Shown here in pieces: positions 1 through 64,000 of a stretch of 64,000 nt of DNA; the stretch's first letter is position 1; each line of letters starts with the position of its first letter. The notes beneath the pieces are model-generated. The model ran no database searches and was not told the origin of the DNA. It saw nothing but the letters and a program-made list of their open reading frames with translations. Made by a program: the position numbers and the translations under genes. This DNA comes from Natrinema salsiterrestre (GTDB lineage: Archaea; Halobacteriota; Halobacteria; Halobacteriales; Natrialbaceae), in assembly GCF_029502005.1 (NCBI RefSeq), contig NZ_JAMQOT010000006.1, positions 1 through 64,000 of the forward strand, read 5' to 3'.

Positions 1-120
1 GATCCATAGGGCAGTTTGGCCACGTGTTACTGAGCTATCTGCTACGAGTCTAAACTCGTGCAACTAGCATGGCTAAATCGGACTCCAATAGCAATGACCT
101 CCGGCAGGATCAACCGGAAT
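1..120 (-). rRNA. 16S rRNA, 5' end (partial)
   Basis: The reverse complement of this stretch begins ATTCCGGTTGATCCTGCCGG, the conserved 5' end of archaeal 16S rRNA, and continues with typical haloarchaeal 16S sequence up to the window edge. Transcription runs leftward out of the window, so only about 120 nucleotides of the gene are present. Its leader and promoters occupy the next several hundred bases. Confidence 0.97.
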
Positions 121-403
121 GCTATATGTACTCCCCGTGAGGGGAGGGTCTGTTGGCGGTGAATGTTCGTACACACTCACACATAATGGTCCACGTTCGA
201 TGACGCGATGATCGCCGACCGATCGGGCGTCACCGAACTACCAAGGCTAACATCAGATCCCATCTGTACGGCGGACCGCAGGGGTGGAATCCTCATCTCT
301 TGCGGATATAGTCCTACGCCGTCAGGGGTACAAAACCCCTTCGGGTTCGACCTATCCGAGATGACGGGACGAGTTGAACGTCCCGCCGATCACACGTTCT
401 TCG
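121..403 (-). other. Pre-16S leader of the rRNA operon
   Basis: This spacer lies between the 16S 5' end and the nearest promoter and has no credible gene. Two perfect hairpins are visible: 365-371 with 379-385 (CGGGACG/CGTCCCG) and 324-329 with 335-340 (AGGGGT/ACCCCT). A bulge-helix-bulge processing stem would be expected here, but its partner 3' of 16S is outside the window, so it cannot be verified. Confidence 0.75.
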
Positions 404-447
404 TGTTCACATCCGAATGCCCTCGTACATATAAGGGCGTCGGATCG
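404..447 (-). promoter_or_regulatory. rRNA promoter, copy nearest 16S
   Basis: On the minus strand this copy reads CGATCCGACGCCC, then TTATATG, then GGGCATTCGG about 20 bases further on. The same three blocks recur in the next three copies. The layout of upstream box, TATA box and G-rich start region fits haloarchaeal rRNA promoters, which are typically multiple. Confidence 0.85.
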
Positions 448-484
448 CCACCACGCCGAAAACCGCATCCGGCGAGGTGGTGTA

Positions 485-528
485 CGATCACAACTGAACG
501 CCCAAGCACGTATAAGGGCTCCGGATCG
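485..528 (-). promoter_or_regulatory. rRNA promoter, second copy
   Basis: The minus strand carries CGATCCGGAGCCC, the TATA box CTTATACG, then GGGCGTTCAG. It is a diverged copy of the unit 82 bases nearer to 16S, with the same internal spacing. Confidence 0.8.
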
Positions 529-557
529 TCGAAGCCGGTATCACCGGCCACGAACAC

Positions 558-600
558 ATCCATAGTGGAGCCCTCGTACTCGTATAAGGCCGTCGGAACG
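558..600 (-). promoter_or_regulatory. rRNA promoter, third copy
   Basis: The minus strand carries CGTTCCGACGG, CCTTATACG and a downstream GAGGGCTCC. The start region is the most diverged of the four copies, but the upstream box and TATA box are retained. Confidence 0.75.
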
Positions 601-693
601 AACCGACGGAACGTTCGAGGGTGGATATGATGCCTCCCTCCGCGCCGGGTTGCGGCCGGAGGGAACGTGGCGGTGTGCGCCACGTCGTTCGCA

Positions 694-740
694 TTACAAT
701 CGAATGCCCGGTTCACATATAAGGCCGTCGGACCAGATCG
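694..740 (-). promoter_or_regulatory. rRNA promoter, distal (fourth) copy
   Basis: The minus strand carries GTCCGACGG, CCTTATATG and GGGCATTCGATTG, nearly identical to the copy nearest 16S but almost 600 bases upstream of the mature 16S end. From here to about 1018 I see no gene and no further promoter copy. Confidence 0.8.
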
Positions 741-1018
741 GTATCGAAACCCGGTACCATGGCACGTTTTTCCACGAGAATGTGGCGAGGATGACGGTAA
801 TAAATGTAACAGCTCCTCGAGCTCGTCGAGACGTCGAAGTGAAAATGTCACGCGGGCGGAGGTCGGCCGGTCATCCCGCCCTTGTAGGGAGTCGGACCGA
901 ATGATACCCGCGTGCTCGCACTCGAGCGTGTACGCGCAAGAAGCCTTCGTATCGCGGGTCGGTACGGCGGGGGATGCATCGATGCCGATAAACCACGTGC
1001 GTCGTAAGAGGGAGACGA

Positions 1019-1396
1019 ATGGTCCGGGACCCGTTCGCTTCGGAGTCGACGCCGTCCGCAGAGGAGATCTGCTCTGCGCTGGACGATCCCGACTGTCGTG
1101 AGATAATTCGGACTCTCGAGGAGCCACTGACGGCCTCGGAGCTATCGAAGCGGTGTGAGATCCCGCAGTCGACGCTGTACCGGAAACTCGAGGTGTTGAC
1201 CGAGTCGACGCTGCTCGAGGAATCGACCGAGATTCGACAGGACGGGCATCACGCGAGCAAGTATTCGATCGCGTTCGACGAAATCACGCTCGGACTGGAC
1301 GAGAATCGAGAGCTCGCGGTCGAGATCGAGCGGCCGGCCCGAACTGCGGACGAACGGCTCGCGGAACTGTGGTCGGAGGTACGAAAGGAAACATGA
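1019..1396 (+). CDS. Winged-helix (ArsR-like) transcriptional regulator
   Basis: This is a 125-residue protein whose central part (about residues 15-75) is a winged helix: CREIIRTLEEPLTASEL, then the recognition-helix stretch PQSTLYRKLEVL, then a wing with EIRQDGHH. The C-terminal 35 residues form a charged helix that could dimerise. The stop codon overlaps the ATG of the following membrane-protein gene (ATGA), so the two are probably co-translated. Such regulator/membrane-protein pairs are common in haloarchaea. The regulated genes are not known; the pair itself or the adjacent rRNA region are possibilities I cannot test. Confidence 0.85.
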   Translation: MVRDPFASESTPSAEEICSALDDPDCREIIRTLEEPLTASELSKRCEIPQSTLYRKLEVLTESTLLEESTEIRQDGHHASKYSIAFDEITLGLDENRELAVEIERPARTADERLAELWSEVRKET

Positions 1397-1689
1397 ATCC
1401 GCTTCCAGCAGGCCCGACGGAGATGGCACTCGCTCTCGCAGTCGTCAAAACGCTCGTTCTCGTCGTCGGGGGCGTCATCACGTATTTCGCGTTCAAAGCG
1501 TACCGTCGGACGAGACAACCGGCACTGGGCTATCTCGCGCTCGGGTTCGGGCTCGTCACACTCGGGTTGGTGCTCGCCGGGATGCTCACCGAGGTGTTTC
1601 AGCTACACCTCGTGACCGGGATTTTGCTCGAGAGCCTGCTCGTCCTGGCCGGCTTCCTCGTGATCGCGTACTCGCTGTACGTGCAATAA
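1393..1689 (+). CDS. Small membrane protein paired with the upstream regulator
   Basis: The protein has 98 residues. The start was set at the ATG that overlaps the upstream stop codon; an earlier in-frame GTG/ATG-type start would lie inside the regulator gene. Three hydrophobic segments span most of the protein: about residues 9-30, 40-62 and 68-95. Between the first two is the basic stretch KAYRRTRQP, probably cytoplasmic. I recognise no enzymatic motif. It resembles the haloarchaeal DUF7521-type proteins that sit next to winged-helix genes, which is a recollection rather than a search result. It may serve as membrane partner of the regulator. Confidence 0.8.
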   Translation: MNPLPAGPTEMALALAVVKTLVLVVGGVITYFAFKAYRRTRQPALGYLALGFGLVTLGLVLAGMLTEVFQLHLVTGILLESLLVLAGFLVIAYSLYVQ

Positions 1690-1703
1690 ACAGAGAATAC
1701 GGA

Positions 1704-3170
1704 TTACCGGTTCAGCGTGTGAATCGCGTGCCCGAGTGCGTTTTCGGCGGCTTCCATGACGGACTCCGACAGCGTCGGGTGGGTGTGGACCGTCGCGGCG
1801 ACGTCCTCGAGCGTCGCTCCGAGTTCGATCGCGAGGCCGAGTTCGGCGATCAGCTCGGAGGCTTCGGGGCCGACGATGGAAGCGCCGAGGACGTAGCCGT
1901 CCGCCTCGTCGGCGACGATTTTGACGAAGCCGTCGGACTCGCCCGTCGTGAGCGCGCGGCCGCTGGCCCGGAACGGGAACTGTCCGACGACGGTCTCGAA
2001 GCCGGCCTCCTCGGCGTCGGATTCGGTCATGCCGACGGTGCCGATTTCAGGGTCGGTGAAGACGGCTGCGGGCATGGCCTGGTAGTCGATCGCCGCGGGT
2101 TCGCCGGCGATCACCTCGGCCGCGACCTGGCCCTCCGTGCTGCCCTTGTGAGCGAGCATCGGTTCGCCGGCGACGTCGCCGACGGCGTAGATGTGGTCGA
2201 CGTTCGTGCGCGCACGCGAGTCGGTGTCGATGAAGCCGCGGTCGTCGGTCTCGACGCCGGCGGCCTCGAGATCGAGCGTGTCGGAAACCGGTTGACGCCC
2301 GACAGCTACAAGTACCTTCTCGGCGTCGAGCTCGAGGCGTTCGTCTTCGACGGGTTCCGCACTTCCACCGTCGGCAGCGGCCCGATCCGCGGGTTCGGCG
2401 ACGACGCGGATACCCCCGTCGTCACGGTCGTGCCAGTTCGATGCCGTGTAGCCGAACTCGAAGTCGATCCCTAGATCGTTCGCCCGTTGCTTCACTGGGC
2501 GTTTGAGATCGTCGTCGTACCCGGGAAGGATCGAGTCGAGCATTTCGACGACGGTCACGTCGGTCCCGAGTTTGGCGTAGACGCCCGCGAGCTCCATCCC
2601 GATGTACCCCGCGCCGACGACGACGAGCGAGTCCGGAACCGACTCGAGTGCGAGCGCCCCTTTCGAGTCGAGGACGGGCTCGTCGGCGTACTCGAAGTTC
2701 GGGATCTGAATCGGGCGCGAGCCGGTCGCGATGACCGCGTGTTCGAACTCGAGCGTTTCCGAGCCCTGTCCGTCACCGCTGTGGGAGACGCGGGCGGTGT
2801 GGTCGTCCGCGAAGCGGGCCGTGCCCTCGAGGAGGTTGACCTGATTCGCCTTGCAGAGTTTCTCGACGCCGCCGGTGAGCTGGTCGACGACGCCGTCTTT
2901 CCAGTCCATCATTCCGGCGAGATCGATCGCCGGATCGGCGTGAATGCCCATCTCCTCGGCGGTAGCCGCCTCGTGTGCGACGTCGGTGGCGGTGATCAGT
3001 GCCTTCGAGGGAATACAGCCATAGTTCAGGCAGGTTCCGCCGTAGGCGTCTTTCTCGACGAGCGTGACGTCGAGATCGAGCTGGCCCGCGCGGATCGCGG
3101 CCACGTAGCCGGCGGGGCCTGCACCGATAACCAGTACGTCCGTGCCGGTGGTGACGTCTCCGACGACCAT
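1704..3170 (-). CDS. lpdA: Dihydrolipoyl dehydrogenase (E3)
   Basis: This 488-residue flavoprotein reoxidises dihydrolipoamide of the 2-oxoacid dehydrogenase complex with NAD+. Visible hallmarks are the N-terminal FAD dinucleotide fold GAGPAGYVAA, the redox disulphide GGTCLNYGCIPSK near residues 45-58, the NAD-binding motif VVGAGYIGMELAG in the middle, and the C-terminal dimer-interface motif HTHPTLSE with the catalytic His-Glu relationship. It is the last gene of the E1alpha-E1beta-E2-E3 cluster, about 60 bases after the E2 stop codon. Length and motifs are normal for the family. Confidence 0.97.
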   Translation of the reverse strand: MVVGDVTTGTDVLVIGAGPAGYVAAIRAGQLDLDVTLVEKDAYGGTCLNYGCIPSKALITATDVAHEAATAEEMGIHADPAIDLAGMMDWKDGVVDQLTGGVEKLCKANQVNLLEGTARFADDHTARVSHSGDGQGSETLEFEHAVIATGSRPIQIPNFEYADEPVLDSKGALALESVPDSLVVVGAGYIGMELAGVYAKLGTDVTVVEMLDSILPGYDDDLKRPVKQRANDLGIDFEFGYTASNWHDRDDGGIRVVAEPADRAAADGGSAEPVEDERLELDAEKVLVAVGRQPVSDTLDLEAAGVETDDRGFIDTDSRARTNVDHIYAVGDVAGEPMLAHKGSTEGQVAAEVIAGEPAAIDYQAMPAAVFTDPEIGTVGMTESDAEEAGFETVVGQFPFRASGRALTTGESDGFVKIVADEADGYVLGASIVGPEASELIAELGLAIELGATLEDVAATVHTHPTLSESVMEAAENALGHAIHTLNR

Positions 3171-3232
3171 CAGTCATCCACCTCAATCGTGTGTAATAGT
3201 GTTGCGCTCATGTTCGGTAGCTTCTTGTTCGA

Positions 3233-4891
3233 TCACTCGAGCAATAGGAGGCTCGGGTTCTCGAGGTACTCCATGACAGTGTTCGTAAACTGCGCACCGA
3301 CGGCGCCGTCGATCAGCCGGTGGTCGAACGACAGAGAGAGCGTCATCACGGACCGCGGTTCGATCGACTCGGTCCCGTCGTCGTCGGTTACGACGCGCGG
3401 TTTGCGCTTTATCTCGCCGATCGCGAGGATCCCCGCTTCGGGGTAGTTGATGATCGGCGTCGCATACTCGCCGCCGATGCCGCCGACGTTGGTGATCGTG
3501 AACGTCGATCCCTGCAGTTCGCCGGGACTGATCGTTCGGTCGCGGGCCTTCTGGACGACCTCGTTCATCTCCGAGGAGAGCTGCAACAGTCCCTTCCGAT
3601 CGGCGTCCTCGACCACCGGGACCATCAGTCCGACGTCGGTCGCGGTCGCGACGCCGATGTTGTAGTAATCGCGGTAGACGATCTCGTCGTGTTCCTCGTC
3701 GATGACCGCGTTCATCTCGGGGAATTCCTTCAGCGCCGCGACGACGGCTTTCATGATGAACGGCATGTAGGTCAGCCGGATCCCGCGCTCCTCGGCGCGC
3801 GGTTTGAGGTCGTCGCGGGCGTCGACGAGTGCCGTCACGTCGACCTCGTCGTGGTGGGTGACGTGTGGGGCGCTGTACTTCGACTCGACCATCGCCTCGG
3901 CGATGCGCTTGCGGACGCCCCGGAACGGCTCCCGGCGTTCGCGTTCGCCCTCGGCGAACTCCGTTCCCTTCGTTCCGACCTGCTCGCCGGCTTCGGCCGC
4001 CTCCCTGTCCGCTTCCTGCGCCCGTCGCTGCACCTCGGCGTACTCCCGGACCGCGTCGGGCGTGACGAACGCCTCGCCGTCGCGCTCCTCGGTGGCCGGG
4101 ACTGCGTCGATATCGACGCCTTCCTCCTCGGCGAGTCGCCGGGTGGCTGGCGCGGCGAGCGTCCTGTCGCGGTCTGCGGAATCGACCCGTGCCGGTGGCT
4201 CGGACGTCGATTCGCTCGGACTCGAGCCCTCGACTTGCGCTGACGGTTCGTCTCCACCAGCGCTCGTCTCGCTCGAGCCGTCGGCTCTCGACGGCACGGA
4301 TTCGGCCGCCGGTTCCGTCTCAGCGGAGGGCTGGGCCTGCGCGCCGGCGGCGGCTCCGCCGCTCGCGACCGCCTGCACGTCGGCCGCGGTGATCCGGCCG
4401 CCGGGGCCGCTGCCCTCGATACTCGAGAGGTCGATCCCCTCCTCGCGCGCCATCCGTCGCACGCGCGGGGGCGCGAAGATCCGACCCTCGGGCGCCTCGA
4501 CCTCGTCAGCCTCGGCACCGGTCGCACCGGGACTGCCGGCGGGTTCGCCATCCCCGTCTCCGGTCTCGGTCGCCGTTTCGGACGCATCGACGCCGTCGGG
4601 CTCGCTCGCCCGCTCCCCCGTTTCGTCGGGCGTCGGTTCCTCGTCCGCTTCGCCTTCCACGTTGAACGAGATGATCACCGTCCCGACCGGGACCATCTCG
4701 CCCTCCTCGACGTGCAGTTCGCGGACCGTCCCGTCGACCGGTGCAGGGACCTCCACGAGCGCCTTGTCCGTCTCAACCTCCGCGACCGGCTGGTCCTCGG
4801 AGACCGTCTCGCCTTCCTCGACCAGCCACGAGACCAGCTCGCCCTCAGCGACCCCTTCACCGACGTCCGGTAGTTCGAACTCTCGGACCAT
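3233..4891 (-). CDS. 2-oxoacid dehydrogenase E2 (dihydrolipoyl acyltransferase) with two subunit-binding domains
   Basis: This is a 552-residue protein starting at the ATG one base after the E1beta stop codon; the open frame extends further upstream but the preceding residues are nonsense. The N-terminal lipoyl domain has its lysine in ETDKALVE (about residue 42). An acidic linker follows, then a peripheral subunit-binding domain (APPRVRRMAREEGIDL, GRITAADV). After a second linker comes what looks like another such domain (APATRRLAEEEGVDI, ending FVTPDAVREY). The C-terminal catalytic core carries the active-site motif DHRLIDGA. The lipoyl-lysine shuttles acyl groups to CoA. The physiological 2-oxoacid of haloarchaeal complexes has been uncertain because these organisms oxidise pyruvate mainly by a ferredoxin enzyme. 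Confidence 0.95.
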   Translation of the reverse strand: MVREFELPDVGEGVAEGELVSWLVEEGETVSEDQPVAEVETDKALVEVPAPVDGTVRELHVEEGEMVPVGTVIISFNVEGEADEEPTPDETGERASEPDGVDASETATETGDGDGEPAGSPGATGAEADEVEAPEGRIFAPPRVRRMAREEGIDLSSIEGSGPGGRITAADVQAVASGGAAAGAQAQPSAETEPAAESVPSRADGSSETSAGGDEPSAQVEGSSPSESTSEPPARVDSADRDRTLAAPATRRLAEEEGVDIDAVPATEERDGEAFVTPDAVREYAEVQRRAQEADREAAEAGEQVGTKGTEFAEGERERREPFRGVRKRIAEAMVESKYSAPHVTHHDEVDVTALVDARDDLKPRAEERGIRLTYMPFIMKAVVAALKEFPEMNAVIDEEHDEIVYRDYYNIGVATATDVGLMVPVVEDADRKGLLQLSSEMNEVVQKARDRTISPGELQGSTFTITNVGGIGGEYATPIINYPEAGILAIGEIKRKPRVVTDDDGTESIEPRSVMTLSLSFDHRLIDGAVGAQFTNTVMEYLENPSLLLLE

Positions 4892-4892
4892 G

Positions 4893-5885
4893 TTAGAACT
4901 CCACGGCGTCTCGAATCCCGTCCTCGATGCGCGCCGGCTCGGGCAGGTAGTAGTCCTCGAGCGCGTACAGCGGGAACGGCGTGTCGAAGCCCGTGATGCG
5001 CTCGACCGGCGCTTCCTGGTACAGGAGCGCTTCCTCCTGGATGGTGGCGGCGATTTCGGCACCGAGACCGCCCGTCTTGGGTGCCTCGTGGACGACCGCC
5101 GCGCGGCCGGTCTTCTTGAACGATTCGACGATCGTCTCCTCGTCGAGCGGCGACACCGTTCGCAGATCGACGACCTCGACGTCGATCTCGCCCGCGAGGT
5201 TCTCCGCCGCCTCGAGCGTCGGCCGGGTCATCGCGCCCCACGTGAAGACCGAAATGTCGCTCCCCTCGCGGCGGACGGCCGCCTCGCCGATCGGTACCTC
5301 GTAGGATTCGTCCGGCACTTCCTCGCGGAAGGCCCGATAGATGAGCTTCGGCTCGAGGAAGATCACCGGGTCCGGACTCCGAATGGCGCTGGCCAGCAGC
5401 CCCTTGGTGTCGTAGGGGGTCGAGGGGATGACGACCTTGAGTCCGGGCTGGTGGACGAACATCGCCTCCGTCGACTCGGAGTGGTGTTCCGGCGCGCGGA
5501 TCCCGCCGCCGTAGGGGGCCCGGATGACCATCGGACACGTGTATCGGCCGCGGGAGCGCGTTCGCAGGCGCGCCGCGTGCGAGACGATCTGATCGAACGC
5601 GGGGTAGATGAAGCCCAGGAACTGCATCTCGGGCACCGGCCGCATGCCGTAGGCGGCCATCCCGATCGCCGTTCCGACGATACCGGACTCCGCGAGCGGC
5701 GTGTCGATGACGCGATCCCCGCCGAACTCGTCGTAGAGCCCTTCGGTCGCGCGGAAGACGCCGCCGTTCTTGCCGACGTCTTCGCCCATGACGACGACGT
5801 CGTCGTCGCGTTCCATCTCCGTGTGCAATCCGTCCCGCACCGCCTGTACCAGCGTGAGGTTCTCTGATCCTGATTCTGCAGCCAT
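4893..5885 (-). CDS. 2-oxoacid dehydrogenase E1 beta subunit
   Basis: At 330 residues it has the transketolase-like pyrimidine fold near the N-terminus (VVVMGEDVGKNGGVFRAT, with the Glu expected to activate thiamine diphosphate) and a C-terminal domain with EDGIRDAV. It pairs with the alpha subunit encoded immediately upstream, one base apart, to decarboxylate a 2-oxoacid and reduce-acylate the E2 lipoyl group. Length and motifs are those of PDHB/BCKDHB relatives. Substrate (pyruvate or branched-chain) cannot be read from the sequence. Confidence 0.96.
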   Translation of the reverse strand: MAAESGSENLTLVQAVRDGLHTEMERDDDVVVMGEDVGKNGGVFRATEGLYDEFGGDRVIDTPLAESGIVGTAIGMAAYGMRPVPEMQFLGFIYPAFDQIVSHAARLRTRSRGRYTCPMVIRAPYGGGIRAPEHHSESTEAMFVHQPGLKVVIPSTPYDTKGLLASAIRSPDPVIFLEPKLIYRAFREEVPDESYEVPIGEAAVRREGSDISVFTWGAMTRPTLEAAENLAGEIDVEVVDLRTVSPLDEETIVESFKKTGRAAVVHEAPKTGGLGAEIAATIQEEALLYQEAPVERITGFDTPFPLYALEDYYLPEPARIEDGIRDAVEF

Positions 5886-5886
5886 G

Positions 5887-6996
5887 TTATCCCTCCAGTA
5901 ACGCGTCGTCGCCGTAATCCTCCCGGATCGATTCGAAGTACTCGAGCTGTCGCCGTAACCGTTTGGGCATCCCCTCGTACACGTGTGCGAAGATTTCCTC
6001 GGGATCGGGGCGTTCGACCGATTCGGCCGAATCGACGGCGTCGGCGACCGTCTCCTCGATCCGGGATTCGATCGCGTCGATTCGCTCCTCGTAGAGGATC
6101 CCGTTCGACCGCAGATACGTCTCGAGGCGCGGGATCGGGTCCTTCTGTTTCCAGCGTTCGACCTCCTCGTCGTCCCGGTAGACGGACGGATCGTCGGCAG
6201 TGGTGTGAGCCCCGAACCGGTACTGGACCGCCTCGATCAGCGTCGGCCGCAGTTCGTCTTCGTCGGGGTCTTTCGCCTTCTCGACCGCCTCCCTGGTGAC
6301 TTTGTACACCGCCAGCGGGTCCATGCCGTCGACCTGGACGCCCTCGAACCCGTAGGCGGTGGCCTTCTGGGCGAGGGTCGCACTGGCCGTCTGCCGCTCG
6401 CGGGGCACCGAGATGGCCCACTGGTTGTTGTTACAGAAGAAGACGTTCGGGGTGTCGAAGACGCCCGCGAAGTTCAGGCCCTCGTGGAAGTCACCCTCGG
6501 AGGTCGCGCCGTCGCCGAAGTAACAGATGAAGGCCTTCTCCTCGTCGCGGAGTTTCGATGCCCAGGCCGCCCCGGTCGCGTGGGGGATCTGCGTCGCGAT
6601 GGGAACGGCGACCGAGAAGATGTTGACGTCCTCGGGCACGTAGTTGCCCTGTTCGTGGCCCATCCAGTATAAGAGGGTTCGCTCGAGCGAGAGCCCGCGA
6701 ACCAGCCCGACGCCGTGTTCGCGGTAACTCGGGAAGACCCAGTCGTCTTCCGCGAGCGCGTGGGCGCTGCCGACCTGTGCGCCCTCCTGGCCGGACAGCG
6801 GCGGATAGGTACCCATCCGCCCCTGCCGCTGGAGGCTGACGGCTCGCTCGTCGAACCGGCGCACGAGCCGCATCTGTTCGTACATCTCGACGAGCCGGTC
6901 TTCGGAGAGGTCCGGCACGTCGGCACCCTCTCGGACCCGACCCGCCTCGTCGAGCACCTGTACTCGTTCCTGGGGATCGCGCTGTAGCGTACTCAC
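5887..6996 (-). CDS. 2-oxoacid dehydrogenase E1 alpha subunit
   Basis: The thiamine-diphosphate motif is complete: [17 protein letters not shown] through [10 protein letters not shown], around residues 170-205. Further features are the [17 protein letters not shown] segment and the phosphorylation-loop-like [15 protein letters not shown] set the start at GTG 6996 (369 residues, VSTLQRDPQ), which matches the usual haloarchaeal N-terminus. A TTG at 7086 would add 30 residues of non-homologous sequence. It heads the operon with E1beta one base downstream. The 270 bases upstream, to the lipoate synthase stop codon, carry AT-rich stretches and presumably the operon promoter. Confidence 0.95.
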
Positions 6997-7266
6997 GGGA
7001 AGACCCACCTGTACATACTCGGGGTAACTATCGCTCAGGGTAAAGGAGTTTCCCAAATAGTTTACTATCAATGAGATTCTTGCCAATCAGTCGCAGAACT
7101 ACTATGCGACGGTAGACGGTTTTGGGTAGAAGTGTGTCGAAATGGTTGTTTCTTCGCATTCGTCGAATATCACGCTCCGTGCGAAGGAGCGATTGGACGA
7201 AAGTGGAATTCTCTTGTAATATATCGACGGTCGAGAAGAGACGGACCGAGGAGGGGCACCGCCCGG

Positions 7267-8229
7267 TCAGGATTCGGTCTGTCGGGGCTGCGTTCGACGC
7301 GCGTCGGCTCTCGCCTCTGTAACGCTCTTCCCCTCCCGAAGGACCGCATCGACGAATAACTCGCCGGCTTTGTACGACGAACGCACCATCGGCCCGCTGG
7401 CACAGTAGAGGAACCCTAACTCCTCCTCGGCGACCCGACGCCACGTCTCGTACTTGTCCGGCGGGTCGTAGCGCTGTACCTCGAGGTGATCCCGCGACGG
7501 CCGCAGGTACTGCCCGAGCGTGACGATGTCGACGCCGCGCTCGCGGCAGTCGGCCAGCGTCTGGTAGACCTCGTGGTCGTACTCGCCGTGACCGAGCATG
7601 ACCGAGGTCTTGGTGTAAATGTCGCTTTCGCGGTCGACCTGTTCGAGCACCGAGAGGGACTGGTCGTAGCCGGCGCGGCGGTCCCGAACGGGGAATTGAA
7701 GCCGTTCGACGGTCTCGACGTTGTGGGCGATCACGTCCGGATCGGCGTCGACGATCTTCCGGACGAGTCGTTCCTCGCCCTGAAAGTCGGGGATGAGGAC
7801 CTCGACGAGAATGCCCGGATGTCTGTCCTTGATTTCGCGAATCGTTTCCGCGAAGTGGCTCGCGCCCTGGTCGGGCAGGTCGTCCCGATCGACGCTCGTC
7901 AGGACGACGTAATCGAGCCCGATCTCGGCGACTGCGTCGGCGACGTTCGCCGGCTCGTCGGGATCGAGCGGCTCCATGCCACCGGTCTGGACGTCACAGA
8001 AGTTGCAGGCTCGGGAGCAGCGATCGCCCATCAGCATGAACGTGGCCGTGCCGCCGTCGCCGTTGCCCGTGCCGGCACCGCCGGACCAGCACTCCCCCAG
8101 ATTCGGGCAGTTGGCCTCTTCGCAGACGGTGTGCAGGTTCCGATCGCGCAGCGTCTCGCGGATGTCGGTGAACTCCTGGCCCGACGGCGGCCGCATCTTC
8201 AGCCAGTCGGGCTTGCGCGCGCGGCTCAT
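7267..8229 (-). CDS. lipA: Lipoyl synthase
   Basis: This is a 320-residue radical-SAM enzyme that inserts two sulphurs into protein-bound octanoate to make lipoyl groups. Both iron-sulphur clusters are visible: the auxiliary motif C-E-E-A-N-C-P-N-L-G-E-C near residue 35 and the radical-SAM motif CSRACNFC near residue 75. The short segment between them is unusually Gly-rich (GAGTGNGDGG). The protein lies just upstream of the dehydrogenase operon on the same strand, so the lipoyl cofactor and the E2 that carries it are encoded together. Confidence 0.96.
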   Translation of the reverse strand: MSRARKPDWLKMRPPSGQEFTDIRETLRDRNLHTVCEEANCPNLGECWSGGAGTGNGDGGTATFMLMGDRCSRACNFCDVQTGGMEPLDPDEPANVADAVAEIGLDYVVLTSVDRDDLPDQGASHFAETIREIKDRHPGILVEVLIPDFQGEERLVRKIVDADPDVIAHNVETVERLQFPVRDRRAGYDQSLSVLEQVDRESDIYTKTSVMLGHGEYDHEVYQTLADCRERGVDIVTLGQYLRPSRDHLEVQRYDPPDKYETWRRVAEEELGFLYCASGPMVRSSYKAGELFVDAVLREGKSVTEARADARRTQPRQTES

Positions 8230-8392
8230 ATCTCCTCATCGGGCCGCGCAGTCAAAAACCGTGGTGGTCATCGGTCCGTCTCGCAGTTGGAACGGGGACG
8301 GCCCACCGGAACGGCTGAAAGAAGGCGTCACGACGGGTAACCGGCCCATTCCCCCGATAGCTTTACGGACGGGAACGGAATAGGCTGGGCCG

Positions 8393-8908
8393 ATGGCCCT
8401 CGGCTCGACGCCCGACTGGTTTCACAGCAGCGACGACGAGGACGTCGTCTGGGAGAGCCGTCCCCACCCGGTTACGATGGGGGGTGGCCTACCGATCGGG
8501 GTGGGACTCGCGCTCGCCGGCTTCATCGTCGCCGGCTGGAGCGGGACGGACGGCGTCGGCCCGCTGACGATCGTCGGCGTCCTCATGACGGTCGCCGGCG
8601 GGATCCTCGCGTTCGCGCGCTATCTCGTCTGGACGAACACCCGCTACGTCATCACTACCTCGGAGCTCTACAAGAAACGGGGCATCGTCTCGAGGAACGT
8701 CACCCAGTTTCGCCTCGAGCGCGTCCAGAACATCAGCCTGTCCCAGTCCGGGATCGGCCGCCTGCTGGGCTACGGCGATCTGACCGTCTACACCGCCGGG
8801 TCGGGCGATCCCGAACTGGTCTTCCAGCGCGTTCCCCAGCCGGACCGGGCCAGCAGCCGACTCAGCGACCAGCTCGAGAGCGTCGCGACCGACGAGAGGG
8901 CCGTCTAG
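8393..8908 (+). CDS. PH-domain (YdbT-like) membrane protein
   Basis: The protein has 171 residues. Two transmembrane helices lie at about residues 28-47 and 53-75. The region after them, beginning WTNTRYVITTSELYKKRGIVSRNV and continuing to LLGYGDLTVYTAG, is the signature of the bacterial PH domain family (DUF304/bPH2). These proteins are membrane-anchored with unknown ligands. The gene is divergent from lipoyl synthase across a 160-base gap. Confidence 0.88.
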   Translation: MALGSTPDWFHSSDDEDVVWESRPHPVTMGGGLPIGVGLALAGFIVAGWSGTDGVGPLTIVGVLMTVAGGILAFARYLVWTNTRYVITTSELYKKRGIVSRNVTQFRLERVQNISLSQSGIGRLLGYGDLTVYTAGSGDPELVFQRVPQPDRASSRLSDQLESVATDERAV

Positions 8909-9036
8909 CGTTCAATCCCGAAATCGGTACCTCACCCCGTCGAGCAGACTATTCGGGGACGAATCGATTCCCGAACGGATTACTCGGGGTTAAACCACAA
9001 GACCCATTATATCAACACACTTCTAGATTCTCTACA

Positions 9037-9642
9037 ATGTCTTCACAGATGGCAACGTCCGAAGAGAGCGGAGTACCGGGAGCCTCGAGAGTCGCGGCGA
9101 GTGCGGGACTCGGTGTCTTCGCGGCCGTGATCGGCTATCTCTTCACGTACCTCCTGATCAGTGGGGAGGTCCGTGAGAACGTCAGCGAGAACGTTGCCGA
9201 ATGGAAGGCCGTGGCCTGGTACTTCTATAACGGCCACATGGTCGACATCCAGAGCACCGGGAGTTTCGGATCGTTCGGCGGGACGGACACCGTGAACTTC
9301 ATCGCCGAGTCGAGTAGTTCGACTGCCGGGATACTGTACGTCCTGCCGCCGCTCGCGTTGCTCGCAGTCGGCGCGTTCCTGGCCTACCGGTGGAACACGA
9401 CCGACCTCGGCGAGGCCATCATCGTCGGGACGCCGGTAACGATCGGGTACGCGCTGGTCATGGGCATCGGTGCAGTCGTCACCGAATCCAGCGCCGAGTG
9501 GTCCACCTTCGGAATCGAAGGGAGCAGTTCAGTCGCACCGGTCCTCGTGCCCGCGATCCTGCTCGGAGGGATCATCTACCCGCTGGTGTTCAGCAACGCC
9601 GGGGCTGCGATCGCCACCGCGTTCAATAGCCGGGAGCGATAG
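9037..9642 (+). CDS. Multi-pass membrane protein of unknown function
   Basis: The protein has 201 residues. Four hydrophobic stretches are visible: about residues 20-42, 88-110, 128-150 and 165-190. The segment between the first two is extracytoplasmic in character and rich in Gly, Ser and acidic residues. The TATA element ATTATATC at 9006-9013 lies about 27 bases before the ATG, which supports both the start and a leaderless transcript. I recognise no catalytic or transport motif. It resembles uncharacterised membrane proteins found widely in haloarchaea. Confidence 0.82.
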   Translation: MSSQMATSEESGVPGASRVAASAGLGVFAAVIGYLFTYLLISGEVRENVSENVAEWKAVAWYFYNGHMVDIQSTGSFGSFGGTDTVNFIAESSSSTAGILYVLPPLALLAVGAFLAYRWNTTDLGEAIIVGTPVTIGYALVMGIGAVVTESSAEWSTFGIEGSSSVAPVLVPAILLGGIIYPLVFSNAGAAIATAFNSRER

Positions 9643-9810
9643 GAGCCACCGACAGTCACCACACAGCCGATCGCGCGATGACAGCGCGGTTCGACGGGAA
9701 CCGCGAGCGAGACCAGCAATCTACGCGATCGGTGTGTGACTCGATTCGGTCGATGCGGTACTGCGCCTCGAAGGAAACGCCTTTGACTCGGCGCTTCCCC
9801 TTTCCGCGTG

Positions 9811-12192
9811 ATGGAGGTCGCCGAGGTTCTCCCCGAATTCGCCGACGCGTTCGCCTTCGAGGAGTTCAACCGGATGCAACGCGAGGCACTGCCCGCACTA
9901 CTCGAGTCCGAGGACAACGTGGTCGCGAGCGCGCCGACCGCCTCGGGGAAGACGGCGCTCGCGGAGCTGGCGATCTGTAAGTCGCTCGCGGAGGGGGGCA
10001 CCGCGCTCTTTATCGCCCCGATGCGAGCGCTCACGAACGAGAAGGAAGACGACTGGGACCGCTTCGAGGAGCTGGACTACTCGGTCTACGTCGTCACCGG
10101 CGAGCGCGATCTGAACCCGCGCCGTGCGCGCCGGGCGGACATCCTCGTGATGACCCCCGAGAAGCTCGACTCGGCGACCCGCAAACACGATTCGCGACGC
10201 TACGACTTCGTCACCGATATCGACGTCTGCGTCATCGACGAGGTTCACCTGCTGGACGCGGACCGGCGCGGATCGGTGCTCGAGGTGACGATCTCCCGCC
10301 TGCGCCGGCTCTGTGACCCCCGTATCGTCGCGCTCTCGGCGACGATGCCCAACATCGGCGACGTCGCGGCGTGGCTGGACGCCCCCGAGGAGACCACCTT
10401 CGAGTTCGGCGAGGAGTACCGGCCGGTCGAACTCAACGCCGGCGTCAGGACCTACACCCACGGCGACAACTCCTTCGCCGACAAGTACCGCCGCCTCTAC
10501 CGGGCGCTTGACCTCGCTGAGCCGCACCTCCGGGAGGACGGCCAGTCGCTCGTCTTCGTCTCCTCCCGACAGGATACCGTCCAGGCCGCCAAGAAGGCCC
10601 GCGACGAGATCGCCGAGCGCGACATCCCGATGGGCGCTCGCGGCGACTACGATTTCCACACCGAATCGAAAGACGAGATCGACGACGCGACGCTCCGCAA
10701 ATCGGTGCTCGACGGCGTCGCCTTCCACCACGCGGGACTCTCGAAGAACGACCGCGACCTCGTCGAAGAGTGGTTCAAAGAGGGCCACATCGAACTGCTG
10801 TTCTCGACCTCGACGCTGGCCTGGGGCGTCAACCTGCCCGCACGCTGCGTGGTGATTCGGGACACGAAACACCACGACCCCCTCGAGGGCGAAGTCGACA
10901 TGAGTCCGCTGGACGTGCTCCAGATGCTCGGCCGCGCCGGCCGACCGGGCTACGACGACGTCGGCTACGGCTGGGTCGTCTGCGACAACGCCGAGGCGGA
11001 CAAGTACCGGCGGCTGCTCCGCGACGGGAAGGAGATCGAATCTCGACTCGCGGAGAGCCTCGAGACCCACCTCAACGCCGAGATCGCGATGGGGACGATC
11101 ACCGACCTCGAGGACGTGATGGACTGGCTCGAGACGACCTTCTACTACGTCCGCGGCCAGTCCAAACCCGACGAGTACGATTTCCCGAACCTCCGCCAGC
11201 GGGTGCGGGACTGCCTCGAGGGGCTGGTCGAGCGGGGCTTCGTCGAGACCGGCGAGGAACTCTCGATCGAGGCGACGCCGCGGGGCGTGTTGACCTCGAA
11301 GTACTACCTCAGGCTCGATACCGCCGCCCGGTTCGCAGCGCTGTGCGACCGCGTCGAGAGCGAGGGCGACGACGGCGACGACGGGCGGGACGAACTGACG
11401 ACCGACGACGTGCTCCGAGTGGTCGCGACCGCGGCGGAGTTCGACTCGGTGTCGGCCCGGCAGGACGAACGGGACGCGATCGACGCGGTCCTCGTCGGCG
11501 AGGAGACGGACGACCTCGAGGCGGGCGAGCGGAAGGTGCTCGCGATCCTCCGGAGTGCGGCCAGCGGGACGACGCCGTCGGAACTCCGGAGCGACGCGTG
11601 GGTCATCCGGCAGAACGCGACGCGGCTCCTGTCGGCGCTCGGCGCCTTCCTCGACCGGTTCGTCGGCCCCCACGCCGCGAACCTCGCGCGCCGGGTCGAG
11701 GCCCGCATCGAGAACGGCGTCGCCGAGGACGCGGTCGGACTGACCGCCATCGACGGCGTCGGGGCCGGGCGAGCGAGCAAGCTCGCGACAGAGGGGCTAT
11801 CGACCCCCGGCGACGTCATCGGGGCCGGCGTCGCGGGGCTCGTCGACGCCGGACTCTCGGAGGGGGTCGCCGAACGCGTCTACGAGGGCGCCCAGTCGCT
11901 CCCCGCGATCGAAATCGAATGGGGGCGGTTCCCCGAGACCGTCGCGACGGGCGAGAACGAGGTCCGCGAAGTCACGGTACGTAACGTCGGGGAACCGGGT
12001 CGCGCCGGCATCCGAGTGACCGTCAACGGCGTGGAGATGACGACCACGAACGCGTACCTCCGGGACGAGGAGACCGTCCCCGTCGGGGTGTTCGGTGCGG
12101 ACGCCGACGAACTCGAGTATACGATCAGCGTGGCGTTCCCCGAGGAGCCGTTGATTCCGATCGAAGCGAGTCGGACGGTTCGGGTCCGGTAG
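9811..12192 (+). CDS. Ski2/Hel308-type DEAD/DEAH superfamily 2 helicase
   Basis: This is a 793-residue ATP-dependent helicase. Motif I is APTASGKTALAEL near residue 50, motif II is DEVH in CVIDEVHLL, motif III is SATMPN, and motif VI is QMLGRAGRPGYDD near residue 370. A winged-helix-like region follows, then a helix-hairpin-helix stretch (DGVGAGRASKLA) near residue 650 and a short beta-rich C-terminal domain. The GTG three bases upstream of the chosen ATG is less likely. The overall plan matches archaeal Hel308 relatives that act at stalled replication forks or in RNA turnover. Haloarchaea encode several such paralogues, so I do not assign it as Hel308 itself. Confidence 0.93.
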   Translation: MEVAEVLPEFADAFAFEEFNRMQREALPALLESEDNVVASAPTASGKTALAELAICKSLAEGGTALFIAPMRALTNEKEDDWDRFEELDYSVYVVTGERDLNPRRARRADILVMTPEKLDSATRKHDSRRYDFVTDIDVCVIDEVHLLDADRRGSVLEVTISRLRRLCDPRIVALSATMPNIGDVAAWLDAPEETTFEFGEEYRPVELNAGVRTYTHGDNSFADKYRRLYRALDLAEPHLREDGQSLVFVSSRQDTVQAAKKARDEIAERDIPMGARGDYDFHTESKDEIDDATLRKSVLDGVAFHHAGLSKNDRDLVEEWFKEGHIELLFSTSTLAWGVNLPARCVVIRDTKHHDPLEGEVDMSPLDVLQMLGRAGRPGYDDVGYGWVVCDNAEADKYRRLLRDGKEIESRLAESLETHLNAEIAMGTITDLEDVMDWLETTFYYVRGQSKPDEYDFPNLRQRVRDCLEGLVERGFVETGEELSIEATPRGVLTSKYYLRLDTAARFAALCDRVESEGDDGDDGRDELTTDDVLRVVATAAEFDSVSARQDERDAIDAVLVGEETDDLEAGERKVLAILRSAASGTTPSELRSDAWVIRQNATRLLSALGAFLDRFVGPHAANLARRVEARIENGVAEDAVGLTAIDGVGAGRASKLATEGLSTPGDVIGAGVAGLVDAGLSEGVAERVYEGAQSLPAIEIEWGRFPETVATGENEVREVTVRNVGEPGRAGIRVTVNGVEMTTTNAYLRDEETVPVGVFGADADELEYTISVAFPEEPLIPIEASRTVRVR

Positions 12193-12284
12193 GGGGTCGC
12201 GGGCGACCGCCATCACCGCAGCCGCACCGTTCGAAGTCGTTCTCACAGAGAACACAAAAGACGGTTCCGTCGGGTTCGAGGTCG

Positions 12285-12947
12285 CTACGCGTGCTGATTC
12301 TTCGTCAACGAGCGTACGCGATCGCGGAGCTCCGTCGGCGAATCGACGATCTCGTCCGCCGACGACCGATCGATATCGCCGTGGGCGTCGATCCGATAGG
12401 CGACGACGGTCGTCCCCGCTCGAGCGGCTGCCTCGATCCCGTTTGCCGAGTCTTCGACGACGATGCACTCCCCGGGCGGAACTCCGAGTTCGGCGGCCGC
12501 GTGCTCGAAGACGTCAGGGGCCGGCTTGCTCGCCGCGTCGATGTCGTCGGCACTGATGACGCGATCGAACCGTCCCTCGAGGTCGAAGCGCTCGAGGACC
12601 ATGCCGATCCAGTCGTGCGGTGAGGAGGAGACGAGCGCCGTTGGAACGCCGCAGTCGTCCAGTTCGGCCAGAAGATCGTGGAGGCCATTCAGTAACTCGG
12701 TGCGTTCGGTGTAGATCTCCTCCGCAGCCTCGTCGAACCGTTGGACGAACTCCTCGCGGGGGATCGCGGTTCCGTACGCCTCGTCGAGATAGTCGTAGAT
12801 CTCGCGGAAGTTCATTCCGCTCGTCTCGGCGAGATCGACGTCTTCGTCGGGGACGGTCGCGGGAAGGATCTCATCGCGCTGGAACGCGACCCAGTAGTCC
12901 TCGCTGTCGACCAGGACGCCGTCCATGTCGAACAGTACAGCGGTCAT
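12285..12947 (-). CDS. HAD-superfamily hydrolase (beta-phosphoglucomutase-like)
   Basis: This 220-residue protein has the HAD motif I at its extreme N-terminus (LFDMDGVLVDSE; nucleophile and acid/base aspartates), a four-helix cap, motif II in ALVSSSPHDW, the motif III lysine in ASKPAPDVF and motif IV in VEDSANGIEAA. The layout is that of subfamily IA phosphatases and phosphoglucomutases such as Gph and PgmB. The ATG at 12947 was chosen because the motif begins directly after it; residues upstream in the same frame are low-complexity Arg-rich nonsense. The substrate cannot be inferred. Confidence 0.92.
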   Translation of the reverse strand: MTAVLFDMDGVLVDSEDYWVAFQRDEILPATVPDEDVDLAETSGMNFREIYDYLDEAYGTAIPREEFVQRFDEAAEEIYTERTELLNGLHDLLAELDDCGVPTALVSSSPHDWIGMVLERFDLEGRFDRVISADDIDAASKPAPDVFEHAAAELGVPPGECIVVEDSANGIEAAARAGTTVVAYRIDAHGDIDRSSADEIVDSPTELRDRVRSLTKNQHA

Positions 12948-13009
12948 GTACGGCGGCGTATTCGACGGCGCCGTATAGCCGTTTGGCAGGCGCTCGAGTC
13001 CGTCGCCGC

Positions 13010-13606
13010 TCAGCTGACGACCTCGCCGCGGCGTTCGTGCTCCATCTCCGTCTCGACCGCCGCGGCGATCTCCGGCCCGAACTCGCGCTCGAGCAGCCAC
13101 AGCGCCAGATCGATCCCCGCGGTCACGCCGCCGGCGGTGAGCACGTCGCCGTCGTCCACCACGCGCGCGTCGGCCTCGGTCGTCGCGTAGGCCTCGAGAT
13201 CGTCCATGGCGACGGCGTGGGTGGTCGCGGGCCGGTCCTCGAGCACGCCCGCGTTCGCGAGGACCATCGCACCGGTACAGACTGAAGCGATCGTCGCGCC
13301 GTTGGCGAACCGCTCGGCGACAGCGTCCGCGAGCGCGCCCTCGTTCACGACGGCCCGGACGCCGCCGTCATCGGTGGTCCAGCCGCCTCCGGGAACGAGC
13401 AGGATATCGGGCTCGCCGAGGGTTCCGTCCGGTTCGACGCGGAGGCCGTGACTGGCCGTTACGAGATCGGCGGGCTCAAGCGTGACCAACCGCGTCTCGA
13501 GGGGGGCTCCGGCCCGGGCGCCGTTCTCGAGGACTTCGTAGGGGCCGATCGCGTCGAGTTCGTCGACGCCGTCGAACAGCACGATTTCGGCAGTCGTCGT
13601 GTCCAT
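13010..13606 (-). CDS. DJ-1/PfpI family protein (isonitrile-hydratase-like)
   Basis: This 198-residue protein has a class-I glutamine-amidotransferase-like fold. The nucleophile elbow is ASVCTGAMVLANAG near residue 100, with Cys as probable nucleophile. The N-terminal IVLFDGVDELDAIGPYEVL resembles isonitrile hydratases and the sensor domains of AraC-type GlxA regulators, but no HTH is attached. LLVPGGG is also characteristic. It lies 60 bases upstream of the HAD gene on the same strand and may be co-transcribed. Enzymatic activity is not demonstrated by the sequence. Confidence 0.88.
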   Translation of the reverse strand: MDTTTAEIVLFDGVDELDAIGPYEVLENGARAGAPLETRLVTLEPADLVTASHGLRVEPDGTLGEPDILLVPGGGWTTDDGGVRAVVNEGALADAVAERFANGATIASVCTGAMVLANAGVLEDRPATTHAVAMDDLEAYATTEADARVVDDGDVLTAGGVTAGIDLALWLLEREFGPEIAAAVETEMEHERRGEVVS

Positions 13607-13894
13607 ACTCGATGACTCTCGCCGGTGGAGAAATCCGTTGTGCTCGCGCCGGATGGTGAGGCGGATCGTCGGCCTCGCGATTCCCTGTGACGAAGCGCGC
13701 GCACTGCGTCGGTTCGCTCGGAGACGTCGCCCGGCCCGTTCCACTGACCGGCACGGACGGGACCACGTTCGATCCGCGTTGAACGGGACACAAACCGACG
13801 AAAACGACCGTCAAATAGATTCAAACTTGCGAAAACCGGGTTCACGGCATCCCCCCTTCAAGACCGTCCGGCCACCGAGAGTCGGATGCAAGCT

Positions 13895-14371
13895 ATGAAC
13901 CGAACAACGCTCATCGCAGTCGCGCTCGCTGCACTGATCGCGGCGACCGGATTCGCCGCCGCAGCACCCGGAAACGCTCCCGTGTCCGTGGACGCGAACG
14001 CGGACAGTCCCGACGAACAGCACGCGAACGAACACGCGGCCGACGACCAGCAGGCCGACGACGGTCAGAACCGAAGTGAAAACGGGGCCGCTGCCGCCAA
14101 CGGTGCCGACGAACGCGGCGGACAGGGACCGAACGTCGACCTCCCTGAGCAAGTCCCCGACCACGTCTCGCAAATTCACGACCGAATTTCGTCGTTCCTG
14201 AACGACGACCTCGACGGCTCGCTCGGCGACGCCGTCAGTGACGTGACGCCTGACGACGAAAGCGACGAGGCTGACGATACCGACGAAGGCGACGCTGACG
14301 ACGAGCAGACCGAGGAAGACGCTGACGATACCGACGAAGACGACACCGACGACGAACAGACCGACGCATAA
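13895..14371 (+). CDS. Secreted acidic protein, LPEQVPDHV family, copy 1
   Basis: This 158-residue protein has a Sec signal peptide (residues 1-24, NRTTLIAVALAALIAATGF followed by AAA). An Asp/Glu/Asn/Gln-rich low-complexity stretch follows. The conserved core is LPEQVPDHVSQIHDRISSFL, then DGSLGDAVSD, near residues 85-120. The C-terminal tail consists almost entirely of Asp, Glu and Thr. Two paralogues with the same core lie 2.4 and 5.6 kb downstream. I do not recognise the family. The start is the second of two nearby ATGs because the signal peptide begins directly there. A membrane protein gene follows 9 bases later. Confidence 0.8.
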   Translation: MNRTTLIAVALAALIAATGFAAAAPGNAPVSVDANADSPDEQHANEHAADDQQADDGQNRSENGAAAANGADERGGQGPNVDLPEQVPDHVSQIHDRISSFLNDDLDGSLGDAVSDVTPDDESDEADDTDEGDADDEQTEEDADDTDEDDTDDEQTDA

Positions 14372-14380
14372 CTGACTCCC

Positions 14381-14755
14381 ATGCCCACACCCGCTCCGTC
14401 GATGGCGATCGGGCTCGAGGACCGGCTGCTGGCGTTCGCCGTCAGCCTGCTGGTCGGCGGCGTGGCCCTCCACGCCGCCACCCACGTCGTCGCGGACACC
14501 CGCGACTACGCCCACGCGGTGTTGACTGCGTTGCTCGGCGCGCTGGCCTGGGCCGTCCTCGAGTGGGTCCCGCTGCTCGGCGGCGTGCTGGCTGCCATCG
14601 CGTGGGTCGCCGTCGTCAAGTGGCGCTACCGGCTCGGCTGGATCCGCTCGGGTGCAGTCGGAATCACCGCCTGGGCGGCCGCCGTAGTCGTCCTCGCGGC
14701 CCTCGAGTTGGTCGGGATCGGTTCGGTCTCGGCACTCGGCGTACCGGGTGCCTGA
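14381..14755 (+). CDS. Four-helix membrane protein, KWRY family, copy 1
   Basis: This 124-residue protein is almost wholly hydrophobic, with four predicted membrane helices at about residues 15-35, 44-64, 66-84 and 93-118. A second copy lies at 15855-16205. The two share the segment DYxHAVxTxLLGAxAWA, WxPLLG, IAWVxVxKWRY and the C-terminal GVPGA, so this is a lineage-specific family. It follows the secreted acidic protein by 9 bases and probably shares its transcript. No function is assigned. Confidence 0.8.
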   Translation: MPTPAPSMAIGLEDRLLAFAVSLLVGGVALHAATHVVADTRDYAHAVLTALLGALAWAVLEWVPLLGGVLAAIAWVAVVKWRYRLGWIRSGAVGITAWAAAVVVLAALELVGIGSVSALGVPGA

Positions 14756-15048
14756 ATCACCTCCCCGCTGACGCGTTCCCCGCTGACGCACCCCTCCATC
14801 ACCGACGATCCTCCCACTGATGCAGTCCCTCGCCGACCCCCTTCACAGGGATCACTTCTGTTGAAACCGTCTCGGACTGGCCGCCGGGGCGCCCCCTCCC
14901 ATTTCACTACCTGTCTACGCTGGAACTATTTTAGTCAATATACGGGTGCTGAGGGCGGAATTGAACTGACAGAAACGAAATCAACGGTGGAAAATCGGAC
15001 GGATCATCGCCGGGGTATATCAGCCGGCGATGATTGCGGGTAATCGTA

Positions 15049-15765
15049 ATGGATTCAATCGACGGCGTCGATCGACGCGATTATCTCAAACTAGCTGGCG
15101 GTGCCGTGGCAGGTAGTACCGCTGGACTCAGTGGTTGTCTCGGCGGGAACGAAGGCGGCGAGGCCGGTACCGGTACGCTCGGGACGCAGATCACCGACCA
15201 GCCCGGCGACATCGCCGACTTCGAGTCGTGCGTCGTCACGGTTCAGGGAATCTGGATCAAACCGACCACTGAAGACGACAGCGACGACGAGGACGACGGC
15301 TCTGCGGACGAGGAGAACGCGACCGAGAACGACAGCGAGACCGACGAGCAGGACGAGTCGAACGTCGACGAGGGCGATGGGAGGGAGTATCACGAATTCG
15401 ACGAGCCACAGGAGGCCGACCTCGTCGACCTGCAGGGAGAGAACACGCAGCTCGTCGACGAACGAGAGCTGACGGTACGGGAGTACGAGTACCTGCAGCT
15501 GGACGTCACCGGCGTCACGGGAGAGCTGAAGGAGGGCGGCGAGGCCGAGGTATCGACGCCCGGAAACGCGCCGCTGCAGTTCAAGGAACGTTTCGAGATT
15601 CGAGAGGATCAGCGGACCACGTTCGTCGGCGACTTCACGCCCGTTCGTCAGGGACAGCGGGATCGGTACCTCCTGCAACCGGTCGCGAAAGGAACGCGAG
15701 TCATCTACGAGGACAGCGACAGTGACGAGAACAGCACCGAGAACGAGTCCGAAGACGACATGTAA
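15049..15765 (+). CDS. Tat-exported DUF4382-type lipoprotein, copy 1
   Basis: This is a 238-residue protein. The N-terminus has a twin-arginine motif (DRRDYLKLAGG) and a lipobox (LSGC near residue 28), predicting export folded and lipid anchoring on the outside of the membrane. The mature part starts with a beta segment, TGTLGTQITDQPGDIADFES and VVTVQGIWIKP, typical of DUF4382 domains. An acidic insertion rich in Asp, Glu and Asn follows. After it come LTVREYEYLQLDVTGVTG and the conserved C-terminal half. A close paralogue is at 19958-20623. The start ATG precedes the Tat motif by eight codons. Confidence 0.88.
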   Translation: MDSIDGVDRRDYLKLAGGAVAGSTAGLSGCLGGNEGGEAGTGTLGTQITDQPGDIADFESCVVTVQGIWIKPTTEDDSDDEDDGSADEENATENDSETDEQDESNVDEGDGREYHEFDEPQEADLVDLQGENTQLVDERELTVREYEYLQLDVTGVTGELKEGGEAEVSTPGNAPLQFKERFEIREDQRTTFVGDFTPVRQGQRDRYLLQPVAKGTRVIYEDSDSDENSTENESEDDM

Positions 15766-15822
15766 CGACCACCCTCGCTCGAGCAGACCAGTCGAAAACG
15801 GAGCGGGCGAGTATGACACAAT

Positions 15823-15830
15823 CTATATCT
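15823..15830 (+). promoter_or_regulatory. TATA box of the second KWRY membrane protein
   Basis: CTATATCT lies about 28 bases before ATG 15855, which would place the transcript start at or next to that codon. This decides the start against an upstream in-frame ATG at 15813, which lies before the TATA box. Confidence 0.65.
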
Positions 15831-15854
15831 GTCGGGGAAAGAGAGACGGAGGAA

Positions 15855-16205
15855 ATGGCTCCTTTCACCGGATCCCTCGTTGCCTTCCTCGTCGCACTAC
15901 TTGTCGGCGGGCTGGCAATTTTCATCAGCGCGAAGCTCGTCGTCGGCGTCGACGACTATTCACACGCAGTCATTACGGGTCTCCTCGGGGCCGTCGCCTG
16001 GGCGCTGACCTCCTGGATACCGCTGCTCGGTCCGATCGTCGCACTGATCGCCTGGGTCTGGGTCATCAAGTGGCGCTACCCCGGCGATTGGGGGACGGCC
16101 GCGGTCATCGGGCTCGTCGCCTGGCTCGCAGCGCTCGGCATCCTCTTCGTTCTCAACAGCGTCCTCGGGCTCGGAGTCGGCGCGTTCGGCGTCCCCGGCG
16201 CATAG
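15855..16205 (+). CDS. Four-helix membrane protein, KWRY family, copy 2
   Basis: This 116-residue paralogue of the protein at 14381-14755 has four hydrophobic helices with DYSHAVITGLLGAVAWAL, SWIPLLG, IAWVWVIKWRY and C-terminal GVPGA. A GGAGGA sequence and a well-placed TATA box precede the ATG. It separates a DUF4382 lipoprotein from the second small secreted protein, so the order of modules differs from that around copy 1. Function unknown. Confidence 0.8.
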   Translation: MAPFTGSLVAFLVALLVGGLAIFISAKLVVGVDDYSHAVITGLLGAVAWALTSWIPLLGPIVALIAWVWVIKWRYPGDWGTAAVIGLVAWLAALGILFVLNSVLGLGVGAFGVPGA

Positions 16206-16310
16206 CTGGCGCCAGTCGAGAGCGTCCGATCGATATCCGGCGCAAATCGACGAAAATCCAGTCGATCGACTACCCAGTTAATGGGGGCAGACCGTCACCG
16301 ATCGATCGTG

Positions 16311-16559
16311 ATGCAGAGACAAACGATACTGACGATCGCGATCGCGGTGACGCTCCTCGTCGGCGCGACGGGCGCTGCGACGGCACAGCCAGCACAGGGT
16401 CCCCCGGACGACCTGCCGGAGCCGGTCCCGGAGTTCGTCTCCGATATTCTCGGGGCGATAAGCGACTTCGTCGGCGGCACCGTCGACTCACTGGGTGACG
16501 TCGTTCGAGGACTCACCCCCGGTGGTGACGCAGCCGGATCGAACGGACCCGGACAGTGA
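16311..16559 (+). CDS. Small secreted protein, LPEQVPDHV family, copy 2
   Basis: At 82 residues this is the shortest of three paralogues. It has a signal peptide (residues 1-24, ending ATAQPA) and then directly the core LPEPVPEFVSDILGAISDFV with TVDSLGDVVRG. The acidic spacer and tail present in copies 1 and 3 are missing. The conserved core appears to be the functional part. It stands about 100 bases after the KWRY copy 2 gene and 110 bases before the membrane-tethered regulator. Confidence 0.75.
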   Translation: MQRQTILTIAIAVTLLVGATGAATAQPAQGPPDDLPEPVPEFVSDILGAISDFVGGTVDSLGDVVRGLTPGGDAAGSNGPGQ

Positions 16560-16670
16560 CATCGGGTTGACTCTTTCTGAGAAAGATCGTCGAATATGAC
16601 GCCATAGCGCCCACACAGCACCATATACGACTTCCGCATGTTTTAAGCGAGATTGCAAGTACGAATTCGT

Positions 16671-17801
16671 ATGAACGGTCGCGTCCGCTTGACGGCCGTC
16701 GTCGTCGCGGTACTCCTCCTCGGAACGGGACCGGTGGGAGCCGCCACCGGGGCCACGACCACTGCACAATCACAATCGAACCCGTTTGCGGTCCAGCAGG
16801 ACCAGATCGACGCGGACGAGGTCCGAATGGACGTCGCGGTCCGGCCGAACGGAACCGCCGAGTGGACCCTCGAGTTCTGGGTTCACCTGGACGACGACGA
16901 GAGCGAGACGGCGTTCGAATCGCTGCAGTCTGATATCCGAAACGATCCCGACAATTACACGCGGAACCTCGCCGACCGGATGGACGAGACGGTCGGCGCG
17001 GCGAGCGACGCGACGGGCCGAGAGATGTCCGCCGATGAGTTCACCGTGACGACCGAGCGCCAGTCGCTCGCTCGCGAGTACGGCGTCGTCAGGTACACGT
17101 TCCGCTGGGACGGATTCGCAGCGGTCGACGGCGACGAGCTCCGAGCCGGCGACGCCATCGAGGGGATTTACCTCGACGACGGCACGCGGTTGTTGATCGA
17201 GTGGCCGGCGGAATACGAACGGACGTCAGTCACGCCCGAGCCGGACGACGAACGGGAGCGCGCGGTGATCTGGCGGGGCGGCGAGACCGATTTCGTCTCC
17301 GGCGAGCCCCGCGTCGTCGTTACCGCCGGCGGCGGACTCGGTACGGCGGCCCTCGCGGGAGCTGCGGTCGTCGTCGCGGGACTCGCCGCCACCGGTGCGT
17401 GGTGGTACCGCAACCGCGAGTCGACGGCTGGGCAGGCGGCCGGCGGAGAGGACGCGCCCGCGGCCGGTTCCGGATCCGAGTCGGGAGCCGCGTCGGGCAC
17501 CGCGACGGTATCCCCGACGGCAGACGGTTCGGCGGCCGCGAGCGCGGCGGCGGTCGATACCGAACTGCTCAGCAACGAGGAACAGGTCCTCCAGCTCCTC
17601 AGGAACCAGGGCGGTCGGATGAAACAACAGGCGGTCGTCGAGGAGCTCGACTGGACCGACGCCAAGACCAGCAAGGTCGTCAGCGGGCTCCGCGAGGACG
17701 GCGAACTCGAGTCGTTCCGTCTGGGTCGCGAGAACGTCCTCTCGCTGCCGGACGAGGACGGCGAAGGGACGAACGAGGCCGACGGTGACGGACCGGCGTG
17801 A
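16671..17801 (+). CDS. Membrane-tethered winged-helix protein (DUF7345/DUF7343-like)
   Basis: This is a 376-residue protein. Residues 1-30 form a signal peptide, about 35-215 an extracytoplasmic beta-rich domain (MDVAVRPNGTAEWTLEFWV onwards), and about 222-245 a transmembrane helix ending WWYRNRES. A Gly/Ala/Ser-rich cytoplasmic linker follows, then a C-terminal winged helix at about 300-365 (LLSNEEQVLQLLRNQGGRM, KQQAVVEELDWTDAKTSKVV). It looks like a one-component sensor that joins an external domain to cytoplasmic DNA binding. TTTTAAG at 16641-16647 is a TATA box about 26 bases before the ATG. The ligand and targets are unknown; the flanking surface-protein genes are obvious candidates. Confidence 0.87.
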   Translation: MNGRVRLTAVVVAVLLLGTGPVGAATGATTTAQSQSNPFAVQQDQIDADEVRMDVAVRPNGTAEWTLEFWVHLDDDESETAFESLQSDIRNDPDNYTRNLADRMDETVGAASDATGREMSADEFTVTTERQSLAREYGVVRYTFRWDGFAAVDGDELRAGDAIEGIYLDDGTRLLIEWPAEYERTSVTPEPDDERERAVIWRGGETDFVSGEPRVVVTAGGGLGTAALAGAAVVVAGLAATGAWWYRNRESTAGQAAGGEDAPAAGSGSESGAASGTATVSPTADGSAAASAAAVDTELLSNEEQVLQLLRNQGGRMKQQAVVEELDWTDAKTSKVVSGLREDGELESFRLGRENVLSLPDEDGEGTNEADGDGPA

Positions 17802-17937
17802 CTCGAGGTGCCGGATACCGCGTTCGCCGGGGCGGGCGACCGGATCGGTCGAAACCGCCGAAACCGACGGACGGAGACGGGTCGAAAACGGCGTTGAATG
17901 GCGTTAACCGTCGGTGAACCCAAGTCATCGTCTCGAG

Positions 17938-17945
17938 TATATATT
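17938..17945 (+). promoter_or_regulatory. TATA box of the secreted coiled-coil protein gene
   Basis: TATATATT lies about 28 bases before ATG 17969, consistent with a leaderless transcript starting at that ATG. It favours the ATG over the TTG three codons earlier. Confidence 0.7.
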
Positions 17946-17968
17946 ACCCAACGAAGCAATTGACATCC

Positions 17969-18655
17969 ATGAATCGAACCACGTCGATCACGCTGGCAGT
18001 GATGCTCGTCGTCGCGACGGTCGCGGTTCCGCTCGCCGCGGCGAGCGTCGCCTCGAACGGAAGCGTCCAGGACAATACCGAATCCGGAAACGAGTCGATC
18101 GAACCCGGCGAACAGTTCGCCGCCGCCGTCGGCGTCCAGAACGCCGAGGTCGAGGGCGACGTCTCGGAACGCGCCTTCGGCGTCAGGATCGCGAACGCCG
18201 AGACCGACGAGACGAAAGCCGCCGTCGTCGCCGAGCAGTACGAGGAAAGCGAAGCGCGCCTGGCGAAACTCGAGGACAGACTCGAGACGTTAAACGAGTC
18301 CCGCGAGGCCGGTGAGATCAGCGAGGGCCGCTATCGCGGGGAAGTCGCGAAGACCACCGCCGAGATGCGAACGATCGAGCGACAGGCCGCGACGGCCGAG
18401 ACGACCGCGGCCGGACTGCCCGACGACGTGCTCGCCGACCGCGGCGTCGACGTCGATTCCATCCGGGCGCTGCGAGACCGCGCCGGTGACCTCGGCGGGC
18501 CGGATACGGCGTCGATCGCCCGTTCGATCGCCGGTAACGATGTCGGACAGTCGATGGGCGACGATCGCGCCTCCCGCGGATCGGGTGCCGGTGGCAACGA
18601 ATCCCGGACGGACGGAAACGGAACGAGTGACCAGCGACTCGAGACGAGCGGCTAA
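17969..18655 (+). CDS. Secreted coiled-coil protein of unknown function
   Basis: The protein has 228 residues. A signal peptide covers residues 1-28 (ending AAASVAS). The middle (about residues 85-150) is a long charged helix pattern, for example ESEARLAKLEDRLETLNES and TTAEMRTIERQAATAE, suggesting a coiled coil. The C-terminus is a Gly/Ser/Asn/Asp-rich tail. The gene follows the membrane-tethered winged-helix gene, and I recall this pairing from other haloarchaea, but I cannot confirm the family name. It may interact with the external domain of its neighbour. Confidence 0.8.
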   Translation: MNRTTSITLAVMLVVATVAVPLAAASVASNGSVQDNTESGNESIEPGEQFAAAVGVQNAEVEGDVSERAFGVRIANAETDETKAAVVAEQYEESEARLAKLEDRLETLNESREAGEISEGRYRGEVAKTTAEMRTIERQAATAETTAAGLPDDVLADRGVDVDSIRALRDRAGDLGGPDTASIARSIAGNDVGQSMGDDRASRGSGAGGNESRTDGNGTSDQRLETSG

Positions 18656-18757
18656 CGGACCGGCCGGCTGAACCGAGACTGACGACGAGCCGTTCGCAGT
18701 GCGAGGCGATCGCGGCGCACTTTCGTTTTTTACGGGACGGGATCGTAGCTGGGTGAG

Positions 18758-18988
18758 ATGGTCGACGCGTACGCGATGCTCGACACCGCAGCTGGAACCA
18801 CCGAAGAGGTGTGTCAGTCCCTGCGCGACGACGCGGGCGTCACGGAGGCACACGTCATCGCGGGTGATTTCGACATCATGGTCGAGTTGACCGGCGAGGA
18901 GCCCCGCGACATACTCGAGACGGTTACCGAATCGATTCGACCGCTCGAGGGGGTCGGGGCGACCCGTACGTACCTCTGTATCGACTGA
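18758..18988 (+). CDS. Stand-alone Lrp/AsnC ligand-binding (RAM) domain protein
   Basis: This 76-residue protein is only the effector-binding half of an Lrp/AsnC regulator: VDAYAMLDTAAGTTEEVCQS, then VTEAHVIAGDFDIMVELTGE, then IRPLEGVGATRTYLCID. There is no helix-turn-helix. Such single RAM proteins oligomerise and can modulate full-length Lrp regulators or bind amino acids. The next 500 bases to 19486 hold no credible gene apart from TATA-like sequences such as GTTATATCC near 19398. Confidence 0.88.
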   Translation: MVDAYAMLDTAAGTTEEVCQSLRDDAGVTEAHVIAGDFDIMVELTGEEPRDILETVTESIRPLEGVGATRTYLCID

Positions 18989-19486
18989 CACCGGAGGGCG
19001 ATCCGATCGTCGGGAAGGGGGAGCAGTTACCGACGGGTTCGTTCGAACGATCGCGGTCGGATGAGAGATCGTAGTTCCTCACCGGAATCATCGATACCGG
19101 ATCGATATCCGGCCGATCGGAGCGGGCCACGGGACGCGATGGACGGGTCGAATCGGTCGCTGCGAAACGGGAGCGGTCCAGACACGGACGTGGGTGTCGT
19201 CTCGGGGGACCAGATGTGACGCCGACCGGTCTACTCGGACGCCGACCGGGTCGGGTGGACGGGTAATCGACGGATCGAGCGCCGATCCACCGCCGCGTCT
19301 CGGCAATTCCTCGACGGTGTGGTGACCGATCGAGGTTCACTTCTGGCGAGCCCGTATCAGCACGAATTTTGAGACACCAATTGGGACCCACGGAACCGTT
19401 ATATCCGCGTAAATGCGGCCAAATCGGCGAAACTCGTCGCTATCAACTATCCGGATTAAGTGGTCGTCCGAGAAGGACCAGATGCG

Positions 19487-19894
19487 ATGAACGGAACGAA
19501 GCTACTCACGGCGGCGATGGCGGCGCTGGTGTTGGTCGGCGGCCTGACCGCCGTCGGCGCGGCGACGCCCGCGGACGTATCGAACGCGAACAGCGGCGAA
19601 GCGGAGGCGGCGAACGCGAGCGAGGCGGACGACGACACGACCGAGACAGCCAACGCGAGCGAGAACGCGGGCACCGCTGACGATCGGGCCGGTACCGTCG
19701 GACCGGCTGACGGACTTCCCGAACAGGTGCCCGATCACGTGAGCGAGATTCACGACGCGATCGAGTCGTTCCTCGACGGATCGATCGATTCCCTCGGCGA
19801 GTCGGTGAGCGACCGCCGATCCGACGATAGCGGCGAGGAGACCAGTGACGATGAAAACGGCGGAGACGGCGACGCTGCAGCCCAGAGCAGCTAA
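19487..19894 (+). CDS. Secreted acidic protein, LPEQVPDHV family, copy 3
   Basis: The protein has 135 residues. A signal peptide (ending VGAATPA) is followed by an Ala/Asn/Glu/Asp-rich spacer. The core LPEQVPDHVSEIHDAIESFL and DGSIDSLGESVSD closely match copy 1 at 13895-14371. An acidic C-terminal tail follows. It is followed after 63 bases by the second DUF4382 lipoprotein, repeating the association seen around copy 1. The ATG was chosen because the signal peptide starts there. Confidence 0.8.
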   Translation: MNGTKLLTAAMAALVLVGGLTAVGAATPADVSNANSGEAEAANASEADDDTTETANASENAGTADDRAGTVGPADGLPEQVPDHVSEIHDAIESFLDGSIDSLGESVSDRRSDDSGEETSDDENGGDGDAAAQSS

Positions 19895-19957
19895 CACACG
19901 GAAACGGACATCTCGAACTGGACGAAGATCGAACCCAGATCACACGGATTCAAACCT

Positions 19958-20623
19958 ATGACAGAACTCAATCGACGGACGTATCTCAAATCGGCAGGCA
20001 TCGCAACGGCGGGAACGATCGGACTGGCGGGCTGTACCGGCGCGAACGCGGCGACCGGGACGCTCGCGACGCAGGTCACGGACCAGCCGGGAGACATCGC
20101 TGACTTCGAGTCGTGCATCGTCACGATCCAGGGAATCTGGGTCAAACCGAGCGGCGACGGCAGCGACGGCGAAGACGCGGAAGCAACGGACAACGAAACC
20201 GACGACCAGCAAGACGGGAACGAGACGGTCGACGAGCAGGACGAAAGCGACGTCGACGAAAGTGATGGCCGCGAGTACCACGAATTCGACGAGCCCCAGG
20301 AGGCGGACCTCGTGCAACTGCAGAACGGGAACACGCAACTGGTCGACGAACGCGAGCTCGAGGCCGGGGCCTACGAGTTCCTCCAGCTCGACGTGACGGG
20401 CGTCGAGGGCGTGCTCGAGGACGGGGGCGAGGCCGACGTCGGGACGCCCGGGAATGCGCCGCTCCAGTTCAAGCACCGGTTCGAGATCCGCGAGGACCAG
20501 ACGACGACCTTCCTGGGCGATTTCACGCCCGTTCGTCGGGGCCAGACGGAACGGTACCTCCTCCAGCCCGTCGCGAACGGAACGCAGGTCGAGTACGAGG
20601 ACGCGACGCAGGATGACGGGTAG
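19958..20623 (+). CDS. Tat-exported DUF4382-type lipoprotein, copy 2
   Basis: This 221-residue paralogue of the lipoprotein at 15049-15765 has a Tat motif (NRRTYLKSAGI), a lipobox (LAGC near residue 25) and the same DUF4382 segments: TGTLATQVTDQPGDIADFES, VTIQGIWVKP, EFDEPQEADLVQLQ and ETVDEQDESDVDESDGREY. The acidic insertion is again present but differs in length and sequence. The stop codon overlaps the small membrane-protein gene downstream by 11 bases. Confidence 0.88.
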   Translation: MTELNRRTYLKSAGIATAGTIGLAGCTGANAATGTLATQVTDQPGDIADFESCIVTIQGIWVKPSGDGSDGEDAEATDNETDDQQDGNETVDEQDESDVDESDGREYHEFDEPQEADLVQLQNGNTQLVDERELEAGAYEFLQLDVTGVEGVLEDGGEADVGTPGNAPLQFKHRFEIREDQTTTFLGDFTPVRRGQTERYLLQPVANGTQVEYEDATQDDG

Positions 20624-20810
20624 CGCAGCGGTGCTGTTCGCCGGCCCGATCAGCTCGCCGCTGACGCTCGTCGTGGCGGCGATCCTGGTGGTCCTCGTCC
20701 TGGTGTTCGGCCGGGGCCTGTTGGCGCTGACGTGGCGGGTCGTGCTCAACGCCCTCGCCATCGTTCTCGCCATCTGGGTGCTCGCTGCACTCGGGATCGG
20801 CCCGTTTTAA
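20613..20810 (+). CDS. Small two-helix membrane protein overlapping DUF4382 copy 2
   Basis: The protein has 65 residues. It begins at ATG 20613, inside the last codons of the lipoprotein gene, and ends in TAA at 20810. Residues 14-34 (LTLVVAAILVVLVLVFGRGL) and 40-60 are hydrophobic helices. The 11-base overlap in a different frame implies translational coupling. Similar tiny proteins starting near GPISSPLT occur in other haloarchaea as far as I recall. No function is known. Confidence 0.7.
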   Translation: MTGSAAVLFAGPISSPLTLVVAAILVVLVLVFGRGLLALTWRVVLNALAIVLAIWVLAALGIGPF

Positions 20811-20975
20811 GCCGTAGCGATTCCGAAAGCGCCGTCCGGCCGGCGGCAGTAACGCAACCGAATTCCGGTATCGGGCGATCGGCCAGCTAGTTCTGCTATC
20901 GAGTTCGAGCGATCGGTGGCGATCCGCCGGTCGCTCGTCCGCGGGTTTAAGTACGAAACCGCGGCCAACGACCCC

Positions 20976-21752
20976 ATGATCGACGACGCGATCCGCGTTC
21001 TCGCGGGCGATTGCACCGTCATCGCCGAAGGCACCGACCGCGAGGAGTACCGCGGCCGAGTGACCACGATCGTCAAACCGGACAACACCGTCCTCGTCCA
21101 CGACACCGACGGCTACCAGCCCGTGGCGTGGCTGACGCGGGCCGACAGCGTCTCGAGCGACCGACAGGACGGCTTCACGCTCGTCGCGAAGAAAGACACA
21201 CAGACGTTACGAATCGCCGCCCACGAACGAGATGGGTTCGCACACTACCCCACCTCTGCGGCCGGGACGCCCGTCGGCACGTGTCCCGACTGCGGCGGGG
21301 CGCTCGTGCGCTCGAGCGGCGTGCACTGCGTCGGCTGTGGCGACCGCTACGGCGTGCCCGCGGACGCCACGGTCCGGGACGAGCACTGCGATTGCGACTG
21401 CGGGCTCCCGAAGATGCGCGTCGAGCGCGGCCTCGCGTTCAACGTCTGCCTCGATAGGGGCTGTGAATCCCTCGACGCGGCGGTCAAACAGGCGTTCGAC
21501 CGCGAGTGGGCGTGCCCGGAATCGGACTGCGACGGCGACCTCCGAATCCTCCGCCGCGGCGGGCTCATCGCCGGCTGCGAACACTATCCCGACTGCGACA
21601 CCGGCTTCGCCGTCCCCGCCGGCGTCGTCGACGGCGAGTGCGACTGCGGGCTGCCGGCCTTCGAAACGAGAAGCGGGATCCGCTGTCTCGACGCGACCTG
21701 CGATCGGGCACTCGAGGGGGCGCTCGAGGCCGAACCGACGGCCGACGACTGA
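20976..21752 (+). CDS. NucS-like N-terminal domain fused to zinc fingers
   Basis: The protein has 258 residues. Residues 1-60 (DDAIRVLAGDCTVIAEG, YRGRVTTIVKPDNTVLVHD) resemble the N-terminal DNA-binding domain of NucS/EndoMS (DUF91). The NucS nuclease domain is absent. The rest carries four Cys-rich modules: CPDCGGALVRSSGVHCVGC, CDCDCGLP, CPESDCDGDLRILRRGGL with GCEHYPDCD, and CDCGLPAFETRSGIRCLD. The third resembles topoisomerase I C4 zinc fingers. It is probably a single-strand or mismatch DNA-binding protein. TTTAAGTA near 20945 is a correctly spaced TATA box for this ATG. Confidence 0.83.
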   Translation: MIDDAIRVLAGDCTVIAEGTDREEYRGRVTTIVKPDNTVLVHDTDGYQPVAWLTRADSVSSDRQDGFTLVAKKDTQTLRIAAHERDGFAHYPTSAAGTPVGTCPDCGGALVRSSGVHCVGCGDRYGVPADATVRDEHCDCDCGLPKMRVERGLAFNVCLDRGCESLDAAVKQAFDREWACPESDCDGDLRILRRGGLIAGCEHYPDCDTGFAVPAGVVDGECDCGLPAFETRSGIRCLDATCDRALEGALEAEPTADD

Positions 21753-21831
21753 ACGACCCATCGCATAAAACGTACTGGCCACCCGCTCCGAGACGGCGTC
21801 CCGACTAGCCGTCGCTGCGGTGGGTGGGACT

Positions 21832-21940
21832 GAAAGGGGCTGACTCGGTCCGGGACGCCGGACGACGCAAGGACCGCAACCGAACGAAGTGAGGTGAGGA
21901 CCACAGCGAGTCCTGCGACCGGAGCGAGTCAGGGGCTTTC
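21832..21940. repeat. Imperfect inverted-repeat element between nucS-like gene and endA
   Basis: The left arm GAAAGGGGCTGACTCG (21832-21847) and right arm CGAGTCAGGGGCTTTC (21925-21940) are complementary except in the central GGG/CCC positions. Between them are shorter palindromic segments such as GTCCGGGACGCCGGAC. It resembles multi-copy intergenic elements seen in haloarchaeal genomes, but whether it recurs in this genome cannot be told from the window. The surrounding 21753-22086 has no gene. Confidence 0.6.
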
Positions 21941-22086
21941 AAGGTGTTCGAATCGGAGACGATTCAGAATCCGATCACGGTTCTCGGATCGGATCTCACC
22001 GAAACGATAGTTCAGTGATAACGTACGGCACACCCGAATAAGAATCGATCCGCAGCCACTTAGTGCCGGCCGGCAAAGCCACGGGT

Positions 22087-23163
22087 ATGTCACTCGAGGG
22101 GCGGTTCGACGCGGACGAGGGCCTCGTCCGCGTGGGCAGCGACGCTCGCCAGCGGTATCACGACTCGCGGGGCTACGGCTATCCGCTCGAGGGGAACGAG
22201 ATCGCCCTCGCGCCGGTCGAAGCGGCCCATCTGCTCTACCGCGGTGATCTCGACAGCATCGTCCACGCGGAAACCGGCGAGCGACTGGGATTCCGCGAGT
22301 TCATTTCCCGCGAACCCGGCGACGATTTCGGCGTCCGGTTCCTCGTCTACGCGGACCTGCGCTCGCGGGGGTTTTACCTCTCGCCGGCCGCGGAGCCGTG
22401 GGTTCCGGACCCACCCGGTGGCGAAGCCGATTTCGCGGTCTTTCCGCGGGGGAAGGGACCCCGCGACGGCGAGATCGCGTACCCGTTGCGGGTAATCGGC
22501 GAGCGGACCGACGTTCCCGCCGCCGAACTCGCCGAGGGCGTGCTGGCTGTCGTCGACGAAGAGAGCGAGATCACCTATTTCGAGATCGATCGCCGGGACC
22601 CGACCGGGTCGTCCAGTGGGGATGCCGCGCTACCAGAGGACTGCGAGGCCGGCCTCCTCGCCGATCGCGTCGTCGTCTGGGAGCCCCCCCTCGATCTCTA
22701 CGAGCGGACGTTCTACGGCCAACCGCTCGAGGGACGGGAGTACGACGAGCCGACGCTGCAGTGTTCGCTGCTCGAGGCGACCTACCTCGCCGAGCGGGGC
22801 GCGATCGACCTCGAGGCGGCGACGGTCCGCGAGCGGGGCCGCGAGGTCGAGGGCGAGCGCTTCGATCGGCGGCTGACCGTCTACACGGAACTCCGAGAGC
22901 ACGGCGTCGTCCCAAAGACGGGGTACAAGTTCGGCGCGGACTTCCGGACCTACGCCGACGTGGAGTCGGTGGAGAACCTCGGCCACTCCGAGCTGCTCGT
23001 CCGCGTGCATCCGGCGGCGTACGTCTTCGAGCCGCGGGATTTGGCACTGGACGTCCGGCTCGCCCACGGCGTCCGGAAGACGATGGTGTTCGCGCTCGTC
23101 GGCGACGAGTCCGACGGGAGCGAGGAGATCGAGTGGTGGTCGCTCGAGCGCCTGACGCCGTAG
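22087..23163 (+). CDS. endA: tRNA-splicing endonuclease EndA
   Basis: This 358-residue protein has the fused two-repeat architecture of haloarchaeal EndA, which cleaves introns at bulge-helix-bulge motifs in pre-tRNA and pre-rRNA. The catalytic C-terminal half shows all three active-site residues: Tyr in ADFRTYAD (about 287), His in GHSELLVRVHP (about 299) and Lys in GVRKTMVF (about 330). The N-terminal half (YPLEGNEIALAPVEAAHLLY) is a degenerate pseudo-repeat. TrpRS lies nearby; archaeal tRNA-Trp is a classic EndA substrate. Confidence 0.95.
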   Translation: MSLEGRFDADEGLVRVGSDARQRYHDSRGYGYPLEGNEIALAPVEAAHLLYRGDLDSIVHAETGERLGFREFISREPGDDFGVRFLVYADLRSRGFYLSPAAEPWVPDPPGGEADFAVFPRGKGPRDGEIAYPLRVIGERTDVPAAELAEGVLAVVDEESEITYFEIDRRDPTGSSSGDAALPEDCEAGLLADRVVVWEPPLDLYERTFYGQPLEGREYDEPTLQCSLLEATYLAERGAIDLEAATVRERGREVEGERFDRRLTVYTELREHGVVPKTGYKFGADFRTYADVESVENLGHSELLVRVHPAAYVFEPRDLALDVRLAHGVRKTMVFALVGDESDGSEEIEWWSLERLTP

Positions 23164-23254
23164 CGAACTGACGTTACGCGCGAACCGGTAGTCCGACTGA
23201 AATTTATTTTTCCACAACGGAAACGTAAAAGTTCCGACGGCAGAGTGTGAGCGT

Positions 23255-24415
23255 ATGCAACTCGAGGTGATCGGCGTCGGGGGGGCGGGTTGTCGAATCG
23301 CCGATGCGATCAGAGCCGCGGAGCCGGCGGGGCACTCGTTTCTCACCGACGTGTTCGCGTTCGATACCGACGAATCGGATCTGCAGCGGGTCGTCGTTCC
23401 CGAATCGCATCGCCATCGGTACGGTCGGGGAACCGGACTCGAGGACGGCGACGGTCTCGAGGGCGACTTCGAACGGGGATTCGAGATCGGGCAGGTAGCT
23501 GCCGACGGACTTCTGGAGGTGCTGGATCGCGGGACGCCGTCCGCTGCCGACGCGTTTCTCGTCGCCGTCGGTCTCGGCGGCGCGACGGGCGGGGGAACGG
23601 CACCGGCGCTCGTCGCTGCACTACAGCGCCAGTACGACGTCCCGGTGTACGTTCTCGCGACGCTCCCGGCCGACCGGGAGTTCGATCCCGACGCCGACGC
23701 GGCCGGAACCGGACCGCACGCGGGGACGACCGCGAGGGGCGACGCCGACGCGGTCCCGCGACCGAACGCCGCGACGAACGCGATCACCGCGCTCGACCGA
23801 CTCGACGGGCTCGCGAACGCGATCGTCGTCTTCGACAACGAGGCGTGGCTTCAGCCCGGCGAGACGGTCGTCGACGCCCGCGATCGCTGCAATCGGGAGC
23901 TGGCGACGCGAGTGGGGGCCGTCTTCGCCGGCGGAGGAGCCGGATCGGGCGACGTAACCGCCCAGAACGTCGTCGACGCGGCCGACATCAACCGGATCCT
24001 CGGCAACGAATCCGCCATCGTCGCGCTCGGCTACGGCGATCAGGACGCCGACACGGGCGGCTCGCGGTTCGGCCTCGGCCTCGTCTCGGCGGAGCCGGAC
24101 GTCGACACGGGTGAGGCGGTCAGCGCCATCGAGACCGTCGTCCGGAAGGGGATTCGCGGCAAGCTCACCCTCGAGTGCGACCCCGAGACGGCCGAGCGCG
24201 GGCTGTTGATCGTCGGTGGCCCGCCGGCGTGGCTCAACCGGCGGGCGATCGCGGAGGGGCGCGGGACGCTCGAGGCGACCGTGGGCGAAAACGGCGTCCT
24301 CGGCGGCGACGCGCCGCGACCCGACGGCGAGGCGGTCTTCGCGGCGGTGGTACTGGCCGACGTCGAGTCCGATCGAGTCGCGAAGCTGCGGGCGGTAGCA
24401 GAGACGGCGCGGTAG
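23255..24415 (+). CDS. Non-canonical tubulin/FtsZ-family protein
   Basis: This 386-residue protein starts with the Rossmann-like LEVIGVGGAGCRIADAI and carries the tubulin signature GGATGGGTAP at about residues 108-117, so it should bind GTP. A T7-like loop, VDAADINRI, follows near residue 240. It lacks the glycine pattern of FtsZ1/FtsZ2 (GVGGAGGN) and the CetZ N-terminus, and has an Asp/Ala-rich insertion near 145-170. It belongs to the divergent haloarchaeal tubulin-superfamily members of unclear role. It follows endA by 90 bases on the same strand. Confidence 0.88.
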   Translation: MQLEVIGVGGAGCRIADAIRAAEPAGHSFLTDVFAFDTDESDLQRVVVPESHRHRYGRGTGLEDGDGLEGDFERGFEIGQVAADGLLEVLDRGTPSAADAFLVAVGLGGATGGGTAPALVAALQRQYDVPVYVLATLPADREFDPDADAAGTGPHAGTTARGDADAVPRPNAATNAITALDRLDGLANAIVVFDNEAWLQPGETVVDARDRCNRELATRVGAVFAGGGAGSGDVTAQNVVDAADINRILGNESAIVALGYGDQDADTGGSRFGLGLVSAEPDVDTGEAVSAIETVVRKGIRGKLTLECDPETAERGLLIVGGPPAWLNRRAIAEGRGTLEATVGENGVLGGDAPRPDGEAVFAAVVLADVESDRVAKLRAVAETAR

Positions 24416-24421
24416 TGTGGG

Positions 24422-25360
24422 CTAGTACGACGCGTCGAACTCCTCGAGAAACCGCTTTCCTAACACGACCTCCGTTCCGGCGAGCCCGACCGAACAGAAC
24501 AGCGTGAGATCGTCTGCGTTCGTGCGGCCCAGATCCGGATTCTCAAGCACGTCGGCGAGTTCGACCAGCCGCTCGCGGTCCTCGCCAGACGCGACGTACG
24601 GCCGGTCGTAGGCGTCGACCTGCGGCAGCGAGTCGGTCGCGATGACGTCGGCGCGGTCGACGACCGCGAGCGGGAGTTCGTGGGCGTCTTCGAACCGCGG
24701 GCCGATCGTGGTGACGTGGGTCCCCGGCTCGAGCCAGTCGGGATCGAAGACCGGGTCCTCGCTGTTCGTCGCACAGACGAGCGCGTCGGCTTCTCGGACG
24801 ACCGGTTCGGGGTCGTCGACCGCACGGACGGACGGTTCGACCTCGCTATCGACCGTCTCGGCAAAGGACGCGCGGCTCTCGGCGGTCGGGCTGTAGACCA
24901 GCACCTCCTCGAGGTCGCGGGCGGCACACGCCGCGCCGACCTGCGCTCGAGCCTGGAACCCCGACCCGAGGATCCCGAGCGTCTCGCTGTCCGCGCGTGC
25001 GAGGCGGTCGATCGCGACGCCGCCGATCCCGCCGGTCCGGAGGCCGCCGATCGCGTGGCCGACGAGTAGGCCTTCGAACGTCCCGGTGCCCGCGTCGAAG
25101 ACCGCGACCAGTTCCGTGTGCCCGTCGCCGTCGTCCGGATGGGTCTCGTAGACTCGGAACCCCGCCGCGCCGGTCGGCCCGGTGGCCGCGCCCGCGGTGA
25201 ACACCAGGTCGCCCTCGCCGGCGTCGACGCGCCAGCGCGGCGGGGCCTCGAGGGTGCCGGCAGCTCGTTCCGCGAAGGCGTCGCACATGGCGTCGACGAC
25301 CGTTCCGTAGTCGAACTGTGAGTAGACGTCGCCGTCGGTGAGAATCGGAAACTCGACCAT
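24422..25360 (-). CDS. Ornithine cyclodeaminase/mu-crystallin family protein
   Basis: The protein has 312 residues. The NAD(P)-binding motif is LGILGSGFQARAQVGA near residue 125, preceded by GLRTGGIGGVAIDRLA, which corresponds to the substrate-binding region of the OCD/alanine dehydrogenase family. A second family member lies at 55606-56601. I chose ATG 25360 (VEFPILTDGDV); an ATG nine codons upstream is possible. Substrates of family members include ornithine, alanine, ketimines and lysine derivatives, so only the family is assigned. Confidence 0.88.
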   Translation of the reverse strand: MVEFPILTDGDVYSQFDYGTVVDAMCDAFAERAAGTLEAPPRWRVDAGEGDLVFTAGAATGPTGAAGFRVYETHPDDGDGHTELVAVFDAGTGTFEGLLVGHAIGGLRTGGIGGVAIDRLARADSETLGILGSGFQARAQVGAACAARDLEEVLVYSPTAESRASFAETVDSEVEPSVRAVDDPEPVVREADALVCATNSEDPVFDPDWLEPGTHVTTIGPRFEDAHELPLAVVDRADVIATDSLPQVDAYDRPYVASGEDRERLVELADVLENPDLGRTNADDLTLFCSVGLAGTEVVLGKRFLEEFDASY

Positions 25361-25429
25361 TGGAGGGCGGTCGAGCGGGCGGAACATAACAGTTCGTGAG
25401 AGAAGGGGCCCGATCGCGTCGCTCGCTCC

Positions 25430-25825
25430 CTATCGCTCGTCGGGAATCGGAGCTCCCTCGTGCTCGAGTAACTGCCGTTTCAGGTCCAGTCCGCCGCCGT
25501 ATCCGACGAGCGAGTCGACGCCGACGATCCGGTGGCACGGAACGATCACGGGGATCGGATTGCGGCCGCAGGCCTGCCCGACGGCGATCGGCGCGCTGTC
25601 GAGCGCCGATGCGATCTCCCCGTACGTTCGCGTTTCGCCGACCGGAATGTCCGTCATCGCCCGCATGACAGCGCCCGTGAAGTCGTCGGGATAGGTGATC
25701 TCGAGGTCGAATTCGTCGCGCGTGCCGGCCTCGTACTCCCGTACCTGTTCGCGGATCGTCACCGGGTCCGCATCGATCCGCAACTCGTCGATCTCCCGTT
25801 CGTGGCCGAGTATCTGGACCTGCAT
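25430..25825 (-). CDS. ogt: Methylated-DNA-protein-cysteine methyltransferase
   Basis: This 131-residue repair protein transfers alkyl groups from O6-alkylguanine to its own cysteine. The active-site motif PVIVPCHRIVG is present near residue 98, as are the DNA-binding segment GETRTYGEIASAL and the preceding GQACGRNP. The N-terminal domain is short, as usual in haloarchaeal Ogt. The ATG at 25825 is followed by a normal beta segment. It is divergent from trpS across about 100 bases. Confidence 0.94.
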   Translation of the reverse strand: MQVQILGHEREIDELRIDADPVTIREQVREYEAGTRDEFDLEITYPDDFTGAVMRAMTDIPVGETRTYGEIASALDSAPIAVGQACGRNPIPVIVPCHRIVGVDSLVGYGGGLDLKRQLLEHEGAPIPDER

Positions 25826-25929
25826 CGATGATCGATGTAGGAGGTAGCCCCACTTCACTCTCACCGGTCGATGATTTCGGCGACGGCGAAGCCGAAGGCT
25901 TTTGCGCGCTGCCGAGCCAAATCGGGATA

Positions 25930-27525
25930 ATGACCGGAGACGACCCACTCGAGGAGTCCGAGTCAGGGGACCCGACGACTGGTGAACCGCTGACCGATGG
26001 AGGGGCTGCAGGTGCCGACGACGTCGCGCTGGACCCCTGGGGATCCTCGAGCGTCTCCGACTACCGGAAGCTGTTCGAGGAGTTCGGCATCGAGGAGTTC
26101 GACGAGGTCCTCGAAGAGGTACCGAACCCACACTACCTGATGCGTCGCGGCGTCATCTTCGGCCACCGCGACTACCGGCCGGTCGCCCGGGCGTTACGGA
26201 ACGACGACCCGGCCGCCGTCCTCTCGGGCTTCATGCCCACCGGCGACCCGCACATCGGCCACAAGCTCGTCTTCGACGAGATCATCTGGCATCAAGAGCA
26301 GGGGGCCGACGCCTACGGGTTGATCGCCGACCTCGAGGCCAACTCCGCCCGCGGGATGAGCTGGGCGGAGATCGACGAGCACGCGCGCAACTACCTGCTC
26401 TCTCTCCTCGCGCTCGGCTTCGATCCCGAGGAGGGCGAACTCTACCGCCAGTCGACCAACCGCGAGGTCCAGGATCTGGCCTTCGATCTCGGCGCGGAGG
26501 CCAACTTCTCCGAGTTTCAGGCGATCTACGGCTTCGACGGCGAGACGGACGTCTCCCACATGCAGTCGGTCGTCACCCAGATGGCCGACATCCTCTACCC
26601 GCAACTCGAGGAGCCGAAGCCGACCGTGATTCCGGTCGGGCCGGATCAGGACCCCCACGTCCGACTGGCCCGGGACCTCGCCGAGCGGATGCGCTTTTTC
26701 AAAGTGAGCGAGGCCTACGCGAGCTTCGAACTCGAGGACGACGAGCGCGCCCTCGTCGCCGAGTTCTACGAGCGGCTCGACCCCGTCGAGTTCGACGACG
26801 ACGACCTGCGCTGCGTCCACGTCGCCGAGGCGCTCGAGGAGACGCCGCTGTCGGAACTCGACGCGAGCGCCGACACGCTGAGTTCGGTACTGACGAAGCT
26901 GAACGAGGCCGGTATGGAGCCCGTTCGGCCGCGAACTCGCTTCTTCGACCGACGCGCGACCGACGACGCGTTCGACGCCCTCATCGACGCCATCGAGGGC
27001 GAAAAGCGGGTCTACGAGAGCCACGTCGACGCCTTCGAGATCGACCGCGCCGAGGCCGAGGAACTCGCCCGCGAGATCGAGGTCGATAACGGCGGCTACG
27101 GCTTCCAGCCGCCCTCTTCGATCTACCACCGATTCATGACCGGGCTGACCGGCGGCAAGATGTCCTCTTCGATCCCCGCGAGTCACATTTCGCTGCTCGA
27201 CGACCCGGAGGACGGCTACGACAAGGTGAAGGCGGCGACGACCGGCGGCCGGGAAACCGCCGAGGAACAACGCGAGAAAGGCGGGAAGGCCGACGAGTGC
27301 CCCGTCTACGAACTCTACGCCTACCTGCTGGCCGGCGACGACGACGAGTTCGCCAAGCGCGTCTACGACGAGTGCGTCGGCGGCGACCGCCTCTGTGGCG
27401 ACTGCAAGGAACAGGCCGCGCAGTTGATGAAGGACTTCCTCGCGGAACATCAGGAGAAACGCGAGGACGTCGAGGACCTGCTCGAGAACGCGGACATCGA
27501 ACTCGAGTCGCCGCGGCGTCGATAA
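25930..27525 (+). CDS. trpS: Tryptophanyl-tRNA synthetase
   Basis: This 531-residue class I synthetase has its HIGH motif in PTGDPHIGHKLVFDE near residue 90 and its KMSKS motif as GGKMSSSIPASH near residue 405. The N-terminus is an acidic extension of about 40 residues, and the KMSKS region is followed by GYDKVKAATTGG. An in-frame GTG/ATG-type extension upstream was rejected because its residues do not resemble the family. It is of the archaeal/eukaryotic type. The 104-base upstream region contains no Trp-rich leader ORF. Confidence 0.96.
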   Translation: MTGDDPLEESESGDPTTGEPLTDGGAAGADDVALDPWGSSSVSDYRKLFEEFGIEEFDEVLEEVPNPHYLMRRGVIFGHRDYRPVARALRNDDPAAVLSGFMPTGDPHIGHKLVFDEIIWHQEQGADAYGLIADLEANSARGMSWAEIDEHARNYLLSLLALGFDPEEGELYRQSTNREVQDLAFDLGAEANFSEFQAIYGFDGETDVSHMQSVVTQMADILYPQLEEPKPTVIPVGPDQDPHVRLARDLAERMRFFKVSEAYASFELEDDERALVAEFYERLDPVEFDDDDLRCVHVAEALEETPLSELDASADTLSSVLTKLNEAGMEPVRPRTRFFDRRATDDAFDALIDAIEGEKRVYESHVDAFEIDRAEAEELAREIEVDNGGYGFQPPSSIYHRFMTGLTGGKMSSSIPASHISLLDDPEDGYDKVKAATTGGRETAEEQREKGGKADECPVYELYAYLLAGDDDEFAKRVYDECVGGDRLCGDCKEQAAQLMKDFLAEHQEKREDVEDLLENADIELESPRRR

Positions 27526-27558
27526 CTGAGCTTGGCGGCCGAGCCCTCGATGCGTCGA

Positions 27559-30162
27559 TCACGTCGGGTCGCTTACGTCGGTGAACTCGAATCGGGCCCC
27601 GCCGGAGTCGCCCTCGACCAGCTCGACTTGCCAGCCGTGTGCGTCGGCGATCTCCGTGACGATCGAGAGTCCCAGCCCCGTCCCATCGGTCGTCGTCGAA
27701 TAGCCGCTTTCGAACACCTGATCGCGATCCGCCGGCGAGATTCCGGAGCCGTCGTCCTCGACGTAGAACCCGTCGTCGAGCCCGCCGACGGTGACGGTGA
27801 TCCCCTCGCCACCGCGCTCGACGGCGTCTTCCGACCCGTCAGAGCCCGACTGGCTCGGCGAGCCGTGTTCGACGGCGTTTCGGAGCAGGTTTTCCAGTAG
27901 CTGACGGACGCGACTTTCGTCGGCGAGGACTCGCCCCGGCGAGTCGAGGCGAACGGTCGCGTCTCCAGTGTCGACGGTTTGCCAACACTCCTCGACGAGC
28001 TTTCGCAGGGTGACGGTGTCGATCGAATCGACCCGGTCCCCCTGTCGAGCCAGCATCAACAGATCCTCGACGAGTTGTTCCATCCGGTCGATCGCGTAGT
28101 AGCAGTGCTCGAACTGCTCCGGATCGCCGGTCTCCTCGGCCAGTTCCAGCGAGCCGGCGAGCAGATTCAACGGATTCCGGAGGTCGTGGCTGACGATACT
28201 GGCGAACGCTTCCAACCGTTCGTTCGTTCGCTCGAGTTCGCGTTCGCGGCGCTTTCGCTCGGTGATATCCCGCGAGTTGATCAGATAGCCGTCGATCGGC
28301 GTCCCCGATCGATTGGTGCCGATCGACTCGAGCCACCGCCACGACCCGTCCGCGTGTCGGATCCGTAACTCGATCCGATCGGAGGTCGCTCCCGGACGGT
28401 CGACCAGGTCTGCGAACTGCGCCGTGACCGCCTCCCTGTCGTCGGGATGCACGTGCTCGAAGGCGTTCTCGTCCTCGAGTGCGCTCGGTTCGTACCCCAG
28501 AACCCGTTGGATCGACGGGGTCTGATACTGGACGGTGCCCTCTTCGTCGAGAACCGTGACGAGGTCAGTCATCTCCTCGAGGAGGATTTCGAACACTTCG
28601 AGCTCGCGTTCCCGTTGCTTTCGTTCGGTGACGTCGTGGGCGGAGGCGATGAGCGAGACTACGTCGCCCCCGCCGTTCGTAACCGGCCGAATCGTGCCGG
28701 AAACCGTGAACGTGTCGTCCCCCTGCGCGGCGTGTTCGCGCTCGTATTCAACGTATTCGCCGTCGGCGGCGCGGTCGATCCACTCCCGAACGTCCGCGGC
28801 TGCGTCGGGGGGCCACCACGGCGCGTCCCAGAACGGATCGCCAGCGATCTCCTCGAGCTCGGCGTCGATGGCGCTCATCGCCGTCTCGTTTGCCTGGATG
28901 AGCGTCCCGTCGGGCTCGAGCAGGCCGACGAGCATTTTCGGATCCTCGAATACGGCCTCAAACTGTCGTTTGTGCCGTTCTAGCTCCCGTTTTCGTTCGT
29001 CGAGTGCGGTAATATCCCGCCCCTCGGGAACGAGCAACGTCACGGTCCCTTGCTCGTCTCGAACCGGACGGACCGAAAAGTCGATCGTCGCGGTTCCGTC
29101 CGCTCCCTGCACTTCGACCGTCCGACGAGCGAATTCGCCGTTCGAAGCCCTCGATACGTCCTCCATCACCCGTTTCTGAAGCGCGTTTGAGTGGCTGAAC
29201 CAGCCGGCCTCCCAGATGGGACGACCGATGACATCGTCCCGATCGAAACCGCCGAACTCGAGTGCGGGGTCGTTGGCCTCGATCAGCGTTCCGTCGGGTT
29301 TCAGCAGTCCCGTGAACTGGTACGTGTGGTTGAAGATCGTCTCGTATCGGCGAGTCGCAACCGTCCGGTCGGCGACGTCGCAGACGGACGCTGAGACCCC
29401 ACCGCCGGGATCGGGACAGACGCGAACCGACAGCCAGCCGTCCGTTCCTGAATAGTACCCCTCGGTCGACGTCGGTTCGCGCTTCTGCATCGTCCGCCGG
29501 AACGCGTCCTCGAACCCAGTCCCGACGAAGTCGGGAAGGACGTCCCAGAGGGACCGACCGCGGACTGCGTCCGCGTCGACGTCGAAAATCCGTTCGGCCC
29601 GGTCCTCGATCAGGGAGAGCCGCCACTCCGGGCCCACCTCGAGTACCGTGTCGGTCAGCCAGTCCGGACTCGCTCGGTCGTCGGAGTCGCCGCGGCGCAA
29701 CTCGGATCCGGCGCTCGTCTCGGCTTCCCGTTCGGACAGCGCGAGCGATTGCCGCCGCCGCTCAAGCAAGGAGTGCAGTCGACGGCGGAGGCGCGCCGGC
29801 TCGAGCGGCGGTTCGACGACCGCATCGACGAGCGGCGGGTCGTCGCCGGCGGCGGGATCGGAGAGGGAGATTCCGTCGGTATCCGGGTCGCGACGAAGCA
29901 GCACGATCGGACAGAACACCGGCTGTCGGCGGCCGACCCGGTGGCGCAGTTTCGCGGCGTACTCGGAGAAGAGACGATCCCCGACGATGGTCAGATCCGC
30001 GTCGGAGACGGATCGCTCGGCCGTGATCTCGTAGCGATCGCCCACGAAATCGCGAATCGTCGTTCGTCGGCCCTCGTCCGCGAGCAGTAGCTGTACGGTG
30101 TGGAAGTCGTCGGTACTCCCTGTTCGACCAGTCGAGTCGCTCGTCGATCGTTGTCCATTCAT
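27559..30162 (-). CDS. Multi-PAS sensor histidine kinase
   Basis: The protein has 867 residues and no membrane segments, so it is cytoplasmic. The first ~130 residues look like a degenerate receiver domain (LTIVGDRLFSEYAAKL, PVFCPIVLLRRDPD). Several PAS domains follow between about 180 and 635, seen as ESIGTNRSG, SAHDVTERKQRERELEV and SRDITERKRRERELE junctions. The H-box is SIVSHDLRNPLNLLAG near residue 655. The ATPase domain has LLENLLRNAVEHG near 760 and TDGTGLGLSIV near 828. The signal is unknown, possibly redox or light through PAS cofactors. No response regulator is adjacent. Confidence 0.92.
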   Translation of the reverse strand: MNGQRSTSDSTGRTGSTDDFHTVQLLLADEGRRTTIRDFVGDRYEITAERSVSDADLTIVGDRLFSEYAAKLRHRVGRRQPVFCPIVLLRRDPDTDGISLSDPAAGDDPPLVDAVVEPPLEPARLRRRLHSLLERRRQSLALSEREAETSAGSELRRGDSDDRASPDWLTDTVLEVGPEWRLSLIEDRAERIFDVDADAVRGRSLWDVLPDFVGTGFEDAFRRTMQKREPTSTEGYYSGTDGWLSVRVCPDPGGGVSASVCDVADRTVATRRYETIFNHTYQFTGLLKPDGTLIEANDPALEFGGFDRDDVIGRPIWEAGWFSHSNALQKRVMEDVSRASNGEFARRTVEVQGADGTATIDFSVRPVRDEQGTVTLLVPEGRDITALDERKRELERHKRQFEAVFEDPKMLVGLLEPDGTLIQANETAMSAIDAELEEIAGDPFWDAPWWPPDAAADVREWIDRAADGEYVEYEREHAAQGDDTFTVSGTIRPVTNGGGDVVSLIASAHDVTERKQRERELEVFEILLEEMTDLVTVLDEEGTVQYQTPSIQRVLGYEPSALEDENAFEHVHPDDREAVTAQFADLVDRPGATSDRIELRIRHADGSWRWLESIGTNRSGTPIDGYLINSRDITERKRRERELERTNERLEAFASIVSHDLRNPLNLLAGSLELAEETGDPEQFEHCYYAIDRMEQLVEDLLMLARQGDRVDSIDTVTLRKLVEECWQTVDTGDATVRLDSPGRVLADESRVRQLLENLLRNAVEHGSPSQSGSDGSEDAVERGGEGITVTVGGLDDGFYVEDDGSGISPADRDQVFESGYSTTTDGTGLGLSIVTEIADAHGWQVELVEGDSGGARFEFTDVSDPT

Positions 30163-30499
30163 TCGTTGGCGGAAGTGGTTCGATTACGGCGGTCCGTCCC
30201 ACACCGATATTCGATACAGGCGGGTCCGCCGAATCGCTCGTCGCAGCAGACGGTGGTGCCTCGACGGCGACCGACCGCGAGCCGCGACACTGGTCCTCTA
30301 GAACGAGCGGATCGTATTGGAAGTTGTGGCAGCAAGCACCCGATTTCGGGATGCGAGCGGTCGCCGTCGTCGGACGTCGCGAAGCGATCGGTCACCGAAA
30401 CAGCCCGGCCGGACCCGGTGACGACTCTTCACGGTTCAATAGCGGACCTATGTCTATTAGTTCTACTTCCTCTTACCCTATATTTTGCTGTCTAGAGAA
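30163..30499. other. Divergent intergenic region
   Basis: About 340 bases between the start of the multi-PAS kinase and the promoter of the gene at 30535. I find no gene or RNA here. The right part (30440-30500) is AT-rich, consistent with promoter sequence for the rightward gene. Confidence 0.5.
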
Positions 30500-30509
30500 G
30501 ATATATATG
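30500..30509 (+). promoter_or_regulatory. TATA box for the hypothetical gene at 30535
   Basis: GATATATATG is centred about 30 bases before ATG 30535. This is the standard spacing for a haloarchaeal leaderless transcript and supports that start. Confidence 0.75.
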
Positions 30510-30534
30510 AGCGGTTGCGAAACCGTGAGTCACG

Positions 30535-31788
30535 ATGGCCCGGCACCCCCGTGACCCGGACGACGAGCGATTAGTCTGTGCCGACGTGCTCGGCGCGTTC
30601 GGCGTCACGGCGGCGGATATCAGGCGGGAAGAGGTCAGCGACGAGCGCCTCGAGGCGGTGCTGGCCGAGGTGCTCGCGGACGAGGTCGACCGGACGTCGG
30701 TGCTTCGCCGGACGATCACCTGGGGCGACCGCGGCTTCGCCTGTCCGCCGCAGTACTCGCGAGCCGACCTCGCCGGCGAACTCGAGGCCGTCTTCGACGC
30801 GATCGGCTGGTCGTTCGCGGTCGAACCGGCGGAGGCGGGACTGGAACTCACCGCGACCGATCCGCGCGGTCGGAGCCGCGAGGCGTCGGTCACCTACCCC
30901 GACACGCCGCTGGGAGAGCACAACCTCCCCGCCGTCCTGTGGACGATCAACGAGACGATTCTCGCGGGGACGGGTGCCCGGTTCGTCCTCCTCTCGCCGG
31001 GCCGCAAGCGCTGGCGGGTCGCGCTGATCGAGGAGAGCGAACTCGAGCGACTCCGGGATCACTACGGCCCGCGGATCGCGGCGTTCGATCGACCGCTGTG
31101 CCCCGAGGGCGGACTGGCCGCGTACGTGTCGACGGAGAGGGCCGCCGACGCGACCGGGGCCGCCGGCGAGAGTCCCGGAAACGGGGGCGATAACGGCGAT
31201 CCGTGGCCGTCGTGGGCGCTCGAGCGGGACAGTTGTCGATCGGCGGACGCGACCGGGAACGATGCATCAGTCGGCGACGAATCGGGAAGGAGAGCGCCGA
31301 CGGTGCGAAGTATCGGGTCGACGGTCGACGGCTCCAGCGACGTCGACGGCTTCGAACTCCGGGGCTCTCCCTCGGTGTCGCGGAGCGACGACGAGGGCGA
31401 AGGCGAGGACGAGAGCGACGTCGGGACGGAGACGAACGACCGAACGTCGACCGCAGACGAGTTCGGATCGCTCTCGGGGACCAGTACGACCGCCCGCGTC
31501 ACGAACGACTCGTTCGGGACCGACGTCGACTGGCAGTCCGAAGACGACCGGTATCAGGCGCTCGGCGCGGCGCTCGGTGCGGGCGGCAGGGTCTCCGTGC
31601 GCGGCCTGCTCGAGGACGACGAGTTCCTCCCCGAACTGCCGGCCGTCGAGCCCGACGAGACCCGAATCGAGTTCGAAGACGAGTTCGACCCCGAGGCCGT
31701 TTCCGAAGCGGCCGCGGCCGCCGAGGAGTCCGGGTTCGAGTGGGTCGACACCGGCTCCGTCGAGCGGACGCGAGTCTCGAACGGGTAG
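30535..31788 (+). CDS. Haloarchaeal protein of unknown function
   Basis: The protein has 417 residues and no signal peptide or membrane helix. Residues 1-200 look globular, with alternating helices and strands (ADVLGAFGVTAADIRREEV, LGEHNLPAVLWTINETIL, FVLLSPGRKRWRVALIEESE). Residues 200-330 are an acidic, Ser/Asp/Gly-rich disordered linker. The C-terminal 80 residues form a second conserved-looking region (YQALGAALGAGGRVSVRGLL, FEWVDTGSVERTRVSNG). I recognise no family. It ends two bases before the stop codon of the convergent histidine kinase. Confidence 0.75.
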   Translation: MARHPRDPDDERLVCADVLGAFGVTAADIRREEVSDERLEAVLAEVLADEVDRTSVLRRTITWGDRGFACPPQYSRADLAGELEAVFDAIGWSFAVEPAEAGLELTATDPRGRSREASVTYPDTPLGEHNLPAVLWTINETILAGTGARFVLLSPGRKRWRVALIEESELERLRDHYGPRIAAFDRPLCPEGGLAAYVSTERAADATGAAGESPGNGGDNGDPWPSWALERDSCRSADATGNDASVGDESGRRAPTVRSIGSTVDGSSDVDGFELRGSPSVSRSDDEGEGEDESDVGTETNDRTSTADEFGSLSGTSTTARVTNDSFGTDVDWQSEDDRYQALGAALGAGGRVSVRGLLEDDEFLPELPAVEPDETRIEFEDEFDPEAVSEAAAAAEESGFEWVDTGSVERTRVSNG

Positions 31789-31790
31789 CG

Positions 31791-33506
31791 CTACTGGTCG
31801 TCCGAGGGACGTTCGGTCGATCGGTGTCCCGACGCGCCGGACGGGGTCAACACCGGTACCTCGACGGTGACGACCGAACCGCTCGGTTCGTTCGCGCCGA
31901 ACGTCACGGATCCGCCGGCGAGTTCGGCACCCCACTTGGCCAGCCAGAGGCCGAGCCCGCTCCCGTGTTCCAGCGGCGTCTCGGTCCCGCGTTCGAGCGG
32001 CGACCGTTCGTAGTCATCGATACCGGGGCCGTCGTCCGCGATCCGGACCCGGACCCAGTCGCCGTCCGGCTCGACCTCGATCCGAACGGAGGGTTCCGAG
32101 CCGGCGTTGTGTTCGACGCCGTTTTCGATGAGGTTCTCGAAGACGGGCTCGAGGACGATAGCGACGTAGATATCGTCCAAGTCCCGCTCTCGCTCGATGC
32201 GAGCGGCCGGATACCGCTCGCGGACGGTCGCGATGCCGTCGTCGAGGAGCGATGCGAGCGAGACGGGATCGGCCGGCTCCCGTCCTTGTTCGAAGAGTTC
32301 GATGGTTTCGCGGGCTTTCGTCGCCAGTTCGTCGATCCGGCTCGCACTGGCCGTGATCTCGTCGGCCACGCCCTGACTCTCCTCGTCCGCGAGGAGGTCG
32401 GCGTAGCTGCTGATGACGTTCGTTTCGGTCCGGATGTTGTGCCTGAAGACGCGGTTCAGGACTTCGTGGCGCTGTTGCTGTCGGACGTGTTCGCTGACGT
32501 CGTGAAACGTGATGACGTGGCCGATCGTTCGATCGTGAATGTCGGTAATGCGAGTCGCCGTCACGTCGTACAGCCGGTCGTCGTGTGGACTCCGGAAGAG
32601 GCGTTGTTCCGAAACCGATCCGTCCGTCGGGACGAGCGACTCGTCCGGCACGACCTCCCGAAGCGGCCGACCGAGCGCGCAGCGGGGCTCGGTTCCGAGA
32701 AGCGCTGCACCGGTTTCGTTGCTGTCGACGATGTGATCGTGCCCGTCCGTGACGATGGCACCGTCGGGCATCCGCTCGAAGAGCAGTCGGCGCGCCCGCG
32801 GGTTCGGCGACGGACTCATTCCGAAGAGTCGGAACCGAGTGAGGGCCCCGAGATAGGCGACGCCGGAGATCGAGAACGCGACCGGCGTGGGATCGAGCCC
32901 CGGAAGCGGAACGGCGTCCATCAGAAAGAGGACGTTGCTCGCCCACGGAGCCATGATTCCGACGAGAAGCGCCGCGCTCTGTCCCCGGAACGGCAGCGAA
33001 TCGTTCCAGATCAAGCCGAGGAGCGGAACGGACCCGAGCAGTCCGAGCAGGTACGTGTAGGCGGTGATGACCCAGAACCAGGGGCCGGGGCTCCGATCGA
33101 GCAGCGACAACCCGTCCTCGACGACCAGCGTCGAGTCGGTGTAGAGCAGGGGATTACCGGTGAGTGCGAAGACCACGGTGAGCAGCGGCACGAGCGAGAG
33201 GAGGACCACGTAGCGCGGCCGAACGTACCGATCGCGCCCGGTGTACTCGAGCGAAAAGAGCGCCCAGCCGACCGGGATCGTCACGACGCCGATCCACCGG
33301 AGGTTCGCCCAGAAGACTTTCGCGCCGAGCGTCGCCGCCTCGAGGTCGAAGATCAGGAAGGCAGACCACCAGCATTGACCGGCGAGCAGTACGACGAGCG
33401 GCACTGCACCCGGTTCGGGTCGTTCCCGCCAGGCGATGAGTGCCGCCGCCGTTCCGATCGCAATTGTCACGAGTAAGACACCAGACAGAATGGGAACGAA
33501 TACCAC
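31791..33506 (-). CDS. Sensor histidine kinase with seven-helix membrane domain
   Basis: This 571-residue protein starts at a GTG. Residues 1-215 form about seven membrane helices of the 7TM histidine-kinase N-terminal type. A PAS domain follows at about 225-340 (LFERMPDGAIVTDGHDHIVD). The H-box is VFRHNIRTETNVI near residue 355, the N-box is VFENLIENGVEHN near 458, and the G-box is HGSGLGLWLAKW near 515. It should sense a membrane or external signal and phosphorylate an unlinked response regulator. No ATG is available upstream. Confidence 0.9.
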   Translation of the reverse strand: MVFVPILSGVLLVTIAIGTAAALIAWRERPEPGAVPLVVLLAGQCWWSAFLIFDLEAATLGAKVFWANLRWIGVVTIPVGWALFSLEYTGRDRYVRPRYVVLLSLVPLLTVVFALTGNPLLYTDSTLVVEDGLSLLDRSPGPWFWVITAYTYLLGLLGSVPLLGLIWNDSLPFRGQSAALLVGIMAPWASNVLFLMDAVPLPGLDPTPVAFSISGVAYLGALTRFRLFGMSPSPNPRARRLLFERMPDGAIVTDGHDHIVDSNETGAALLGTEPRCALGRPLREVVPDESLVPTDGSVSEQRLFRSPHDDRLYDVTATRITDIHDRTIGHVITFHDVSEHVRQQQRHEVLNRVFRHNIRTETNVISSYADLLADEESQGVADEITASASRIDELATKARETIELFEQGREPADPVSLASLLDDGIATVRERYPAARIERERDLDDIYVAIVLEPVFENLIENGVEHNAGSEPSVRIEVEPDGDWVRVRIADDGPGIDDYERSPLERGTETPLEHGSGLGLWLAKWGAELAGGSVTFGANEPSGSVVTVEVPVLTPSGASGHRSTERPSDDQ

Positions 33507-33590
33507 CGATAGACGGTAGATATCGCTGGTAGATATTAAGCGTACGGGGAAGCAGCTCCACCTCGAAATATGTTCGAAATCGCCTTTATG

Positions 33591-34532
33591 TCAGATAAAC
33601 ACTACGATTAGCGCAACGACCAGAAAGACGACGAGATACTCGCACTCGGCTGCCTTCGCCAGCAGTCGCGCGTTTTCTGACCGACCGAGCAGCGACGTGA
33701 CGCCGATCGAGTAGGCGATTCCGGCGAGCAGTGCGAGCGCCAGCTGAGCGGGTACGCACCCGGCGTGGACTGCGAGCACAACGAGTGCGGCCGTACCGCA
33801 ATCGATCCCGAGGAGGATCCACCGCGTCCGATCCACACCGACGACCACCGGAATCGTCAGCACGCCGATCGCCCGGTCGCCCTCGACGTCGCGGACGTTC
33901 GGGATTTCCGTGTTCGTGAACACTCGGAGAAAGAAGTACGCGAAGACGACCAGCGTCGGAGTCGTCACGACGTCGTCGGCGAACGCGAGGGGGAGGAACG
34001 TCAGCGTCACCGCCCACGCGAGCGCGACCACCGTCGTGTTGACGAGAAAGACGTCTTTCAACCGCCGGACGTGCGCGCCGGTCCCGGGAATCCAGTCCGT
34101 AGCGTAGCACACCCAGAGTGCGCCCGGGAACAGGGTTATCGCGAGTGCGACCGGGCCGCCGAGCACGGAGAGCGCGACGGCGAGTCCGTACGCGACCGAC
34201 GCCGACACGTAGAGCACGTCCCGGTGACGTTTGACGAAGGCCGCCTGTTCCGGGTTCGACACCGCGTCGGTATCGGCGTCCGCGAGCCTGTCGTTGGTAT
34301 AGACCGCGAAGACGATCAGTCCGACGACGATCGCCGCGGGACTCGGCGGCAGGGAGAGGAGTACCGACACGACGACCACCTCGGCCATCGCGATCAGCGA
34401 CAGATACGCCGAACTGTACACCAGCGCGTTCCACGCGCGTTTCGAACTCGAGGGGAGTCGAGCGAGTACCGCGCCCAGAAGGACGGCCGTCGCGCTACCC
34501 TCGTCTGCGAGCGTGTAATTTCTTCTACTCAT
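33591..34532 (-). CDS. UbiA-family prenyltransferase
   Basis: This is a 313-residue membrane enzyme with about eight helices. Both Asp-rich motifs that bind prenyl diphosphate-Mg2+ are present: YTNDRLADADTD near residue 95 and NVRDVEGDRAIG near residue 215. It starts at ATG 34532 (SRRNYTLADEG). The substrate is not deducible. Haloarchaeal UbiA proteins act in menaquinone, archaeal lipid and bacterioruberin (C50 carotenoid) synthesis. No carotenoid genes lie in the window to support the last option. Confidence 0.9.
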   Translation of the reverse strand: MSRRNYTLADEGSATAVLLGAVLARLPSSSKRAWNALVYSSAYLSLIAMAEVVVVSVLLSLPPSPAAIVVGLIVFAVYTNDRLADADTDAVSNPEQAAFVKRHRDVLYVSASVAYGLAVALSVLGGPVALAITLFPGALWVCYATDWIPGTGAHVRRLKDVFLVNTTVVALAWAVTLTFLPLAFADDVVTTPTLVVFAYFFLRVFTNTEIPNVRDVEGDRAIGVLTIPVVVGVDRTRWILLGIDCGTAALVVLAVHAGCVPAQLALALLAGIAYSIGVTSLLGRSENARLLAKAAECEYLVVFLVVALIVVFI

Positions 34533-34833
34533 AATTTTGTTACCATTCGAGAGCGGCCGTCTACTGGCCACTCCGCGGCGAATGTTCTGCAGTACTGACC
34601 GATGTAAGTGCGGGCTACAGCGTCGCTACATAACCAGCCGTGAGCGTTCGGACCACTGACCGGAGGCGATTCGGAACGGATTCGTCGGCACCGAGAGAGC
34701 CCAGTTCGAGCACGTCGCGCGACGCGACCGGGCTGAGAGGACGCAGTAACGGGTCGCCACCGACACCGACGGGTCGCACACGGGAGCCGTCTCGAGCACA
34801 AGGTTTTTGCGCTATCGTCGAGAGGCGAGACGT

Positions 34834-34917
34834 ATGACGCCCGGATCCCACGGAGTCGGTGTCGACAGCCAGAGACGGCGAACGCGGTCGGGATTCGGCT
34901 TCTTCTTCGCCCGGTAA
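34834..34917 (+). CDS. Phe-rich leader peptide upstream of pheST
   Basis: This 27-codon ORF (ATG 34834, TAA 34915-34917) ends in Phe-Gly-Phe-Phe-Phe-Ala-Arg, so four of its last seven residues are Phe, all coded TTC. Its start lies about 28 bases after the T-rich element GGTTTTTG (34802-34809), which fits a leaderless promoter. It precedes the PheRS operon by 135 bases with nothing in between except hairpins. Bacterial pheST is controlled by the Phe-rich pheM leader in the same way. That this peptide is translated is an inference. Confidence 0.6.
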   Translation: MTPGSHGVGVDSQRRRTRSGFGFFFAR

Positions 34918-35002
34918 CCCGGGCCGGTGGATCCGCGAGCGCTCACACCGGGCGCTCGCGGCGAAACCGACCGTTCGAGGTCACGGCGGGACTCGGTCCC
35001 GC
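34908..35002 (+). promoter_or_regulatory. Candidate attenuator structures of pheST
   Basis: Three hairpins follow the Phe codons. The first, 34909-34914 with 34919-34924, encloses the leader stop codon. The second, 34933-34942 with 34952-34961 (CCGCGAGCGC/GCGCTCGCGG), is a perfect 10-bp stem. The third, 34986-34992 with 34996-35002, is GCGGGAC/GTCCCGC. In addition 34908-34915 (CGCCCGGT) can pair with 34947-34954 (ACCGGGCG), which excludes both of the first two. A ribosome stalled on the Phe codons would therefore change the fold. There is no T-run after any stem, so a simple intrinsic terminator is not evident. Confidence 0.5.
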
Positions 35003-35052
35003 GCAGTATCGGAACCGCTAACTGACCGACACGCAGGCATACGAACAAGCGA

Positions 35053-36579
35053 ATGCAACTTCCAGCACAACAGGTCGCGGTCCTCGAGGCCGCGAACGCG
35101 GACGAGGCACTGTCCGTCGACGCCCTCGCCGCGGCGACCGAGCTCCCCCCGGAGACTGTCACCGGGGCCGTCTTCGAACTCGAGGACGAGGGACTGGTCG
35201 CCGTCAGCGAGCGGACCGACGAAACGGTCGCACTGACCGACGAAGGGCGCGACTACGTCGATACCGGGCTCCCCGAAGTTCGGCTGTACGAGGCCGCGCT
35301 CGAGGCCGGCGCCGACGCCGACCCCGTTTCGATGGGGCAGGTCATCGGCGCGTCGGGACTCGAGGGCGGCGCGGTCGACATCGCGCTCTCGAACTACGCG
35401 CGCAAGGGGTACGGCGCCATCGAGGGCGGCGAGATCACCGCGGATTCCGACGCGGATCCGGACGCCGACGCGGAGGCGAACGCGCTCGAGGCGCTCGCCG
35501 ACGTCGACGACGCACCGGTCGACGGGGTCGACGTCGATTCGGAGACGCTCGAGTCCCTCGAGCGCCGCGGCCTGCTCGAGCGAACGGAGTCGACGGTCCG
35601 CGAGGTGACCCTGACCGAGCGCGCCGTCACTGAGCTGATGGCGGGGATCGAAACCGCCGAGACGGTCGGACAGGTGACCCCCGAACTACTCACGAGCGGC
35701 GAGTGGGAGGACGTCGAGTTCGCCGAGTACAACGTCGAGGCCGACGCCGAGCGCTTCGACGGCGGCAAGGTCCACATCCTGCGCCAGACCGCCGAGCGGG
35801 TCAAAGACACCCTCGTCGGGATGGGCTTCCAGGAGATGGACGGCCCCCACGTCGACGCGGACTTCTGGATCAACGACTGCCTGTTCATGCCGCAGGATCA
35901 CCCCGCGCGCACGCACTGGGACCGGTTCGCCCTCGAGCGACCGACCCACATCGACGACCTTCCCGCGGATCTCGTCGACCGCGTCGAGCGCGCCCACAGG
36001 GAAGGCGTCGGCGAGGACGGCGAGGGCTACCACTCGCCGTGGGACGAGGACTTCGCCCGGGCGCTCGCGCTTCGGGGACACACCACCTCGCTGTCGACCC
36101 GCTACCTCTCGGGCGAGGAGATCGGCGACCTCGAGCCGCCACAGCGGTACTTCAGCGTCGAGAAGGTCTACCGCAACGACACGCTCGATCCGACGCACCT
36201 GCTCGAGTTCTTCCAGATCGAAGGCTGGGTGATGGCCGAAGACCTCTCCGTTCGCGACCTCATGGGGACCTTCGAGGAGTTCTACTCCCAGTTCGGGATC
36301 GAGGACATCCGGTTCAAGCCCCACTACAACCCCTACACCGAGCCGAGCTTCGAGCTGTTCGGCACCCACCCGACGACCGGCGAACTCGTCGAGATCGGCA
36401 ACTCGGGGATCTTCCGCGAGGAGATGCTCGAGCCCCTCGGCGTGGAGTGCGACGTGATGGCCTGGGGACTGGCCCTCGAGCGACTGCTCATGCTGATGTA
36501 CGGCTTCGAGGACATCCGGGACATCCACGGAACGCTGTGTGACCTGGAACTGCTGCGGGACACGGAGGTGACCTACTGA
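35053..36579 (+). CDS. pheS: Phenylalanyl-tRNA synthetase alpha subunit
   Basis: This is a 508-residue class II synthetase subunit of archaeal/eukaryotic type. The N-terminal ~190 residues are helical winged-helix-type domains (LPAQQVAVLEAANADEALS onwards). The catalytic core follows: motif 1 region in QEMDGPHVDADFWINDCLF, motif 2 in YFSVEKVYRNDTLD with FFQIEGWVM, and motif 3 in MAWGLALERLLMLMYG near the C-terminus. Its stop codon overlaps the pheT ATG by one base. No Shine-Dalgarno sequence precedes the ATG. Confidence 0.97.
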   Translation: MQLPAQQVAVLEAANADEALSVDALAAATELPPETVTGAVFELEDEGLVAVSERTDETVALTDEGRDYVDTGLPEVRLYEAALEAGADADPVSMGQVIGASGLEGGAVDIALSNYARKGYGAIEGGEITADSDADPDADAEANALEALADVDDAPVDGVDVDSETLESLERRGLLERTESTVREVTLTERAVTELMAGIETAETVGQVTPELLTSGEWEDVEFAEYNVEADAERFDGGKVHILRQTAERVKDTLVGMGFQEMDGPHVDADFWINDCLFMPQDHPARTHWDRFALERPTHIDDLPADLVDRVERAHREGVGEDGEGYHSPWDEDFARALALRGHTTSLSTRYLSGEEIGDLEPPQRYFSVEKVYRNDTLDPTHLLEFFQIEGWVMAEDLSVRDLMGTFEEFYSQFGIEDIRFKPHYNPYTEPSFELFGTHPTTGELVEIGNSGIFREEMLEPLGVECDVMAWGLALERLLMLMYGFEDIRDIHGTLCDLELLRDTEVTY

Positions 36580-38291
36580 TGCCCACGGTCGACATTGACC
36601 CCGACGAACTGCGAGACCTGACCGGCCACGACGAAAAGAGCGACGACGACCTGATCGACGACCTGTTCGGCCTCGGCCTCGAGTTCGAGGGTCGAACGGA
36701 GGACGGCGAGTTCGAACTCGAGTTCGCGCCCGACCGGCTCGATCGGCTCTCCGTCGAGGGGGTCGCCCGCTCGATGCGCTACCAGTACGGCGATTCGCGT
36801 GGCGTTCACGTCCCCTCGCCGAACTCGCCGGAGTGGACGATCGAAGTCGCGGAGTCGGTCCCCGACGAGCGCCCGTACGTCACGGGTGCAGTCGTCCGCG
36901 ACGTCGATCTGGACGAGGAGGCCCTCGAGTCCCTGATCCAGCTCCAGGAGAAGCTCCACGCGACCATGGGGCGCAAGCGCGCGAAGGGTGCGATCGGGAT
37001 CCACGATCTGACGATGTTAAAAGGGACTGCCGCCACCGAAGGCAACCCGACCATCCAGTACGTCGGCGTCGAGCCGGACGAAGACCGGTTCGTCCCTCTC
37101 GATTCGGATCAGGAGATGACGCCGGCCGACGTGCTCGAGGACCACCAGACCGGCCAGACCTACGCCGATCTCGTCAGCGAGTACGAGCGCTATCCGGCGA
37201 TCTACGACAGCATCGGGCTGTTCTCGTTCCCGCCGGTGATCAACGGCCGGCGCACCGAGGTGTCGACGGACTCGCGGGACCTGTTCGTCGAGATGACGGG
37301 CACCGACCAGTGGACGATCGACAAGATGCTGAACATCGTCTGCTACGCGCTCTCGGCCCGGGGAGCCACGCTCGAGGAAGTTCGGGTGGACTATCCGGAT
37401 CGCGAGGTCGTCCGTCCCGACCTCTCGATGAAGACGAAGACGGTCGCTCACGACCGCATCGAGACCATCCTCGGCATCGGGCTCGATCCCGACGAAGTGA
37501 TCGACCTCGCCGAACGGTCGGGCCTCGAGGCAGAGAAAGCAGAGAGCGAGGACGGCAACCTCGTCTACGAGGTGACGATCCCGCCCTACCGCGTCGACGT
37601 GCTCCACCCGCTGGACGTCATCGACGACCTCGGGCGGGCCTACGGCTTCAACGAACTCGAGCCCCGCTATCCCGATATCGGGACCGTGGGCGGTCGTCAC
37701 GAGCGCTCCCGGCTCGAGCGCTCGGTCCGCGAGCAACTCGTCGGGCACGGCTTCGAGGATATGCTGAACTTCCACATGATCAGCGAGGAGGAAAACTACG
37801 AGCGCCTCGACGTCTCGCCCGACGGTGACGTCTACGGTGCCGGCGAGGCCGCGACCATCAAAGAGCCCTACAGCGAGGACTTCACCATGCTGCGGACATG
37901 GGTCATGCCCTCGCTGTTGATGGTCCTCGAGCGAAACACCCACCGTTCGTACCCGCAGAACCTCGCCGAGATCGGCTTCGCCGCCGAGGTCGACGAGAGC
38001 GAGAACACCGGCGTCGCGGAGAGTCGCCGCGTCGGAGCCGTCCTCGCACACCACGAGGCCGGCTACGAGGACGCCAAGGCGCGGCTCCAGGCACTGGCCC
38101 GTAACTTCGACGTCGCCCTCGAGACGCCTCCCACCGACCACCCGACCTTCATTTCGGGTCGAACAGCGGCCGTCGTCATCGACGGCGAAGAAGTCGGCGT
38201 GATCGGCGAGGTCCACCCGAAGGTGCTCGTCGAACACGACCTCGAGGTGCCGGTGTCTGCCTTCGAGTTCGACCTCGGGGCGCTCCGATAG
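36579..38291 (+). CDS. pheT: Phenylalanyl-tRNA synthetase beta subunit
   Basis: This 570-residue protein is the shorter archaeal form. It has a B1-like N-terminus (TVDIDPDELRDLTGHDEKS), the B3/B4 editing-type region around residues 90-260 (KRAKGAIGIHDL, YDSIGLFSFPPVINGRRTEV), a B5 domain (DREVVRPDLSMKTKTV, ILGIGLDPDEV) and a C-terminal catalytic-like core ending VLVEHDLEVPVSAFEFDLG. The editing region removes mischarged Tyr-tRNA-Phe. It is translationally coupled to pheS. Confidence 0.97.
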   Translation: MPTVDIDPDELRDLTGHDEKSDDDLIDDLFGLGLEFEGRTEDGEFELEFAPDRLDRLSVEGVARSMRYQYGDSRGVHVPSPNSPEWTIEVAESVPDERPYVTGAVVRDVDLDEEALESLIQLQEKLHATMGRKRAKGAIGIHDLTMLKGTAATEGNPTIQYVGVEPDEDRFVPLDSDQEMTPADVLEDHQTGQTYADLVSEYERYPAIYDSIGLFSFPPVINGRRTEVSTDSRDLFVEMTGTDQWTIDKMLNIVCYALSARGATLEEVRVDYPDREVVRPDLSMKTKTVAHDRIETILGIGLDPDEVIDLAERSGLEAEKAESEDGNLVYEVTIPPYRVDVLHPLDVIDDLGRAYGFNELEPRYPDIGTVGGRHERSRLERSVREQLVGHGFEDMLNFHMISEEENYERLDVSPDGDVYGAGEAATIKEPYSEDFTMLRTWVMPSLLMVLERNTHRSYPQNLAEIGFAAEVDESENTGVAESRRVGAVLAHHEAGYEDAKARLQALARNFDVALETPPTDHPTFISGRTAAVVIDGEEVGVIGEVHPKVLVEHDLEVPVSAFEFDLGALR

Positions 38292-38334
38292 GGCCCGATC
38301 GCTCCCGATCGGGCAGCGAACGCGTCGTTCTCTT

Positions 38335-41226
38335 CTACCGAATCTCGCCGATGGTCTTCACGAGCTCGCCGTCCTCGTATCGTCGCTGTTCGAACCCGAG
38401 GGCGTTACACAGGAGCGTATGGCCCATGAACGAGACGGCGTAGTCCGCCATCCCGAAGGGGTGGAGTTCGGTCTGTCGGGCGGGTGGCAGCACCGATCCG
38501 AGGACGGTGATCTCCGCGTCGCCCGCCGAGAGCGTGCCGGCACCGACGCCGTAATCGGCCGGAACGGGCTCGCCGTCGTCGACCTCCCATCGCGGGTGGG
38601 TACCGGCGACGGAGCCGCCGGCGTCCGGGAACGCCTCGAGATCGACGGTCGTCGCGGGTTGGTCGATCCCCGTCGTGTAGCCGAGCTGTGATCCCTTCCA
38701 GATTTCCCGCTGCCGAGATCTAATTCCCGCGAGCAGGGGATGCTCGAGGTCCCGATCCTCGAGCGTTGCGAACTGCATCTCGCCGTCGCTGACGTCCTGG
38801 GGCGCGATCGCAGCGGCGTCGCCCACGTCGAGTTTGCCGAGCAGGTTCACGCCCGCGTCCGTGAGCACGAGATCGCCGCCGAGCTCGACGAAGGCCTCGA
38901 TCGCGCGCATATACAGCGGATGCTCGATGCCGTCGTCGTGGGAGACGACGAGCGTGTCGTACCGACACGTCGAGAAGTCGTCCCAGAACAGGCGGCCGAT
39001 GGCGACGTCCAGGACGCTCATCGCCTCGATCTCGCCGTCCTCGAGGAACGGCTCGAGGTCCTCGAAGAACTGCATCGGATCGACGGCGTACTCGCGCTGT
39101 TCGTATCCGAGCACCTCCTCGGGGTCGGGAACGTCGCCGTCGGCGTCGATCATCGTCGTGGCGACGCGAATCTCGGTGTCGGAATCGACCTCGATCTGCC
39201 ACCGGCCGGCCTGCGGACGGCGGACGAAGGCTTCCTCGGAGTCGTGTTTTCGCGCCGCCGAATCCGTCGGATCCGCCTTCGCGGTGAGATCGATCTCTCG
39301 GACGGTATCTCCGTCCGGATCCCTGAGACGGATAGTCCCCTCGGTGGCGTGTCGAACGCCGTCGAACTGGACGAACAGGGAGTGCGAGGAGTCGACCGCT
39401 TCGACCGTCGCGCTCGACTGGGCCGAGGGACCGGGACCCAGCACCGCGTGACTCCGCCGCACCTCGGTCGCCCGTTCTTGCCCGTAGCCGCCGCCACGAC
39501 CGGAATGATCGTCGGTGTGGGGAAGATCGGCCGACGAGCGCGTGAGTTCGTCGCTGGTGACGTACGCGGTGTCTCGCCCGCCGGTCGCGACGGTCGCGCT
39601 CGTCTCGCGTGCGGTCAGTTCCGCACAGGTTCGCATCGAGAGCCGGTACGCCGTGACGTAGTGACGCGAGGAGTACGGTTTCCACTCCTTCCGAGCGGCG
39701 ACCAGGTGATTCGAGAGGATCACCTCCGGCGACACTGCGGTCGCTCCGAGCCCGCCGAACGCTTCGGGTTGGCCGGCCCAGTCCGCGAAGCCGCCGGTCA
39801 CCTGGTAGTTGATCGAATCGTACGTCGTTCCCCAGTCGAAGAGGCCGTCGTAGCTATCGCCATCCGGGACAGCTTCGCTGCCGTCCTCTACCCACTCGTA
39901 CATCTCTTCGATGGCGGTCGCGACGTCGTCTTCGATCGCGTCGATACCGCCCCAGCGGTCCTGCATCGCCTCGCCGATGCCGACGTTGGTCCCGTCGAGA
40001 TCGTGTGTCTCGCCGTGATCGAGCGGCGCGTTCGTCTCGAGGTTGAAGACCGCGTGATCCGCGGTGTACATCCCGTGGTAGTCACAGAAGAACGCCACGT
40101 CGTCGTAATCGCGCAGGTGGTCGACGATGGCGAGCGCGTCCGGCACGAGATCGTAGTAGTCGTCGGGCGCGCCGTCGGGTTCGGCCGGTCGGAAACCGGG
40201 ATTCGTCCAGCCGATCGTCGGGTACTGACGGTTGGTATCGATCGGCTGGCCCTCGAAAACGCTCGCGTTGCCGCGCTGGAAGTTGGTGTTGTGTTCCTCG
40301 ACCCACGGGATTTCGCTCTGGGGCGTCCGCGAGACCCAGCCGTCGGGATTGGTGAACAGAAACACGAGGACGAGATCCTCGAGCAGCGGCTCGACGTCGT
40401 CCGCTCGACCCGCTGCGACGTCCTCGAGCAGCCGGCATCCGCTCTCGGTACCGGCGCGTTCGTCGCCGTGAATCGAGAGGGAGTAGACGACTTTCTCTTT
40501 CGACGCGAACGAGTCCCCGTCCCGGACGTTCGCCGTCACCTCGGCGACGTAGATCGGTTGCGGGTCCGGATCCTCGCCGGTGAATTGATTGGCCCAACCC
40601 GGCGACTCGCCGATCTCTCGAACGCGGACGCGGTCGGGATGGGTGGTCTCGAGGTGTGCGAGCCCCTGCCCGAGTTCGCCGTGCGAGACGTAGTTCCGCG
40701 CCTCCTCGACCGGCGGGAAGACGCCGTCGTCGTAGGGCGACTCGAGTTTCCACCACGGGTTCGCCCCGGGGGAGAAATCCAGTCGCTCGATCCCGTCTCG
40801 CTCGAGGACGTCCGCCACCTCGTCCGCGGTGAGATGAGCATGGGCCGCCGGCGCGGGCGATTCGCGGACGACCGCCTTCGGGGGCCGGCGGAGATCGGGG
40901 TCGGGTTCCGTCGGATACGCGTCCGCGAAGGACTCGAGCGCGCCCCGGGTCGCGAACTCGACGACGGTCGCCGCCTCGTACTCGTCGGACGTGTGGTTGA
41001 CGACGAACGCGAGTTCGTCGGTCATCGCCTCGCCGCTGACGTCCGCGGTGGCGGATCCGGGAAGCGCGAGCGCGGCCCCCGTCGCCGCCGAGAGGCTCAG
41101 GAACGTCCGTCGATCGACGACGCTGTCGGCGAACCTGTCGTCCGAAACGCGTCCGTTGGGATCCTCGGTACCGGTGCTACGATCGTCAGACCGCGGCCAT
41201 TTTGAACGGTTATTTTTAATAGGCAT
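38335..41226 (-). CDS. Tat-exported M14-family zinc carboxypeptidase
   Basis: This is a 963-residue secreted protease. A twin-arginine signal lies near residue 45 (VDRRTFLSLSAATGAALAL). The M14 zinc motif is SIHGDERAGTESG (His-x-x-Glu, about residue 250), followed by FTNPDGWVSRTP and, near residue 380, FFCDYHGMYTADH with a third potential zinc-ligand His. The last ~400 residues contain beta-rich and Rossmann-like regions, including YDTLVVSHDDG and LGGDLVLTDAGVNLLG. ATG 41226 was chosen because TATTTATAC at 41271-41279 (minus strand) places the transcript start just before it; the upstream TTG is unlikely. Confidence 0.92.
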   Translation of the reverse strand: MPIKNNRSKWPRSDDRSTGTEDPNGRVSDDRFADSVVDRRTFLSLSAATGAALALPGSATADVSGEAMTDELAFVVNHTSDEYEAATVVEFATRGALESFADAYPTEPDPDLRRPPKAVVRESPAPAAHAHLTADEVADVLERDGIERLDFSPGANPWWKLESPYDDGVFPPVEEARNYVSHGELGQGLAHLETTHPDRVRVREIGESPGWANQFTGEDPDPQPIYVAEVTANVRDGDSFASKEKVVYSLSIHGDERAGTESGCRLLEDVAAGRADDVEPLLEDLVLVFLFTNPDGWVSRTPQSEIPWVEEHNTNFQRGNASVFEGQPIDTNRQYPTIGWTNPGFRPAEPDGAPDDYYDLVPDALAIVDHLRDYDDVAFFCDYHGMYTADHAVFNLETNAPLDHGETHDLDGTNVGIGEAMQDRWGGIDAIEDDVATAIEEMYEWVEDGSEAVPDGDSYDGLFDWGTTYDSINYQVTGGFADWAGQPEAFGGLGATAVSPEVILSNHLVAARKEWKPYSSRHYVTAYRLSMRTCAELTARETSATVATGGRDTAYVTSDELTRSSADLPHTDDHSGRGGGYGQERATEVRRSHAVLGPGPSAQSSATVEAVDSSHSLFVQFDGVRHATEGTIRLRDPDGDTVREIDLTAKADPTDSAARKHDSEEAFVRRPQAGRWQIEVDSDTEIRVATTMIDADGDVPDPEEVLGYEQREYAVDPMQFFEDLEPFLEDGEIEAMSVLDVAIGRLFWDDFSTCRYDTLVVSHDDGIEHPLYMRAIEAFVELGGDLVLTDAGVNLLGKLDVGDAAAIAPQDVSDGEMQFATLEDRDLEHPLLAGIRSRQREIWKGSQLGYTTGIDQPATTVDLEAFPDAGGSVAGTHPRWEVDDGEPVPADYGVGAGTLSAGDAEITVLGSVLPPARQTELHPFGMADYAVSFMGHTLLCNALGFEQRRYEDGELVKTIGEIR

Positions 41227-41270
41227 TAGGTATCGTGGCACTACCCACGCCAATGGACAATCATGCTTTC

Positions 41271-41280
41271 GTATAAATAA
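41271..41280 (-). promoter_or_regulatory. TATA box of the M14 carboxypeptidase gene
   Basis: TTATTTATAC on the minus strand lies about 45-50 bases before ATG 41226, giving a transcript with a short leader of roughly 20 bases. From here to 41508 the sequence has no gene that I can support. Confidence 0.6.
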
Positions 41281-41508
41281 GATGGGAAAGAAGAGGATGT
41301 GTCTGGAACGGGTCTCGCCTCTCGAGCGAACCGAATTTGCGCGAGATATCGCTCGGGGTCGGAGATCCGAATCGTAACGTGACCACAGTCTACGTAATCA
41401 GTCTCGACCAAGTGGGACGGTCTCGTCACCGCGATTCCCGAACTCAACCGACTCCGTGAGGTTTCTTGAGGGGGACTGGTCCGCGGTTGTGATTCAGCGT
41501 TATGCTAC

Positions 41509-41706
41509 CGCGAGCGAGTGAAACGAGCGAGCGGGCCGACGACTGATGTGAACGAACGACCGACGGGAGTGAGAGAACGGAAGGAGGAGTGCTTTTGATC
41601 GAAACTGAGCGGGATCTTCGATCCCGCGAGGTCCAAAAGAGCGCTGCGCGCTCTTTTGAAGATTTTGCCGAGGGCCGCCGAAGGCGGCCCGCAGAGCAAA
41701 ATTTCG
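41509..41706 (-). repeat. Multi-hairpin 3'-end element after the AbrB-like gene
   Basis: Three perfect hairpins stand in tandem directly after the stop codon (minus strand): GGGCCGCC/GGCGGCCC (41672-41679, 41683-41690), AAAAGAGCGC/GCGCTCTTTT (41635-41644, 41648-41657) and GCGGGATC/GATCCCGC (41609-41616, 41620-41627). Conserved linkers (ATTTTGCCGAGGG, GCAGAGCAAAATTT, GGAGTGCTTTT, GAGCGGGCCGACGAC) recur in the element after the thermosome gene. The T-flanked stem could terminate transcription. Confidence 0.75.
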
Positions 41707-41904
41707 TTAGAACTCGTGTTCCACGTCGTCGTCGTCGGCTTTCTGGATGATTATTTTGCCGTCCCGGACTCGGACGAAGACCTCGTCGCCGATATCCATA
41801 CCCGCGACCTCGAGTTCGTCCTCGTGGAGGTTGAGGTGGACGTTGTGGTAGTTACCGTCGTCGTCTTTCGCACCGCTTGGACTCAGCTTCTTTTTCCGTA
41901 CCAT
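41707..41904 (-). CDS. AbrB/SpoVT-like swapped-hairpin protein
   Basis: The protein has 65 residues with a basic N-terminus (VRKKKLSPSGAKDDDG). The body has the AbrB-like beta pattern: NYHNVHLNLHEDELEVAGM, IGDEVFVRVRDGKIIIQKAD. These fold as DNA-binding dimers, often antitoxins or small regulators. No toxin gene is adjacent; the neighbour, transcribed divergently, is the chromosomal protein MC1. Conserved small haloarchaeal proteins of this kind have unknown roles. Confidence 0.82.
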   Translation of the reverse strand: MVRKKKLSPSGAKDDDGNYHNVHLNLHEDELEVAGMDIGDEVFVRVRDGKIIIQKADDDDVEHEF

Positions 41905-42142
41905 CGCGGGATTCTATTGCGAACTTCGCCGTAGGATATACTTAAGTGTTTTCGACGCCCCAAATGGTGACTTCGATACGCACACGCCGGCCCGACAATC
42001 ACGCGACGGCGACGAGCGGTAACTGCAGATATTGCGGTGATATGGCGTTCGCCCGTTACTTAAAGATACCGGCGCAGTCGGTCGATTTCCGGGGATATCT
42101 TTATGTCGGATCGTGTGCTGGGCTGACACGGAGGCGACAATC

Positions 42143-42451
42143 ATGGTACGCGAAGACGGTAAACGGAACTTTGCACTGCGCGAATCGGGCGGTGACGAGT
42201 CGAGCGTCTTCTCGGGCAACACGCCCCGGCAGGCCGCACTCAAGGCCGCCCGCCGGCTCGAGCCCGGCTCGAGCGAAGCGGAAGCCGAACGAGTCGAACT
42301 GAAGCTCCGAGAGAAGGGGACGGACAAGGTCCACATCTACGACGGCTGGGCGTGGGAGGAGACGGCTCCCGACGACAAGCCCGACTGGATGCCAAACGAA
42401 ATCACGGAGGCGAACGTCTCGAAGAAAGGAATCGACCACCTCGAAGAGTAA
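42143..42451 (+). CDS. Chromosomal protein MC1
   Basis: This 102-residue architectural protein bends DNA as a monomer. The MC1 fold is recognisable from KRNFALRESGGDESSVFSG, TPRQAALKAARRLEPG, ELKLREKGTDKVHIYDGW and KPDWMPNEITEANVSKKGI. The basic DNA-facing residues of methanogen MC1 are partly replaced by acidic ones, as usual in halophiles. The ATG was chosen at VREDGKRNF because upstream residues in the frame are unrelated. Confidence 0.93.
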   Translation: MVREDGKRNFALRESGGDESSVFSGNTPRQAALKAARRLEPGSSEAEAERVELKLREKGTDKVHIYDGWAWEETAPDDKPDWMPNEITEANVSKKGIDHLEE

Positions 42452-42757
42452 ATCGTCCGATCGGTAGCTTTCTCCGGAGTCGGTTCGATCGCGAGCGATG
42501 TCGTTCTATCGCCCTCGAGGCGTGGGCACGGCCGGAGGGCCTCGAGTCGGTCGCAGGCAGTGAACGCGACCTCGAGCAGAGAGATGGTATCGAACAGGTG
42601 AGGGAGTCTCTCCGATCGATCGTTTGCAGACACGGGTGCTATTTTCAATAAGAAATATTTTTTCGCGATATCTGCCCACATATACGAACATAATACACGA
42701 TAATACGGAACGTATTTGGGAGTATTGTCCCACAGGGTTAGAGGATACGAAGAAGTA
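42452..42757. other. AT-rich intergenic region with inverted repeat
   Basis: There is no gene here. Bases 42640-42757 are far more AT-rich than the rest of the window. Inside lies the perfect inverted repeat AATACG-gaa-CGTATT (42702-42716), a plausible operator upstream of the promoter for the small ORF and transporter. Confidence 0.45.
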
Positions 42758-42766
42758 GATTTATAC
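42758..42766 (+). promoter_or_regulatory. TATA box for the small ORF/MFS transporter transcript
   Basis: GATTTATAC lies about 30 bases before ATG 42795. A transcript starting close to that ATG would carry both the 49-codon ORF and the transporter gene. Confidence 0.6.
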
Positions 42767-42794
42767 AGTAGTCGCCGGATCATCCGCGTGAAAT

Positions 42795-42944
42795 ATGTGG
42801 AAGAACGTCGAAGTAAGTCCCGAAATACTGGTCAAGGGTGGCCTCATTTCTCGAGAAAAGAAAACGTTCGCCTCGATATTTGCGCTCGAGGTTCTAAAGA
42901 TAAAAGAGATCTGCCGTGGGGCGGTCGGAGGTGAACAGTCGTGA
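42795..42944 (+). CDS. 49-residue ORF overlapping the MFS transporter start
   Basis: It runs from ATG 42795 to TGA 42942-42944, and its last bases overlap the GTG of the transporter (GTGA). The encoded peptide begins [16 protein letters not shown] and ends RGAVGGEQS; it is Lys-rich and lacks a membrane helix. A TATA box stands at leaderless distance from its ATG. Codon use is less GC-rich at third positions than in neighbouring genes, so it may be a coding leader that couples translation to the transporter rather than a conserved protein. Confidence 0.45.
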
Positions 42945-44254
42945 TCAAAATGACCAAGTGGCGGACGCTGGTGCTGGCGACGATCGGGTTCAACTTCTCG
43001 TTTCTGATCTGGTTCTCCTTCGCTCCGTTCACGGGGCCGATGGCCGAGGAGTTCGGTCTCTCGCTGGCGGAGATCGGGATCCTAGCGAGCGCGGCGATCT
43101 GGCTCGCACCGTTCGGTCGGATCCTGACCGGCTGGCTCTCCGATCGCTGGGGCGCGCCGACGGTGTTCGCCATCGTCCTGACGTACGTGGGCGTGTTCTC
43201 CATCGCGAGCGCCTTCGCCCAGTCGTACAGCGTCTTCTTCGTCACGCGACTGATCGTCGCGACGGCGGGGATCACCTTCGTCATCGGCATTCAACACGTC
43301 TCGGAGTGGTTCGACGAGGAACGGCTGGGGACTGCGGAAGGGATCTACGCCGGCGTCGGCAACGCCGGTGCCGCCGGCGGCGCGCTAATCCTGCCGCGCG
43401 TGTTCACCGAGAGCTGGAGCGGCCCGATCTTCGAGACGAGCTGGCGAGCGGCCTTCTTCTACACCGGGATCGTCTCGATCCTGCTGGCGATCGTCTACTA
43501 CACGATCGGCGAGGCGGCCAAGTCCGAGGAGCGCCGCCGGGCGACCGCCGAGAGCGCGACGCTCAAACAGTGGCTCCACACTGCCACGCGATACGGGACG
43601 GTCGTGCTCGCGCTGGCGTACGTGATGAGCTTCGGCCTCGAGCTCTCGATGAACGGCTGGCTCGCCACCTACTACCGCGAGGGGTTCGATACGAACAACC
43701 TCGTCCTCGCGAGTACCTTCGCGGCGACGTTCTCCGTCGCGGCCGGTCTCCTGCGGCCGATCGGTGGCTACGTCAGTGACCTGCTGGCCCGCAAAGAAAA
43801 GAACATCCTGCCGGTCTTCACGGGCCGCTACCGCGAGCAGTGGACCTTCGTGACGCTGTGTTTCATCGTGCTCGCGATGATCGGAATGAGTCTGGCCGGA
43901 TTGACCGGCGAGGTACTGCTCGCCGTCGCGGCCGGCTTCGTCGTCGGGATGGGCTGTGCGTTCGCGGAGGGAGCCATCTTCGCGCAGGTCCCGGCCATGT
44001 TTCCCGACAGTTCGGGGAGCGTCGCCGGCGTCGTCGGCGGCGTCGGCACGGTCGGCGGAATCGTCTACCCGCTCGTCTACGCCGCCCCGGTGATGCCGAG
44101 CCTCCACACCGGCTACTCCGTGGTCGCGGCGACGATGATCCCGATCGTCTTGCTGTGTGCGTGGGTCTTCCAGCCCCACGTCGCGGCTCGAGCGACGGAC
44201 GACGGCTTCGTCGTCTCGCGCGAGGACGCGGCCGGAGCGCCGGCCGACGACTGA
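42941..44254 (+). CDS. MFS transporter (nitrate/nitrite porter-like)
   Basis: This 437-residue protein has about 12 membrane helices. The first half carries the MFS signature between helices 2 and 3 ([18 protein letters not shown]). Features such as [21 protein letters not shown] and [15 protein letters not shown] resemble the NNP (NarK) family. The GTG at 42941 is chosen because GGAGGTGA (42927-42934) is a good Shine-Dalgarno sequence six bases upstream; the ATG three codons later is an alternative. There are no nitrate reductase genes nearby, so the substrate is open. Confidence 0.9.
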
Positions 44255-44336
44255 TCGCACCGATATCGACGTCCGCTCGACTCACCCCTCGCGGGACCCG
44301 ACGGTCTTTTGACCCGTTCCCTGCTACCGAGGGGTA

Positions 44337-45149
44337 ATGGCTGCAGTTACGCTCGGACCCGAAGGGACCTACTCTCACAGAGCGACGAGTGCGATCGCCG
44401 ACGACGAGGAGATCGACTTCCGACAGTCGGTCACGGCGATCGTCGACGCCGTCGCCGGCGGCGAGTACGATCGGGGCGTCATCCCGATCGAGAACAGTAT
44501 CGAGGGCAGCGTCACCGAGAGTCTCGACGCCGTGGCCGACTACGACGTCGCCGTCGTCCGCGAGATCGTCACGCCGATCAGACACGCCCTGCTCGCTCAG
44601 GGGCCGGAGTTCGACACCATCGCCAGCCACTCGCAGGCGCTGGCCCAGTGCCGGTCCTACCTCGATCGCGAGTATCCCGACGCCACCCTCGAGGCCGTCG
44701 CGAGCACGGCCAAGGGCGTCGAGCTCGCCCGTGAGAATCCCTCGGTCGCGGGGATCGGCCATCCGGCGAACGCGGGCGGCGGTATCGAGGTCCTGGCCGA
44801 AGACATTCAGGATCAGGACTCGAACGCGACGCGCTTCTTCGCGCTCGCGCCCGCCGAGGAGCGCTCGAAGGGCGGCGGCAAGACCTCGGTCGTGGTCTAT
44901 CCGAACGCCAACTACCCCGGCCTGTTGCTCGAGTTGCTCGAGCCCTTCGCGGATCGCGACATCAACCTGACTCGCGTCGAGTCGCGACCGAGCGGCCAGC
45001 GGTTGGGGGACTACGTGTTCCACATCGACTTCGAAGCGGGCCTCTACGAGTCGCGAACGAGCGAAGCGATCGCGGACCTCGAGGAGATCGCGGAGAACGG
45101 GTGGGTTCGGCGGCTCGGCTCGTACGATACCGAACACGTCGTCGAGTAG
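44337..45149 (+). CDS. pheA: Prephenate dehydratase
   Basis: This 270-residue enzyme converts prephenate to phenylpyruvate, the last committed step before phenylalanine. The catalytic domain shows TLGPEGTYSHRA, VIPIENSIEGSVTESLD and the essential Thr-Arg in SNATRFFALAP near residue 165. The C-terminal ACT domain, with PGLLLELLEPFADRDINLT and RVESRPSG, is the Phe-binding regulatory unit. Length is normal for a monofunctional PheA. The upstream region has a TTTTGAC TATA-like element but no Phe-rich leader ORF. Confidence 0.96.
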   Translation: MAAVTLGPEGTYSHRATSAIADDEEIDFRQSVTAIVDAVAGGEYDRGVIPIENSIEGSVTESLDAVADYDVAVVREIVTPIRHALLAQGPEFDTIASHSQALAQCRSYLDREYPDATLEAVASTAKGVELARENPSVAGIGHPANAGGGIEVLAEDIQDQDSNATRFFALAPAEERSKGGGKTSVVVYPNANYPGLLLELLEPFADRDINLTRVESRPSGQRLGDYVFHIDFEAGLYESRTSEAIADLEEIAENGWVRRLGSYDTEHVVE

Positions 45150-45241
45150 CGGCTCCGGGAGCTCGGTGAGCGGGTAACTGTTCGGAAGCCGAACGCGGAC
45201 GCTACGGAGCGGAGAACCTGGTTTGGAACCGAAACGACCGG

Positions 45242-45400
45242 TCAGTCGCTCGTCGTCGCGTTTGCGGGCCGGAACCACGCCCGGAGACGGTCGGCGTAGG
45301 CGGCGACGCCGAGTCCCGCGACGAACGAGAGAAACGCCGGGACGAGGATCCACAGGAGGTCCGGATGCGTTGTACCAGTGTGAAGCGCGATGTTTTCCAT
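45242..45400 (-). CDS. Small single-helix membrane protein
   Basis: The protein has 52 residues. One hydrophobic helix spans about residues 11-32 (DLLWILVPAFLSFVAGLGVA), followed by a basic/aromatic segment (YADRLRAWFRP). I recall similar tiny proteins conserved in haloarchaea but cannot name them. The ATG at 45400 was preferred to a start nine codons earlier because the N-terminal ENIALHTGTTHP precedes the helix directly. It lies downstream of the tRNA on the same strand. Confidence 0.6.
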   Translation of the reverse strand: MENIALHTGTTHPDLLWILVPAFLSFVAGLGVAAYADRLRAWFRPANATTSD

Positions 45401-45466
45401 ACGGGCTCGTATTCGCAGGGCGGGCATAATACGATTGCTGTTGGCAGCACCTGCCGTGACCGGACG

Positions 45467-45485
45467 GTCGAAACGTCGTTTCGAC
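45467..45485. terminator. Perfect hairpin downstream of the tRNA
   Basis: GTCGAAACG and CGTTTCGAC flank a single base. It lies about 28 bases beyond the tRNA 3' end in its direction of transcription. It could end or process the tRNA transcript; there is no long T-run. Confidence 0.4.
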
Positions 45486-45512
45486 GATCGGACTGCCAGT
45501 CGTCTTCGAAAG

Positions 45513-45585
45513 GTCCGGGTGCGAGAATCGAACTGCGCGTCTCAGCCGACACAGGCTGAAGGATGACCACTACCCCAACCCGGAC
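45513..45585 (-). tRNA. tRNA-His (GTG), irregular anticodon and T arms
   Basis: The minus strand folds with a perfect acceptor stem including the extra G-1:C73 pair that marks histidine tRNAs (GTCCGGGT/ACCCGGAC). The D arm is normal (GGGGTAGTGG). The anticodon GTG is at 45550-45552. Two irregularities are seen: CAGCC/GGCTG encloses only six loop bases (TGTGTC) instead of seven, and the T stem reads GCGCAG against CTCGC, one C too many. No CCA is encoded. Identity rests on the acceptor and anticodon features. Confidence 0.7.
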
Positions 45586-45771
45586 ACGAGGACACTGTAC
45601 TCGGTGCTATCACCGCGATCCTATAGTACGTGCTGAGACTCCGCACTGTCTGTAAATCAGGGGAGGATACTTGTGGGTCGAGAGGCCTCGGCGGGAGCGC
45701 GTCGGGGCTACCCGAGTCGGCGTCCCCACCGGATCACAAACTGTTTGTCCGTGTCCCGCGGTACCACGAGT

Positions 45772-46230
45772 ATGCCACTCGCACCAGGCGACGACGCGCC
45801 GGCCGTGACCGCGCCGAACCAGGACGGCGACGACGTGAGCCTCACGTTCGAGGAGCCGACGGTCGTCTATTTTTATCCGAAAGACGACACCCCCGGGTGT
45901 ACGATCGAGGCCAATCAGTTCCAGCGCGAGCTCGAGACCTATCGAGACGCCGGCGTCGACGTCTACGGCGTCTCGATCGACGACGTCGACTCCCACCGAT
46001 CGTTCTGCGAGTCGGAGGGCCTCGAGTTCGACCTGCTCGCGGATCCGGACGCGGAGATCGCGGACGCGTTCGCGGTCGAACTGCGTGACAGCGGCGTGAC
46101 GACGCGGACGACCTTCCTGCTCGCAGACGGCGAGGTTCAGGCCGTCTACGAGGGCGTCGACCCCGACGGGCACGCGCGAGACGTCCTCATGGACGCACTC
46201 GAGGACGGACTCGTCACGCTCCCCGAATAG
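45772..46230 (+). CDS. Peroxiredoxin (Bcp/PrxQ type)
   Basis: This is a 152-residue thiol peroxidase. The peroxidatic cysteine is in KDDTPGCTIEANQF near residue 43. The Bcp cysteine five residues later is replaced by Asn; a second Cys in SHRSFCESEG near residue 79 could be the resolving residue of the alpha3 type. The Arg in RTTFLLADGEV completes the active site. The start follows the natural N-terminus PLAPGDDAPAV; residues upstream in the frame are unrelated. It reduces H2O2 or organic peroxides. Confidence 0.92.
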   Translation: MPLAPGDDAPAVTAPNQDGDDVSLTFEEPTVVYFYPKDDTPGCTIEANQFQRELETYRDAGVDVYGVSIDDVDSHRSFCESEGLEFDLLADPDAEIADAFAVELRDSGVTTRTTFLLADGEVQAVYEGVDPDGHARDVLMDALEDGLVTLPE

Positions 46231-46293
46231 CCGGCGTCTTCTGTCGTCGTTCCGCGGGCAGAATTTATCCCCGTCGGGGACCTACGAGGGAGT

Positions 46294-46713
46294 ATGCGAC
46301 GCAATCCGATCGACAATATCGAGGAGATGCTCGACCGCGTGAGCCGACAGGTAGAGGAGGGAATGACCGCCGGCGGGCTGCAGGTCCCCGGCTCGGTCCC
46401 GGTCGACGTGGCCGACACCGACGAGGAGTACGTCGTCACCGCCGACCTGCCCGGCTACGAGACCGACGACATCGAACTGACCCTTTCGGACGGCACGCTG
46501 CGCCTCGAGGCCAACCGGACCGACGAGGGCGGCTACGCCGAGGGCCGGTATCTCCGGCGCGAACGGACCAAGACATCGGCGAGCCGGCGAATCCGGCTCC
46601 CGGAGCCGGTCGATGAGGAGTCCGTCGCAGCCGGCTTCGAGAACGGCGTGTTGACTGTGCGACTGCCGAAGGAGTCCGAGGGCGAGGATTCGAAGCGGAT
46701 CGACATCGAATGA
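46294..46713 (+). CDS. Small heat-shock protein (Hsp20/alpha-crystallin)
   Basis: This 139-residue ATP-independent chaperone has a short N-terminal helix (NIEEMLDRVSRQVEEGM), an alpha-crystallin domain (VADTDEEYVVTADLPGYE through ASRRIRLPEPVDEES and GFENGVLTVRLPK) and an I-x-I motif at the very end (KRIDIE). A TATA-like AATTTATC at about 46262-46269 lies roughly 28 bases before the ATG. It stands next to a peroxiredoxin gene, suggesting a stress-response pair, though each seems to have its own promoter. Confidence 0.93.
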   Translation: MRRNPIDNIEEMLDRVSRQVEEGMTAGGLQVPGSVPVDVADTDEEYVVTADLPGYETDDIELTLSDGTLRLEANRTDEGGYAEGRYLRRERTKTSASRRIRLPEPVDEESVAAGFENGVLTVRLPKESEGEDSKRIDIE

Positions 46714-46898
46714 GAGCCGGTCCGGCAACTCGAGTCCGGACGCAGTTCCCGACCACGTCATCTCACCCGGGAGACGCGAGTCCTCGAACGGGCACAGCGG
46801 AGCGATAGCGACGGCATCCACGCGATACCGCCGTCGGTTCTACCCTGTTATCGGAACAGTTCGTGTGATTGTTATGTTCCGGTACCGACTCCTCGCTC

Positions 46899-47699
46899 AT
46901 GGTCCAGGTGATCGCACTCGTCGTCGGCGGCGTCTTCCTCCTGATCGGCGGAGTGGTTCTGTCTCGAGCGAGCGAACTCGGCGATCGACGCGAGACGATC
47001 GGCGAACTGGCGGCGGCGGGCGACGAGCGGGTCGAACCGGGCGGCGAGGCGACGATCAGCGGTCCGATACGCGTCCTCGAGCCGTCGTCGCCGACGCGGA
47101 CCGGCCCCGATCCGAACGGAGGTGATTCGGCCGCCCTCTGGGCCTGGCGGGTGCGCCGGAAGGAGAATACGGGGAACGGCAGCCGATGGCGGACCAGCGA
47201 GTCCGAACTCGCGGTCGGCGAGTTCGCCGTCGATCACAGCTGGGACCGCGTCCGCGTGGACGCGACGACGCTGGCGACCGACGCGGACGACGACCCCTTC
47301 GACTCGCCGGAGCTGTTTCTCGGCGACCCGGACACCGAGTCCTATCTCGGCGACCTCGGCCCGGTCAATCGCTTCTTCGAGCGGACGGGATTGGCGGGCG
47401 AGGGCGGTATCGTCAGCGACCTGGAGTTCAACGTGAGCGTCGGCGGGAAGACCTCTATGCCCGATAAGTATCAGGCCACCGTCGTCCGGGACGGCGACGA
47501 ACTGGTCGTTCGGGGCGAACTGATCGAGACGGGCGACGGATACGTCCTGCGAGGGACCGAAGAGACGCCGCTCGTCGTCGCGGCCGGCTCGCTCGAGGAC
47601 CAACGAAAACAGGTCCGCTCGGAGGTCCGGCTCCGACGGGCGGCCGGCGGGTTCCTCGTCGGCCTCGGCCTGTTGGTCGCGGTCCTGGGCGTCCTCTGA
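46899..47699 (+). CDS. Membrane protein with GIDE-like domain
   Basis: The protein has 266 residues. An N-terminal membrane helix (about residues 3-22, VIALVVGGVFLLIGGVVLS) and a C-terminal one (about 246-265) flank a soluble domain. That domain resembles the GIDE region of the MULAN/MAPL family (GEATISGPIRVLE, ALWAWRVRRKE, FAVDHSWDRVRVD, VVRDGDELVVRGEL). No RING finger is present, so ubiquitin ligase activity is not implied. The resemblance is weak. The ATG was chosen because the helix starts directly after it. Confidence 0.75.
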   Translation: MVQVIALVVGGVFLLIGGVVLSRASELGDRRETIGELAAAGDERVEPGGEATISGPIRVLEPSSPTRTGPDPNGGDSAALWAWRVRRKENTGNGSRWRTSESELAVGEFAVDHSWDRVRVDATTLATDADDDPFDSPELFLGDPDTESYLGDLGPVNRFFERTGLAGEGGIVSDLEFNVSVGGKTSMPDKYQATVVRDGDELVVRGELIETGDGYVLRGTEETPLVVAAGSLEDQRKQVRSEVRLRRAAGGFLVGLGLLVAVLGVL

Positions 47700-47726
47700 G
47701 TTCGTATTTAGGTCCAGTCGGCGGCG

Positions 47727-48497
47727 CTAGTACCACGCCCCGCCCGACGAGACGTTGATGTCCTGTCCGGTGACGTGACGCGAGTCGCCGCTCGCGAGGT
47801 GGACGGCCAGCTCGGCCACCTCTTCGGGCGGGACCAGTTCGTCGATCAGGAGCGTCTCGAGGACCTCCGCTTCGACCGCCTCGACGGGGACGCCGGCCTC
47901 CTCGGCCTGTCGCTCGAAGACCCCCCGGATTCGATCGCCCTCGACCGGGCCGGGGCAGATCGCGTTGACCGTTACCCCATCGTCGCCGAACTCGGCCGCC
48001 AGCGCGCGAGTGAGCCCGATCACGCCCATCTTCGAGGCCGCGTAGGGCGTGCGGTTGGCGTAGGGCCGCTTGCCGCCGATCGACGAGATGTTGATGACGC
48101 TCCCGTCGTCCCCGTCGCGAAGGTGCGGGGCCGCCTCCCTCGTGGCTCGAGCGATCCCGACGACGTTGACGTCCAGGGTCTCGAGCCACTCGCCGTCCTC
48201 GGTCTCCTCGATCGGCGCGGTGGGGCCGGCGATGCCGGCGTTGTTGACGAGACAGTCCAGACCGCCGAAGGTCGCGACCGTCTCGTCGATCGCGTCGGCG
48301 ACCGATTCCGAATCGGTCACGTCGGTCTCGACCGCCAGCGTTCGGTCGGGCGCGTCGATCAGGTCCGCGGTCTCGTCAATCCCGTCGCTCCGGGCCGCGA
48401 GCGCGACGTTCGCGCCCGCATCCGCGAACGCGATCGCGATTTCGCGGCCGAGTCCCTGGCTCGCTCCCGTGACGAAGACGGTGTCGTCTGCTACCAT
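47727..48497 (-). CDS. Short-chain dehydrogenase/reductase
   Basis: This 256-residue classical SDR has the cofactor motif FVTGASQGLGREIA at the N-terminus, NNAG near residue 85, the catalytic Ser in INISSIGG, the YAASK Tyr-Lys pair near residue 155, and AICPGPVEG. It is an NAD(P)-dependent alcohol/ketone oxidoreductase; FabG-like or alcohol substrates cannot be distinguished. ATG 48497 was chosen because 16 upstream residues in the same frame do not fit the family. It is divergent from leuS. Confidence 0.93.
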   Translation of the reverse strand: MVADDTVFVTGASQGLGREIAIAFADAGANVALAARSDGIDETADLIDAPDRTLAVETDVTDSESVADAIDETVATFGGLDCLVNNAGIAGPTAPIEETEDGEWLETLDVNVVGIARATREAAPHLRDGDDGSVINISSIGGKRPYANRTPYAASKMGVIGLTRALAAEFGDDGVTVNAICPGPVEGDRIRGVFERQAEEAGVPVEAVEAEVLETLLIDELVPPEEVAELAVHLASGDSRHVTGQDINVSSGGAWY

Positions 48498-48651
48498 GGC
48501 TCCAGATGGGACGAGCCGAGGATAAAACTCCTCGCTTCGCGGCACCGCCGGATCGGATTCGCCGGATCTCGACTGTCGCTCGAGGCTGTCGGACGATCGA
48601 TTCGCGTATCGCGGAGGCGCTCGCCGGTCGGGCGGGCTAGTGTATGGAAAG

Positions 48652-48677
48652 GTATAGGGCGGCGTCCCGTCCTATAC
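48652..48677 (+). promoter_or_regulatory. Inverted repeat just upstream of leuS
   Basis: GTATAGG (48652-48658) and CCTATAC (48671-48677) form a 7-bp inverted repeat with a 12-base spacer, ending 12 bases before the leuS ATG. The left arm also provides a TATA-like element. It could be an operator or an RNA hairpin in the leader. Confidence 0.45.
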
Positions 48678-48689
48678 GTATATAAGCAA

Positions 48690-51380
48690 ATGAGCGACGC
48701 GGGATACGACCACGCGACGGTCGAACGGCGCTGGCAAGAGGCGTGGGACGACGCGGACGTCTACCGGACGCCCGACGACGTCGACGATCCGACGTACGTC
48801 CTCGGCATGTACCCGTATCCGTCCGGGAAGCTCCACATGGGGCACGTTCGCAACTACACGATCACGGACGCGTACGCTCGCTACCGGCGGATGCGCGGTG
48901 ACGACGTCCTCCACCCGATGGGGTGGGACGCCTTCGGCCTCCCCGCGGAGAACGCGGCCAAAGAGCGCGACACGAACCCGCGCGACTGGACGTTCGACTG
49001 CATCGAGACGATGACCGACCAGATGGAGGCGATGGGCTTTGGCTACGACTGGGATCGGGAGATCGCGACCTGCACGCCCGAGTACTACCAGTGGAACCAG
49101 TGGCTCTTCTCTCGGTTCCACGAGGAAGGCCTGGTCGAGCGCCGCGACGCCGAAGTCAACTGGTGTCCCCACTGCGAGACCGTCCTCGCCGACGAACAGG
49201 TCGAGGGCGAGGCCGAACTCTGCTGGCGCTGCGATACGCCGGTCGAACAGCGCGAACTCGAGCAGTGGTTCCTCGAGATCACCGAGTACGCCGACGAGTT
49301 GCTCGAGTCGATCGACGACCTCGAGGGGTGGCCCAACTCGGTGCGCCAGATGCAGCGCAACTGGATCGGCCGCCAGTACGGGACCGAACTGGATTTCGAT
49401 ATCGAGGGGTACGGGTCAGTTGAGGCCTTTACGACCCGTGTCGACACGATTCACGGCGCGACGTTCTTCGCGCTCGCGCCGGACCACCCGATCAGCGAGG
49501 CGTTGGCCGAGGAGGACGACGAGATTCACGAGTTCGTCCACCACGAGGCGGATCCGGAAGGCGACGAGCCGAACGGCGTCGAGACGGACCTGACCGCGAC
49601 CAATCCCGCCACGGGCGAGGAGATCCCGGTCTACGTCGCCGACTTCGTCCTCTCCGACGTCGGGACGGGCGCGCTGATGGCCGTGCCGGCCCACGACGAG
49701 CGCGACCACGCCTTCGCGGAGAAGATGGAGATCGAGGTCCGGCCGGTCATCGCTCCCGAGCCAGAGGATGACGCGGAGCCGACCGCGCCCGACGTCGAGG
49801 AGGAGGCCTACACCGAGGACGGCGTTCTGATCAACTCCGGCGAGTACGACGGCCTCGACAGCGAGACGGCCCGCGACCGACTCACCGAGGATATCGAGAG
49901 CGCCGAGTGGACCGAACAGTACCAGCTCCGAGACTGGGGGATCTCCCGCCAGCGCTACTGGGGCACGCCGATTCCGGTCGTCCACTGTCCGGACTGCGGT
50001 CCCGTGATGGTCCCCGATGAAGATCTGCCGGTCGAGCTCCCGGAGTTCATCAACACCACCGGGAACCCGCTCGACGCCGCCGAGGAGTGGAAGCAGACGA
50101 GCTGCCCGGAGTGTGGGGCCGACGCGACTCGCGAGACGGACACGATGGACACCTTCGTCGACTCCTCGTGGTACTTCCTGCGGTACGTCTCCCCCGACCT
50201 CGAGGACGCGCCCTTCGACCTCGAGCGGGCCAACGACTGGATGCCCGTCGATCAGTACGTCGGGGGCATCGAACACGCCGTGATGCACCTGCTCTATTCG
50301 CGGTTCTTCACGAAGGTGCTGGCCGACCACGAGGGGCTCGAGCACCGCGAGCCCTTCACGAACCTGCTCGCGCAGGGGATGGTGCAACTCGAGGGCGAGA
50401 AGATGTCCAAGTCGAAGGGGAACGTCGTCTCGCCCCAGCGGATCGTCGAGGAGTACGGGGCCGACACCGCGCGCCTGTTCATGATGCAGGCCGCCCAGCC
50501 CGAGCGCGACTTCGACTGGAGCGAGGAAGGGGTGCAGTCGACCTACGCCTTCCTCGAGCGGTTGCAGGGGATGGTCGAGGAGTACGCGGCGCAACGCGCC
50601 GCGGAAGATGCGAGCGGGCGGAGCCCGCGAGCCGACGAACCCGACGGCGACGACGACGCGATCGCGAGCTACGTCGACGCGGAGATCGACGCGACGATCG
50701 CGATCGCCAGCGAGGAGTACGACGACCTGACGTTCAACAAGGCGCTGCGGGAGACGCAGGATCTGACTCGGACGCTGCGACAGTACGCCACGCACACCGA
50801 CCCCCACGCCGAAACGTACGAGCGGGGCCTCTCGGCCGTCGTCCGACTGCTCGCTCCCGTCGCACCGCACATCGCGGAGGAGTTGCACGACGAGCTGGGC
50901 GGCGAGGGCTTCGCCGCGAACGCCGAGTGGCCGACCGCCGACGTCGATCGCGACCACGTCGCCAAGCGCCGTCGGCTCGTCGAGAACACCCGCGAGGACA
51001 TCCGCGACATCGTCGACGTGGCCGGGATCGAGGATCCGACCGGGATCGAGGTCGTCGTCGCGCCCGAGTGGAAGTACGACGCCCTCGAGATCGCGATCGA
51101 GAGCGACGCCGACAACCTGATCGGTGAACTCATGCAGGAGTCGCACATCCGCGAGCGGGGCGACGCCGCCGCCGATTACGGGCAGGACCTGCAGGCGGAG
51201 CGGGAGGCGCTCTCGATGACGCTCGGTCCGGCCGACGAGCACGCGGCGCTGGAGTCGGCCGCCTGGCTGATCGAACGCGAGTTCGACGCGCCGGTTCGCG
51301 TCGTCCGTGCCGACGAGGCCGACGACGACGTGCTCGGAAACGCCGAACCCGGACGGCCGGCGATCGAAATCGACGACTGA
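48690..51380 (+). CDS. leuS: Leucyl-tRNA synthetase, bacterial type
   Basis: This is an 896-residue class I synthetase. The HIGH motif is in YPSGKLHMGHVRNYT near residue 45, a zinc-binding-like module is at CPHCETVLADEQ and CWRCDTPVE, the CP1 editing domain holds TTRVDTIHGATFF near residue 250, and KMSKS appears as GEKMSKSKGNVVSP near 570. PYPSGKLHMGH and overall order are those of bacterial LeuRS. Haloarchaeal LeuRS is known to be of bacterial ancestry in some lineages. The open frame extends about 300 codons upstream, but that part is antisense to the SDR gene and is not coding. Confidence 0.96.
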   Translation: MSDAGYDHATVERRWQEAWDDADVYRTPDDVDDPTYVLGMYPYPSGKLHMGHVRNYTITDAYARYRRMRGDDVLHPMGWDAFGLPAENAAKERDTNPRDWTFDCIETMTDQMEAMGFGYDWDREIATCTPEYYQWNQWLFSRFHEEGLVERRDAEVNWCPHCETVLADEQVEGEAELCWRCDTPVEQRELEQWFLEITEYADELLESIDDLEGWPNSVRQMQRNWIGRQYGTELDFDIEGYGSVEAFTTRVDTIHGATFFALAPDHPISEALAEEDDEIHEFVHHEADPEGDEPNGVETDLTATNPATGEEIPVYVADFVLSDVGTGALMAVPAHDERDHAFAEKMEIEVRPVIAPEPEDDAEPTAPDVEEEAYTEDGVLINSGEYDGLDSETARDRLTEDIESAEWTEQYQLRDWGISRQRYWGTPIPVVHCPDCGPVMVPDEDLPVELPEFINTTGNPLDAAEEWKQTSCPECGADATRETDTMDTFVDSSWYFLRYVSPDLEDAPFDLERANDWMPVDQYVGGIEHAVMHLLYSRFFTKVLADHEGLEHREPFTNLLAQGMVQLEGEKMSKSKGNVVSPQRIVEEYGADTARLFMMQAAQPERDFDWSEEGVQSTYAFLERLQGMVEEYAAQRAAEDASGRSPRADEPDGDDDAIASYVDAEIDATIAIASEEYDDLTFNKALRETQDLTRTLRQYATHTDPHAETYERGLSAVVRLLAPVAPHIAEELHDELGGEGFAANAEWPTADVDRDHVAKRRRLVENTREDIRDIVDVAGIEDPTGIEVVVAPEWKYDALEIAIESDADNLIGELMQESHIRERGDAAADYGQDLQAEREALSMTLGPADEHAALESAAWLIEREFDAPVRVVRADEADDDVLGNAEPGRPAIEIDD

Positions 51381-51485
51381 TCGGCACGCGAGAACCGACG
51401 CCGCGGTCCACCCACCGGTCGCTTCGAGCCGGGATGGAAGATCCGGCGGCCGTCCCGTTAGTATCGAGACGGTATCCGATTTGCG
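51381..51485. other. leuS-htr intergenic region
   Basis: No gene is visible. The right end merges into the AT-rich promoter of the transducer operon. Confidence 0.4.
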
Positions 51486-51525
51486 TTATTTAATACGTCA
51501 GATAGCACAGGACTTCCGCTCCTGT
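51486..51525 (+). promoter_or_regulatory. Promoter and palindrome upstream of the htr-opsin operon
   Basis: TTATTTAATA (51486-51495) is the strongest TATA-like element before the transducer gene. The inverted repeat ACAGGA-N7-TCCTGT (51507-51512, 51520-51525) straddles the expected start site, so it looks like an operator. If this promoter is used, the transcript has a leader of about 100 bases. A second, weaker TATA candidate, GATACATT near 51589, lies at leaderless distance from the GTG. Confidence 0.5.
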
Positions 51526-51615
51526 CCCCGATGGGTAGTAGCCCTACGAGAGAGTAACTGACCCCGCGCCGAGACAGTCATTTCAACCGATACATTCAAT
51601 GGGGAAGGGTGAGCA

Positions 51616-53922
51616 GTGACAGAGAAGACGTCGGGTAGCGTCGCGCTGCTCGAGCGATCGTGTGACAATATGGCACTCGAGGATATACTTCCAGATCGGT
51701 TCAGAGAAACGTACAGTGTAAAGATCGGTCTGATTTTCGTACTGGTCGTCGCCGTGACGGTCATCGTCGCCGCGCTCTTTTTCGGATACGCATCGGGGGC
51801 AGTCGGTCCGGCAGTGGAAGACCACTTCAGCGACCGGACGGACGACCGGAGCGACGTCGCGGCGAGTTGGCTCGAGACCAACGTCGAAACGGCGAACGGT
51901 CTCGCCGCGGACGCGACCGTCCGGTCGGGGACGGACGACGAGATCAGCCAGCGACTCGCGACGGCACAGTCCACCCGCGGCGATCGAGTTACCGAGATCC
52001 ACTATCTCGACGGGGACGGCGAGGTACTGGCGAGCAGTGCGGACGGCGCGGTCGGTCAGAACTTCTTCGACGAGGCGGGCGTCGACGGCGCTACCGACGG
52101 ACCCAGCGCCAGCCACGAGGCAGTGGCGAACGACGGTTCGGTGCTGTCGTTCGTTACGGCAGTGGAGGGCGACGACGAGCGATACGTCGCCGTCTCTGCG
52201 CCCACCGACGCGTTCGCGGCCACGCTCGAGACGGACGGACGAACCGTCGTCACGAACGGTGAGGGCGAGACCGTCGCGACGGTCGGCGAGGTCAGCGACG
52301 ACGTCGCGGTCGGCGATGACGCCGTTCTCGCCGCGGTGTCACCGACCGAAGGCGACGTCGTCACCGGCACCCCCGACGGCACCGACACCGAGTTCGCGGC
52401 CACGTCGGCGACGATCGACGTCGGCGGCGACACCCTGACGGTCACCACCTACGATACCGCAGCGACCGTCTACGGCCCACAGCGGGCCGCGACCTCGTCG
52501 CTGGTCGCGTTCGTGTTCGTCGTCGTCCTCCACATCGGACTCGTCGGCGTCGTCCTCGGCGGGAACACCTCGCTGTACCTCCGTCGTCTCGGCAGCAAAG
52601 CCGAGCGGATGGGCGAGGGCGACCTCGACGTCGATCTCGAGACAAATCGGGTCGACGAGGTCGGCATCCTCTACAACTCCTTCGCGTCGATGCGGGATTC
52701 CCTCCGGGAGACGCTGGCCGATCTCGAGGACCAGCGCGAACGCGCTCGCGAGGCCCAGCAGCGGACCGAAGAGCGCAATCGGGAACTCGAGGCCGAAGCC
52801 GAACGGTACAGCGAGGTGATGGCGGCGTGTGCCGACGGCGACCTCGAACAGCGCCTCGAGCCCGAGACGGACCACGAGGCGATGATGTCGATCGCCGAGG
52901 CGTTCAACGAGATGATCGACGATCTGGAAGACGCGGTCACACAGGTCAAGACGATCGCGGCGGACGTCGCCCGGACGAGTACCGAAGTGCAGACCAGTTC
53001 CAGCGAGATTCGACGCGCGAGCGAGGAAGTCAGCACGTCGGTCCAGGAGATTTCGGACGGGTCCTCCAAGCAGGCCGAGGACCTGTCGGTCGCGACGACG
53101 GAAGTCAAGGAGATGTCCGCGACCGTCGAGGAGGTCGCCGCCGCGACGAGTACCATCGCGGAACAGACCAGTCAGGTCGACGAGCTGGCGGCGGAGGGCC
53201 AGCGGGCGGCCGAGGAGACGACTGCCGAGATGCACGACGCCACCGACCAGACGGAAGCCGTCGCGGAGACGATCCGATCGCTGGACGAGGAGGCCGAACA
53301 GATCCAGGAGATCGTCGAGCTGATCGACGAGATCGCCGGCCAGACCAACATGCTCGCGTTGAACGCGGCCATCGAGTCCGCCCGGTCCGAAAGCGCCTCG
53401 AGCGAGAGCGGCGGCTTCCAGGCCGTCGCAGACGAGGTCAAGGAGCTCGCGGAACAGACCCAGGAGGCAGTCGAAGACGTCGAAATCATGATCGAATCGA
53501 TACAAGAGCGCGCGAACGAGAGTGCAACCCAGATCGAGGACGCCGAATCGACGATCGGGTCGGCGACCGGGCGGGTCGATTCCCTCTCGGACAGACTCGA
53601 TCGGATCGCGGCGGAGATCGAACAGGTGACCGCGGGCGTCGAGGAGATCGATCAGGCGACCGACGAACAGGCCAGCTCCGCCGAGGAGCTGGCGACGATC
53701 GTCCAGGACGTCGCGAGCGTCGCCAACGAGACGACGTCGCAGGCCCAGCAGGCCGCGGCGGCCGCCGAGGAGACGACCGCGACGATTACGGACGTCTCCG
53801 CCGAGGCGACGCGACTCGACGAGCGGGCGGCGGAGCTCGCGGACGCGGTCAACGAGTTCACCGTCTCGAGGGCGGACGACCCGACTGCCACCGCCGCGGG
53901 TAACGGAGGTGGATCCCGATGA
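51616..53922 (+). CDS. Haloarchaeal transducer (methyl-accepting protein) of the htr-opsin pair
   Basis: The protein has 768 residues from GTG 51616; ATG 51670 would remove 18 residues. Membrane helix 1 is at about 36-60 and helix 2 at about 293-317. Between them is a ~230-residue extracellular domain (WLETNVETANGLAADATV, HYLDGDGEVLASSADG) resembling ligand-binding Cache domains. A HAMP domain follows helix 2, then a second HAMP-like unit and the long coiled-coil signalling domain with the tip EIAGQTNMLALNAAIESARS near residue 572. It should control CheA. The stop codon overlaps the opsin-like gene (ATGA), as in htrII-sopII operons. Confidence 0.93.
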   Translation: MTEKTSGSVALLERSCDNMALEDILPDRFRETYSVKIGLIFVLVVAVTVIVAALFFGYASGAVGPAVEDHFSDRTDDRSDVAASWLETNVETANGLAADATVRSGTDDEISQRLATAQSTRGDRVTEIHYLDGDGEVLASSADGAVGQNFFDEAGVDGATDGPSASHEAVANDGSVLSFVTAVEGDDERYVAVSAPTDAFAATLETDGRTVVTNGEGETVATVGEVSDDVAVGDDAVLAAVSPTEGDVVTGTPDGTDTEFAATSATIDVGGDTLTVTTYDTAATVYGPQRAATSSLVAFVFVVVLHIGLVGVVLGGNTSLYLRRLGSKAERMGEGDLDVDLETNRVDEVGILYNSFASMRDSLRETLADLEDQRERAREAQQRTEERNRELEAEAERYSEVMAACADGDLEQRLEPETDHEAMMSIAEAFNEMIDDLEDAVTQVKTIAADVARTSTEVQTSSSEIRRASEEVSTSVQEISDGSSKQAEDLSVATTEVKEMSATVEEVAAATSTIAEQTSQVDELAAEGQRAAEETTAEMHDATDQTEAVAETIRSLDEEAEQIQEIVELIDEIAGQTNMLALNAAIESARSESASSESGGFQAVADEVKELAEQTQEAVEDVEIMIESIQERANESATQIEDAESTIGSATGRVDSLSDRLDRIAAEIEQVTAGVEEIDQATDEQASSAEELATIVQDVASVANETTSQAQQAAAAAEETTATITDVSAEATRLDERAAELADAVNEFTVSRADDPTATAAGNGGGSR

Positions 53923-54680
53923 TACCCGAACTGCGGATGTATCGGATCACGTTTTACGTGATGGCGGCGGCGACGGTTGGCTTCCTAGCATGGGTCGCCC
54001 GGTTTCCCAAGGGGAAGCGCCGGTACTACCTTCCGCTGCCGATCCTCTGTGGGATCCTGTCACTGGCCTACTTCGGCATGTCAGTGGGGTTCTCCGAGTT
54101 GACGACACCCACGGGGCAGCCGGTCCAAACGAGTCGGTACGTCGACTACTTCATTTCGGGGCCGATGATGGTCACCATCGCGGGCATCGTCGCCGGTGCA
54201 TCGCGCCGACAACTGGTCGGACTCAACGTCGTCATGATCAGTTGGACCGGGTCCATATTCGCCGGCTACTTCCTCACGGAGCCGGCAGTGTACGCGGCTA
54301 ATATCGCCAATTTCGTGTTGCTCGGCGTGCTCGCATACCTGTTGATCTGGCCGATCACGAGCCGGTCGGGAGAGCAGAGCGGCGAGCGCGTCCTGCTCTA
54401 CGGCAAGCTGCGAAACCTGCTGTTGATACTCTTCGGTGCCTACCTCGTCCTCGGCCTCCTATCGCGGCAAGGCTTCGGACTGCTCGACGCCTTCACCGGC
54501 ATCTTCACCGGGAGTTATCTCGACGCCCTCACCCGGGTCGGGTTCTGTACGCTGGTGCTCCGGGCGACCGACGCCACCGACCAGATCATCGAAAGCATCG
54601 AATCGGGCGGTGCAGACGACGGATCGGACGGCGTTACCCTCGAGAGGTCCGACGACTCCGCGGTCGATCCGGCCGATTGA
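53919..54680 (+). CDS. Sensory-rhodopsin-like opsin lacking the retinal-binding lysine
   Basis: This 253-residue protein has seven helices and aligns with sensory rhodopsin II throughout. Helix C has SRYVDYFISGPMM (Arg73, Asp76) and helix F has LLYGKLRNLLLILFGAYL. Helix G reads SYLDALTRVGF, where SRII has YLDLVTKVGF, so the Schiff-base lysine is Arg206 (codon CGG at 54534-54536). Pocket tryptophans of SRII also appear changed (Trp76 to Tyr77, Trp171 to Phe, Trp178 to Gly). Residues used for transducer coupling in SRII (Tyr174, Tyr199, Thr204) correspond to Tyr175, Tyr200 and Thr205 here. It probably cannot bind retinal covalently. Confidence 0.9.
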   Translation: MIPELRMYRITFYVMAAATVGFLAWVARFPKGKRRYYLPLPILCGILSLAYFGMSVGFSELTTPTGQPVQTSRYVDYFISGPMMVTIAGIVAGASRRQLVGLNVVMISWTGSIFAGYFLTEPAVYAANIANFVLLGVLAYLLIWPITSRSGEQSGERVLLYGKLRNLLLILFGAYLVLGLLSRQGFGLLDAFTGIFTGSYLDALTRVGFCTLVLRATDATDQIIESIESGGADDGSDGVTLERSDDSAVDPAD

Positions 54681-54821
54681 CGGCGGCTGCCGTCTCTCTT
54701 CGGGAGTTTCTCGAGTTGATTGCAGTGACGAATCGACGACCACCACCGAACCTAACAGATTACTCATATATTTATACACTGGCTCGTCCAACGAGTCGCT
54801 ACGGACTCGTTGCCTCCGAGG

Positions 54822-55583
54822 ATGAACACACACCGTACGGATCCGGTCCGCTGGCCGTTCGCGAACGGACCGTCGCTGCCCACACCGCACGTCGCCTCGA
54901 TGACCTGGCGCGACGGACTGTTCGCTCACTGGCCGGTCGACCCCGACGACGTTCGCCCGCACGTTCCCGGGCAGGTAAGCCTCGAGACTCGAGACGGCCG
55001 CGCCTGGCTGAGCGTGGTCCCGTTCGTGCTGACGGACGTCGGAGTGCGCGGGACGCCATCGATCGCGCGACTGGCCTTTCCCGAACTCAACGTCCGGACG
55101 TACGTCCGGTACCGCGGCGATCCGGGCCTGTTTTTCTTCAGTATCGACGTCGACAACTCGTTCGTCGCCGCGGCCGTCGATCGGACGACTCGGCTCCCCG
55201 TCTACCGTGCGAACATGCGCGTCGGAGCCACCGAAGCGAACCACGTGGCCTTCAAGAGTACGCGAGAGCAGCGAACGGGTGACGGTCCCGCGAGGTTCGC
55301 CGCGACCTACCGGCCGAACGGGGAGGTGTTCACTGCCGATCCGGACACGCTCGCTCACTGGCTGTCGGCTCGGCACCGGTTCTACGTCCCGGACGGCGAT
55401 GACATCCTGACCGGCGAGGTTTCGCACGATCCCTGGCCGCTTCAGCCGGCCGCGGCGACGATTCACGAAAACACGATGTTCGAAGCCAACGGCCTACCGA
55501 CGACGGCCGGCGAACCGATCCTGTATTACGTCGACGAACTGTCGATGACCGGCTCGGTTCCGCGCCGCCTACGCGGTGGATGA
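54822..55583 (+). CDS. DUF2071 (YqjF-like) family protein
   Basis: The protein has 253 residues and no membrane segments. Characteristic features are MTWRDGLFAHWPVDPDDVRPHVP near the N-terminus, WLSVVPFVLTDVGVRG, the LNVRTYVRYRGDPGLFFFS motif, and later ARFAATYRPNG and HWLSARHRFYV. The fold is related to acetoacetate decarboxylase, but no activity is established. TATATTTATAC at 54767-54777 lies about 50 bases before the ATG. It follows the opsin gene by 141 bases, apparently with its own promoter. Confidence 0.88.
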   Translation: MNTHRTDPVRWPFANGPSLPTPHVASMTWRDGLFAHWPVDPDDVRPHVPGQVSLETRDGRAWLSVVPFVLTDVGVRGTPSIARLAFPELNVRTYVRYRGDPGLFFFSIDVDNSFVAAAVDRTTRLPVYRANMRVGATEANHVAFKSTREQRTGDGPARFAATYRPNGEVFTADPDTLAHWLSARHRFYVPDGDDILTGEVSHDPWPLQPAAATIHENTMFEANGLPTTAGEPILYYVDELSMTGSVPRRLRGG

Positions 55584-55605
55584 GAGGCGGCTGCCGATCG
55601 GACGG

Positions 55606-56601
55606 CTACCGGCCATCGACGCCGACCATGTCGAACCCGAGCCCGTCGCCCGTCTCGGACGCCCGCTCGTAGACGACCCGCGCGGCCGCGACGTCCTGGA
55701 TCGCGAGCCCGGTCGAGTCGAAGACCGTGATCCCCGTCCCGTCGGTTCGGCTCGCTTTCGAACCCACCACGAGTTCGCCGATCTCACCGTGAATGTCCGC
55801 GTCGGTCAGCACGCCCTCGCCGTAGGGGACGTTGATCTCCCCCGAGTGGGTACACTGCTCGTGGTCGTCGATGACGATCGTCGCCGCGGCGAGCAACTCG
55901 TCGCGCAGTTCGTGTTTCCCCTCGGCGTCGGCCCCGATCGCGTTGACGTGCGTGTGCTCGCCGACGTCCTCGAGTCCCACGATCGGATCTTCGACGGGAG
56001 TCACCGTCGACAGGACGTCACAGTGACCCGCCTCCGAAATCGATCCGGCGCGGACGTCGAACCGATCCGCGTAGGCGTCGACGAACCGCTGGACGCGCTC
56101 CTCGTCGGGGTCCGAGACGACGACCTCCTCGATCGAACGGACGTCGCTGATCGCCTCGAGTTGCGTGTACGACTGGACGCCGGCGCCGACGATACCGAGG
56201 CTCGAGGCGTCGTCGACGGCGAGGTAGTCCGTCGCGACGGCCGCGGCGGCCCCCGTCCGCTTCATCGTGAGCGTCGTCCCGTCCATGATCGCCAGCGGGA
56301 ACGCGGTCTCGGGGTCGGAGTAGATCATCGTCCCCAGCACCGTCGGCAGGCCGTGGTCCGCGGGGTTGTCCGGGTGGACGTTGACCCACTTCAGGCCGGC
56401 CGCGTCCCACTCGCCCGTGTCGAGATACGCGGGCATCGACCGGAAGTCGCCGTTATACTGCGGGAGGTCGATGTACGATTTGGCGGGCATCTGGGTGGTT
56501 CCGCGCTCGAAGGCCGCGAACGCCTGCTCGACGGCATCGATGACGTCGGCCAGAGTGGCGTGCTCGTCGACGTCGTCGCTATCCAATAGAAGCGTGTTCA
56601 T
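55606..56601 (-). CDS. Alanine dehydrogenase/ornithine cyclodeaminase homologue
   Basis: This 331-residue OCD-family protein has the nucleotide-binding motif LGIVGAGVQSYTQLEA near residue 138, preceded by MKRTGAAAAVATDYLA, whose Lys-Arg region binds the substrate carboxylate in family structures, and followed by DPIVGLEDVGEHTHVNAIG. It is closer to archaeal alanine dehydrogenase and ornithine cyclodeaminase than the paralogue at 24422-25360. Reaction is therefore likely NAD-dependent amino-acid deamination or cyclodeamination. It is convergent with the DUF2071 gene. Confidence 0.9.
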   Translation of the reverse strand: MNTLLLDSDDVDEHATLADVIDAVEQAFAAFERGTTQMPAKSYIDLPQYNGDFRSMPAYLDTGEWDAAGLKWVNVHPDNPADHGLPTVLGTMIYSDPETAFPLAIMDGTTLTMKRTGAAAAVATDYLAVDDASSLGIVGAGVQSYTQLEAISDVRSIEEVVVSDPDEERVQRFVDAYADRFDVRAGSISEAGHCDVLSTVTPVEDPIVGLEDVGEHTHVNAIGADAEGKHELRDELLAAATIVIDDHEQCTHSGEINVPYGEGVLTDADIHGEIGELVVGSKASRTDGTGITVFDSTGLAIQDVAAARVVYERASETGDGLGFDMVGVDGR

Positions 56602-56669
56602 AGGCGCGAATATTGCGGGAACCTACTTAATTCGTCACCATTCGATGCCGAGGGTGAGACCGCCAGCCA

Positions 56670-57443
56670 TCAGGCGGTCGCCCGATACAGGACGACGCCC
56701 GTCCGATATGACGTCAATCGAGTCTCCTCCCCGCCGAGTTCGTATTGAAAATCGAACGCGTCCTCGAGTTCCGCCGGTGCGTCCGCCAGCAACGACCTGA
56801 TCCGCTGGCGATCGTCGTCCGGCACGTCCATTCGATCGAGCCAGGCGTCGACCTCGAGTCGCCGGCTCGTCTCGCGGACGTCCTCGGCGGTCAGTCCCGT
56901 CTCCGCGAGCCAGTCCAGCCACTGCCGCCGAGAGTAGCTCTCGACGTGACTCGAGTCCCGAAGTCGTTCGAGCCGATTCACGTACTCCGCCAGCCCGGGA
57001 TCGTCCGGCACGCAGAGATCTTCGAACGCGAGGACGCCGCCCGGCGCGAGCACGCGCTCGACCTCCGCGAGGAACGCCTCGGGGGCGGGAAAGTGGTGGG
57101 CCGCGAACCGACAGGTGACCGCGTCGAAGCGGTCCGTCGCGAAGGGGAGTCCCTCGGCGTCGACCACGGCCCCCTCGAGCCCGCCGTACTCCGTCGTCGC
57201 CGTCGCGACCATCTCGGGGGAGAGGTCAGCCGCGACGGCCCTCGAGACGCCCGTCTCCGCGAGCGCACCGGCGACGTGTCCCGCACCGGTCGCCACGTCG
57301 AGCACACAGCTCGCGTCCCGGCACCAGTCGACGAGCTGCTCGAGGTCCCCGCCTCGTTTGAGCACGTCCCCCTCGAGATAGCCGTCCGCGGCACCACCGA
57401 AGGCGGTCGCGACGTCTCGCTTTCTATCGGTGTCGTTCGTCAC
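56670..57443 (-). CDS. Class I SAM-dependent methyltransferase (UbiE/YcgJ-like)
   Basis: The protein has 257 residues from a GTG start. SAM-binding motif I is VLDVATGAGHVAGAL near residue 47, followed by ADLSPEMVATA, the acidic VVDAEGLPF and DAVTCRFAAHHFPAPEAFL (motif II/IV region), and VLAPGGVLAFEDL. A C-terminal extension beyond residue 160 is typical of this subfamily. The methyl acceptor is unknown. It is the closest gene upstream of the amino-acid dehydrogenase on the same strand, 68 bases away. Confidence 0.92.
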   Translation of the reverse strand: MTNDTDRKRDVATAFGGAADGYLEGDVLKRGGDLEQLVDWCRDASCVLDVATGAGHVAGALAETGVSRAVAADLSPEMVATATTEYGGLEGAVVDAEGLPFATDRFDAVTCRFAAHHFPAPEAFLAEVERVLAPGGVLAFEDLCVPDDPGLAEYVNRLERLRDSSHVESYSRRQWLDWLAETGLTAEDVRETSRRLEVDAWLDRMDVPDDDRQRIRSLLADAPAELEDAFDFQYELGGEETRLTSYRTGVVLYRATA

Positions 57444-57589
57444 GACCTCCGATTGTGATTAAACAGACATGAACGTTGCGTAGGGACGGGTCACGAGGGA
57501 GCGAAGACGGACTACGAGATGCGAAAATAGCGACGAAACAGCAGATACGATGGGCCGACTCGAGTGGGTGGCTCGAGCGGTGTCGTGCA

Positions 57590-57787
57590 CTACCTCCCAC
57601 CGCGAGGGCCGAAGGCCCGAGCGGGCCGACGACCGATGTGGAGAGCGCGGCGCGTAGCGCCGCGAATAGGCGAACGGCAACGCCGTGAGCCGAGAGCGCG
57701 AAGCGCTCGGAACGGAGGGAGGAGTGCTTTTATACTAAATTTTGCCGAGGGCGCGGCTTCGCCGCGCCCGCAGAGCAAAATTTAGTC
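57590..57787 (-). repeat. Multi-hairpin 3'-end element after the thermosome gene
   Basis: Immediately after the thermosome stop codon (minus strand) lies an 11-bp inverted repeat, CTAAATTTTGC (57735-57745) and GCAAAATTTAG (57775-57785). It encloses the stem GGGCGCGGC/GCCGCGCCC (57749-57757, 57761-57769). Further hairpins with three-base loops follow: CGCGGCGC-gta-GCGCCGCG, CGGC-aac-GCCG, GAGCGC-gaa-GCGCTC and GGGCC-gaa-GGCCC. Linkers match the element at 41509-41706 while the stems differ. The remaining 57444-57589 has no gene. Confidence 0.75.
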
Positions 57788-59467
57788 TCACATCATGCCG
57801 CCCATGCCGCCGCCCATACCGCCCATGCCGCCGCCCATGCCACCGGGGCCACCGGCGGGCATGTCTTCGTCGTCATCGTCGTGGGAGACGGCGAGGTCGC
57901 CCGCGGCGATGACGTCGTCGATGCGAAGCAGCATGACGGCCGCCTCGGTGGCGGACTCGATGGCCTGGGTCTTCACGCGGAGCGGCTCGTAGACGCCCTC
58001 CTCGGCCATGTCGATGGTGTCACCGGTGTAGGCGTCCAGTCCGGCGGCCGTGTTGCCGCCGTCGTGGGCGCTGCGGAGTTCGACCAGCGAGTCGATGGGA
58101 TCGAGTCCCGCGTTCTCGGCCAGCGTGCGCGGGATGACCTCGAGCGCGTCCGCGAAGGCCTCGACGGCCAGCTGTTCGCGGCCCCCGACGGAGTCGGCGT
58201 AGTCGCGCAGGGCGAGCGAGAGTTCGACCTCGGGCGCGCCGCCGCCGGCGAGCACCTTGCCGTCCTCGATGGTCGTGCGGACGACGCCAAGCGAGTCCTC
58301 GACGGCGCGGTCGATCTCGTCGATGACGTGCTCGGTGCCACCGCGGAGGATCAGGGTGACGGCGCGCGCGTCGTCGACGTCCTCGACGAAGATGCGCTGG
58401 TCGCCGGCGATCTCCTTCTGGGCGACGCTGCCCGCGGCACCGAGGTCGTCCTCGGTCAGGTCGTCGACGCTCGAGACGGGCGTCGCGCCGGTCGCGCGGG
58501 CGAGCTGGGCCTGATCGCTGGACTTGACGCGACGGACGGCGATGATGTCCTCCTGTGCGAGGTAGTGCTGGGCCATGTCGTCGATGCCGCCGTCGACGAA
58601 GACGACGTCAGCGCCGACGTCGGCGACTTGCTCGGCCATCTCGCGCAGCTGGGCCTCTTCCTGCTCGAGGAACTGTTCGAGCTGGTCGGGGTCGGTGACG
58701 TTGACTTCGGCGTCGATTTCGGTCTCCTTGATCTCGAGGTCGCCGTTGACGATCGCGACGTCGGCGTCCTCGGCGAAGTACGGCATGTTCTCGGAGACGC
58801 GCTCCTTGTCGACGATGACGCCTTCGACGAGCTCGGAGTTCTCGACGGAGCCGCCGACGACCTTCTCGACTTTGACGTTGTCCGTGTCGACGCCGTCGTC
58901 GTCGGCGACCGCGCGAACGGCCTCGACGATGAGCTCGGAGAGCAGGTCCTTGGCGTTCTCCGCGCCCTTGCCGGTCATCGCCGTCGCGGCGATCTGCTCG
59001 AGGATCTCCGTGTCGTCCTCGTCGACGTCGATGGCGATCTCCTCGAGGGCCGCGGTGGCTTCCTCGGCGGCCTCTCGGTACCCCTGTGCGAGGGTGGTCG
59101 CGTGGATGTCCTGGTCGAGGAGGTCCTCGGCCTGGCTGAGGAGCTCACCGGCGACGACGACGGCGCTCGTGGTGCCGTCACCGACTTCCTCTTCCTGCGT
59201 CTCGGCGACTTCGACGATCATGTCGGCCGCGGGGTGATCGATCTCCATCTCCGAGAGCAGGGTGACGCCGTCGTTCGTGACGATGACGTTGCCCGACGAG
59301 TCGACGAGCATCTTGTCCATCCCCTTCGGGCCGAGCGTCGTCCGAACCGACTCGGCGACGGCCTTCCCGGCCTGTACGTTCATCGACTGCGCGTCCTCCC
59401 CGGAGGTGCGCTGGCTGTCCTCCGAGAGTACGATAAGGGGCTGGTTGCCCATCTGCTGTTGAGCCAT
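57788..59467 (-). CDS. Thermosome subunit (group II chaperonin)
   Basis: This 559-residue ATPase forms the double-ring chaperonin that folds proteins. Hallmarks are [17 protein letters not shown] (nucleotide binding) near residue 45, [16 protein letters not shown] near residue 95 with the catalytic-site GDGTT, and [17 protein letters not shown] near 405. The C-terminus is a Gly-Met repeat tail with several GGM units, typical of haloarchaeal subunits. ATG 59467 was chosen over a start two codons earlier. The promoter region contains a palindrome described separately. Confidence 0.97.
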
Positions 59468-59490
59468 AGTCAAGAGAACGATTGATTGTT

Positions 59491-59512
59491 ATTCTATATA
59501 AGCGTTTCGCTT
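59491..59512 (-). promoter_or_regulatory. Thermosome promoter with flanking palindrome
   Basis: On the minus strand CTTATATAG lies about 30-35 bases before the ATG. Partly overlapping its upstream side is the palindrome AAGCG-TTT-CGCTT (59500-59512). In Haloferax volcanii, heat-shock control of a cct gene maps to elements at and around the TATA box, so this palindrome is a candidate for heat-responsive binding. Confidence 0.6.
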
Positions 59513-59719
59513 ATTGTCCACTCGACCCCCGTTCCGTACGGGAGTTTTTCACATGGCGTCGACTCCGAACCGGGCGCTGCCGTGACCGCCGTCGGCCGCA
59601 GATCTCCTCCAGCAGTGGGCCTCGCGATCGCACGGACGAAGGGAGAATCCGAACGTCGATCGAGAACAGGTCGCCGTTCGCAAACGGTTGTGGGGAGTGA
59701 TCGATGTCGGGGGTCGCGA

Positions 59720-60268
59720 TCAGCCGGAGAACCGGTGGTACTCCATCCCCTTGTGTTTCATCTCGTTGTGTTTCTCCTCGAGGAAGGAGTAGACCGCGCC
59801 GTGTGGCGCGCCGTCGAGGAGCATTTCGGCGGCGCTGCGGACCGCGTCGACCTCCTGTGGTGCGCCGATGATGCCGAGCGTCGAGCCGTAGATGACGACG
59901 TCGGCGCCGGTCAGCTCCTCCATCAGTTCGCGGGTCCGGCCGCCCTCGCCGATGAGCCGGCCCTTCTTGCGTTTCATGTCGTTCTTGTTCCGCGCGGCGG
60001 CGTCGATGTCGACGACGTCGAACAACATCATGTCGTCCTCGAGCAGCCGCAGGGCGTCCTCGGGCGCGAATCCGCGGCCGATGGCGCGAACGATCTCGGG
60101 GCCTTTGAGCCCGAGCACGGGATCGCCGACGGTGTCGACGGCGACGGAGCCGTTCTCCGAGTCGATGTCGAGTCGTACCTCGGCTTCCGCCTCGATCTCG
60201 CGCATCGTCTCGCCGCCTTCGCCGATGAGAACGCCGATGCGGTCCTGCGGAATCTTCACGTGCTGCAT
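59720..60268 (-). CDS. KH-domain protein Pno1/Dim2 (archaeal ribosome biogenesis factor)
   Basis: The protein has 182 residues. KH-type motifs are visible: IPQDRIGVLIGEGGETMREIE near the N-terminus (GxxG loop GEGG) and, near residue 100, KKGRLIGEGGRTRELMEELT (second GEGG loop). ADVVIYGSTLGIIGAPQE and the C-terminal EEKHNEMKHKGMEYHRF complete the Pno1 pattern. In eukaryotes and archaea Dim2/Pno1 binds the 3' end of pre-16S/18S rRNA and works with Nob1 and RIO kinases. RIO1 is encoded close by on the same strand. ATG 60268 gives the natural QHVKIP N-terminus. Confidence 0.93.
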   Translation of the reverse strand: MQHVKIPQDRIGVLIGEGGETMREIEAEAEVRLDIDSENGSVAVDTVGDPVLGLKGPEIVRAIGRGFAPEDALRLLEDDMMLFDVVDIDAAARNKNDMKRKKGRLIGEGGRTRELMEELTGADVVIYGSTLGIIGAPQEVDAVRSAAEMLLDGAPHGAVYSFLEEKHNEMKHKGMEYHRFSG

Positions 60269-60371
60269 ACAGTCAGGTACTGGCTGGGCGAGGTTAAGCG
60301 CTTGGTCCGCGAGTACCGGGTGGGTCGTGGCACCCACGCACGCGGTCGTTCGCCGCCGGTCGACGCCGTCG

Positions 60372-60872
60372 CTACTCGAGAACCGAGCGAAACTGGACCG
60401 ACTCCGTGCGCGTATCGACGACGGCGACCGTACGGTCCTCGTCGGCCGCCAGCACGTGCGCGCCGGGGTTGAGCACCGTCGTTCGTCCCTCCTCCGACAG
60501 TTCCCGCTCGTGGTGGTGGCCGTAGCAGACGAAATCGTAGGTCTCGCCGGCCGCGATCGCCTCGACCTCCTCGAGATGCTCGCCGTGGAGCACCGCGAAC
60601 GAGAGGCCGTCGAACTCGAGGCTTGCGAACCGGCCGTGGAGTTCGCTCTCGCCGCCGAGCGAGTCGAACGCGGCCCGGAGATTCGCCACGTCGCCGTCGT
60701 TGTTCCCGAGGACGCCGTGGAGTTCGAACTCGTCGAAGTAGTCGACCATCAGCGGGGCGACGAAGTCGCCGCAGTGGACGACGAGCTCGACGCCCTCCTC
60801 GGCGAAGATCTCGGTCGCCCGCTCGATCGCCGCGACGTTGTCGTGCGTGTCGGAGATAATGCCGATGTTCAT
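60372..60872 (-). CDS. Metallophosphoesterase (YfcE/MJ0936 family)
   Basis: This 166-residue protein has the full dinuclear-metal motif set: IISDTHDN (D-x-H) at the N-terminus, HCGDFV (GD), LGNNDGD (GNxD), and LHGEHLEE and YGHHHERE (GHxH type). It therefore hydrolyses phosphoesters, with MJ0936-type activity on cyclic-nucleotide or model substrates. It lies between the Pno1 and RIO1 genes on the same strand, 104 and 60 bases away, which may reflect co-transcription rather than shared function. Confidence 0.93.
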   Translation of the reverse strand: MNIGIISDTHDNVAAIERATEIFAEEGVELVVHCGDFVAPLMVDYFDEFELHGVLGNNDGDVANLRAAFDSLGGESELHGRFASLEFDGLSFAVLHGEHLEEVEAIAAGETYDFVCYGHHHERELSEEGRTTVLNPGAHVLAADEDRTVAVVDTRTESVQFRSVLE

Positions 60873-60931
60873 ACGCGTTCCCGCGATGGCGATCCACTAA
60901 GGCGTTCGGGACGGGGTCCGTACCGCGACAA

Positions 60932-61807
60932 TCAGTTCCGCGAGGGATCCGGCTCCGGACTCGTGACGAACTCGAGGAGGTCGTCCGCCGTCACTTCGAG
61001 TCCCTGCCGCGAAAAGAACCCCGCGACGTTCCGGCAGTCCCGCTCGAGGAACTCGCGGCTATTGGGGTGGTGGACCGTCACGGCCTGGCCGAGGTCGATG
61101 AGCACGAGTTGGCCCTCGTTCTCGTCGAAGACGACGTTGTACTCGCTCAAGTCGCCGTGAATGAGGCCCGCCGAGTAGAGCCGGCGCATGTACTCGCGCA
61201 TGACCTCGTAGGCGGTTTGGGGGTTCTCGATCTGGACCTCGCCGAGGCGCTTCGCGCGGCCGTCCTCGTTCCCGATGTACTCCATGACCAGCACGTTACG
61301 CTCGGTCGCGATCGGCTCCGGGACTCGCACGCCGGCGGCTTTCGCCCGCCGGAGGTTCGCCAGTTCCTTTTTGGTCCACGCGAGGACGACGTCTTTCTTC
61401 TTGCCGCCCAGGCCCTCGAATCGGGGGTCGCCCTCGAGGTAGTCGCGCATCTGGTTGAAGTTCGAGGCGTTGATCCGGTAGATCTTGACCGCGACCTCGC
61501 GGTCGTCGCCCAGCGCGTGGTAGACGTTGGCCTCCTTGCCCGTCGAGAGCGGCCCGCCGAAGGCCTCGACGTGGCCGTCCTGGACGAGCTTGTACAGCGC
61601 CGCGAAGGTCGCGTCGTCGAACACCGACTGCTCGACCTTGAACTGGTCGGCGTCCTTGATGCGCTCCTCGAACTGCTCGAACTCGCGGTCGCGCTTGCGC
61701 GCGATCCGATCCGCTTCGGTGTCCGAGACGTCGATCTCCTCCCACTCGTCGCCCGGCGTCTCCGCTTCCTCGAGGTCGACCAGTCCGAACTCCGTTCCCT
61801 GTCCCAT
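60932..61807 (-). CDS. rio1: RIO1-type serine/threonine protein kinase
   Basis: This 291-residue atypical kinase acts in small-subunit maturation. An acidic N-terminal region is followed by the RIO-specific STGKEANVYHA loop near residue 85. The ATP-binding lysine is in EVAVKIYRI, the catalytic Asp in LIHGDLSEYNVVFD near residue 215, and the metal-binding Asp in LVLIDLGQAV. The sequence SREFLERDCRNVAGFF after it is also RIO1-like. ATG 61807 was chosen; the longer upstream frame is Arg/Ser-rich and antisense to the ferredoxin gene. Confidence 0.95.
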   Translation of the reverse strand: MGQGTEFGLVDLEEAETPGDEWEEIDVSDTEADRIARKRDREFEQFEERIKDADQFKVEQSVFDDATFAALYKLVQDGHVEAFGGPLSTGKEANVYHALGDDREVAVKIYRINASNFNQMRDYLEGDPRFEGLGGKKKDVVLAWTKKELANLRRAKAAGVRVPEPIATERNVLVMEYIGNEDGRAKRLGEVQIENPQTAYEVMREYMRRLYSAGLIHGDLSEYNVVFDENEGQLVLIDLGQAVTVHHPNSREFLERDCRNVAGFFSRQGLEVTADDLLEFVTSPEPDPSRN

Positions 61808-61936
61808 CTGTTCGACGCTACGGGTCGCGCGTGGGTAAAGACTGGGACTCGCTCGAGCGGCCACACTTTTTGCGCCGTCCGCGGTAGTACCCCTCGTGAG
61901 TAACTCGACCGAGCGCCGCCCCGCGGGGATCGAGCG

Positions 61937-62326
61937 ATGACGAGCTACGACGTGACGCTCGAGCGGACCGACGGCCCGAATCGGACGATCGAGGTCGCCG
62001 ACGACGAGACGGTGCTCGACGCGGCCCAGCGGGCCGGCATCCGGTTGCCCTACGACTGCCGAAAGGGGACCTGTATCACCTGCGTCGGTCGGTTGCTGGG
62101 GCTCGAGGACGACAGTGGCGAGAGCGACGAGTCCGCCGACGCCGAGTCGAATCGATCGCTCGACGCCGCCGACGCGGTCGCCTACCGTCGGGAGCCACGG
62201 GCGCTGACCGACGACGAACGAGCGGACGGCTACGTTCTGCTGTGTATCGCGCACCCGCGAACCGACTGCCGCATCGAGGTCGGTCCGCGGGTCCGCGCCG
62301 AAGTCGGCGACAGTCCCTGGTCGTAG
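61937..62326 (+). CDS. 2Fe-2S ferredoxin (plant type)
   Basis: This 129-residue electron carrier has the ligand set Cys-x4-Cys-x2-Cys in YDCRKGTCITCVG near residue 43, and the fourth Cys in VLLCIAHPRTDC near residue 103. It starts with the beta-strand TSYDVTLERTDGP. An acidic insertion (GESDESADAES) separates the cluster loop from the last ligand. The gene lies upstream of the SELENBP1-like gene and resembles the truncated ferredoxin after it. Confidence 0.93.
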   Translation: MTSYDVTLERTDGPNRTIEVADDETVLDAAQRAGIRLPYDCRKGTCITCVGRLLGLEDDSGESDESADAESNRSLDAADAVAYRREPRALTDDERADGYVLLCIAHPRTDCRIEVGPRVRAEVGDSPWS

Positions 62327-62362
62327 CTCCCGTCCGGCCCTCCGTCACGGTCCCCGGATAGA

Positions 62363-62370
62363 CTTATTTA
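62363..62370 (+). promoter_or_regulatory. TATA box of the SELENBP1-like gene
   Basis: CTTATTTA lies about 28 bases before ATG 62394, giving a leaderless transcript. It shows that this gene can be expressed independently of the upstream ferredoxin. Confidence 0.7.
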
Positions 62371-62393
62371 CGTGTTCGTGGTCGGGAACTCCC

Positions 62394-63791
62394 ATGAGTG
62401 ATGCGAGCACGGGCGGCGACGTCGAACCGGACCACGACCACGAACACCACCACGAGGGACCCGGCTACGCGACGCCACAGGCCGCCATCGAGGAGGGCGA
62501 ACGAGAGAAACTGGCCTACGTGATGAGCCTCTACGTCGGGACGGACGTCGACGCACCCGACTTCGTCGCGGTCGTCGACCTCGATCCCGACTCGGACACC
62601 TACTGCGAGATCGTCGACCGGATCGAGATGCCCGAACGCGGCGACGAACTCCACCACTTCGGGTGGAACGCCTGCTCGTCGTCGTGTCACGTGGAGGGCT
62701 TGGAGCGGCGACACCTGATCGTCCCCGGCCAGCGCTCGTCGCGGCTCCACGTGATCGACGCGAAAGACCGGCGGAACCCCGAACTCGAGACGGTGATCGA
62801 ACCCGAGGAGGTCTTCGAGTACGACCTCTCGGCACCGCACACCGTCCACTGCATCCCGGACGGCGAGATCCTGATCAGCATGCTGGGCGACGCCGACGGC
62901 GAGCTGCCGGGCGGGTTCCTCGAGCTGAACGACGACTTCGAGATCGAAGGCCGGTGGGAGCCGCCGGGCGAGATCGAGATGAACTACGACTACTGGTACC
63001 AGCCCCGCCAGAACGTGATGGTGTCAAGCGAGTGGGCCGCCCCCAAAACGTACTATCCGGGGTTCGACCTCGACGACGTCGAGGCGGGCAACTACGGCCG
63101 GAAGCTCCACTTCTGGGACTGGGAGAACGGAACCGTGGAGCAGACGATCGACCTCGGCGAGGAAGGGCAGATCCCGCTCGAGGTGCGATTCCTCCACACC
63201 CCCGAATCGACCCACGGGTTCGTCGGGACCGCGCTCTCGTCGAACATCTTCCACTTCTGGCGCGACGACACGGGCGAGTACCGCGCCGAGAAGGCCATCG
63301 ACTTCGAGAGCCGCGACCACGAGGACTGGGACATGCCCGTCCCGGGTCTGACGACCGACATCCTGATCTCGATGGACGATCGGTACCTGTTCGGCTCGAA
63401 CTGGCTCCACGGCGAGGTCTGGATGTACGACGTCTCGGACCCGTCGAACCCGCGGCGGGCCGACTCGCTGTCGGTCGGCGGGACCTTCGGCGACGTCCAG
63501 GAAGTCCAGGGCCGTGAACTGAACGCCGGCCCGCAGATGATTCAACTCTCGCTCGACGGCGAGCGCCTCTACTGGACGACGTCGCTGTTCTCCTCGTGGG
63601 ACGAGCAGTTCTACCCCGAGGAGGGCGAACGGGGATCGGTGATGCTGAAAGCCGACGTCGACCCCCGGAACGGCACCCTCGAGCTCGACGAGGATTTCCT
63701 CGTCGACTGGGGGGAGTGTCCCGAGGGACCGGCCCGCGCCCACGAGATCCGGTGGCCCGACGGCGACTGCACGAGCGACGTCTGGCAGTGA
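62394..63791 (+). CDS. Selenium-binding protein 1 family protein (methanethiol-oxidase-like)
   Basis: This 465-residue beta-propeller protein belongs to the SELENBP1/SBP56 family, members of which are methanethiol oxidases. Family signatures are HHFGWNACSSSCHV near residue 95 (Cys and His that bind metal/selenium), LHVIDAKDRRNPELE, SAPHTVHCIPDGEILISMLG, and DILISMDDRYLFGSNWLHGE. The N-terminus is His-rich (DHDHEHHHEG), a possible metal-binding tail. There is no signal peptide, unlike bacterial MtoX. The stop codon overlaps the GTG of the next ferredoxin. Confidence 0.93.
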   Translation: MSDASTGGDVEPDHDHEHHHEGPGYATPQAAIEEGEREKLAYVMSLYVGTDVDAPDFVAVVDLDPDSDTYCEIVDRIEMPERGDELHHFGWNACSSSCHVEGLERRHLIVPGQRSSRLHVIDAKDRRNPELETVIEPEEVFEYDLSAPHTVHCIPDGEILISMLGDADGELPGGFLELNDDFEIEGRWEPPGEIEMNYDYWYQPRQNVMVSSEWAAPKTYYPGFDLDDVEAGNYGRKLHFWDWENGTVEQTIDLGEEGQIPLEVRFLHTPESTHGFVGTALSSNIFHFWRDDTGEYRAEKAIDFESRDHEDWDMPVPGLTTDILISMDDRYLFGSNWLHGEVWMYDVSDPSNPRRADSLSVGGTFGDVQEVQGRELNAGPQMIQLSLDGERLYWTTSLFSSWDEQFYPEEGERGSVMLKADVDPRNGTLELDEDFLVDWGECPEGPARAHEIRWPDGDCTSDVWQ

Positions 63792-64000
63792 GCGGCGGAT
63801 CGAACGGCCGTTCGCGGGCCTACGACGCCACCCTCGAGTGGCCCGACGGCCGGACGCGGACGCTCGCAGTTCGCGACGACGAGACGGTCCTCGAGGCCGC
63901 CGAGCGGGCCGGCATCGCGCTGCCCTACGGCTGTCTGACCGGTGCCTGCGGGACCTGTACGGGTCGGCTGCTCGCGGCCGACGAAGGAGGGACGGACGGT
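63788..64000 (+). CDS. 2Fe-2S ferredoxin (partial, cut by window end)
   Basis: It starts at GTG 63788, which overlaps the TGA of the SELENBP1-like gene (GTGA), and runs past the right edge; 71 codons are visible. The segment YDATLEWPDGRTRTLAV and the cluster motif YGCLTGACGTCTGRLLA (Cys-x4-Cys-x2-Cys) show plant-type ferredoxin, a paralogue of the one at 61937-62326. The fourth ligand lies outside the window. Overlap implies translational coupling to the propeller protein. Confidence 0.88.
   Translation, partial: MSGGSNGRSRAYDATLEWPDGRTRTLAVRDDETVLEAAERAGIALPYGCLTGACGTCTGRLLAADEGGTDG

Follow-up and report, generated by a model that had tools for sequence, protein, structure and literature searches.

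A lysine-less opsin-related protein encoded with an HtrII-like transducer in Natrinema salsiterrestre: a candidate retinal-independent receptor subunit

A gene for a seven-helix opsin homologue devoid of the retinal-binding lysine, here called orp, was found to overlap the end of a gene for an HtrII-like transducer (htr) in Natrinema salsiterrestre. The window analysed was the stretch of 64,000 nucleotides at positions 1 to 64,000 of contig NZ_JAMQOT010000006.1. We put at about one half the probability that the encoded protein is the retinal-independent membrane subunit at which a two-protein taxis receptor receives an input other than light. Such proteins are not new: Becker et al. (2016) collected 48 haloarchaeal opsin homologues without the lysine under the name 'opsin-related proteins' (ORPs), so that the gene of the window belongs to a published kind and the main hypothesis has already been published. 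According to that paper, many ORPs adjoin HAMP/MCP genes, their transcription was demonstrated, and two heterologously expressed ORPs displayed neither retinal absorption nor a peak at 480-580 nm after addition of retinal; sensing of non-light stimuli in taxis was proposed and an alternate chromophore was left open (PMC4915679).

The gene pair and its products

The orp product was recognised by the Pfam profile Bac_rhodopsin (PF01036; 75.3 bits, the cut-off being 24.6; E 6.5e-21), while no family was found for it in NCBIfam and PHROGs. Its closest relative of solved structure was sensory rhodopsin II of N. pharaonis (NpSRII; E 5e-19, about 28% identity). The AlphaFold2 model (pLDDT 85) displayed seven helices and matched best the SRII of the SRII/HtrII complex 5jje, with a TM-score of 0.90 by target length. 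In helix G, YLDALTRVGF was aligned with YLDLVTKVGF, which placed Arg206 at the position of K205, and at least two substitutions separate the lysine codons (AAA/AAG) from CGG. Three tryptophans of the retinal pocket were also exchanged (W76, W171 and W178 for Y77, F172 and G179, respectively). The residues R72, D75, Y174, Y199 and T204 were all encountered unchanged, as R73, D76, Y175, Y200 and T205. A preliminary description had reported the gene with its position and frame, the arginine, the lost tryptophans, the retained coupling residues and the overlap with htr, and all of this was confirmed here, the residues by alignment to NpSRII (Table 1).

The transducer consists of TM1, an ectodomain, TM2, HAMP and an MCP signalling domain. 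Its ectodomain (roughly 220 residues) was modelled by AlphaFold2 (pLDDT 80) as a long helix followed by two beta modules, and the best Foldseek matches of this predicted model were the dCache domains of Tlp3, PctA and CtaA (best E 1.8e-8, for Tlp3; TM-scores by target of 0.5-0.7 for the top matches). These three are amino-acid chemoreceptors. In sequence searches with the ectodomain, Pfam returned sCache_3_2 only, at E 0.035 and 14.6 bits (below the cut-off of 28.4), and the PDB no match. Asn74 of NpHtrII presumably corresponds to His288 of htr (52531-52533). In the alignment this position was occupied by His in the Natrinema transducers and by Asn in those of Haloterrigena and a third genus.

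The gene order leuS-htr-orp-DUF2071 was kept in all orthologue contexts examined, and the htr orthologues found at the same place were 65-97% identical. Translation of htr and orp would be coupled through the ATGA overlap, and the TATA-like element upstream of htr is a possible promoter of the pair. Throughout the clade orp was followed by the DUF2071 gene (54810-55583 in the window), which may have a promoter of its own, as suggested by an A+T-rich, TATA-like stretch in the intervening DNA.

Table 1. Features of the htr-orp region, in positions of the window
Feature	Position	Strand	Basis or remark
TATA-like element TTATTTAATA	51486..51495	+	about 175 bp upstream of htr; read from the sequence
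htr, HtrII-like methyl-accepting transducer, 750 aa	51670..53922	+	Pfam HAMP 57 bits, MCPsignal 112.5 bits
htr extracellular domain, about residues 42-263	51793..52458	+	double-Cache-like predicted fold
TM2 of htr	52495..52563	+	transducer alignment
MCP signalling domain of htr	53182..53721	+	PF00015
ATGA, overlap of htr stop (TGA) and orp start, 4 bp	53919..53922	+	in all orthologues listed for overlap
orp, lysine-less seven-helix opsin-related protein	53919..54680	+	ATG start, 253 aa
Asp76 codon, counterpart of Schiff-base counterion D75	54144..54146	+	Asp or Glu in all 19 clade members
SRQGFGLLDAF (182-192), end of helix F and FG loop	54462..54494	+	most conserved stretch of the clade
Arg206 codon CGG, retinal-lysine (Schiff-base) position	54534..54536	+	alignment to NpSRII

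Orthologues and selection

A class-wide search of 391 genomes gathered 17 further orthologues with 55-85% identity, after which identity fell sharply to 40%. The hosts belong to Natrinema, Haloterrigena and a third genus, with N. ejinorense, N. gelatinilyticum and Haloterrigena salina among the named records; within Natrinema, orp was present in 15 of 29 genomes. Arginine occupied the Schiff-base site in 24 out of 24 orthologous sequences, namely the 19 tabulated (window and 18 others) and those of five more Natrinema genomes. It was specified by three synonymous codons among the 19 tabulated (14 CGG, three CGA and two CGC). The median pairwise dN/dS was 0.43, with 0.11-0.44 for the closest pairs and mostly 0.1-0.5 overall, and none of the orp orthologues displayed a frame break. 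The shared arginine and operon, the open frames and a dN/dS below 1 indicated that orp is old, intact and inherited along with its transducer.

The preliminary description had named lysine in close homologues, or homologues in decay, as observations that would count against it; neither was encountered, and htr adjoined orp in all contexts examined. A sequencing error or an isolated mutant was ruled out by the arginine in all 24 orthologues, and a pseudogene by the open frames together with the dN/dS values.

Place among haloarchaeal opsins

In a tree calculated without the lysine column (unrooted, with the root placed by midpoint), the lysine-less haloarchaeal opsins were separated from all sampled lysine opsins with support of 100/100. 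The window lineage formed a single clade (100/99) on the lysine-less side of this branch and is, by this position, an ORP lineage; all other ORPs were united, with weak support (85/83), in a group that excludes it. It shared with the ORPs of Becker et al. the type 1 opsin fold, the missing lysine, the separation from lysine opsins and the HAMP/MCP neighbour, as well as equivalents of Asp189 and Tyr199, the absence of brp from genomes with ORPs only, and an arginine like that of group A (PMC4915679). Haloterrigena sequences were included in their ORP tree, and the window lineage may therefore be among their 48 ORPs (PMC4915679).

The same source distinguishes a group A, mostly from Halorubrum, with Arg at the lysine site, W76 changed to D, Y174 to L and W178 to A, M108 and an unconserved R72, from a group B with Leu or another hydrophobic residue at the lysine site, Y174 changed to L and W178 to G (PMC4915679). 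Sequences with exactly these features were recovered among the haloarchaeal opsins, and seven Halorubrum ORPs displayed D, L, M and Q at positions 76, 174, 108 and 72. The window clade displayed Y, Y, W and R there in 19 out of 19 members, and Gly at 178. It thus had Arg at the lysine site and an adjacent HAMP/MCP gene in common with group A without matching the group at 76, 174, 108 or 72, and did not match group B either, having Arg and Tyr where that group has a hydrophobic residue and Leu. Retention of Tyr174, Thr204, Arg72 and an acid at 75 set the window lineage apart from both published groups, as did the ectodomain of its transducer.

In the best tree, the Halorubrum Arg type was placed among group B, apart from the window clade. 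A forced joint clade of both Arg types was not rejected (p-AU 0.107), so that one or two origins of the arginine are possible. As to the origin of the whole pair, for which descent from an SRII-HtrII photoreceptor had been suggested, the data support a conserved opsin that is under selection without its lysine and is accompanied by a conserved htr; they do not show direct descent, as the unrooted tree only splits lysine-less from lysine opsins.

Several features of other ORPs were recorded alongside. Of the 53 tabulated haloarchaeal ORPs, 51 had Gln (Gln184 in the window, codon 54468-54470) at the SRII position Pro183, within an S[RE]Q motif and regardless of what replaced the lysine. None of the tabulated lysine opsins had it, and this residue is a possible family signature of ORPs. 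His was found at the lysine site at five loci of Halorientalis and relatives and at one of Natronosalvus, a type not described in the accessible text of Becker et al. (PMC4915679). In the Halorientalis type the opsin gene precedes that of the transducer, which has an ectodomain. The Halobacteriales MAG QS_1_68_20 yielded an opsin on a long branch in which Val replaces the lysine, and no transducer match was found at its locus.

Conservation of the transducer side and of the retinal pocket

HtrII is bound by helices F and G of SRII, with contacts between Tyr199 and Asn74 and between Thr189 and Glu43/Ser62, and the signal is relayed by Tyr174 and Thr204 (PMC3274258). The equivalents of Tyr174 and Tyr199 were Tyr in 19 of 19 clade members, and that of Thr204 was Thr in 17 (Ala in two). 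Entropies in the window clade and in canonical SRII were 0.49 and 0.48 for helix F, 0.30 and 0.62 for the FG segment (six of its eight positions being invariant in the clade), and 0.64 and 0.63 for helix G. Helix C was relaxed, at 0.98 in the clade versus 0.49 in canonical SRII. Sixteen retinal-contact positions, picked from knowledge of bacteriorhodopsin and SRII structures, displayed strong conservation in SRII (P 0.0001), whereas in the window clade they did not stand out significantly from other transmembrane positions (P 0.10). Judging from the conserved F/FG/G side and the relaxed pocket and helix C, selection has preserved the transducer side but no longer the retinal pocket.

All 26 ORPs of the Arg type, but none of the 21 of the Leu/Phe/Val type, had an acidic residue at position 75 or 76, the Arg type comprising only two lineages. 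The pairing may represent a salt bridge in place of the protonated Schiff base with its counterion. The transducers beside ORPs of groups A and B (seven loci) had only about a dozen residues between TM1 and TM2 and no ectodomain.

Retinal supply and taxis machinery

The window genome encoded no opsin other than orp, and PF15461, the BCD/Brp retinal-forming dioxygenase, was without a match there, although the same search detected it in 28 of 44 relatives. Within the clade, PF15461 was present in the four genomes with canonical opsins and absent from the fourteen without. Synthesis of retinal by the host was therefore unsupported, and retinal-based light sensing appeared unlikely given that a canonical opsin is missing as well; the host may take up retinal from other organisms. 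CheA and archaellins were encoded in the window genome, which makes taxis plausible. Together, the sole opsin, the undetected BCD/Brp and the taxis genes make a retinal-independent taxis receptor subunit likely.

Two further carotenoid-related matches were encountered on contig C11 of the same genome. A 122-aa ORF at about 325672-325908 contained one lycopene cyclase domain (48 bits to CarR_dom_SF); a second domain of that kind was not found in the genome, and the ORF is perhaps a crtY remnant. A partial PF04240 (carotenoid synthesis) match lay at 714994-715290, in addition to a full-length copy.

Discussion

In the proposed mechanism, helices F and G of the ORP would bind TM1 and TM2 of the transducer in the manner of SRII and HtrII, and the permanent positive charge of Arg206 would pair with Asp76 (and Asp202) in place of the protonated Schiff base. 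A stimulus other than light, probably acting from the extracellular F-G side, would displace either helix F or the contact between Tyr175 and Thr205 and thereby rotate TM2; HAMP and CheA would then pass the signal on to the archaellum. We infer complex formation, the salt bridge and the role of the ORP as stimulus input from a body of comparative evidence: the arginine retained through synonymous codons, the low dN/dS and the invariant htr-orp order; the single opsin without PF15461 beside CheA and archaellins, with the signalling contacts Y199, T204 and Y174 kept; and the F/FG/G conservation, the Arg-acid pairing, the ectodomain-free transducers of groups A and B and the missing retinal absorption of two expressed ORPs (PMC4915679). 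Against this reading stand the dCache-like ectodomain of the transducer, the replacement of Asn74 by His in Natrinema, the pocket statistics, which revealed no conserved new ligand site, and an Arg-acid pairing drawn from two lineages.

The ectodomain in particular means that sensing need not fall to the ORP. The ORP could be a structural or gain-setting partner only, left from an ancestral dual photo- and chemoreceptor and still needed by the transmembrane bundle, while the dCache domain binds the stimulus. A precedent exists in HtrII of H. salinarum, which is both a phototransducer and a serine receptor (PMC3274258); like the transducer of the window it is linked to an opsin and has an extracellular region for ligand binding (predicted in our case), but its partner opsin binds retinal. 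Conservation on the transducer-binding helices rather than in the pocket would also be expected of such a partner. In groups A and B, however, ORPs are paired with transducers lacking an ectodomain, so that the ORP is likely the input in those relatives, and pure scaffolding would require neither an invariant Arg-acid pair nor the Tyr175/Thr205 relay. We consider a merely structural role a serious possibility, albeit one with the odds against it. Both non-retinal sensing and structural partnership had been put forward in the preliminary description; retinal-based sensing has become unlikely, and of these two we consider sensing by the ORP somewhat more probable.

The other explanations carried much less weight. 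Light might still be sensed through non-covalent retinal or another chromophore, as the intact relay and counterion would allow and as Becker et al. left open for an alternate chromophore, but the undetected BCD/Brp gene, the lost tryptophan pocket and the two expressed ORPs without a 480-580 nm peak (PMC4915679) render this very improbable. A membrane role independent of any chromophore, such as lipid scrambling, is very improbable: opsins can scramble phospholipids in the absence of both retinal and light (PMC12805836), but this would leave the strict pairing with htr and the conservation of helices F and G unexplained. That orp is a photoreceptor remnant in decay is hardly credible; lysine and retinal genes were indeed lost from the same genomes, but frames are unbroken, selection is purifying, and arginine and operon were kept across at least three genera.

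Among known systems, NpSRII-HtrII gave the best sequence and fold match and shares the gene pairing and the residues Y174, Y199, T204, R72 and D75, with HAMP and MCP domains on both opsin-linked transducers; it differs by its retinal lysine, the three pocket tryptophans and Asn74, which is His in the transducer of the window. Rh-noK and the freshwater FArhodopsins are type 1 opsins that also lack the lysine, with Arg instead in some of them, but belong to bacterial proteorhodopsin/xanthorhodopsin lineages and occur in tandem with a pump or flotillin, without a transducer (PMC10308929). More tentatively than the receptor-subunit reading itself, and rather against the odds, the window clade could be regarded as a third haloarchaeal ORP lineage, with SRII relay and counterion intact and Arg in place of the protonated Schiff base, that serves as a non-light chemical receptor derived from the switch of SRII and HtrII, in hosts without retinal synthesis.

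The retention of the SRII relay in a lysine-less ORP is a lineage-specific feature worth attention. With a sole opsin, no detected retinal-forming dioxygenase, the best-studied SRII-HtrII coupling residues, a stable two-gene operon and hosts in culturable genera, the lineage is a good test case, and the retained relay would allow opsin switching to be tested without a chromophore. If the pair does sense a non-light stimulus, a classical photoreceptor fold would have been reused as a chemoreceptor, as in GPCRs.
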